DNA of 32,933 nucleotides, from NCBI GenBank assembly GCA_021161835.1, contig JAGGZV010000032.1, positions 1 through 32,933 on the forward strand, read 5' to 3'. This document shows, piece after piece, positions 1-32,933 of this stretch; the stretch's first letter is position 1; every line of letters begins with the position of its first letter. Origin of the DNA: Thermotogae bacterium (GTDB lineage Bacteria > Thermotogota > Thermotogae > UBA12178). The position numbers and the translations under genes are program-made. The notes under the pieces were generated by a model. That model searched no databases, had not been told where the DNA came from, and saw only the letters and a list, made by a program, of their open reading frames with translations.

Positions 1-578
1 GTGGAGGATGTCATTTCCTCGCTGTCAATGCAAAAACAGGAGAAATCATATGGCACTTCAATGGTTTGTCAGAAGAAAACAAAAAGAAATATGGTTTCAA
101 AGATGAACCAGGATATAGGTATTACTTTGAAATGACGCCTGTTATATACAAGGATATGGTAATAGCAGACACATATGGTGCTGGAGTTTTCGCTTTTGAT
201 ATAAAAACAGGAAAAATAATATGGTGGATAGAAGGAGTAAGTGGAGGTACACACAGAGGAGACATGCTCATAAGAGATGGTGTGGTGTATGAATTGGGAA
301 GCTGGTGTGCTTCTGCAATAAAAGCAGAAACAGGAGAAGTGATATGGGACAGAAACATAATGTTTGGTGGAGATGAAAGCTCACCATGCATGGGTAATGG
401 AAAACTGTACATGGGTGAAAGTGCATTTGTAGGAGCTGTGGATATTGTCGACATCGATTATAAAATAGCAAAAACGTCGATCAAAAAGCAGGTGGAGGAA
501 GAGTATGGGCTTTCAAGGTTAAGTAAGATTGAGACGAAAGTATACATATACCTATCTGAATCTGGTGAACTTGCTTGA
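1..578 (+). CDS. PQQ-type beta-propeller protein, 5' end outside window, chimeric-looking C-terminus
   Basis: The reading frame is open from the window edge (codons begin at base 3), so the N-terminus is missing. Three blade-like repeats are visible, each ending in an AxxAKTGEIIW-type motif (near bases 33-60, 190-225 and 310-345), the usual docking signature of PQQ/WD-like propeller blades. These proteins are mostly secreted or periplasmic; a precise function cannot be given. After about base 440 the blade pattern stops in mid-blade. The last ~45 residues, with LSRLSKIETKVYIYLSESGE near the end, instead resemble the first helices of a TrmB-type winged-helix domain. The gene then stops where the -35 box of the next gene begins. 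It may be a broken or rearranged gene. It is AT-rich like the next two genes (19 of 60 bases G+C at 181-240). Confidence 0.6.
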   Translation, partial: GGCHFLAVNAKTGEIIWHFNGLSEENKKKYGFKDEPGYRYYFEMTPVIYKDMVIADTYGAGVFAFDIKTGKIIWWIEGVSGGTHRGDMLIRDGVVYELGSWCASAIKAETGEVIWDRNIMFGGDESSPCMGNGKLYMGESAFVGAVDIVDIDYKIAKTSIKKQVEEEYGLSRLSKIETKVYIYLSESGELA

Positions 579-603
579 CATTGATAGAAGTTTAGTGTAA
601 GAT
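575..603 (+). promoter_or_regulatory. Sigma-70-type promoter of the LacI-family regulator gene
   Basis: TTGACA at 575-580 and TAAGAT at 598-603 are separated by exactly 17 bases. The -35 box is a perfect consensus match and the -10 box differs at two positions. Transcription would start near 610, inside the AACCGGTT operator, about 30 bases before the TTG start of the regulator gene. The -35 box overlaps the stop codon of the preceding gene. Confidence 0.75.
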
Positions 604-608
604 GTATA

Positions 609-622
609 TGGAACCGGTTGCA
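609..622 (+). promoter_or_regulatory. LacI-type operator O1 (autoregulation)
   Basis: TGGAACCGGTTGCA has the form TGNAACCGGTTNCA, a palindrome with a central CG, typical of operators bound by LacI/GalR-family regulators. It lies at the predicted transcription start of the regulator gene, just after the -10 box. A bound repressor would block that promoter, so negative autoregulation is the natural reading. Binding by the adjacent regulator is inferred from position and family. Confidence 0.7.
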
Positions 623-641
623 CACATTGGGGTGAAGGATA

Positions 642-1664
642 TTGAAACTGACCATATCACAGATTGCGAAGCTTGCAGGTGTATCAAAATCTACTGTTTC
701 ACGGGCACTGAATGGAAGCGGCTATGTTTCGGAAAAAACGAAGAGGAAGATACTGGAGATAATCAGGAAATATGATTTTGTACCTGATTCAAAGGCTGTG
801 AGTCTCAGTAAAAGAAGGACTTTTACCGTAGGGTTAATACTTCCTGCAACTTCTGGACCTTTCTACGGTGAAGTTATCAGAGGAGTGGAAGAAGTACTAG
901 CTGTTAAGGGATACTTTACCTTACTGGCCATTGTAGATTCTGGACAGAGTATAGAGCAGGCACGTGCAAGGTATGTTTCGATGATACGTGAAAGAAGGAT
1001 GGATGGAGCGATAATATTCGATCCTACAATAGATTCAAAAACTGTGGAAAGACTTGCTAGGTGTAAAGCACCCATAGTATTTCTTTCAAAGAATCTTCAA
1101 AAATTTGGTATTGACAGTATAAAAGTTGATAACATATCGGGAAGTGTGTCAATGGTGAAACATTTGGTAGAAAAGCATGGTTACAGAAGAATAGCTTTTG
1201 TGAAAGGACCCGAAGTGAGTGATGACAGTATAGAACGTTTTGAAGGTTTTTTGGAAGCGATGCACGAACACGGTTTAGAATGTGATGAATCGCTGGTATT
1301 CTGTTCTGATTTTACCCTTGAAGGGGCACGAAAGATATTTCCACAACTGAAGAAACACCTCAACAAAATAGACGCCGTATTTTGCGCGAACGATGAAATG
1401 GCACTTGGCATTATCGATGAAATGAAAAAACTGGGATTATATCCAGGTAAAGATATCGCTGTTGTAGGGTTCGACGATGCTTTTTGGGCAAGATACATCG
1501 ATCCTCCTCTTACCACTGTACATCAACCAATGTACGAAGTTGGAAAAATAGCCGCTCAAAGAATACTGGAAAGAATCTCCAACCCTACTTTATTCAAAGA
1601 CCCCATAACAATCATTCTCCAAACCAAACTTATTGTCAGACGTTCCTGTGGTTGTAGTCAATGA
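642..1664 (+). CDS. LacI/GalR-family sugar-responsive transcriptional regulator
   Basis: A 340-residue protein of the usual LacI-family length. Residues 2-50 form the helix-turn-helix with LAGVSKSTVSRAL and the hinge helix region. From about residue 60 it is a periplasmic-binding-protein-like sensor domain (VGLILPATSGPFY onward), ending in RRSCGCSQ, a tail common in this family. The start is TTG at 642, preceded by GGGGTG at 629-634. It has its own promoter with an AACCGGTT operator on the start site, and a second operator stands just before the GH94 gene that follows after a 75-base gap. It most likely represses the downstream phosphorylase and glucanase/ABC operon until a sugar ligand binds. 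The effector cannot be read from the sequence. It is strongly AT-rich (16 of 60 bases G+C at 1081-1140). Confidence 0.93.
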   Translation: MKLTISQIAKLAGVSKSTVSRALNGSGYVSEKTKRKILEIIRKYDFVPDSKAVSLSKRRTFTVGLILPATSGPFYGEVIRGVEEVLAVKGYFTLLAIVDSGQSIEQARARYVSMIRERRMDGAIIFDPTIDSKTVERLARCKAPIVFLSKNLQKFGIDSIKVDNISGSVSMVKHLVEKHGYRRIAFVKGPEVSDDSIERFEGFLEAMHEHGLECDESLVFCSDFTLEGARKIFPQLKKHLNKIDAVFCANDEMALGIIDEMKKLGLYPGKDIAVVGFDDAFWARYIDPPLTTVHQPMYEVGKIAAQRILERISNPTLFKDPITIILQTKLIVRRSCGCSQ

Positions 1665-1679
1665 AAAAAACAGATATCT

Positions 1680-1709
1680 TTGAATGTTGTGTTTTTTCGA
1701 TCATATAGG
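1680..1709 (+). promoter_or_regulatory. Candidate promoter of the GH94 operon
   Basis: TTGAAT at 1680-1685 is followed by CATATA at 1702-1707 (16-base spacer), or by TATAGG at 1704-1709 (18-base spacer). The match is moderate, but the position directly upstream of a LacI-type operator and a 75-base intergenic gap support a promoter here. Read-through from the regulator gene is the alternative. Confidence 0.4.
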
Positions 1710-1726
1710 AAACCGGTTCCATATAT
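1703..1726 (+). promoter_or_regulatory. LacI-type operator O2 before the GH94 gene
   Basis: AACCGGTT at 1711-1718 sits at the centre of a longer imperfect palindrome. Of the outer positions, ATATA at 1703-1707 pairs with TATAT at 1722-1726, with two mismatched positions in between. It has the same core as the operator before the regulator gene and lies 22 bases before the GH94 start, at or just after the candidate -10 box. It is the probable control point of the sugar operon. Confidence 0.7.
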
Positions 1727-1739
1727 TGTACAGGGAGTG

Positions 1740-4088
1740 ATGAGAAAAGTGAGGTATTTTGAAACAAAGTATGGATATTTCAAAGAAAATGGTGATTTTG
1801 TTGTAACCACACCTACAACTCCTGCTCCATGGGTACATATTTTGACAAATGGTCGATATGGAGCGGTGTATTCTCAGGCAGGTAGTGGGTATTCGTTTTA
1901 CATTGATGCATCACGTAGTTTGGTGACACGTTGGATACAGGATCTTGTGGAAGACAGGTATGGAAAATACATTTACATGGTTGACGAAGACAGGGACGAA
2001 GTATTTTCTGCTACATTTCAACCGGTTAGAAGGGAAGGTAGGTATGAAACGATTTATTCACCTGGAAAGGTGGTATTTCAAAGTTCTTTTGAAAGGTTGG
2101 ATATAACAACGAGTGTTGTGGTTACAAGAACGTATGATGTTGAGGTAATGAAGTTGGAGATACGGAACAAAACGAAGGATGAAATGCATTTATCAATTTT
2201 TTCGTATTTTGAACTCAACATGGGAACTTCCACCGATGTACACAGAGAATTTCACAAACTTTTCTTTGAAACAACGTTTGTAGCTAATTCGTTGGTAAGT
2301 GAAAAGTACATGTGGACGGCGGGACCAAGGAGCTGGAACAGTTCTTATCCTTTCACGGTTTTTCATTCTTCCACTGAAAAAGTAACGTCCTTTGAAACGG
2401 ACAAAAAGAACTTCATTGGTATGTATGGAGACCCTCGGTTTCCCAGAGCTGTTGAAATGAGAAAGTGTACAGATACTGTTGGACGCAATATAGATGCAGT
2501 GAATGCTTTACACATCAAACTCAATTTAAAACCTTTTTCTAAAGAAACGGTGTATTTCATTTTAGGTATTGCAGAAAGCAGGGAAAAGGCCATTGAAATA
2601 TCTCAAAAATTTCAAAACAAAACTTTCTGTGAATTGCAAATAGAGGAAACGTTGAACTACTGGCGAGAATTCCTGAGCAGATTCAGAACATCTTTACCAG
2701 ATAAAGATATCGAATTTCTTTTGAACAAATGGTTACCGTATCAGGCAATAGGTGGAAGATTGATGGCAAGAACGGCTTACTATCAAATGGGTGGTGCTTT
2801 TGGTTACAGAGATCAACTTCAGGATAGTCTGGCTGCTCTATGGCTTGATCCATCCATAACAAAAAATCAGATACTTCTTCATTCAGAACATCAAAAAAAA
2901 GATGGTACGGTACAGCACTGGTGGTTGCCCTTCAGCAACGAAGCACCATCTGAAAGATGGTCGGATGATCTGCTGTGGTTACCTTTTGTGGTATGCATGT
3001 ACATCGAACATACGGGTGATAAACGAATACTCCTTGAAGAAACAAAGTTTCTTGATGGTGGTAAGGCAAGCATAAAAGAACACTGTTTGAGAAGCATTCA
3101 TTCAGTACTCACCAGTATTTCCAAAAGAGGTGTTCCTCTCATCCTTGATGGTGATTGGAACGATGGATTGAATGGTCTTGGACACAATAAAAAAGGTGAA
3201 AGTTTCTGGTTATGCGAATTCTTGTATTTCATTATCAACAAAGTATTGAATCTGTTTGATTTAACCGAAAAAGAGAAAGATTGGCTCAACAAAACAGCAC
3301 AATCTCTAAAAGAAACATTCAACAAATATGCATGGAATGGTGAATGGTTCAACAGAGCTACATCGGATGCTGGAAATATCCTTGGTGGAAAAGAAGACAA
3401 AAGAATATTCCTCAATCCTCAAACCTGGGCTGTTATTTCAAATATAACTGATCAATCGAAAATGTTCAAAGCTATGGAAAGTTTGAAACAACACCTTATC
3501 ACTGATTACGGTCTTCTCCTGCTATATCCACCTTTCACAGAAGTGAATGAAAATGTAGGTTACATAACAAGATATGCACCTGGTAGTAGAGAAAATGGAG
3601 GTGTCTACACTCATGCAGCTACATGGGTTATGTGGGCAGCATGGATATTGAAAGATTGTGAATTGACCGAAAAAGTATACCAAACACTTTCACCTATCCT
3701 GAGATATTACAAAAACCCCGATACATACATGGCAGAACCCTATGTTACACCAGGAAATTCAGATGGCCCACTATCCCCTATGAAAGGTAGAAGTGGTTGG
3801 ACATGGTACACAGGCTCAGCGAGCTGGTTCTACAATCTGATCATTAGATGCTATCTGGGTATATATCCAATATCTGAAGGTATACTCTTCTCTCCCTGTT
3901 CAAAGAAAAAATGGAGAAAAGCATATATCAACTTCCAAATACGTGATGCAAACTATTCCTTACAAATATTCAATCCCAACGGTAAAGAACTGCATCAATA
4001 TGAAAAGATCATCTTCAACGGAAAGGAAATGGATGGTAATCTCATCCCCTATAACCCCGGGGAAAATCAGGTGGAAATCCTATATTGA
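1740..4088 (+). CDS. GH94 family disaccharide/oligosaccharide phosphorylase
   Basis: About 782 residues, close to cellobiose and chitobiose phosphorylases (~800). GH94 enzymes cleave a beta-glucoside with inorganic phosphate to give a sugar 1-phosphate, in the cytoplasm; no signal peptide is seen. The N-terminal beta-sandwich has the typical NGDFVVTTPTTPAPW start. The (alpha/alpha)6 domain carries DGDWNDGLN, with D475 as the expected general acid. The phosphate-site residues known from Vibrio chitobiose phosphorylase have matches here: H625 in GGVYTHAATW and T691-G692 in WTWYTGSASW. It is therefore probably active. I start it at ATG 1740 (GGGAG at 1733-1737, tight spacing), because the frame upstream contains the operator. 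The stop codon overlaps the next gene's ribosome-binding site. Substrate is uncertain: the GH144-like neighbour favours sophorose or beta-1,2-oligoglucan over cellobiose. The gene is AT-rich, unlike the genes after it. Confidence 0.88.
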   Translation: MRKVRYFETKYGYFKENGDFVVTTPTTPAPWVHILTNGRYGAVYSQAGSGYSFYIDASRSLVTRWIQDLVEDRYGKYIYMVDEDRDEVFSATFQPVRREGRYETIYSPGKVVFQSSFERLDITTSVVVTRTYDVEVMKLEIRNKTKDEMHLSIFSYFELNMGTSTDVHREFHKLFFETTFVANSLVSEKYMWTAGPRSWNSSYPFTVFHSSTEKVTSFETDKKNFIGMYGDPRFPRAVEMRKCTDTVGRNIDAVNALHIKLNLKPFSKETVYFILGIAESREKAIEISQKFQNKTFCELQIEETLNYWREFLSRFRTSLPDKDIEFLLNKWLPYQAIGGRLMARTAYYQMGGAFGYRDQLQDSLAALWLDPSITKNQILLHSEHQKKDGTVQHWWLPFSNEAPSERWSDDLLWLPFVVCMYIEHTGDKRILLEETKFLDGGKASIKEHCLRSIHSVLTSISKRGVPLILDGDWNDGLNGLGHNKKGESFWLCEFLYFIINKVLNLFDLTEKEKDWLNKTAQSLKETFNKYAWNGEWFNRATSDAGNILGGKEDKRIFLNPQTWAVISNITDQSKMFKAMESLKQHLITDYGLLLLYPPFTEVNENVGYITRYAPGSRENGGVYTHAATWVMWAAWILKDCELTEKVYQTLSPILRYYKNPDTYMAEPYVTPGNSDGPLSPMKGRSGWTWYTGSASWFYNLIIRCYLGIYPISEGILFSPCSKKKWRKAYINFQIRDANYSLQIFNPNGKELHQYEKIIFNGKEMDGNLIPYNPGENQVEILY
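2020..2027 (+). promoter_or_regulatory. Possible auxiliary LacI-type operator inside the GH94 gene
   Basis: A third AACCGGTT core lies in the GH94 coding region, 309 bases downstream of the operator before the gene, flanked by TTTC and AGAA. LacI-family regulators often use such secondary sites for DNA looping. It could be a chance 8-base match. Confidence 0.3.
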
Positions 4089-4100
4089 GGAGGTGTTACC

Positions 4101-7100
4101 GTGAGAAAGTCTTTACTGTTTCTCTGTGTTATCCTGCTGGCGGTGTTTTGTACGGCAGCCGCGGTGATAAACGACATGGAAAAGACGGAAGGTTTGAGCA
4201 ACGATAATACCGGTGCAGCTTTCGAAATCACAGATGAGTTTGTATTTTCCGGACAACATTCTGTGAAAGTCATACCTTCGGGCAAAGCCGATGAAACCAA
4301 ACTCGCCTTCCAGATAACGGGAAAGGTGCTGGAACAGTGGGTGGAATCGAATATACTGGAAATCGCCGTTTTCATTCCCGAAGATGCGGAGACGTTCCCC
4401 ACGAAGTATTTCCTTGGCATGGCGGACATAACGGAAGGATGGAAATGGGTGGATGGTGTATTCTCTGAAAGCAAGTCGAAGAAAGGGTGGAACAGCGTAA
4501 CATTTAAACTTTCGCAAAAGATGAAAGACATATCTATAGTTGGCAAGTACATGCTGTACTTCGCGTTCATAGAATTCAAAGACGGCAAGAAAATACCCAT
4601 AAAAGACGTATTCTACGTAGATCACTTCATCGTGTTTCCCAAGGAAGAGGAAAAAGAAAGAATCTACATATTCCCCATGGAAACAAAAGCCGAGATTTCA
4701 AAGTACACAAACGACAACACCGGCGCAACATTCTCCCTGAGCGATGAGTACGTTTCTCAAGGTTTGCACTCTCTGAAAGTAACGCCTAACGGAAAAGCCT
4801 TGGAAACGAAAGTGGCGCTGCCACTCGAAGGTGAGAATGTGGCAAATTGGTCGATTGGTAACAAAGTGATCATGCGCGTCTACATACCCGAATATACCGA
4901 AGTAATCCCCACGATGTACTTCATCGGTATGGCGGATGTGACGGAAAAGTGGAGCTGGGTGGGCGGAGTCTTTGCAGACAAAGGTGAAGTAACCAAAGGC
5001 TGGAATACAGTGGAATTCAGTATAGCAGGAACGATGAAGGATCTCGATCCCGATAGAAAGTACATGGTGTATATCGCGTTTGCCGGTTTCGACACCAAGA
5101 ACAAGAAGATTCCCCTCACATCCCCGTTCTACGTGGATGGTATATATGTGGAGAAAGTCAGAGTTCTGAGTATGGAGGAAAAGATGAAAATGGCGGCCCC
5201 CGAGATCAAAGAGGAAGTTAAGAAAATGCTGGAAATGGGAGATGAGGAACTTCTGGATTACATCCAGCGTAAAACCTTCGAATATTTCTGGAACGAGGCA
5301 AACCCAGCGAATGGGCTTGTACGTGACCGATCACGTCCTGATGCAGCGTGTAGTATAGCCGCCGTTGGATTTGCGCTTGGTGCCATACCCGTGGCCATTG
5401 AAAGAGGGTGGATAAGCTACGATGAAGGATACGAGAGGGTTCTCACAACGCTTAAAACATTCGTGAATGGTCAGGTAGAAGGAAAAAACGGCTTTTTCTA
5501 CCACTTCGTTGATATGGATACTGGCAAGAGAGCAGGTAACTGTGAGCTTTCATCGATAGATACCACCTTACTGGTGGTGGGCGCATTGTTCGCAGGTGAA
5601 TACTTCAAAGGAACCGAAGTGGAAAAGCTGGCAGACACGCTGTACAGAAACGTCAACTGGCAATGGATGCTCGCAGATGATAGCACATTGTACATGGGCT
5701 GGAAACCAGAAGCGGGGTTCCTCAATGCCAAATGGAGCTCATTCAACGAAGGAATACTGGCTTACATACTCGCAATAGGTTCGCCGACTTATCCCATTCC
5801 TGCAGAGTCCTGGGACAAGATAGTGAGACCCGTTCACGATAATTACATCTCGTGTCCCACGGAATCACTCTTCGTATATCAGTACCCGAACGTATGGATC
5901 GATTTCAGGAATAAAGAAGACAAATATGCCAACTATTTCAACAACGCGAAAGTGGCCACACGGTACAACTATCTGTTCTGCGTTGTGAACAGGTTCAAAT
6001 ATGAAACGTACGATCTCGACATCTGGGGATTGAGCGCCTCGGATGGTCCTGCGGGCTACAAACATTACGGCGCTTCCACGGGAAATCACGATGGTACTGT
6101 GGCACCATACGCTCCCATATCCTCGATAGTTTTCACTCCCGATCTGTCGATGAAAGCCATAAGAGAAATGCTGAAAAAATATGGACCCCTTGTATGGGGA
6201 AAATACGGATTCGTGAGCGCGTTCAACGTGGACGCGAACTGGTTCTCCACCGAATTCATAGGAATAGATGAAGGCGATATAATCCTCATGATAGAAAATT
6301 ACAGAAGCGGCCTGATATGGAAAAAAGTCATGCAGAATCGTTACATACAGAAAGCCATGAGAGCCGTTGGTTTCGTTGAAAAGACTTCCGACTATGCGGC
6401 TACGCCGTGGTACATCGAAGAATACAAGAAGAAACTCTCGGCTGCTTCAACGGAGAAAATCGCCCTGGCTCGCAAGGTGGAAAAAATCAAAGTAGATGGA
6501 AAGCTGGATGACTGGAAAGGAATACAATACAACGTGGTTGATGAATCCATGAACGTCCCATCCGCCGGCATCAAGAAGGTCAACAGGAGAACACAGATAC
6601 TGCACAGTCACTTCTATGCGGCATGGAACGATGAATATCTGTATCTGGCAGCGCGGGTTTACGACGAATACATCGTGGTGAACATAAAACCAGACGATTT
6701 GGCAGCATTCTACAGGACAGATTCCATAGAATTCTATCTCGATCCATCGAGAGAGAATCCGAAAGCAGGAATATTCAAACTTGCCGTTCTTCCATTCGAT
6801 ACCGAAGGGAATCCCCAAGCTGTCAGACACGAAGATGCGAATCCGGGACCGATATCCGAAGTTGCACCTGACGTGAAAATAGCATCTTCCAGGACGGAAA
6901 ATGGTTATATCGTGGAAGTCGCCATACCATTCAAATACCTTGGCATCATGCCGAAGCCGGGACTGAAAATTGGATTCTGTCACACCATCCACAATTCCAA
7001 CGTGAGGAACGCAAAGATCGGTGCATACGTTAGAGAAAACATGCTGTCCTGGGTACCGTTGCCGGACATATGGGCATACCCGGAAAAGTGGGGAACATTG

Positions 7101-7115
7101 GAATTTGCGAAGTAA
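4101..7115 (+). CDS. Secreted modular GH144-like beta-1,2-glucanase with tandem N-terminal domains and CBM9-like tail
   Basis: 1004 residues. A Sec signal peptide covers about 1-21 (hydrophobic core LLFLCVILLAVF; the Cys is not in a proper lipobox). Residues ~22-178 and ~190-352 are two similar beta-sandwich repeats sharing NDNTGA, FLGMAD/FIGMAD and KGWN, probably carbohydrate-binding. Residues ~380-760 match the 'glycoamylase' fold (PF10091), with ELSSIDTTLLVVGALFAGEY and WSSFNEGILAYILAIGSPTY. That fold holds the GH144 endo-beta-1,2-glucanases and sophorose-releasing enzymes, and also occurs in cyclic beta-1,2-glucan synthases. Residues ~790-1004 resemble CBM9 (KVDGKLDDW, DSIEFYLDPS, IPFKYLG). 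The GTG start has GAGGAGGTG at 4087-4095, overlapping the GH94 stop. It likely cuts beta-1,2-glucan outside the cell for the ABC importer that follows. Family assignment is from memory of motifs. Base composition is clearly higher in G+C than the gene before it. Confidence 0.85.
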   Translation: MRKSLLFLCVILLAVFCTAAAVINDMEKTEGLSNDNTGAAFEITDEFVFSGQHSVKVIPSGKADETKLAFQITGKVLEQWVESNILEIAVFIPEDAETFPTKYFLGMADITEGWKWVDGVFSESKSKKGWNSVTFKLSQKMKDISIVGKYMLYFAFIEFKDGKKIPIKDVFYVDHFIVFPKEEEKERIYIFPMETKAEISKYTNDNTGATFSLSDEYVSQGLHSLKVTPNGKALETKVALPLEGENVANWSIGNKVIMRVYIPEYTEVIPTMYFIGMADVTEKWSWVGGVFADKGEVTKGWNTVEFSIAGTMKDLDPDRKYMVYIAFAGFDTKNKKIPLTSPFYVDGIYVEKVRVLSMEEKMKMAAPEIKEEVKKMLEMGDEELLDYIQRKTFEYFWNEANPANGLVRDRSRPDAACSIAAVGFALGAIPVAIERGWISYDEGYERVLTTLKTFVNGQVEGKNGFFYHFVDMDTGKRAGNCELSSIDTTLLVVGALFAGEYFKGTEVEKLADTLYRNVNWQWMLADDSTLYMGWKPEAGFLNAKWSSFNEGILAYILAIGSPTYPIPAESWDKIVRPVHDNYISCPTESLFVYQYPNVWIDFRNKEDKYANYFNNAKVATRYNYLFCVVNRFKYETYDLDIWGLSASDGPAGYKHYGASTGNHDGTVAPYAPISSIVFTPDLSMKAIREMLKKYGPLVWGKYGFVSAFNVDANWFSTEFIGIDEGDIILMIENYRSGLIWKKVMQNRYIQKAMRAVGFVEKTSDYAATPWYIEEYKKKLSAASTEKIALARKVEKIKVDGKLDDWKGIQYNVVDESMNVPSAGIKKVNRRTQILHSHFYAAWNDEYLYLAARVYDEYIVVNIKPDDLAAFYRTDSIEFYLDPSRENPKAGIFKLAVLPFDTEGNPQAVRHEDANPGPISEVAPDVKIASSRTENGYIVEVAIPFKYLGIMPKPGLKIGFCHTIHNSNVRNAKIGAYVRENMLSWVPLPDIWAYPEKWGTLEFAK

Positions 7116-7129
7116 GGAGGTGAGGGTGG

Positions 7130-8329
7130 ATGAGAAGAATATCGATAGTTATCACGCTCATTCTGATGATCGCCACGTTGTCATTGAGTGTAAAAACACT
7201 GCGAATCTGGGCGATGGGCGAAGAAGCAAAGAATCTCCACATCATGGCAGAAAAGTTCATGAAAGAAAATCCGGATGTAGAGGTAAAGATACAGGCTATC
7301 CCATGGTCCGCTGCTTATGACAAAATACTCACTGGAATCGCCGGCATGCAACTCCCTGACCTGATACAGATGGGAACAACGTGGATGGCCCCATTTGGCG
7401 CCATGGGTGTGTTCGAAGAGTTGACACCTTACATAAAGAAATCGTTTATAAACAAAGATATGTTCTTCGAAGGTTCGTGGCAGACGGTGACCATGGACGG
7501 CGGAATCTACGGTATACCATGGTACGTTGATGTCAGGGTTATGTACTACAGAAAAGACATCCTGGAAAGCATAGGGTACGATCACGCTCCCCAGACCTGG
7601 AACGAACTATATGAGGTGGCAAAAAAACTGGCAAAACGTGGTGAAAAGATGTATGCGCTGTCGTTGTTGTACACAGGCGTTTTCGGAAACGAATTCATGC
7701 CTTTCGCATGGCAAGCGGGTGGACGCATATTCGATGAGAACGGGAACATACGTGTAACCGATCCAGAATTCGTGGAGGCCATTAGATACTACGCCAGATT
7801 CTTCTGGGAAAAACTCGCACCTGTGGGAGGTGCAAACGTACTACAGGACTTTGCAGCAGGTGTAGTGCCAATATTCTTCTCAGGGCCATGGATGGTGAGT
7901 CTTATTGAAAAACAGACACCACAGATAGCCGGCAAATGGTCGGTAGCTTTGATGCCCAAAAACAAAAAAAGAACTTCTTTTGTTGGAGGGTGCAACTGGG
8001 TGATATTCAATACCTCCAAGCACAAAGAACTGGCATGGAAGTTCATAGAATTCATGACAAAACCGGAGAATCAACTGGAATGGTACAAAATAGTTGCTGC
8101 TCTTCCAGCGGTCAAAAAGGCCTGGGAATATCCCGAACTTGCAAATAATCCCATCATTAAGGTATTCGGTGAACAACTCAAGGATGCGAAGTCACCGCCC
8201 AACATACCAGCATGGGAAGAAATCGCCAACGCCATTTCAAGAAGAGTGGAAGAAGCTATATACAGGAAACGAACCCCTGAGAAGGCTGCTGAAATGCTGA
8301 AGAAAGATATAGAAAAGATCATGAGGTGA
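7130..8329 (+). CDS. Carbohydrate ABC transporter substrate-binding protein (family 1, CUT1)
   Basis: 399 residues with a Sec signal peptide (about 1-20, ISIVITLILMIATLSLS). The mature protein has the SBP_bac_1 pattern: LRIWAMGEEAKNLHIMAEKF, GTTWMAPFGAMG, IYGIPWYVDVRVMYYRKDIL and a C-terminal WKFIEFMTKPENQLEW block. It captures sugars outside the membrane and delivers them to the two permeases that follow. ATG 7130 is preceded by AAGGAGGTGA at 7114-7123, which overlaps the glucanase stop codon, so the two genes are coupled. A strong hairpin terminator starts inside the last codons, so this gene is probably transcribed more than the permease genes. The ligand is inferred from the neighbours as sophoro-oligosaccharides or glucan fragments; nothing in the sequence alone proves this. 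Confidence 0.92.
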   Translation: MRRISIVITLILMIATLSLSVKTLRIWAMGEEAKNLHIMAEKFMKENPDVEVKIQAIPWSAAYDKILTGIAGMQLPDLIQMGTTWMAPFGAMGVFEELTPYIKKSFINKDMFFEGSWQTVTMDGGIYGIPWYVDVRVMYYRKDILESIGYDHAPQTWNELYEVAKKLAKRGEKMYALSLLYTGVFGNEFMPFAWQAGGRIFDENGNIRVTDPEFVEAIRYYARFFWEKLAPVGGANVLQDFAAGVVPIFFSGPWMVSLIEKQTPQIAGKWSVALMPKNKKRTSFVGGCNWVIFNTSKHKELAWKFIEFMTKPENQLEWYKIVAALPAVKKAWEYPELANNPIIKVFGEQLKDAKSPPNIPAWEEIANAISRRVEEAIYRKRTPEKAAEMLKKDIEKIMR

Positions 8330-8356
8330 AGAGCCTGCGGGCTCTTCACCTTTTTT
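8325..8356 (+). terminator. Rho-independent terminator/attenuator inside the sugar ABC operon
   Basis: GGTGAAGAGCC (8325-8335) and GGCTCTTCACC (8340-8350) form a perfect 11-base-pair stem with a TGCG loop, followed by six T (8351-8356). The binding-protein stop codon is inside the left arm. The permease gene begins 17 bases later with its own strong ribosome-binding site. The likely effect is partial termination, giving much binding-protein mRNA and less permease mRNA. Confidence 0.88.
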
Positions 8357-8372
8357 CGAGGAGGATGTCTTC

Positions 8373-9245
8373 ATGAAAACCAACTGGTTCTGGATACTGG
8401 TATTCATTGGACCGGCTCTTGCCCTCCTGCTGATATTTCTGATAATTCCGATATTTGCTTCACTTTTCCTGTGTTTAACGGATTTCAATGTTAGAGCCAT
8501 GGTGAACTGGAGCAACGCAAAATTCGTGGGCTTCAGGAATTTCATCGAGCTGTTCCAGGACGAGCTATTCTGGAAAGCTGTTCTAAACACTTTCTATTGT
8601 CTGGCAGTTGCCATGCCAGTTACCGTGTGCCTGGCCCTCATGAATTCCGTACTTCTCAATAGAGAACAAACAAAACTGAAGACTTTCTTCAAAACAGCAT
8701 TTTTCCTGCCTTTTATCACCAACACGGTTGCCATAGCCGTGGTATGGGCGTGGATACTCAACCCTCACTACGGTGTCCTGAACTGGTTGCTTGGTATTTT
8801 CGGAATAGAGGGACCAAACTGGCTGGGAGACCCGAAATGGGCCATGCCATCCATAATCATGCTCGTGGTATGGAAAGCCGTTGGTTACAACACCATATTG
8901 TTCCTTGCGGGACTCCAAAATATACCCGATTTCCTCTACGAAGCGGCGGAACTCGATGGAGCTTCCTCATGGCAAAAGTTTTGGTACATCACCTTACCAC
9001 TTCTGAAACCAACCACGGTGTTTGTCACCACCATGATGATAATAGGATACCTTCAGTTGTTCGAAGAACCCTATATGCTCACACAGGGCGGTCCCTTGAA
9101 TGCAACGCTTTCCATCGTCCTGTATCTTTACAGACAGGGATTCAAATTTTTCAACTTGGGATACGCATCATCGATAGCCGTGGTTTTATTCCTGATGATA
9201 GCTTCTCTGACCATCTTGAGATTGAAGCTCGGCGGACAGGATTGA
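8373..9245 (+). CDS. Sugar ABC transporter permease, MalF/UgpA-like
   Basis: 290 residues, six predicted membrane segments. The conserved cytoplasmic EAA loop, which contacts the ATPase, is YEAAELDGASSWQKFWYITL followed by PLLKP. ATG 8373 is preceded by GAGGAGG at 8358-8364, directly after the terminator T-run. The gene sits between the binding protein and the second permease, the usual CUT1 order. No ATP-binding subunit is encoded nearby; a shared MalK/MsiK-type ATPase elsewhere in the genome is likely. Confidence 0.92.
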   Translation: MKTNWFWILVFIGPALALLLIFLIIPIFASLFLCLTDFNVRAMVNWSNAKFVGFRNFIELFQDELFWKAVLNTFYCLAVAMPVTVCLALMNSVLLNREQTKLKTFFKTAFFLPFITNTVAIAVVWAWILNPHYGVLNWLLGIFGIEGPNWLGDPKWAMPSIIMLVVWKAVGYNTILFLAGLQNIPDFLYEAAELDGASSWQKFWYITLPLLKPTTVFVTTMMIIGYLQLFEEPYMLTQGGPLNATLSIVLYLYRQGFKFFNLGYASSIAVVLFLMIASLTILRLKLGGQD

Positions 9246-9256
9246 GGTGAGGGAAA

Positions 9257-10084
9257 TTGAGAAAAACATCAGTGTTCAATCAGATAGTGGTTCATACGAT
9301 ACTTCTAATATCATCAGCATGCATGATCGTTCCGTTTGTGTGGATGGTTTCAACATCGCTCAAATATCCCGATGAAATCTTCGTGTTTCCACCAAGATGG
9401 ATACCCAGAAATCCCACGCTCGAGAATTATACTGAGCTATTCAAATCCATGAATTTCGGCCGTCCCTTCTTGAATACCATAATAGTGGCTGGATGCATTA
9501 CCTTCTTTTCCATTCTGATTTCTTCGATGGCCGGTTACGCGTTCGCAAAGTTTCGGTTCAAGGGCAGGAATAGACTATTCTTCATGGTACTGGCCACCCT
9601 GATGGTACCGGGGCAGATGACCTTGATACCCGTCTTCCTGCTCATGAGATATCTTGGACTTCTGAACACTTATACAGGATTGATAGCACCCGGAATAGCC
9701 AGTTCTTTCAACATATTCTTCATGCGTCAATTCATATACACCATTCCGAACGATCTCATAGAGGCGGCGAGAATAGATGGAGCAAAAGAAGGATACATAT
9801 TCTTTAAAATCATTCTTCCTCTTTCAAAGCCCGCAATAACCACGATCGCGATATTTACCTTCACGGGATCATGGAATTCGTTCCTATGGCCTCTCATAAT
9901 AGCCCAGGACGAGCGGATGTATACTTTACCTGTTGCAGTTTCCGTACTGGCGGGTCAATACGTTGAAAACATCGCCATACAGATGGCTGGATCGTGTGTG
10001 GTGATAACCCCTATTCTGGTATTCTTCCTATTCGCCCAACGGCATTTTATAAAAGGTATATCTTTAACAGGTTTGAAAGGATAA
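9257..10084 (+). CDS. Sugar ABC transporter permease, MalG/UgpE-like
   Basis: 275 residues with six predicted membrane segments and the EAA loop IEAARIDGAKEGYIFFKIIL. It pairs with the preceding permease to form the import channel. The start is TTG at 9257, with GAGGTGAGG at 9245-9253 overlapping the previous stop; the next usable start would remove part of the first membrane segment. The protein is of normal family length and ends with FIKGISLTGLKG, a common MalG-type end. Confidence 0.92.
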   Translation: MRKTSVFNQIVVHTILLISSACMIVPFVWMVSTSLKYPDEIFVFPPRWIPRNPTLENYTELFKSMNFGRPFLNTIIVAGCITFFSILISSMAGYAFAKFRFKGRNRLFFMVLATLMVPGQMTLIPVFLLMRYLGLLNTYTGLIAPGIASSFNIFFMRQFIYTIPNDLIEAARIDGAKEGYIFFKIILPLSKPAITTIAIFTFTGSWNSFLWPLIIAQDERMYTLPVAVSVLAGQYVENIAIQMAGSCVVITPILVFFLFAQRHFIKGISLTGLKG

Positions 10085-10095
10085 AGGTGCATCAA

Positions 10096-10197
10096 AACCC
10101 ACCTCATCAGCATTGTGAACAGCATGATGAACGCGAAAATTCCATGAAGATATGTTTTAATATATTTATAAACTAACATCCTGATGGAGAGGTGGGT
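10096..10197 (+). promoter_or_regulatory. Inverted repeat able to mask the GH130 ribosome-binding site
   Basis: The arm 10097-10110 (ACCCACCTCATCAG) is complementary to 10181-10197 as 6 plus 8 base pairs with a three-base bulge. The right arm contains the ribosome-binding site (AGGTGGG) of the gene starting at 10203. The ~70-base loop includes an AT-rich stretch, TTTTAATATATTTATAAAC (10155-10173), that could hold a weak -10 element (TATAAA, 10167-10172) without a good -35. In transcripts that read through from the ABC operon the site would be paired; in transcripts starting inside the loop it would be free. This is a structural reading only. Confidence 0.4.
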
Positions 10198-10202
10198 GTT
10201 TT

Positions 10203-11276
10203 ATGGACGTGGAAAAAGAACTCAAAAGAAAAGCGAGTGGTTTTAAAAAAACGCTTAGAAAGAGAAGGATTCAGGATGTATTTCAAAGAGTGTGTTACAT
10301 ATCGCCTGAGGACATCCTTGTGGTGAACTATCCTCGCTCCAGACCACTGGCTGCTTTCAATCCAGGGGCATCGTTGTTTGAAGATGAGGTTTTCATATTT
10401 CCTCGCCTGGTTTTTGATTACTACACCTACAATTCCTCGATAGGAATGTTCAGTATCGGTGTAAAACAACTACTGGAAAACAGCTTCAAAAGACCGATAA
10501 ACACAAAGATAGTCATATGGCCGGATAAAGCCTGGGAATTTGGGCACGGTTGTGAAGATGCGAGGGTGTGCAGTGTAGGTGAAAAAACATACATACTTTA
10601 TACGGGTTCAAAACATTATGGAAGTTCTGCAAAGTCTGAAAATGAGGATTCAGATGAAATAAAGAAAGAGGTGCTCGTGAAAAAATCGGTTCAGGCTTTC
10701 GCACTGTGGGATGAAAAGAGAGGAACATTTGAAAAGCTGGGCTATTTACGGATTAAAGAAGGAAGCGAGGAATATATTCCCGATTGCAAGGATAGCGCTT
10801 TGCTTGGCGAGAAGAATGGAACTGTCTCCATGCTCTTCAGACCAAGCGTAGAAGGATTCATGGGATGCTGGAAAGGTAAGATGGATTCTTCAGATTTATC
10901 CATCAGCATCGACAGTGTGGGAATCGTCATGGGACCAGAAGAATGGGAGAGTAAGATCGGATGGTCTACCAACGCCGTGGAACTGGAAAATGGAAAATTC
11001 CTTGTGGGCTGGCACGGTGTGATGAAAGATGATTTCTCATACGCCAACGGACTGGCACTTGTGAATGCTGAAGGTGAACTTCTGAAAGTAAGCGACTATC
11101 TTCTTGCGCCGAGAGGGCTCGTCGAATATTACGGTGACAGGGGAGGAGTCATCTTCGGTGATGGGTTGATACTTTACGAAGACCTCGTGATATGGATAGG
11201 TGGGGTGAGTGACTACTGTATGGGTGTTTTCGTAGCGAAACTTGAAAAAATTCTAAAAAACATGAGGGAGGTATGA
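10203..11276 (+). CDS. Divergent GH130-like glycoside phosphorylase/hydrolase
   Basis: 357 residues, no signal peptide, so cytoplasmic. It shows the pattern of the five-bladed GH130 propeller: NPG at 53-55, HGCEDARV around 115-122 (the GxEDPR block, here with Ala for Pro), YILYTG at 130-135, CKDSALL at 195-201, GWSTNAVELENGKFLVGWHG near 253-272 and LLAPRGLVEYYGD near 300-312. GH130 enzymes act on beta-mannosides, many as phosphorylases producing mannose 1-phosphate, some as hydrolases. The match is diffuse, and which substrate it uses is unknown. It has a good ribosome-binding site that may be masked by an upstream inverted repeat, and overlaps the next gene by ATGA. It may belong functionally with the sugar operon before it, but GH130 is not known for beta-1,2-glucan. 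Confidence 0.65.
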   Translation: MDVEKELKRKASGFKKTLRKRRIQDVFQRVCYISPEDILVVNYPRSRPLAAFNPGASLFEDEVFIFPRLVFDYYTYNSSIGMFSIGVKQLLENSFKRPINTKIVIWPDKAWEFGHGCEDARVCSVGEKTYILYTGSKHYGSSAKSENEDSDEIKKEVLVKKSVQAFALWDEKRGTFEKLGYLRIKEGSEEYIPDCKDSALLGEKNGTVSMLFRPSVEGFMGCWKGKMDSSDLSISIDSVGIVMGPEEWESKIGWSTNAVELENGKFLVGWHGVMKDDFSYANGLALVNAEGELLKVSDYLLAPRGLVEYYGDRGGVIFGDGLILYEDLVIWIGGVSDYCMGVFVAKLEKILKNMREV

Positions 11277-11905
11277 GGAAAAAATCCTCCATGGAACTTA
11301 AGACGATAGTTGGCGAGGTGGAATTTTCCCAGAAAATCAAAAGATCAGAGTTCATATGTCATGCAGGATATGTCGAAAGCGTGAGAGAAGCCGTTGAATT
11401 CGTGAAAAAAACGGTGAATGATTTTCGAGATGCCACACACAATTGCTGGGCTTACAGAGTAATGGAAAACGGAAAACTGCTGGAAAATTGTTCGGACGCA
11501 GGAGAACCCAGTGGCACGGCAGGAAAACCGATACTGATGAGTTTGAGAAAATTGAAATTAGCCAACGTTGCAGTGGTAATCACAAGATATTTCGGTGGAG
11601 TGAAGCTGGGAAAACGGGGGTTGATGGATGCCTACTCCAGTACCACATATCAGGGGTTGAAAAAAGCCACCATAGTACAATTGGGGTTGTTCAGGATCGC
11701 AGAGTGCAATATGGATTACGCCAGCTTTTCCAGATTCGAGAATCTTCTGAAGCGAAAAGGTGGAAGCATAATAGAAGTCGAGTTCAGCGAGCGAGTGCAC
11801 GTTATAGCCGCCGTACCATGCGATATTCCTCTCTGTGAAGGATGCCAGATTGTTGTCGAAAAGTACATGCCCGCCCCAGCAGACTACACCACGGATTTTA
11901 TATAG
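11273..11905 (+). CDS. yigZ: YigZ/IMPACT family protein (UPF0029 plus DUF1949)
   Basis: 210 residues in two domains. Residues ~15-125 are the IMPACT/UPF0029 domain, with RSEFICHAG, DATHNCWAYRV, SDAGEPSGTAGKP and ITRYFGGVKLGKRGL. Residues ~140-205 are the DUF1949 domain, which resembles EF-G domain IV. The eukaryotic relative IMPACT/Yih1 regulates Gcn2; bacterial members have been linked to ribosome or nucleic-acid binding, but their role is unsettled. The start ATG overlaps the GH130 stop (ATGA), with GAGGGAGG directly before it; ATG 11291 is an alternative start without a good site. It is the last + strand gene, and its end faces the - strand unit. Confidence 0.93.
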   Translation: MRKKSSMELKTIVGEVEFSQKIKRSEFICHAGYVESVREAVEFVKKTVNDFRDATHNCWAYRVMENGKLLENCSDAGEPSGTAGKPILMSLRKLKLANVAVVITRYFGGVKLGKRGLMDAYSSTTYQGLKKATIVQLGLFRIAECNMDYASFSRFENLLKRKGGSIIEVEFSERVHVIAAVPCDIPLCEGCQIVVEKYMPAPADYTTDFI

Positions 11906-12066
11906 GTGTTGAAGCATTTCAGCTCTGATAGCCAAAAGACGTGGGTATTGCATCATGTTAGAGTATCTCTGGAATGCGGCACGATGTTTCATACAAAGAG
12001 CCGGCAATATAATTCCGAGAAAGGAAGCAGAATCCAAGCAACTATTCATGGTCAATTCGATGAGAT
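11906..12066. other. Convergent intergenic region without clear terminator
   Basis: This 161-base gap lies between two genes whose 3' ends face each other. I see no hairpin with a T-run on either strand, which is unexpected for a convergent junction. Open frames cross it on both strands, but they lack ribosome-binding sites and family motifs. Confidence 0.5.
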
Positions 12067-13776
12067 TCAGCGCTCCAGTATTCTCAAGGTTCGAAGTCTG
12101 TTAATGGTTGCGGAAACCTCGTATATTCGAAAACTCTCTATATTCGGTGGAATAGGGCCATCGAAGAAGATATCGATGGTGTTTGAAATCATCAACTTCT
12201 GCAGCTCATCGAGTATCTCTTTCATGCTCTTCACACCATCTATTATTCCACGACGCAAACAGTACGTTATGGCGTTTCCAACTCCCAGGATCTGCCAGTC
12301 GCTTATGAAGGTTTCAACGGCGGAAAGATCTATTTTATTCCTGCCAAGGGTCAGAAATCTCCCTTCCGCACTTTTCAAATATTCTTCTTTTTTACCCCTG
12401 GATGGATCTATACTCGCGGGATCAGGTACCCTGGGATCCGGTAAGCGGAAAGGAGAGGGAACATCTTTTCTACGCTTCGTCACATACTCACATGCTATCT
12501 TTTTCGCCTGCTCGGTTACATCGCGTGGTTTGAAAGAGTCCATCATTATAACGATGTCGGCCACATCGAGATAATCGCCAGAACCACCTATGACTATTAT
12601 GAAAGAAAAACCACGATCCCGCATCTCTTCCACCCTGTCTATAAGAGGAACGATGGGTTCACATCTTCTGGGTATGAGTTGTTGCATCCTGGCATCCCTT
12701 ATCATGAAATTCGTGGCAGATGTGTCCTCATCTATTAAAAACACTTCAACACCACTTTCCACAGCTTCCACTATGTTCGCTGCCATCGAGGTGGAACCGG
12801 AAGCATCTTCTGTATCGAACCTGCGGGTGTCCAGACCAGCTGGAAGATTCGTGATAAAAGAAGATATATCAACTCTGGTTATTTTGCGACCATCCTCTGA
12901 CCTTATCTTGAAAGCGGTGGGGTCGGTTATCACGTACTCCCTGCCATCCCCTTCCACATGATCGTATATTCCCGCCTGCATAGCCTCCAGCAGTGTGGTC
13001 TTACCATGATAACCTCCTCCGGTTATCACCGTTATTCCCTTTCTCACCCCCATACCAGTTATTCTCTTTCCGCCCGGAAGTTCTATTTCCACTCTCAAAG
13101 ATTCGGGAGATTCGAAAGGAACCGCCCTACTTCTATCCATGGGACGTGGATCCACGCCTGAACGTCTTGGAAGTATCGAACCGTCGGCGATGAATGATAT
13201 CAATCCCATATTGTGAAGCATGGTCCTGATGTGTCTTTGATCGTCCTTCAATCTCACAGCTTTTTCCACAAGCCGTGGATCGTACATCAAAATCAATACA
13301 CCGTTTTCAACGATTTTCTTGAGATCCTGTGAGAACATCTCCCACGCCGCTTCGGCATCTATTGTTCGACCACGCGCCGGTAATCCAAAAAATAATCTCA
13401 ATTCCACTACATCATCTTTCAACCTCACACACGTTCGTTCCAGCACCTCTTGGCCGGGACGTGGAAAACCTATCTTTCCACTGTTTCCACTTCCCCTGTT
13501 TTTGGAAACTTTCTGACAGATCCTCCATACGTTCCTCGCAAGGGTATCCTCAACGGCCACGCGTCTGTGTGGTTCACTGTAGAAAGCTGTATCCAGAATG
13601 TTGGAGATGATTACCCTGATCTGGGAAGGTGTGGCAAAGGGATCACCCTGTACTCTGTCTATCGCCACACCATAATTTTCGAAAGCAAAGGAACGCCTGG
13701 AGAGGATTTTGTAGGTTTTGTAACCCTTTTTATGTATGGAATTTAAAAGGATCTTCAACTTTTTCGATGATTCCAT
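12067..13776 (-). CDS. ABC-class P-loop ATPase, PF09818/MRB1590 type
   Basis: About 569 residues. The N-terminal part (NSIHKKGYKTYKILSRRSF, DRVQGDPFATPSQIRVII) is the conserved family-specific nucleic-acid-binding region. The ATPase core has Walker A GGGYHGKTTLLEAM (~253-266), a signature-like ASGSTSMAANIVEA (~325-338) and Walker B VEVFLIDEDTSATN (~343-356). The family is widespread in bacteria; its trypanosome relative MRB1590 takes part in mitochondrial RNA editing, but the bacterial function is unknown. I choose ATG 13776, with GAGGTGA eight bases upstream, over GTG 13788, whose spacing is too short. It overlaps the end of the VanZ-like gene by 47 bases. It is the last gene of the long - strand unit. 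Confidence 0.9.
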   Translation of the reverse strand: MESSKKLKILLNSIHKKGYKTYKILSRRSFAFENYGVAIDRVQGDPFATPSQIRVIISNILDTAFYSEPHRRVAVEDTLARNVWRICQKVSKNRGSGNSGKIGFPRPGQEVLERTCVRLKDDVVELRLFFGLPARGRTIDAEAAWEMFSQDLKKIVENGVLILMYDPRLVEKAVRLKDDQRHIRTMLHNMGLISFIADGSILPRRSGVDPRPMDRSRAVPFESPESLRVEIELPGGKRITGMGVRKGITVITGGGYHGKTTLLEAMQAGIYDHVEGDGREYVITDPTAFKIRSEDGRKITRVDISSFITNLPAGLDTRRFDTEDASGSTSMAANIVEAVESGVEVFLIDEDTSATNFMIRDARMQQLIPRRCEPIVPLIDRVEEMRDRGFSFIIVIGGSGDYLDVADIVIMMDSFKPRDVTEQAKKIACEYVTKRRKDVPSPFRLPDPRVPDPASIDPSRGKKEEYLKSAEGRFLTLGRNKIDLSAVETFISDWQILGVGNAITYCLRRGIIDGVKSMKEILDELQKLMISNTIDIFFDGPIPPNIESFRIYEVSATINRLRTLRILER

Positions 13777-14140
13777 CTTTTGCTTCACCTCGTGCGGAAA
13801 GGCTTTCTCGCATCCTTCTTCTCCTCCTGAAGTGTATCAAACCCACTATCAGGGATGCCATCCCTATACCCAGCATATTGGAAAGCAAATCGAAGATGTT
13901 GGAATCGCGTGTAGGAACATACTTCTGAATCAGCTCCAGAATGCTGGATAGACCAGCAACCCATAAAACCGCATACCAGCGAAAAGCATAAATGCCCAGA
14001 ATCGTCATAAAAAAGTAAAAACCGGCATGAGCCAGCTTATCCTCACCAACGAAGTCATCGAGTTGTACATTTTGAGAGAATGAAGTGTATACAGCGACCA
14101 CAGTAAGAAAAATGAACAAGATCCTCATGAGCACTTTCAT
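13730..14140 (-). CDS. VanZ-like small membrane protein
   Basis: 136 residues with about four membrane segments and the VanZ-like pattern DKLAHAGFYFFMTILG, followed by SSILELIQKYVPTRDSNIFDLLSNMLGIGMA. It ends in an Arg-rich cytoplasmic tail (HFRRRRRMRE). VanZ-family proteins lie in the cell membrane and are loosely linked to glycopeptide resistance and envelope functions; no enzymatic activity is established. The start overlaps the penicillin-binding protein stop by ATGA, so the two are translationally coupled, which fits an envelope role. The 3' end overlaps the ATPase gene. Confidence 0.8.
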   Translation of the reverse strand: MKVLMRILFIFLTVVAVYTSFSQNVQLDDFVGEDKLAHAGFYFFMTILGIYAFRWYAVLWVAGLSSILELIQKYVPTRDSNIFDLLSNMLGIGMASLIVGLIHFRRRRRMRESLSARGEAKDGIIEKVEDPFKFHT

Positions 14141-15801
14141 TCTTCGTCCTCCGTTTCCGGTATTTTGAAAAACCTTGCCAGTATTTTACGCGCTATGGGT
14201 GCCGCCGTCTGTGAACCGTAACCACCATTTTCCACGAACACCAGTACGCTTACCTGTGGATCCTCGGCAGGAGCAAATCCCACAAACCACGAATGCGGAG
14301 CTCTCCCACCCCACACTTCTGCTGTTCCCGTCTTACCGGCTACCGTCAAAGGAAAATCCTTGAATATTTCATAAGCTGTCCCATGCTCCTTCGGCGTCTT
14401 TCCCTCTCTGGTGGTTACCTGAACAAGAGATCTTACGATATCGTCGTACACTGGACCAAATTCTAACACGAATTTCGGCTTCACGTTTTCCCTGAAGGCA
14501 ACGTGCGGTTCGTAGAACTCACCATGAGTTGCTATGAGATTGTAGAAGCATATCAACTCCAGAGGTGTTAAACGAGCGTACCCCTGACCTATGGCCGTCA
14601 ACAGTGTATCTCCTATGTACCAGGGTTCACCAACGTGCACTCTTTTCCAGTATGGATCGGGTATGACACCTTCCTTTTCACCCGGGAGGTCTATACCAGT
14701 CAAACCATCCAGTTTGACAAATGAAGCCATTTCTCTTATAGCGTTTATCCCTATTTCCATTCCCAGTTTGTAAAAAAATACGTTACAGGATACAGCCATG
14801 GCCTTTATGTAATCCGTTTCACCATGCCCCAGAGGATACCAGTCGGAAAAAGAATACAGAAGGTTACCCTCTTCATCTTTGAGATCGTAGCGTCCCTTAC
14901 AATCTATGACGAGCTCACGTGTCTCCTTATCATTGTAATACAGTGCCGCAAGCAGTACGAGCGGCTTTATAGCTGAACCGGGCGGATAAGCAGCGGAAAT
15001 GGCCCTATTTATGAATCTCCCGCGGGGATCTGCAGACATCAGACGCCATTTTGCCTCATCCACACCCATGGACAATGCGTTGGAATCGTATCCAGGATAA
15101 CTCACAAGAGCGTATACCTCACCGGTTTTAGGATTCATGACTATCGCCGCCCCGGGTTTCCTCTCTTCCTTTATCAGATTGTACACGTATTCCTGCAGAT
15201 CGGCATCTATGGTCAAACGCAAGGGCTCGCCGGGTATTGGTGGGATACTGTCTATCAATTGCCCATCGTGGGCTCTTATCATCAGCAATCCATCGAAACC
15301 TGCAAGGAGATCATCGTAGTACTTCTCAACACCAGCTATACCTTTTCCCTCACGGTTCACATATCCCACAAGATGACCGAAAGCTTCGCCTCTGTAAAAC
15401 CTCCTAAAGGTTACTTCCACTCTCAGACCTCTTATACTCCACAAACGGGTTTCCACAGAAGGAGGTAGCGAAAGTTCCACACTATCACCATTTCTGAGTT
15501 GTTTCGTTATGTTTTCCGCATCGATGCCAGGACACCTTTTGAGGAGGGCCTCCAGCCTTTTCCAGTTAAAACCCGGGGAAGCAGATAACCGCAATTTCCT
15601 TACATTCCATGCCAGCTTTTTGCCGTTTCTGTCATATATCTCCCCCCTGGGTGCTGGTATTGAAACCAGCTTCTTGAACATGTTCTGAACCTGTATCCTG
15701 TACTCTGCGCCTCGTACTATTTGCAAATCATAAGCACGTATCACAAGAACGAGCATACCAACGATGATAGCAACGAAGAATATCAACATCCTTCTTTTCA
15801 C
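14137..15801 (-). CDS. mrdA: Penicillin-binding protein 2-type transpeptidase
   Basis: 554 residues. An N-terminal membrane anchor (~4-22) is followed by the dimerisation domain (PAPRGEIYDRNG at 49-60) and the transpeptidase domain. The active-site motifs are all present: SAIK at 276-279, SCN at 338-340 and KTGT at 490-493. It cross-links peptidoglycan outside the membrane. PBP2/MrdA, the elongation enzyme, fits better than the division enzyme PBP3 by overall pattern, although no rodA neighbour is seen. The GTG start overlaps the rarA stop (GTGA), and a VanZ-like gene is coupled behind it. The protein is shorter than E. coli PBP2 (~630), as is common in this group. Confidence 0.9.
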   Translation of the reverse strand: MKRRMLIFFVAIIVGMLVLVIRAYDLQIVRGAEYRIQVQNMFKKLVSIPAPRGEIYDRNGKKLAWNVRKLRLSASPGFNWKRLEALLKRCPGIDAENITKQLRNGDSVELSLPPSVETRLWSIRGLRVEVTFRRFYRGEAFGHLVGYVNREGKGIAGVEKYYDDLLAGFDGLLMIRAHDGQLIDSIPPIPGEPLRLTIDADLQEYVYNLIKEERKPGAAIVMNPKTGEVYALVSYPGYDSNALSMGVDEAKWRLMSADPRGRFINRAISAAYPPGSAIKPLVLLAALYYNDKETRELVIDCKGRYDLKDEEGNLLYSFSDWYPLGHGETDYIKAMAVSCNVFFYKLGMEIGINAIREMASFVKLDGLTGIDLPGEKEGVIPDPYWKRVHVGEPWYIGDTLLTAIGQGYARLTPLELICFYNLIATHGEFYEPHVAFRENVKPKFVLEFGPVYDDIVRSLVQVTTREGKTPKEHGTAYEIFKDFPLTVAGKTGTAEVWGGRAPHSWFVGFAPAEDPQVSVLVFVENGGYGSQTAAPIARKILARFFKIPETEDEE

Positions 15802-17117
15802 TGTTCATCCCCACCGGAATTGTAAATTTTTATTCCACGCCACAGAAATTCCAGTCTCTTCAGTATCTCATCTTCATGCCCATTTCCGGTGGGATGATAA
15901 AATACAACGTTTTCGAAACCTTTCGGCATGTAAGAAGTTTGCACAAACCCACCGTATTTATGAGGATAACTGTAACCATTTCCATAGCCCCAGGATTCCA
16001 TCAATTTAGTTACGGGATTACGCAGTTTCAAGGGTATCTCGATATCCGGATGTTCCCTGATGAACTCTTTCGCTTTCCCAATGGCAACATACACCGCGTT
16101 GCTTTTGGGTGCAACGCTCAGATATATGGCTGCTTCGGCTAGATTTAGTATACATTCAGGCATCCCAACGTATTCAACCGCATGAGCCGCTGCCACCGCA
16201 ATGAGTAATGCCTGGGGATCGGCAAGCCCCACATCCTCACTGGCGAGTATCACCATTCGCCTGGCTATGAAACGCGGATCTTCACCCTCTTCCAGCATGC
16301 GCACCATGTAATACAACGCCGCATCTGGATCGCTTCCTCTCATACTTTTTATGAAAGCGGAAGCGAGGCTGTAATGTTCTTCGTCTATACTGCTCCTCTT
16401 TTTGTGACCAGCAGAAGCCACGAGTTGCTCCAGAATCCCGGTATCAACTTCCGTTTTTCCTTCAGCATAGGCGAATTCAACCACAAGTTCCAGAGTGGAA
16501 AGTGCAAAACGTGCATCTCCATTGGACATCAGGCTGATTTCATCCAGAACTTTTTTGTCCACTCTTATACCATGGGATGAAAGAACCTTATCTTCTTTCA
16601 ACGCTTTTTCAAGTATAGTCTTTATGTCCTCCCTCGAAAGGGGTTTAAAAACGAGTACCCTGCATCTTGAAAGCAAAGCAGGATTTATCTCGAAACTGGG
16701 ATTTTCGGTTGTGGAACCTATCAGAATGAGATCCTTACTCTCAAGGTAAGGAAGAAAAACATCCTGCTGTGCTTTGTTCAAACGATGTATTTCATCAACG
16801 AACAACACGAGTTTGCCACCGAAAGCTGTACCTCCGGCTCTCTTCGTCAGGAGTTTTTTGAGTTCAGCTACACTGCCGGATGAAGCACTGAAATAAAGAA
16901 AATTCCATCCATACTTCTTTTGCAGTACCCTTGCAAAGCTGGTCTTTCCACAACCTGGAGGGCCATACAATATGCAAGAAAACAGTTTCCCTTCCTCAAG
17001 GGCTTTTCTCAGGATACCCCTTTCCCCGAAAAGATGATTCTGGCCAACAAGATCGTCCAGGGTTTGGGGCCTGAACCTTTCAGTTAAAGGATCAAACTCG
17101 CTCCCTGAAAAACTCAA
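15798..17117 (-). CDS. rarA: Replication-associated recombination protein RarA/MgsA (AAA ATPase)
   Basis: 439 residues, full family length. LTERFRPQTLDDLVGQ at the N-terminus is followed by Walker A GPPGCGKTS (52-60), Walker B VDEIH (107-111), the sensor-1 region GSTTENPSFEIN and the C-terminal tetramerisation domain (RGSDPDAALYYMVRMLEEGE, ending with YSYPHKYGGF). RarA is a clamp-loader-like ATPase acting at stalled replication forks. The only start in frame before the conserved region is TTG 17117, lying 26 bases inside the upstream galE-like gene and lacking a well-spaced ribosome-binding site, so expression may depend on translation of galE. The start is the uncertain part; the identity is not. 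Confidence 0.95.
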   Translation of the reverse strand: MSFSGSEFDPLTERFRPQTLDDLVGQNHLFGERGILRKALEEGKLFSCILYGPPGCGKTSFARVLQKKYGWNFLYFSASSGSVAELKKLLTKRAGGTAFGGKLVLFVDEIHRLNKAQQDVFLPYLESKDLILIGSTTENPSFEINPALLSRCRVLVFKPLSREDIKTILEKALKEDKVLSSHGIRVDKKVLDEISLMSNGDARFALSTLELVVEFAYAEGKTEVDTGILEQLVASAGHKKRSSIDEEHYSLASAFIKSMRGSDPDAALYYMVRMLEEGEDPRFIARRMVILASEDVGLADPQALLIAVAAAHAVEYVGMPECILNLAEAAIYLSVAPKSNAVYVAIGKAKEFIREHPDIEIPLKLRNPVTKLMESWGYGNGYSYPHKYGGFVQTSYMPKGFENVVFYHPTGNGHEDEILKRLEFLWRGIKIYNSGGDEQ

Positions 17118-18018
17118 CGGTTTTTTTCAAACCCTCCTCCAGAGTGGTCTCCGGCTGCCATTCCAGAACCTCACGTGCCCTGCTGATATCAAGTATACTC
17201 TTTCTCAAATCGCCAGGTCTTGGAGGATCGTAAATGGGCTCCCTATCGTAACCCGTGATTGATGCCAGAAGGTTGAAAAGCTCGTTGACGGTTGTACCTC
17301 TCGCGGTTCCAATGTTTATGAACTGGTTTTTCTCACACTTCATGGCTTTTAAATTTGCCTTCGCCACATCTTCAACGTAAACGTAGTCACGTACACACTC
17401 ACCGTCACCAAATATGTGTACTTCATCACCCTTCAACATCCTGCGCGAAAAGATGGCAACCACTCCTGCTTCACCATGCGGGTCCTGCCTGGGGCCATAA
17501 ACGTTGCCGTATCTCAAAGAAACGAATTCCAGACCATGTTCAAGAGCGAAGAACCTGAGATAATTCTCCACCGCATATTTGGCTATTCCATACGGTGAAA
17601 GAGGCTTGGGACACACTGTTTCAGGCGTTGGAAAAATTTCCACATCGTCTCCATATAACGCCCCACCCGTTGATGAAAAGATGATCCTTCTGGTCCCGTA
17701 CTTCACACACATTTTGAGAAGATTCAGGGTACCCATTATGTTAACCCTGGCATCGAATATGGGATCTCTTACAGAAGCGCTCACACTTATTTGAGCCGCA
17801 AGGTGGAAAACGTATTCTGGTTCATGCGCCTTGAAAATCATGTCGAGTGTATATTCATCGGTTATACTCTGTTGATAAAATAAAGCTCTCGAATCCAGAT
17901 TCTCCACCTTCCCGGTTGAAAGATCGTCCACGACTATGGGTATGATGTTGTTCTTTATCAAGGCATCCACAACATGAGAACCTATGAAACCTGCTCCACC
18001 AGTTACAAGCACGTTCAC
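17092..18018 (-). CDS. galE: NAD-dependent sugar epimerase, UDP-glucose 4-epimerase-like
   Basis: About 308 residues, short-chain dehydrogenase fold of the extended type. The NAD-binding motif GGAGFIGSH is at the N-terminus, and the active-site set is FSSTGGALYG and YGIAK (Tyr-x-x-x-Lys). LRYGNVYGPRQDP and GDGECVRDYVYVEDVA are typical of GalE and related nucleotide-sugar epimerases. The start is best at GTG 18018, giving MNVLVTGG, with GGGG nine bases upstream; TTG 18027 is possible. It probably interconverts UDP-glucose and UDP-galactose, though other nucleotide-sugar epimerase or dehydratase activities in this subfamily cannot be excluded. The 3' end overlaps rarA by 26 bases. Confidence 0.88.
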   Translation of the reverse strand: MNVLVTGGAGFIGSHVVDALIKNNIIPIVVDDLSTGKVENLDSRALFYQQSITDEYTLDMIFKAHEPEYVFHLAAQISVSASVRDPIFDARVNIMGTLNLLKMCVKYGTRRIIFSSTGGALYGDDVEIFPTPETVCPKPLSPYGIAKYAVENYLRFFALEHGLEFVSLRYGNVYGPRQDPHGEAGVVAIFSRRMLKGDEVHIFGDGECVRDYVYVEDVAKANLKAMKCEKNQFINIGTARGTTVNELFNLLASITGYDREPIYDPPRPGDLRKSILDISRAREVLEWQPETTLEEGLKKTVEFFRERV

Positions 18019-18037
18019 TGCAGACAACCCCTTTCCA

Positions 18038-18592
18038 TCACTTGAAATAATCGAATGACACTCTATGGAATATGTTAGAAGTCTCTTCGTCTATGTTGCA
18101 CAGGCGTATAACTTCAAGGGAACCACCTGGATGTTCATCGATGTATTTCTTTATCGTCTCAAAAAACACACGTGCACATCTCTCCTTGGGAAAACCAAAT
18201 ATTCCGCTACTTATTGCAGGCAAAGAAATGCTTTTCAACCTCAATTCCTCTGCCTTCAAAAGAGAATTATAAACGGCAAGGGAAAGCTTCTCATCCTCAT
18301 TCCCCTCACCCCATCTTGGACCCACGGCATGTATCACGTATTGAGCTTTGAGGTGACCTGCACCCGTCACCGCCACATGTCCTGTGGGGACAGGACCGTA
18401 CCGCTTCACATACTCATCGCTTTCTCTCTGGATAATATGACCGCCCGCCCTCACTATGGCACCTGCCACTCCTCCACCATGCTTCAAATACGAGTTGGCG
18501 GCGTTGACTATGGCATCGACCTCTTCCCTGGTTATATCACCTTTGACAATCACCAAAAGCTTATCTTTGTAGTTTATTTTCCTGAGATCCAC
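18038..18592 (-). CDS. Macro-domain ADP-ribose-binding/hydrolase protein
   Basis: 184 residues, essentially one macro domain. The ligand-binding motifs are present: VKGDITREEVDAIVNAANS, then HGGGVAGAI, and ISSGIFGFP for the phosphate loop. Proteins of this type bind ADP-ribose and often remove ADP-ribose or O-acetyl-ADP-ribose groups, so an active enzyme is likely. The GTG start has GGGGTGG upstream. A 47-base gap separates it from the patatin gene, holding a small inverted repeat (AACCTT/AAGGTT) without T-run. It is followed closely by galE. Confidence 0.93.
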   Translation of the reverse strand: MDLRKINYKDKLLVIVKGDITREEVDAIVNAANSYLKHGGGVAGAIVRAGGHIIQRESDEYVKRYGPVPTGHVAVTGAGHLKAQYVIHAVGPRWGEGNEDEKLSLAVYNSLLKAEELRLKSISLPAISSGIFGFPKERCARVFFETIKKYIDEHPGGSLEVIRLCNIDEETSNIFHRVSFDYFK

Positions 18593-18639
18593 ACTTCCAC
18601 CCCTTTCACAACCTTATCATAAGAAGGTTACATTGGCAA

Positions 18640-19578
18640 TTATTTCTTTCCCAGTTTTTCGAGCAACTTTTCAAGGTTCGGCTTTTCACGAAGCGCTCCG
18701 ATGTAACCGATATACACAAGCTCTTCCACCATGTCGAAGGCCCAGAAAAAGCTGGAATCATCAGGTAACGGCCTTATGACCACATCTGCACCATCATAAT
18801 CGATATAGCCCATTCTGATACCTCTGAAAAGATCGTAACTTCCCAACACCTTTTTCAGAATGTCAAACATGTCGGTCCGTTTAAGGGTATACGGTTTTCT
18901 CCAACGCTCAACGAAATCCGCAAAATCCTCCATCTGTGAAGAAAGAAAACCTCCCATCAACCATTTGGGCGAAACGTCCACCACGATGATCGTATCTGCA
19001 CCGAGCTCTCTCGCTATCCAGACCGGAAAATCTCCTCTGTTCGCTATACCACCATCCACCAATATCCTGCCCTCACAAACTACCGGCTCGAAATAACCGG
19101 GGATCGCTGTACTAGCAAGTATAGCGGTGACTATATCACCTTCATCGAGTAACACGAGCTCATCGCTCGTTATATCGTATGCCACGATCACCAGTTTTAT
19201 CAGGGTATCATCGAAAGTTTTGTGATCGAAAGCTTTCCGCAGGTATCTTTCTATGACATCACGCCGGAACAAACCTCGACGGCTTAAAGCTGTGGAAATA
19301 TCCAGAGCATTTATCAAACCGTCGGCATCACCGAATTCTTTTAAAAACCTCTCCATCTCTTCCGGCTTCAAACCACATGCATAGCCAGCCCCTATTATGG
19401 ATCCCATGCTGGTTCCTATCACAAGATCAAAGTGGAATCCCAGTTTCTCCAGAAATTTTATGGCGCCCAGATGTGCTATTCCACGTGCACCACCGCCACT
19501 CAACACGAGAGCTGTTGTACCAAATAGAATACAGCAGATCAGGAGTGAAAACAATGAAAGTATGAGTATCCTCACCAT
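18640..19578 (-). CDS. Patatin-like phospholipase/esterase with N-terminal signal or anchor
   Basis: 312 residues. A hydrophobic N-terminus (~3-23) leads straight into the patatin core: oxyanion loop SGGGARGIAHLGA (27-39), nucleophile GTSMG with S57 and the catalytic Asp in VDGGIANRGD (D175). Both dyad residues are present, so lipid acyl hydrolase activity is likely, at or outside the cytoplasmic membrane. The hydrophobic stretch is part of the first beta strand in cytosolic RssA-type proteins, so export is likely but not proven. The start overlaps the upstream GH3-like gene by seven bases, and GGGGAG precedes the ATG. Confidence 0.9.
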   Translation of the reverse strand: MVRILILSLFSLLICCILFGTTALVLSGGGARGIAHLGAIKFLEKLGFHFDLVIGTSMGSIIGAGYACGLKPEEMERFLKEFGDADGLINALDISTALSRRGLFRRDVIERYLRKAFDHKTFDDTLIKLVIVAYDITSDELVLLDEGDIVTAILASTAIPGYFEPVVCEGRILVDGGIANRGDFPVWIARELGADTIIVVDVSPKWLMGGFLSSQMEDFADFVERWRKPYTLKRTDMFDILKKVLGSYDLFRGIRMGYIDYDGADVVIRPLPDDSSFFWAFDMVEELVYIGYIGALREKPNLEKLLEKLGKK

Positions 19579-20435
19579 GTTCGTCTCCCCTTAATCTGGA
19601 ACTCCCCATTCAAAGCTTTCTCAGCGAGTTTCTTCAACCACGGATCATCACTGAAAATCAGTATCACCTTTGCATCCTTCGGAAGTTTTCCCCAGGGATC
19701 ATCGATTACCACCATCTTCCTGGAAACACGAGGAGGATTCTGCAAAATAACCATGGCATGCATCAGAATCTCCCTGCGAACATCTTCCAGCTCTTCGCGC
19801 GACGCTTCATCATGCCAGGAATATTCCAGCTGGTTGGGTACACCATCTTTCAACGTCCAGAAATCACCTTCGTCTAACAGAAAAGGTCTCTTTATTCCCA
19901 GATCTTTTATCTTCCTGGCCACGGATTCTTCACGTACCACAAAAGGGAAGTAAGAATGCCTGGATACCAGGGCACGTATCACATCTTCGTTGAATCCTTC
20001 ACGCATATCCAGCACCGGCACCACACCGGCGGTTTGAAGCCCTCTGGCAAATAGAGACAAGACGTGAGCTGTAACGAAAGGGGAACGGGATACACACCTC
20101 AAACTCCTGATACCGTTCAACGTTTTAAAGGTGCCGAACACCAGGAAATCCACACCGAGTTTTTTCAAATATCCCCCCAGATACCTGCCCAGTTTTTCCA
20201 CCAGGGTATAATCTGAGCAAACTCCAAGAACCAGATAATCGATATCTTTAATCAACTCTCCAAGATAGATATCCAGCCCCACCACCTTGTCGGAAACGAT
20301 GGCTTCATCGGGTACATGCTCCAAAACGATGTTCCCAAACCTTGAATCTTTCAAAAAAACATAAGTACTCTCACAAAAAGAAATCTCAACCACCAGCATT
20401 ACCAGAAAGAACCAGATCGATACCTTCAACAACAC
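19572..20435 (-). CDS. Secreted protein resembling a degenerate GH3 (NagZ-like) N-terminal domain
   Basis: 287 residues with an N-terminal signal sequence (IWFFLVMLVVEISFC). Residues ~92-150 read like the GH3 TIM-barrel segment in NagZ: LGVDFLVFG, then SRSPFVTAHVLSLFARGL, then TAGVVPVLD. The KHFPGHG block that should follow is replaced by MREGFNED, and the rest diverges, so hydrolase activity is doubtful. The length is also below NagZ (~340). It could be a non-catalytic sugar- or peptidoglycan-binding relative. Starts at GTG 20435, TTG 20432 or TTG 20429 are all possible; GGAGG is best spaced for 20429. The gene begins about 45-50 bases inside the preceding HAD gene and overlaps the patatin gene at its end. 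Confidence 0.5.
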   Translation of the reverse strand: MLLKVSIWFFLVMLVVEISFCESTYVFLKDSRFGNIVLEHVPDEAIVSDKVVGLDIYLGELIKDIDYLVLGVCSDYTLVEKLGRYLGGYLKKLGVDFLVFGTFKTLNGIRSLRCVSRSPFVTAHVLSLFARGLQTAGVVPVLDMREGFNEDVIRALVSRHSYFPFVVREESVARKIKDLGIKRPFLLDEGDFWTLKDGVPNQLEYSWHDEASREELEDVRREILMHAMVILQNPPRVSRKMVVIDDPWGKLPKDAKVILIFSDDPWLKKLAEKALNGEFQIKGRRTW

Positions 20436-21189
20436 CCCTCCACATCGGCTTTGAAACTACATGAGTTGCAACCTTTTTGAGCTGCTCCGTGGCATTTCCA
20501 ACGGCGATTCCTGTACCAGCTATCTTCAGCATTTCTACATCGTTATCACTGTCTCCAAATGCCACGATTTCATCTATTTCAAAGCCTTCATACTCCGCCA
20601 GCTTGATCAACCCCACGCCTTTGTTTATGCCAGGTTTGACTATTTCCAGATATGTGGGAAAAGAAACGTACGCTTCAACACGGAACTTTTTCATCAACTC
20701 ACTGGCCAGAGCTCTCAAATCCCTTTTCTCATCTATGACCAGTATTTTCTGGGGTCCCTTCTGTCTGCACAATTTCACCAGATCATCCACCAGGATATAT
20801 TCAACTGCTGCATGATACGAATAGGAATCAGCATACTCGTTCGCTTCTTCGACGAAAAGCATGTCACATATGTACGCCTGTCTGTGATATCCTTCTTCTC
20901 TGAGATAGCGTATAACTCCAATGGCCTGTTCGATATTCAACGGAGCCTCATATATCACCTTTCCATCACTTCCAACCACCATCGCTCCATTGTACGCAAT
21001 TACGGGATGCGAACGTGTGAGAACATTGGATATCAAACTTTCGATGGATCTCTTCATCCTCCCACTGGCAAAAACGAGCTCATGATTTTCCTCAAGAATT
21101 CTCAGCTTTTGAATCAATTCGTCTGGAAGAATCGATTCCTTTCCAACGAGTGTTCCATCCAGATCAAATACGAATACCAGAATGCTCAC
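20386..21189 (-). CDS. Cof-type HAD-superfamily phosphatase
   Basis: 267 residues with the Cof subfamily layout: FDLDGTL at 8-14 (nucleophile Asp), FASGR (motif II), the C2-type cap in the middle, and motif IV GDSDNDVEML followed by GIAVGNA. Such enzymes dephosphorylate sugar phosphates, flavin precursors or pyridoxal phosphate; the substrate cannot be read. GTG 21189 overlaps the Ppx stop (GTGA). The GGAGGTGA sequence covers that GTG itself, so initiation a few codons later at a non-standard codon (ATT, 21183) cannot be excluded. The end overlaps the GH3-like gene. Confidence 0.9.
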   Translation of the reverse strand: MSILVFVFDLDGTLVGKESILPDELIQKLRILEENHELVFASGRMKRSIESLISNVLTRSHPVIAYNGAMVVGSDGKVIYEAPLNIEQAIGVIRYLREEGYHRQAYICDMLFVEEANEYADSYSYHAAVEYILVDDLVKLCRQKGPQKILVIDEKRDLRALASELMKKFRVEAYVSFPTYLEIVKPGINKGVGLIKLAEYEGFEIDEIVAFGDSDNDVEMLKIAGTGIAVGNATEQLKKVATHVVSKPMWRGVVEGIDLVLSGNAGG

Positions 21190-22073
21190 CTCCAGTTTTC
21201 GATGATCATGACGCCATGTCTGAAACCTTTGGTACTCACCAGGAAGCCTTCAAACCCAAATGCATCCAGCAGAGCTCTCAGTATAACCATACCCGCCAGA
21301 AACAGGGAACCTCTTCCTTCAAAAGCTTTACCAACAGCTTCGATTTCGTTTATTTTCATTTTTCTGACTTTTTCAAGGTTATCCTCAATACTGACACGAT
21401 CGATATACGTCCCGTGCACACAATCACAGTAGTCCGTCAATCCCTCGATGAAGAGAGAAGACAATACTCCCACGCTTCCCACGGTCACAAATCTGGAAGC
21501 ACGTGGAATGTGAGAAAACGCCGTGCTCAGTTTTTTTACACAGTCATCTATTTCCCTCATCGGAATAGGGGGAATCATACCGAATTCTTTGCTGATCACA
21601 CGCGCTCCGTATTCTTTCGAATATATGAATTCACCGTAGTCGCATACTTCAACGCTGTTTCCTCCCACATCGGCCACGATTATATCTTCACCGAAATCCT
21701 CCATGCAGGCACTGTAAGAAAGGAAAGCTTCTTCATCAGGGCTCAGTATCTTCCACTTCACACCGTACCGTTCACAGATTCTTTTTAACATGTTCTTCCC
21801 ATTACCAGTTGTTCTGAAAATCCCCGTTGCAAGCACTTTGATGTTCTCTGCACCGAGATGACCGGCCAGTTCGAATAGATGATCGAGTGTTTTTTCGAGA
21901 AATTCAACGGCTTTGTTGGAGAGTTCACCACGTTCCAATACCGAAATGGATCCCCACGGGATCACATTTTCATAAATCAGGGATTTTCCCTCGAAGACCG
22001 AGAGGATTAGAGAAGCACTTCCCACATCTATAACAGCACTTCTGGAAGGCATCCCGAATTCTTTTTCCTTCAT
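21186..22073 (-). CDS. Ppx/GppA-family exopolyphosphatase/guanosine pentaphosphatase-like protein
   Basis: 295 residues in the ASKHA fold: VIDVGSASLILSVFEG at the start, ATGIFRTTGNGKNML, ILSPDEEAFLSYSACM (the conserved E-EA-L motif), then VADVGGNSVEV and the late FVTVGSVGVLSSL. It is as short as the catalytic core alone and lacks the C-terminal HD-like domain of E. coli Ppx. The role is hydrolysis of polyphosphate or (p)ppGpp-type substrates in the cytoplasm; DVGGNS replaces the more usual DIGGGS, so activity is not assured. ATG 22073 overlaps the cheW stop; ATG 22052 is an alternative. Confidence 0.85.
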   Translation of the reverse strand: MKEKEFGMPSRSAVIDVGSASLILSVFEGKSLIYENVIPWGSISVLERGELSNKAVEFLEKTLDHLFELAGHLGAENIKVLATGIFRTTGNGKNMLKRICERYGVKWKILSPDEEAFLSYSACMEDFGEDIIVADVGGNSVEVCDYGEFIYSKEYGARVISKEFGMIPPIPMREIDDCVKKLSTAFSHIPRASRFVTVGSVGVLSSLFIEGLTDYCDCVHGTYIDRVSIEDNLEKVRKMKINEIEAVGKAFEGRGSLFLAGMVILRALLDAFGFEGFLVSTKGFRHGVMIIENWR

Positions 22074-22537
22074 CAGGTCAGAGATTCCAGCAATGAACCA
22101 ACTTCCACCCTTTCCTGAGCCGTCAAAACCTTGTCCACGTCGATGAGTATCAACATCCTGTCCTTGTCCTTTATTATTCCGGCCACGAGATTCCGGCCGG
22201 GCGTGGATAAATCAGGAGGAACTTCTTCAACCACATTCTGATCAAAGTGTGAGACGGATTTGACGTCATCGATCACAAATCCGAACTTTCGATCTCCCAC
22301 GTTTATCACCATGACCTTCGCGGAAGATAGATCCTCGAAATCCTTCATGGACAGCTTTCTTCTCATGTTTATCAGTGGCAACACCTCGCCTCTCAGATCC
22401 ATGACACCTTCAACGTAATCGGGAACATTCGGAAGTTTGGTAACCTTACCCATCATGACAACTCCCTCGACTTTCGATATATCAGCGGCGAACTCCACAT
22501 CTCCAACCTTGAAAACAACCACCGATATCTCCGCCAT
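22073..22537 (-). CDS. cheW: CheW-type chemotaxis coupling protein
   Basis: 154 residues, a single CheW domain: VVVFKVGDVEFAADISKVE, then LPNVPDYVEGVMDLRGEVLPLINMRRKL and a late KDKDRMLILIDVDKVL. It links chemoreceptors to the CheA kinase at the inner membrane. The start is clear: ATG 22537 with GGGAGGTGAT just upstream; the frame open before it contains that site. The gene stands alone, with no cheA or receptor near it, between a DUF212 membrane protein and Ppx/GppA. It may be one of several CheW copies in the genome. Confidence 0.95.
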   Translation of the reverse strand: MAEISVVVFKVGDVEFAADISKVEGVVMMGKVTKLPNVPDYVEGVMDLRGEVLPLINMRRKLSMKDFEDLSSAKVMVINVGDRKFGFVIDDVKSVSHFDQNVVEEVPPDLSTPGRNLVAGIIKDKDRMLILIDVDKVLTAQERVEVGSLLESLT

Positions 22538-22553
22538 ACCATCACCTCCCAAC

Positions 22554-22958
22554 TCACTTCAGCGGGAAAAGAAACGCAACCACTGTTCCTATCACGAATC
22601 CTACCAGAACCTCCGAAAAGGTATGATTCATTCTGGAAGAATGCGTGATTCCCAGTTTCCTGTTGACATCCTTCATGAACTTCATAATGGCTCCCCTGAC
22701 TCCAACAACTTCCGCCACAACGATTGCGAACACGACCGCTGCCATGGCAAAAATGGGAGAGTCGAAACCCTCTACTCTCCCGATCATCCAGCCCATACAT
22801 GTGACCACCGCGGTATGGGCGCTGGGCATACCTCCAAACGCCACGTACTTTCGTATGTCCCTGTATATTACCGCTTTCGTGGTTTGTGCCACGAACCACG
22901 AGATGATCACAGCTAAAAGAACCTGATTTCTGAACATGTCCAGTATCATTACTCCCAT
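22554..22958 (-). CDS. DUF212/YuiD-type divergent PAP2-related membrane protein
   Basis: 134 residues with about four membrane segments. The family signatures are FGGMPSAHTAVVTCMGW and SSRMNHTFSEVLVGFVIGT, which resemble the PSGH and H-x5-D phosphatase motifs of PAP2 acid phosphatases. A lipid phosphate phosphatase activity is suggested by the family but not demonstrated. The ATG overlaps the TldE-like stop (TGATG), and the cheW ribosome-binding site follows its stop directly. Confidence 0.88.
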   Translation of the reverse strand: MGVMILDMFRNQVLLAVIISWFVAQTTKAVIYRDIRKYVAFGGMPSAHTAVVTCMGWMIGRVEGFDSPIFAMAAVVFAIVVAEVVGVRGAIMKFMKDVNRKLGITHSSRMNHTFSEVLVGFVIGTVVAFLFPLK

Positions 22959-24304
22959 CAGTGATCACTCGCACTGATGAACGGGAACTCGTGAATCCTC
23001 ATGTACGGTGCAACAACAGGCAAATTATCCAGATGTTCACAGGCGATCGCCTCGCGCTCTCCCGATATCATATCCACGTTCTTCATCATTTCAAAGAAAT
23101 TGAAATTGAAACGCATGTTCTTGATGGATCTGGTTATCTCTCCATTTTCTATTAGAAATGTACCATCCCTTGTCATACCGGTTATGACAAGCTCCATGGG
23201 ATTAACTATGTTGGTGTAATGGAAACGGGATATGTAGACTCCTCTATCGGTATCCTTTATCATGTCCTCTAAAGTGGTGTCACCGGCGAAAACCACCAGG
23301 TTCACCGGGAAAGAATCTTCCAGAGTTTCCATGTTGAACGTATGACCGGTTGGTTGCTTCCCAAACTTTATGGCCGCCGGGTATGAATAGGTAACCTGCT
23401 TGAACACACCATTTTCAACTATGGAAAACGGTTCCCTTGGAAATCCAAAAAGATCGAAAGGTACGGGAATGGTTTGATCACACGAAGGATCATCCATTAT
23501 GTTGAGTGAATCGATACCTATCTTCTGACCAAGATACTTTACTGCGGGGCTTCTCTTTTCTTCAAAGCTCTTTCCATTGCATGCCACCCATGCAAACAAC
23601 ACCATCATGTCCGCCACGGCCTCAGGTGACAGAATGACGGTATAACGTCCGGGGGGGACCTCAACGGGAGCCGAAGATTTAAGAACTGTCTCGATAGCTC
23701 GATCAGCCAACTTCTCGAAATCACAATCTTTTATTTTCATACCCGACCATGAAACATAGCCAGAATTCCCCTCTTTTTCCACAACGAGGTTCATGCTGGC
23801 AGTACTCTCCTGAAAATACAGGAAATGCCCATTAGAACTCATGATAGCCCATTCAATTTCGCCTGTGGACAGATGTCCAAAAGCTTTCATGCTCCTTTCC
23901 AACGCTTTTCCAACCATGGTTTTCACAGCTTCCGCACGCTGAATAGGAGAAAACTCGGCAGTTTCAAGATCGTAAGCACTGTATGAAGGCACCACCTGAG
24001 GCGATGGAAAGCGAAACTCATATTCCAAAGCCCTTGAAACTTCGAGAACCTCTCTCAGAACATCGAAAGAAGCTCTTATGCCTTCTTCGTCCAGTCTATC
24101 GGTTTTGACCATGGCTACCCTGTTGCTCTTCAGTCCAAGGATTGCAAGTCCAGCACGTTCTGTCATCATGTTCTGGTGAATACCGTTGTTGGCAAAACGG
24201 GTAAGAGATTTTCTCTTTCCTTCAACCACCGCCCAGAACTCTATTTCACCACTGTATATGCTCAAATAACGGAAGATGCCTCTGTAAAATCCCTCGCCTC
24301 TCAT
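22958..24304 (-). CDS. TldE/PmbA-like partner subunit of the TldD metalloprotease
   Basis: 448 residues, same fold as TldD but without the HExxxH zinc motif, as expected for the non-catalytic partner. Characteristic stretches include TERAGLAILG, VPPGRYTVILSPEAVADMM and a late NIVNPMELVITGMTRDGTFLIENGEI. TldD/TldE heterodimers thread and cleave unfolded peptides; in E. coli they finish microcin B17 and degrade CcdA. The start overlaps the tldD stop (ATGA), so the two subunits are made together. Confidence 0.92.
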   Translation of the reverse strand: MRGEGFYRGIFRYLSIYSGEIEFWAVVEGKRKSLTRFANNGIHQNMMTERAGLAILGLKSNRVAMVKTDRLDEEGIRASFDVLREVLEVSRALEYEFRFPSPQVVPSYSAYDLETAEFSPIQRAEAVKTMVGKALERSMKAFGHLSTGEIEWAIMSSNGHFLYFQESTASMNLVVEKEGNSGYVSWSGMKIKDCDFEKLADRAIETVLKSSAPVEVPPGRYTVILSPEAVADMMVLFAWVACNGKSFEEKRSPAVKYLGQKIGIDSLNIMDDPSCDQTIPVPFDLFGFPREPFSIVENGVFKQVTYSYPAAIKFGKQPTGHTFNMETLEDSFPVNLVVFAGDTTLEDMIKDTDRGVYISRFHYTNIVNPMELVITGMTRDGTFLIENGEITRSIKNMRFNFNFFEMMKNVDMISGEREAIACEHLDNLPVVAPYMRIHEFPFISASDH

Positions 24305-25740
24305 CCTCCAGCACCCACCTTCACATTTCTGAATCTTGCAGGCGATGTTCCATGACCCACATTCATAGTCTGCATTGGCTGCCCTTTACCACAGTTCATG
24401 ATACCCCAAACGTGCCACTGAGATTCATCGCCTATCCCATCGCAACTGTTCCAGAATTCGGTTGTTCGTCCGTAATATATTAGATTCTTGTACAACCGGC
24501 CGAGTTTGCCATCCTTTATCTCGTACGCTACTTCAGTCGCAAACTGGAAATTCACCCTCATGTCATCTATAGACCAGCTCTTGTTGGTATCTATGTAAAA
24601 ACCTCTTTTTATATCACCTATTAACTCCTCGAAAGAGGACTCACCTGGCAGAAGATTTATGTTGGTCATCCTTATCAAGGGTATCGACCACCATCCTTCT
24701 GCACGTGCAGCACCATTACTCTGCAATCCCAGTTTTGCTGCGGTTTCACGTGACATCAGATATCCCACCAGCACCCCATCTTTCACTATATGAGACGAAC
24801 ATGCCTTCACACCTTCATCATCGTAACCGAAAGAACCCAGACCTCCTTTCACAGTTGCATCGGCAACTATGTTCACCATCTGCGAGCCATATTGCAGTTT
24901 CTTTAACTTATCGACGCTCATGAAGCTTCCTCCGGCGAAACTGATCTCGTATCCGAAGACTCTGTCCAGTTCCGCTGGATGACCGCACGATTCGTGCACT
25001 TGAAGAGCCATTTGCGAACCACCTATCACCAGATCGTATTCACCTGGCTCGGGTACAGGTGCATATAGCAGATCCTTCGCTTCACCAGCTACCCTCTCTG
25101 CGTTCTCCACCAGCTTCAAATTTTCGATGTATTCCCATCCACCTGTTACATAATCCCCTCCATGGCTGGCGGGATAAGATCTCACCTGATAGTCTCCATT
25201 ACCCACAGCATGTGCTTCTATGCCACCACCGGATACGAGTATCAACTGCTCTATTTCACTGCCCTCACTCGACAGAAAAAGCTTCCTGTGTTTCCTGAAA
25301 CCAAGGACACCGACGGCTTTCATTATCTCGGATACTCTGGACATGATTTTTGTAGCCTCACTGAGCATCCGTACCTTCTCTTCCCGTGGAATATCGAAGG
25401 GATCTTTTTCAAAAGTTGTCGCGTATTTATCTACGTGAACAGGTTCATCGGCCAGTACCACGTCCTCATGTTTGAACTCTGCGGTGGCTTTCGCTACCTC
25501 AAGCGCTTGCGAAACGGTATCCAGCAGAACCTTACGTGACAACCGGTTGGTTGCAGCGAACCCCCATGCACCGTTGTAAAGTACTCTTATACCAACACCT
25601 TTTGTTACATCAGAACTATAAGTTTTGACGATTTCATTTTCCACCACTATTTTCTCTTCCTCTATTTCTTCGTATCGAACATCGAAATACTGCGCCTTTC
25701 CATCGAGAAACCCGAGAACTTCTCTTAAAATCTCCTCCAT
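24301..25740 (-). CDS. tldD: TldD family zinc metalloprotease, catalytic subunit
   Basis: 479 residues, normal length. The zinc motif HESCGH (H249, E250, H254) lies in the conserved ALQVHESCGHPAELDR, and the family-typical end QTMNVGHGTSPARFRNVKVGAGG is intact except for its last residues. N-terminal VGIRVLYNGAWGFA is also typical. It acts as a peptidase on unstructured peptides inside the cell with the TldE-like neighbour. ATG 25740 has GAGGGGG just upstream and begins six bases after the PNP stop. Confidence 0.95.
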   Translation of the reverse strand: MEEILREVLGFLDGKAQYFDVRYEEIEEEKIVVENEIVKTYSSDVTKGVGIRVLYNGAWGFAATNRLSRKVLLDTVSQALEVAKATAEFKHEDVVLADEPVHVDKYATTFEKDPFDIPREEKVRMLSEATKIMSRVSEIMKAVGVLGFRKHRKLFLSSEGSEIEQLILVSGGGIEAHAVGNGDYQVRSYPASHGGDYVTGGWEYIENLKLVENAERVAGEAKDLLYAPVPEPGEYDLVIGGSQMALQVHESCGHPAELDRVFGYEISFAGGSFMSVDKLKKLQYGSQMVNIVADATVKGGLGSFGYDDEGVKACSSHIVKDGVLVGYLMSRETAAKLGLQSNGAARAEGWWSIPLIRMTNINLLPGESSFEELIGDIKRGFYIDTNKSWSIDDMRVNFQFATEVAYEIKDGKLGRLYKNLIYYGRTTEFWNSCDGIGDESQWHVWGIMNCGKGQPMQTMNVGHGTSPARFRNVKVGAGG

Positions 25741-25746
25741 TCCCCC

Positions 25747-26580
25747 TCACCCCATTCTGTAGAGAGTTTCACCGATTATCTCCACAAGTATCTCTCCACC
25801 TTTTTCAGCGGCTTCCAGCACCTCCTCTGCACTCAGAGGTTTGAGACCTTCCTCTGGAACACATCTATCGGTTATAATCGAGAAACCCAACACTCTCATA
25901 CCACCATGTTTCGCCACAATGACCTCCGGAACTGTTGACATGCCTATGGCATCCGCACCAAAAGATCTGAACATCCTGTACTCAGCTGCTGTCTCGAAAT
26001 TGGGACCCGCAACAGCTACGTAAACACCTTTGTACAGCGGTAAACCTCTATCCTTGGCAGCCTCCAGCGCGAGTTCATACAGGTCCCTGTCGTACGGTTC
26101 GCTCATGTCGGGAAATCTTGGACCCCATTCGTCGACGTTCGGACCTATCAGAGGGTTATCACCCATGAAGTTTATGTGATCTACTATGACCATGGGTTTG
26201 CCCACATCAAAATCGGGATTCAGACCTCCAGCAGCATTTGTTACCACAAGGGTTTCCACTCCAAGTAGTTGAAAAACCCTGATGGGAAAGGTAACCTCTC
26301 TCATGGAATAACCTTCATAATAATGAAATCGGCCGTTCATCAGAACCACATTTTTGCCACCGAACTTACCGAACACCAGCTCTCCCTTGTGTCCAGGAGC
26401 AGTGGAAACGGGAAAACCTGGAATGTCTGGATAAGGTATTACACTTTTACTTTCCAGAGTCTCACTGATACCGCCCAGGCCGCTCCCGAGTATGATGGCT
26501 ACCTCCGGCTTGAAAGGCATTCTCTTTTCCACGAATTCGACGCTTTCTTTGACCCTCTTAACATAAGCTTCCGTGCTCAC
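25747..26580 (-). CDS. punA: Purine nucleoside phosphorylase
   Basis: 277 residues, the trimeric PNP type. The phosphate and base site motifs are visible: ILGSGLGGISE, STAPGHKGELVFG, NGRFHYYEGY, VTNAAGGLNPDF, FETAAEYRMFRSFGADAIGMSTVPEVIVA. It splits purine nucleosides with phosphate in the cytoplasm (salvage). The start is GTG 26580, with GAGGGGG seven bases upstream, giving the family-like MSTEAYVKRV. It is the first gene after the htrA terminator and probably heads the long - strand unit. Confidence 0.95.
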   Translation of the reverse strand: MSTEAYVKRVKESVEFVEKRMPFKPEVAIILGSGLGGISETLESKSVIPYPDIPGFPVSTAPGHKGELVFGKFGGKNVVLMNGRFHYYEGYSMREVTFPIRVFQLLGVETLVVTNAAGGLNPDFDVGKPMVIVDHINFMGDNPLIGPNVDEWGPRFPDMSEPYDRDLYELALEAAKDRGLPLYKGVYVAVAGPNFETAAEYRMFRSFGADAIGMSTVPEVIVAKHGGMRVLGFSIITDRCVPEEGLKPLSAEEVLEAAEKGGEILVEIIGETLYRMG

Positions 26581-26642
26581 CAGCGATCCCCCTCTTCTCG
26601 CAGTTTTTACAGTCAAATTCTATCATAAAGAATGATCCCGAT

Positions 26643-26672
26643 AAAAAATGCCGTGGGTGATCCCCACGGCAT
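26643..26672 (-). terminator. Rho-independent terminator after htrA
   Basis: On the - strand ATGCCGTGGG and CCCACGGCAT form a 10-base-pair stem (26648-26657 with 26663-26672) around a 5-base loop, followed by a T-run (complement of 26643-26648). It lies 28 bases after the htrA stop and separates htrA from punA. Confidence 0.88.
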
Positions 26673-26699
26673 CTGTGTTTGAAGGAGCCCTTCGTTTCA

Positions 26700-28082
26700 T
26701 CATCTCATCCTGAATTCCACGTAGTATCTCATACCTTCTCTGAAAACCTGGAAAGCCACGGCATCACCTTTTTTGATCCTCTTTATCGCTTTTTCCCAGT
26801 CTTCGAGATTTTCCACGTTGTATCTCTTGCCATTCGCGAAGATGGCCATTATGACATCACCGGGTTTCAATCCAAGGAAAGCTCCGAGACCACCCTGATT
26901 GACCTTCTTCACGATCACACCGTCCACATCCTCAGGAATTTCGTACTTCTCACGCTCCGAGGGTGTTATTTCTCCCACTACAATACCGATGAAAGAAGAG
27001 GTCCTTGCCGTTATCATCCCTTCTTCAGAAGAACCTAGAACAACCGGGAGATTCATTTCCTCTCCCTCACGCACGATCGTGAGCACCACTTTCGTGCCGG
27101 CGGGATACGATCGTATCATACTCTTGAGTTGATCCGCTGTTTCCACCTTCTTGTGGTTGACAGCCACGATGATATCGTTCTCCTTCACACCCGCTTTCTC
27201 AGCAGGAGAGTTCTTTATAACCTCCACCACTATGACTCCTTTGACGTACTTCAATCCGAGTGCCCTGGCAAGATCCTCTGTCAGTGTTCTCATCCAGACA
27301 CCGAGATAGGCTTTCTCAACCTTCCCCGTTTCTATGATGGAATTCACGAACCGTTTGGCAACGTTTATCGGAATGGCGAAACCAAGATTCACACCCTCCA
27401 TGGGATTTATTATGGCGGTGTTTATACCTATAACTTCCCCATGTATGTTGAGAAGTGGACCACCAGAATTTCCAGGGTTTATTGCTGCATCGGTCTGTAT
27501 CAGATCCGTGTAATAACCCTTCCCATCCGGTTTAGGTATGGAACGACCGGTGGCGCTCACCACCCCCACTGTAACGGTGTGTTTCAAGCCCAGTGGGTTG
27601 CCAATCGCTATCGCCCATTCACCTATCTCCACGGCGTCCGAATCTCCAAGCTCAAGATACGGCAGTTCTTTGTCGCCCGGATCGATTTTTATTATCGCTA
27701 TATCGAGCTCTTCATCGCCACCTATATATTTGGCGGTATACCGCGAACCATCCAGCATCGTCACCGTTATTTTCTCCGCGTTATGTACCACATGCTCATT
27801 GGTGAGAATATAACCTTCTCTGTCAAATATGAAACCGGAGCCAAGTGCAGGTACTTCACGCTCATAGCCAAAAGGAGTTTCACCGAAATACTTTCTGAAA
27901 AATTCGTCCATGAAGGGATCGAAGAAAGATACCCTCTGATGCCTTATCACGTCTATCTTCACCACAGCTGGCGCACATTCCTTAACCACATTCACTATAG
28001 GATTCTGATAACCAGGGTTAACTATACCCAATACCACACTCAGAGCCAGAAAAACCGTCAATACACCGAAGTATTTTCTCAT
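26700..28082 (-). CDS. htrA: HtrA/DegP-type periplasmic serine protease with two PDZ domains
   Basis: 460 residues with an N-terminal signal or anchor (~6-20). The trypsin-like domain carries the full triad: H97 in TNEHVVHN, D127 in LDIAIIKID and S206 in NPGNSGGPL. Two PDZ domains follow at about 255-350 and 365-455. These proteases degrade and chaperone misfolded envelope proteins. ATG 28082 is preceded by GGGAGGTGGAAGG. The gene appears to be a single unit: a 162-base gap before it and a strong terminator after it. Confidence 0.95.
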   Translation of the reverse strand: MRKYFGVLTVFLALSVVLGIVNPGYQNPIVNVVKECAPAVVKIDVIRHQRVSFFDPFMDEFFRKYFGETPFGYEREVPALGSGFIFDREGYILTNEHVVHNAEKITVTMLDGSRYTAKYIGGDEELDIAIIKIDPGDKELPYLELGDSDAVEIGEWAIAIGNPLGLKHTVTVGVVSATGRSIPKPDGKGYYTDLIQTDAAINPGNSGGPLLNIHGEVIGINTAIINPMEGVNLGFAIPINVAKRFVNSIIETGKVEKAYLGVWMRTLTEDLARALGLKYVKGVIVVEVIKNSPAEKAGVKENDIIVAVNHKKVETADQLKSMIRSYPAGTKVVLTIVREGEEMNLPVVLGSSEEGMITARTSSFIGIVVGEITPSEREKYEIPEDVDGVIVKKVNQGGLGAFLGLKPGDVIMAIFANGKRYNVENLEDWEKAIKRIKKGDAVAFQVFREGMRYYVEFRMR

Positions 28083-28244
28083 CCTTCCACCTCCCTTGCT
28101 CTCACGAAAGATTCATCTATTCCTATTATTCACCCACATCGTTACAAAAAAATTGTATAAGTGTGTTGTGTTATCGAAAAATGCATCAAGCTGGCACAAA
28201 ACGTTAAGATTGTTACACACACGGAGAGATGAATCGTAACATTA
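28083..28244 (-). promoter_or_regulatory. Upstream region of htrA with inverted GTTAC/GTAAC elements
   Basis: This is the longest gap in the right half and must hold the htrA promoter, but I see no clean -35/-10 pair; TATACA (- strand, near 28153-28158) is the best -10. GTTAC at 28212-28216 and GTAAC at 28236-28240 form an inverted pair 19 bases apart, with another GTTAC at 28141-28145. No terminator is visible for the epimerase gene. Confidence 0.35.
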
Positions 28245-29276
28245 TCATGTCGGTATCAATTTGTTAACATCCCGCCTGAACTTGCCTCTGAATTCTTTTT
28301 CTTCGAGCATGAGAAAAGAGTCGAGATCACAGTACATGAAAACTCCTGTACCGGAAGCAAAATGCACGCTTTGACTTATGCCCAGGCTTGATTCTCCCAT
28401 ACAACCTATCATCAATCCTATATTTGCGGTTGTTGCCATCTCCACTATGGCCAGAGCATCTGATATACCCGATTTCATGAGCTTTATGTTCACAAAATCC
28501 ACCGCCTCTTCCTTTATCAGTCGAAGAACATCGTATCTTGTACGCGCGCTTTCATCGGCCGCAACAGGCAATGGAGAATTAAAACGTACGATCTTCAAAC
28601 CATCTATATCCTCAGCAGGAAGAGGTTGTTCAAAAACAACGACATCGATACCACGGGCGTGCATCTCTCTGGCAAAAGTTATGGCTTCCTTCACCGTGTA
28701 TCCGGTGTTGGCATCCACTATGTATTTCGCACCCTTGGTTGCATCGGATATAGCTTCCAGCTTTCTGATGTCTTCCCGTAGATCTTCACCCACTTTCACT
28801 TTTATGAGTGTGAAACCCTCTCTCCACAATTTTCGCGCTTCTTCAACCATTTCTTCCAGGGTACCTATCCCCACCGTTTTGTCGGTTTCAACGTGATCTC
28901 TGGCTCCTCCCAGCAGTTGATAAACAGGAACACCGCATTCCACACTCAAAGCATCCAGCACAGCATACTGTACAGCCGCTTTCACGCTGGGAGCGCACCT
29001 CAGACCATCCATGATCTTGAAAATCACCCTGTAATTTCTTACGTCCAGACCTTTGATTTCACCCAGAATGAAATCCCTCAGGCTCATGAACGTTTCTATC
29101 CTTTCGCCGTTTACTCTGTAAGAAGGAGCAGCCTCACCCTTTCCCTCAACACCGTTTTCCAGTATAAGGGTAACCTCCAGATTCGTGGAAGAATCAGCAA
29201 CGTTGTGAGCAATGCGAAATGGCTTTACATATCTGTATTCTTTGAGTTCAAAAAGCATGTCCACTATCTTCCCCAT
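28245..29276 (-). CDS. L-Ala-D/L-Glu-type dipeptide epimerase (enolase superfamily)
   Basis: 343 residues with the complete enolase-superfamily active site: K159 and K161 in LIKVKVGE, metal ligands D188 (VDANTGY), E216 (FEQPLP) and D241 (ADES), and K265/K268 in NIKLMKSG. The later CDLDS motif binds the substrate amino group in dipeptide epimerases. The length and spacing agree with the characterised Thermotoga enzyme. It acts in recycling murein peptides, giving L-Ala-L-Glu that can be cut by ordinary peptidases. The start is ATG 29276 with GAGAGGAGAGGG upstream; the frame extends further but without a start site. It lies 13 bases after the transglutaminase gene. Confidence 0.93.
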   Translation of the reverse strand: MGKIVDMLFELKEYRYVKPFRIAHNVADSSTNLEVTLILENGVEGKGEAAPSYRVNGERIETFMSLRDFILGEIKGLDVRNYRVIFKIMDGLRCAPSVKAAVQYAVLDALSVECGVPVYQLLGGARDHVETDKTVGIGTLEEMVEEARKLWREGFTLIKVKVGEDLREDIRKLEAISDATKGAKYIVDANTGYTVKEAITFAREMHARGIDVVVFEQPLPAEDIDGLKIVRFNSPLPVAADESARTRYDVLRLIKEEAVDFVNIKLMKSGISDALAIVEMATTANIGLMIGCMGESSLGISQSVHFASGTGVFMYCDLDSFLMLEEKEFRGKFRRDVNKLIPT

Positions 29277-29289
29277 GGTCCCTCTCCTC

Positions 29290-30636
29290 TCATACTGTTT
29301 CGAATTGTAATACCTCGAGGTCCGTCTTGAAGTCACGGTCATATAGCAAATTTACATGTTCGGTCTCCATTTCTCCCACCTGATTATCCACTGGGTCGGA
29401 TCGCCAGAATCGCTTTGAAGGTGTAAAATCCTCCAGAATATCGGTGTTCGCGACAAAACGATACCCATCCAGGTTACCGAAGTAAAATTCCCTCATTCCA
29501 GGTGTGTCCTTCCTGGCACTTCCGAATGAAAGATCTGCGGGAAGCCATCCATAAGGTTCAATGTAGAATTGTGCCCAGTCATGCGGTGAAACGAAACCAT
29601 TGGGATTCACGTACAAACCCGATAGCCATCTGGCGGGGACACCGGCTATCCTGCACATGGTTATGAACAGTATGGCGTAAAACCCGCAGTCTCCTTTGAG
29701 GTTCTCGACTACGTATTGTGATATGTTCGAATACACCGCATATGGAAGAACATAAGTGTATCGAACGTTGGTGGTTATCCAGTCGTATATCTTTGCGGCC
29801 TTCAAATAGGGATTGGTTTCATCTCCTACTATCATACGGGTCAACTCTCTTAAATAAGGGGTGAAAACGATGTGAGGTGGTTTCTCCTTTAGATAAACAT
29901 CCAGGATTTCCGCAGGTGGATTCCCTACTTCATCCGGATCGATATGATGCACCTGCTCTGCTATCGTATACTCTACCTCGACAGCAAATTTCGTGTCTTC
30001 TTTAATTGCATCTTCCATATAGATCGTCCTTTGAGGGCGATGATTTGGGGCAACGTTGTACTCTTCATGATCGCATTCGAGAAGTCTCACACTTCTCACA
30101 GGTTTCACAACTTTCGGAAACGGAAGCCAGCATCGCAACCGATTTCCCTGTAAATCATGACGCGTAAGTCTGGAAATCATTTTCAACACTATCCTATAAC
30201 ACCTTGGTTCGGCACCGTCTATCAACTCTTTTACCCGAATGTTTAAAAGCTTTCTGGCTTCTTCAGTCCTTTCATCTTTCCTCAATCGCTCCTTGTAATT
30301 CCGATCAGCGAAGCCCAGATTGTGGATGAAACGCTTTTGAAAGCGCTTCTGGCCTTCAACAATTATGTAATCCAACGCCTTGTTTTCCAGCAGTTCATCG
30401 AATTCTTCCAGTGTGGCGTCTTCAATTTCCGATATAAACAGTTCCTTCGCTTCTTCCTCGTTGTATGGGTAAGCTTCCAAAAGCCTGTTTATACGTTCGC
30501 ATTCATATTCAAGTCTCTGTCGTTGCAACGTGGACAGGTTGCCCATCTGTAGGAAGCTCTGAATCAATGTTCTGGCGCTTTTAAAATCCCCTTCAAGTTC
30601 GGCTTTCACGATTTCATCTGGAATTCCAACAATCAT
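29290..30636 (-). CDS. Transglutaminase-like cysteine peptidase with helical N-terminal region
   Basis: 448 residues, no signal peptide. Residues 1-150 are charged and mostly helical. Residues ~280-370 are the transglutaminase core with a complete triad: C317 in KGDCGFYA, H352 in SPHDWAQFYIE and D368 in LPADLSFG. Most bacterial members are thiol proteases or peptidases rather than cross-linkers. The gene is followed 13 bases later by a dipeptide epimerase, which suggests a role in peptide or murein-peptide breakdown in the cytoplasm. A GGGGGTGG ribosome-binding site lies 10-15 bases before the ATG. Confidence 0.82.
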   Translation of the reverse strand: MIVGIPDEIVKAELEGDFKSARTLIQSFLQMGNLSTLQRQRLEYECERINRLLEAYPYNEEEAKELFISEIEDATLEEFDELLENKALDYIIVEGQKRFQKRFIHNLGFADRNYKERLRKDERTEEARKLLNIRVKELIDGAEPRCYRIVLKMISRLTRHDLQGNRLRCWLPFPKVVKPVRSVRLLECDHEEYNVAPNHRPQRTIYMEDAIKEDTKFAVEVEYTIAEQVHHIDPDEVGNPPAEILDVYLKEKPPHIVFTPYLRELTRMIVGDETNPYLKAAKIYDWITTNVRYTYVLPYAVYSNISQYVVENLKGDCGFYAILFITMCRIAGVPARWLSGLYVNPNGFVSPHDWAQFYIEPYGWLPADLSFGSARKDTPGMREFYFGNLDGYRFVANTDILEDFTPSKRFWRSDPVDNQVGEMETEHVNLLYDRDFKTDLEVLQFETV

Positions 30637-30661
30637 GAATTTCAGAAATCGCCACCCCCCT

Positions 30662-31393
30662 TTACTTCACAGTAAATTTTCGCTCGTACTTTTTGGTATC
30701 TGTACTGACTTTAATTACATAGCTCCCAACCTTTAATTTCCCCAGTTTTATAGCAATGTAAGGTATACCCTTTTTGGACATGCTGAACGTACATTGTTTC
30801 GAGATACTAAACCCATTTATACGCATTTCCACTGTTGCTTTATCCCATTTCTTGAATCTGTGAATAACTACAATAAGCGCTTCATCATTCACATGAAGCT
30901 TATCGCTCAATGAATAGTGGCCTTCTTTCAGTACAACCAGATACATTCCATCGGCTTTCACAGTTTCAACGAGCTTTTCGATACTCCTAAAATCCTCACG
31001 CTCTTCCTGTGCTCCACGCTTACCTTCTATGTTGATCTTATTCACATAAATTTCTGAATCACCAGAAACTATTAAAATGCATGGTTTAAGTAAAACACTG
31101 TCCACCCTCTTTTCACCCTCAATCCAGTAAGTATGGGTTTCTCCGGGTCGCCTTATCATCACCTCAAATTTGTATTTATTCAAAAAACGTCCGGAATATT
31201 CACCCCACATTATAAAGGCTTTTTCTTTACCATCATCGAACAACTTCACCACTTTGATAGAACCATTTTTGCCAGATAGTACACGAGGTTGAAAATTCTT
31301 CACAATTGAAGGATCGATCTGGTGGATGTAGATCATCGAGAAACCCAGTGATATGAAACATGAAAGTACAACAAACACCGCAATTCTTCTCAT
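30662..31393 (-). CDS. Secreted protein of unknown function with Ig-like C-terminal part
   Basis: 243 residues. The start is ATG 31393 with AGGAGGTGA upstream, giving a clear signal peptide (RRIAVFVVLSCFISLGFS). I do not recognise a family. The body is beta-rich and Lys-rich, and the last ~80 residues (MRINGFSISKQCTFSMSKKG to the end, KVGSYVIKVSTDTKKYERKF) look like an immunoglobulin-like beta-sandwich. It lies between a secreted papain-type peptidase and a transglutaminase-like gene, and is more AT-rich than its neighbours. It may act at the cell surface; nothing more can be said from sequence. Confidence 0.75.
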   Translation of the reverse strand: MRRIAVFVVLSCFISLGFSMIYIHQIDPSIVKNFQPRVLSGKNGSIKVVKLFDDGKEKAFIMWGEYSGRFLNKYKFEVMIRRPGETHTYWIEGEKRVDSVLLKPCILIVSGDSEIYVNKINIEGKRGAQEEREDFRSIEKLVETVKADGMYLVVLKEGHYSLSDKLHVNDEALIVVIHRFKKWDKATVEMRINGFSISKQCTFSMSKKGIPYIAIKLGKLKVGSYVIKVSTDTKKYERKFTVK

Positions 31394-31412
31394 GATTTCA
31401 CCTCCTGCAATC

Positions 31413-31442
31413 AAAATCGAGGGGGCTTTAAACCCCCTCGAT
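31413..31442 (-). terminator. Rho-independent terminator after the papain-family peptidase gene
   Basis: On the - strand ATCGAGGGGG and CCCCCTCGAT form a 10-base-pair stem (31433-31442 with 31416-31425) around a 7-base loop, followed by a short T-run (complement of 31413-31416). It lies between the peptidase stop and the ribosome-binding site of the next gene. The short T-run may allow read-through. Confidence 0.75.
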
Positions 31443-31460
31443 CTCCTGAATTTCTGCCTC

Positions 31461-32930
31461 TTACTTACTTACCAGTTCGTTGTAAAGGAAAATCCATGTA
31501 GCCACGTCATCGGCGTTTATCTTTCCATCCTTGGGATGTGCTATGTCACACCTTGCAATATCAATCAAATTCGTCGAACCAACTTTACTCACGATGTACT
31601 CGAAATCTCCCTCATCGATCCTTCCATCACCGTTGAGATCGAGATCCACATCAGTATGGAACTCGGGAGCATCGAACACAGACACGTACATCCAATCGCC
31701 TTCTATCATCCATGGGCCAACTTTCTCATCGTTAAAAGCATCTTCGGATATAGCAGGAACCACATAGTATCCTCCATCGCCCCAGTCGTAGCCCCAGGAA
31801 TTCTTTATGATCCAGAAGGTATCGGCGGTGTATGTTGCCTCTCTGAAAGGATCGTAATATGAGAAAGTCGAAAGCTCTGTTTCTACTATCGCTGTCGCGT
31901 CCGGATTAATCTTTTCAGCAAGTATCACATCATCGAGATCTTTGAGATCCACCCATCCAACAAGCGTCACAGCATGACCACCCGCAATTACACTCGTAGT
32001 TGGGGTATATATCCCTTTGCTGTAGTAGAAGAAATCTCCTGGCACATAGAAGGCAACAGCAAGCGATCCATAATTTTTTATGGCCGTCTTTATCATGTTG
32101 ATGTACTCGTCATAGGTGTATCCAAGAGCCTTGGCACTCACAGCATCTGGAATCATTATGGTCTTGTTCGATTTCACTCTGGGTGCACCGTATGCCTGCG
32201 GAGGAAGCGGTATCTGCTCCTCGTCTGTAACATACACATCCGAGTATGGCGCACTTTCTTCATTCAACATGCCATACCTTATGGCATTGTAGGATGCGAA
32301 ATATGGATTGCCGCCTTCCAGAGAATTTCTATCTTGGATCACCATATAATCAGTGTATGGGTATATATCCCAGTCTATATTGTGGAAAGCTACCCATCTC
32401 TCCGAAAAGTCCAAAAGGTTTTCCGTGTTGCCCTCGAGAGTTTCACCCATCCTCTGAACAGCAAGCGCGCTTTCGAACATGGCCGTGGTGGCAAAGGCCC
32501 AGCAGCTTCCATGTAAATACTGATCCTTCACAGGTTCCAACCTGTAGAATGTCCTTTCAGAAACCGTTTCAGGTTCAATGAGTATAAATGATGCCATTAT
32601 CATGTCGTCCGTTGTGACCATTTCCAGTGCCGGGGCCTTACCTTCACTCTTCAAAGTTCTCAAATATCTGAGTATTCTGGCTTTCACTTCATCGGGCAAC
32701 TCTCTGTATCCACAAAGTTTCTCAACCGCTTCCTGCAACGAAACATCGAATCTTTCAAACTGTTTAAAATATGCCTCGTTCGAACCCGCAACCCAACGTA
32801 GATTTAACCTCTCAATGTCAGCCGATACGTTCACCGCTTTGGCTCGTGCCTCATCGACTATACCCGCAATCAAAGATCCACAGACAACCGCCAAAAGAAC
32901 GATGGTTAACATTTTTCTGATATACATCAC
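31461..32930 (-). CDS. Secreted papain-family (C1) cysteine peptidase with C-terminal dockerin-like module
   Basis: Up to 489 residues with a signal peptide (RKMLTIVLLAVVCGSLIAG). Residues ~35-115 look like a propeptide. The papain core has all three key residues: C143 in HGSCWAF, H319 in GGHAVTLVGW and N377 in IIKNSWG. Residues ~429-486 hold two EF-hand-like calcium loops (DLNGDGRIDEGD and DIAHPKDGKINADD), each followed by a helix, as in dockerin type I modules. It is probably an extracellular peptidase. The start may be GTG 32930, ATG 32927 or ATG 32912; the window ends too soon to see the ribosome-binding site. A terminator follows the gene. Confidence 0.9.
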   Translation of the reverse strand: MMYIRKMLTIVLLAVVCGSLIAGIVDEARAKAVNVSADIERLNLRWVAGSNEAYFKQFERFDVSLQEAVEKLCGYRELPDEVKARILRYLRTLKSEGKAPALEMVTTDDMIMASFILIEPETVSERTFYRLEPVKDQYLHGSCWAFATTAMFESALAVQRMGETLEGNTENLLDFSERWVAFHNIDWDIYPYTDYMVIQDRNSLEGGNPYFASYNAIRYGMLNEESAPYSDVYVTDEEQIPLPPQAYGAPRVKSNKTIMIPDAVSAKALGYTYDEYINMIKTAIKNYGSLAVAFYVPGDFFYYSKGIYTPTTSVIAGGHAVTLVGWVDLKDLDDVILAEKINPDATAIVETELSTFSYYDPFREATYTADTFWIIKNSWGYDWGDGGYYVVPAISEDAFNDEKVGPWMIEGDWMYVSVFDAPEFHTDVDLDLNGDGRIDEGDFEYIVSKVGSTNLIDIARCDIAHPKDGKINADDVATWIFLYNELVSK

Positions 32931-32933
32931 TCA

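What the first reader, a model, noticed from the sequence alone, without database searches (positions are those of the whole stretch)
1740..10084. Candidate beta-1,2-glucan utilisation locus built from GH144-like glucanase, ABC importer and GH94 phosphorylase
A secreted protein with the glycoamylase/GH144 fold, a CUT1 sugar importer and a GH94 phosphorylase are adjacent, co-directed and coupled by overlapping stop codons and ribosome-binding sites. GH144 enzymes characterised so far cut beta-1,2-glucan. The same fold occurs together with a GH94 domain in cyclic beta-1,2-glucan synthases. Listeria uses ABC import plus a GH94 beta-1,2-oligoglucan phosphorylase. An outside-cut, import, phosphorolysis pathway in a probably thermophilic Thermotogota member would be new to my knowledge. 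The order of steps is inferred.
Basis: partly seen in the sequence, partly recalled or inferred. Interest (0 to 1): 0.75.

Follow-up and report, generated by a model that had tools for sequence, protein, structure and literature searches.

The report
Heat-loving bacteria's beta-1,2-glucan eating operon
A six-gene operon, kept in the same order across several families of the bacterial phylum Thermotogota, most likely lets these bacteria cut the rare polymer beta-1,2-glucan outside the cell, import the pieces and split them with phosphate; a similar gene set was already proposed in Ignavibacterium, so this is a well-supported new member of a known kind.

Summary
Window 642-10084 encodes, in order and on one strand, a LacI-type regulator, a GH94, a secreted GH144 (tandem CBM-like modules, catalytic domain, CBM9), a sugar-binding protein and two permeases. 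The GH144 best matches the characterised GH144 XcSGL and keeps all clan-defining and proposed catalytic residues. The binding protein's best solved match is Lin1841, the Listeria beta-1,2-glucooligosaccharide binder. [quoted passage not shown] Three parts independently point to beta-1,2-glucan. The set recurs in the same order in about 13 of 103 Thermotogota genomes, with LacI-type operators and a hairpin between binding protein and permease; the order also recurs in Ignavibacteriota and relatives. Corrections: the GH94 is not of the Listeria type (no Ndom1; overall architecture like the dimeric disaccharide phosphorylases), so whether it takes sophorose or only longer chains is open. The same three-part pathway was already proposed for Ignavibacterium album (Kobayashi 2022, PMC8861115). 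I found no report of it in Thermotogota. Nothing was assayed. Verdict: interpretation supported; new member of a known kind, moderate interest. It gives heat-stable enzymes and culturable hosts (probably Kosmotoga pacifica) for a direct test.

The parts
575..603 (+). promoter-like TTGACA-17-TAAGAT in front of the regulator gene
   Evidence: 10 of 12 matches; such matches are no more frequent than in shuffles overall, so only suggestive
609..622 (+). LacI-type operator TGGAACCGGTTGCA, just downstream of the promoter-like site
   Evidence: AACCGGTT-core site at the same position in L032 and L033
642..1664 (+). LacI-family transcriptional regulator
   Evidence: PF00356 4e-17, PF13377 1e-30; orthologues first in the cassette in the other complete copies
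1708..1721 (+). second LacI-type operator GGAAACCGGTTCCA, in front of the GH94 gene
   Evidence: equivalent site in the LacI-GH94 gap of all other copies examined
1740..4088 (+). [quoted passage not shown]
   Evidence: PDB match 8rf9 423 bits versus CBP 311; catalytic and phosphate residues kept in A3; tree; fold
4101..7115 (+). secreted modular GH144 endo-beta-1,2-glucanase candidate (1004 aa)
   Evidence: PF10091 2e-64; XcSGL 275 bits; key residues E482, D487, E550, F591, Y656
4155..5195 (+). two tandem N-terminal beta-sandwich modules (CBM-like, no Pfam family)
   Evidence: AlphaFold pLDDT 91; Foldseek best match tandem CBM22 4xup, E 1.7e-13
5250..6380 (+). GH144 catalytic (alpha/alpha)6 domain
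6573..7103 (+). C-terminal CBM9 module
   Evidence: PF06452 4e-16
7130..8329 (+). solute-binding protein of a CUT1 importer, Lin1841-like (beta-1,2-glucooligosaccharide binder type)
   Evidence: best PDB match Lin1841, 315 bits alone and 393 as profile; next 250 and 321
8324..8351 (+). GC-rich hairpin followed by T-run between SBP and first permease, likely partial terminator setting SBP above permease levels
   Evidence: a hairpin in this gap in all copies with a gap
8373..9245 (+). CUT1 permease (MalF type)
   Evidence: PF00528 3e-18
9257..10084 (+). CUT1 permease (MalG type)
   Evidence: PF00528 8e-21

Best explanation
This is a LacI-controlled operon for using beta-1,2-glucan. A secreted GH144 enzyme, held on its substrate by tandem CBM-like modules and a CBM9, cuts linear (possibly also cyclic) beta-1,2-glucan outside the cytoplasm into sophoro-oligosaccharides. 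A Lin1841-type binding protein and two CUT1 permeases, using a shared MalK-type ATPase encoded elsewhere, import them. The cytosolic GH94 phosphorolyses them from the non-reducing end to glucose 1-phosphate and a shorter chain. Sophorose or glucose is left for GH94 itself or for unlinked beta-glucosidases. A repressor acting at AACCGGTT operators before lacI and before GH94 turns the operon on when a beta-1,2-sugar is present. Shown: gene content, order, conservation, conserved catalytic residues, operators, hairpin. Inferred: substrate, localisation, order of steps, inducer.
For: GH144: PF10091; best PDB match XcSGL, a GH144 beta-1,2-glucanase (PMC12102758); E239/F286/Y367, which define the clan, and the base candidate map to E550/F591/Y656/D487, invariant in 13 orthologues. 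SBP: top PDB match Lin1841 by 65-72 bits. GH94: best match is the CGS phosphorylase domain; residues for glucose 1-phosphate and phosphate kept (against LpSOGP residues). Gene order lacI-GH94-GH144-SBP-permease-permease conserved in Thermotogota families f1, f7, f8 and f11. Stand-alone CGS-like GH94 genes in other phyla have a GH144 within about 10 kb in 14 of 24 loci, against 1 of 55 for CGS loci (Fisher p 2e-8), and a Lin1841-like SBP in 7 of 24 against 0 of 55, often in the same order after a LacI gene. Operators and hairpin conserved. Five MalK-type ATPases elsewhere in the genome.
Against: No assay. The window-type GH94 lies on a long branch and is only about 40% identical to the GH94 in f8 and Kosmotoga-type copies, so its specificity could have drifted. 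It lacks the Ndom1/GP1 domain present in both known beta-1,2-active GH94 types. The ligand-contact residues of the SBP could not be checked (source paper not held). Foldseek places the GH94 model nearest to cellobiose and chitobiose phosphorylases overall, though the model has only pLDDT 78.5.
Confidence: 0.83

Rival explanations
1. The operon is for cello-oligosaccharides: GH94 is a cellobiose phosphorylase and the importer a cellodextrin importer, while the PF10091 protein is an accessory or off-target glucanase.
For: Overall GH94 fold nearest to cellobiose phosphorylase (TM 0.84); CBM9 and CBM22-like modules are often found on xylan- or cellulose-acting enzymes (family knowledge).
Against: Sequence score favours CGS over CBP (423 vs 311 bits). 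True Thermotogota CBPs form a separate clade with C. thermocellum CBP (support 100), and one cassette genome, G090, carries both types. The SBP is Lin1841-like, not cellobiose-binding-like. GH144 catalytic residues complete.
Confidence: 0.07
2. The polymer is a different beta-glucan or a substituted cyclic glucan (e.g. anionic cyclic beta-1,2-glucans or mixed-linkage periplasmic glucans), so the operon uses beta-1,2-linked material but not plain linear glucan.
For: Natural beta-1,2-glucans are often cyclic or substituted (review PMC11842490); GH2 or esterase genes sit beside some cassette relatives (L042, L038).
Against: Neither accessory gene is in the window; nothing here separates linear from cyclic.
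Confidence: 0.07
3. The genes recycle the cell's own cyclic or linear glucan rather than scavenging a foreign polymer.
For: GH94 and PF10091-type folds also occur within cyclic glucan synthase.
Against: Only one PF10091 and one GH94 gene in the genome, both in this cassette, so no cyclic glucan synthase was found; importer and LacI control fit catabolism. Genome 86% complete.
Confidence: 0.03

Closest known systems
Ignavibacterium album IALB_1177-1187 beta-1,2-glucan cluster (Kobayashi et al. 2022, PMC8861115)
   Same: GH144 enzymes, a stand-alone CGS-type GH94 and a Lin1841-type SBP with ABC importer; same scheme proposed there. Related Ignavibacteriota loci found here have the same order lacI-GH94-...-GH144-SBP-permease-permease.
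   Different: The window has one GH144 with CBM-like modules and CBM9; no GH35 glucosyltransferase and no second GH144 in the cassette; no TonB uptake step needed in the scheme.
Listeria innocua lin1838-lin1843 cluster (Lin1839 SOGP, Lin1840 GH3, Lin1841 SBP)
   Same: LacI regulator, Lin1841-type SBP, two permeases, a GH94 (PMC3960220).
   Different: Listeria GH94 has the extra Ndom1 of about 250 aa; Listeria has a GH3 beta-glucosidase and no secreted GH144 in the cluster as described.
XcSGL (XCC2207), GH144 beta-1,2-glucanase of Xanthomonas campestris
   Same: Best match of the catalytic domain (275 bits); clan-defining and base-candidate residues identical, and I453 kept.
   Different: The window protein adds two N-terminal modules and a CBM9; activity unknown.
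[quoted passage not shown]
   Same: Best sequence match of the window GH94.
   Different: No GT84, no GH189 cyclase domain, no GP1 subdomain; tree separates CGS domains from the stand-alone clade.
Streptomyces griseus SGR_2423-2427 (PMC12369401)
   Same: Lin1841-type importer next to a beta-1,2-glucanase.
   Different: Uses GH193 and a GH1 beta-1,2-glucosidase, no GH94.

Membership tests
GH144 (clan GH-S beta-1,2-glucanases) | sequence similarity to characterised GH144 above that to GH162/189/192-194 | tested here: met
   PDB matches: XcSGL 275 bits, CpSGL 176, BDI_3064 209; PgSGL3 (GH194) 48; no GH189, GH192 or GH162 structure listed at E 0.001
GH144 (clan GH-S beta-1,2-glucanases) | clan-defining E239, F286, Y367 of XcSGL and base candidate (CpSGL E142 position) | tested here: met
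   E550, F591, Y656, D487, invariant in 13 orthologues
GH144 (clan GH-S beta-1,2-glucanases) | endo-hydrolysis of beta-1,2-glucan | not testable with these tools
   needs purified enzyme
GH94 phosphorylases | catalytic DWND aspartate and glucose 1-phosphate/phosphate residues | tested here: met
   R358, D359, W474, D476, E619, Y624, H626 (A3 numbering) invariant in A3, matched by motif to LpSOGP R630, D631, W758, D760, E917, Y922, H924
[quoted passage not shown]
   protein is about 783 aa with one supersandwich domain; LpSOGP not among sequence matches at E 0.001 and only TM 0.70 against 0.84 for CBP
CGS-type stand-alone GH94 (IALB_1177 kind) | GH94 closer to CGS domains than to CBP, without GT84 and cyclase | tested here: met
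   direct comparison with IALB_1177 itself not made
Lin1841-type beta-1,2-glucooligosaccharide binding protein | closest sequence match is Lin1841 | tested here: met
   top PDB match by a clear margin
Lin1841-type beta-1,2-glucooligosaccharide binding protein | ligand-contact residues and affinity for Sop3-5 | not testable with these tools
   structure paper not held; binding assay needed
cellobiose phosphorylase | falls in the CBP clade | tested here: not met
   CBP clade (C. thermocellum and Thermotoga-type) separated from it with support 100

The most novel reading that the evidence does not exclude
The stand-alone GH94 clade that sits beside GH144 and Lin1841-type importers in Thermotogota, Ignavibacteriota, Neomarinimicrobiota and others is an uncharacterised GH94 specificity: a beta-1,2-oligoglucan phosphorylase without Ndom1, with its pocket formed by a dimer as in cellobiose phosphorylase, which may also split sophorose itself (a sophorose phosphorylase; the term occurs in no held paper), so that one heat-stable enzyme finishes the pathway.
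Probability: 0.3. Interest if true: 0.6.

Novelty: new member of a known kind. Interest (0 to 1): 0.42.

Why it matters
Beta-1,2-glucans are bacterial symbiosis, virulence and osmoregulation polymers, and few organisms are known to feed on them. The cassette would put dedicated consumers into a deep-branching, largely thermophilic phylum and name culturable hosts for a growth test. It would also supply heat-stable glucanase and phosphorylase: a review states that only two SOGPs were known and asks for more thermostable ones (PMC8140972). It suggests that several Thermotogota GH94 genes liable to be named cellobiose phosphorylase are really beta-1,2-specific.

Tried and rejected
Idea that GH94 must finish sophorose because the genome lacks GH1 and GH3: weakened, since the other 17 genomes tested, all with the cassette or its binding protein, have GH1, GH3 or both elsewhere and this genome is only 86% complete. 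Idea that two GH94 lineages were swapped into one cassette: not shown; the tree puts them apart but holding them together is not rejected (p-AU 0.17). GH130 at 10203 as a seventh gene: not supported; 118-nt gap, not seen in other copies, weak similarity to mannobiose phosphorylases only. Wider regulon: only the two cassette sites match the operator consensus exactly (it was built from them); one-mismatch sites are near the number for the reversed control pattern. Lin1841 ligand-residue check: paper not held.

Full report
What is there. On the plus strand of the window lie six genes in a row: LacI-type regulator (642-1664), GH94 (1740-4088), a 1004-aa secreted protein with a PF10091 domain (4101-7115), a sugar-binding protein (7130-8329) and two CUT1 permeases (8373-9245, 9257-10084). 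At three of the four junctions from GH94 onward the stop codon abuts or lies inside a strong ribosome-binding site. At the other, SBP to permease, there is a 12-bp GC-rich hairpin with a T-run.

What the parts are. The PF10091 domain (2e-64) matches, best of all solved structures, XcSGL of Xanthomonas (275 bits), then other GH144 structures; PgSGL3 of GH194 is far behind at 48 bits. Nakajima et al. 2025 (PMC12102758) class XcSGL as GH144 and give E239, F286 and Y367 as the residues that define the clan, with the CpSGL E142 position as the best general-base candidate. Through the printed alignment these are E550, F591, Y656 and D487 in the window protein, invariant in 13 orthologues. The N-terminus reads as a cleavable signal peptide by eye. 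Residues 19-365 fold confidently (pLDDT 91) into two beta-sandwich modules whose best structural match is the tandem CBM22 of a xylanase; no Pfam family covers them. A CBM9 ends the protein.

The binding protein's best solved match is Lin1841 of Listeria innocua, whether it is searched alone (315 bits, next 250) or as a profile of ten orthologues (393, next 321). Lin1841 is the sophoro-oligosaccharide binder of the SOGP cluster (PMC12369401). No ATPase gene is in the cassette, but five MalK-type ATPases lie elsewhere in the genome, the usual sharing for CUT1 importers.

The GH94 has no visible signal peptide. It keeps the residues that bind glucose 1-phosphate and phosphate and the catalytic aspartate. 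[quoted passage not shown] It lacks the N-terminal Ndom1 that marks Listeria-type SOGP, has no sequence match to LpSOGP at E 0.001, and its model resembles the dimeric disaccharide phosphorylases more (TM 0.84) than LpSOGP (0.70) (model pLDDT 78.5). So it is not an SOGP of the known kind.

Phylogeny of GH94. Cellobiose phosphorylases (C. thermocellum and Thermotoga-type) and CGS domains each form a fully supported group. The cassette GH94s lie in a third set with stand-alone GH94s from many phyla (support 93 for that set). The window type sits on a long branch (1.09) inside it. The GH94 of the f8 and Kosmotoga-type copies forms another branch; one common origin for the two cassette types is not rejected (p-AU 0.17).

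Conservation. In 103 Thermotogota genomes, 34 have PF10091. Neighbourhoods of 28 loci show the order lacI-GH94-GH144-SBP-permease-permease in families f1, f7, f8 and f11, about 13 genomes, some cut by contig ends. GH144 identity to the window is 57-73%, SBP 54-80%, GH94 39-68%. Contig length 2,169,170 makes G021 almost certainly Kosmotoga pacifica (PMC5217533). Three f8 genomes (G046, G047, G049) keep GH94 beside the SBP without GH144.

Outside the phylum. A scan of one genome per species with the GH94 profile returned stand-alone genes and CGS fusions. GH144 lies in the locus for 14 of 24 stand-alone GH94s and 1 of 55 CGS loci; Lin1841-like SBPs in 7 of 24 and 0 of 55 (flanks differ in length, so the p-values are rough). 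Several loci from Ignavibacteriota, Chlorobiota and Neomarinimicrobiota have the order (lacI)-GH94-...-GH144-SBP-permease-permease.

Regulation. LacI-type palindromes with core AACCGGTT lie before lacI (609-622) and before GH94 (1708-1721). The lacI-GH94 gap of the other copies holds the same kind of site (AACCGGTT, or CTTAACCG[AC]TTAAG in f8). A hairpin between SBP and the first permease is present in all copies with a gap there, as expected if binding protein is made in excess. This is good sequence evidence for one regulated unit.

Mechanism. Best reading: extracellular endo-cleavage of beta-1,2-glucan, import of sophoro-oligosaccharides, cytosolic phosphorolysis to glucose 1-phosphate, LacI repression relieved by a beta-1,2-sugar. 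Substrate, place and order are inferred. What happens to sophorose is open: the window's genome shows no GH1 or GH3, but it is 86% complete and the other 17 genomes tested, all with the cassette or its binding protein, have one or both.

Precedent and novelty. Kobayashi et al. 2022 (PMC8861115) described in Ignavibacterium album GH144 enzymes, a CGS-type GH94 (IALB_1177) and a Lin1841-type SBP (IALB_1187), and drew the same pathway. Listeria (PMC3960220) and Streptomyces griseus (PMC12369401) have related clusters. No held paper found reports it for Thermotogota. I file this as a new member of a known kind. The part that could become more is the GH94 clade, of which I found no characterised stand-alone member.

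Noticed in passing
L042:13884-15932 (permease end 13870); L063:13843-15936; L089:12384-14447: A GH2-family gene sits inside or directly after the beta-1,2-glucan cassette in a probable Kosmotoga pacifica, an Ignavibacteriales MAG and a Chlorobiota MAG; a candidate uncharacterised beta-1,2-linkage GH2.
   Followed up: partly
L048-L059 (e.g. L051:625-10571): A different Thermotogota cluster: two tandem short (about 400 aa) GH144-like genes, two sets of permeases, a DUF5696 protein and an NHL/Yip1 membrane protein, with a stand-alone GH94 nearby. The catalytic E/D/E/F positions are kept in all full-length copies but the Y656 position is often F or L.
   Followed up: partly
L045, L046, L047 (family f6): Window-type GH94 and a 590-620 aa GH144 occur with an unrelated SBP and permeases (about 25% and 34-40% identity); the importer seems to have been replaced.
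   Followed up: no
window 10203-11276: GH130 phosphorylase gene 118 nt downstream of the last permease, co-directed, only weakly similar to beta-1,2-mannobiose phosphorylases; specificity unknown.
   Followed up: partly
G046, G047, G049: GH94 directly beside the Lin1841-like SBP but no PF10091 gene in the genome: an apparent scavenger form without the glucanase.
   Followed up: partly
L072:7920-12559: A Bacillota MAG has a GH144 57% identical to the window's next to a stand-alone GH94; likely horizontal transfer.
   Followed up: no
L038:13622-14470: Secreted putative esterase just after the cassette in one f8 genome; could remove acyl substituents from glucans.
   Followed up: no
window 12067-13788: ABC-class ATPase family protein (PF09818/PF20446/PF21117), convergent to the operon.
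   Followed up: no
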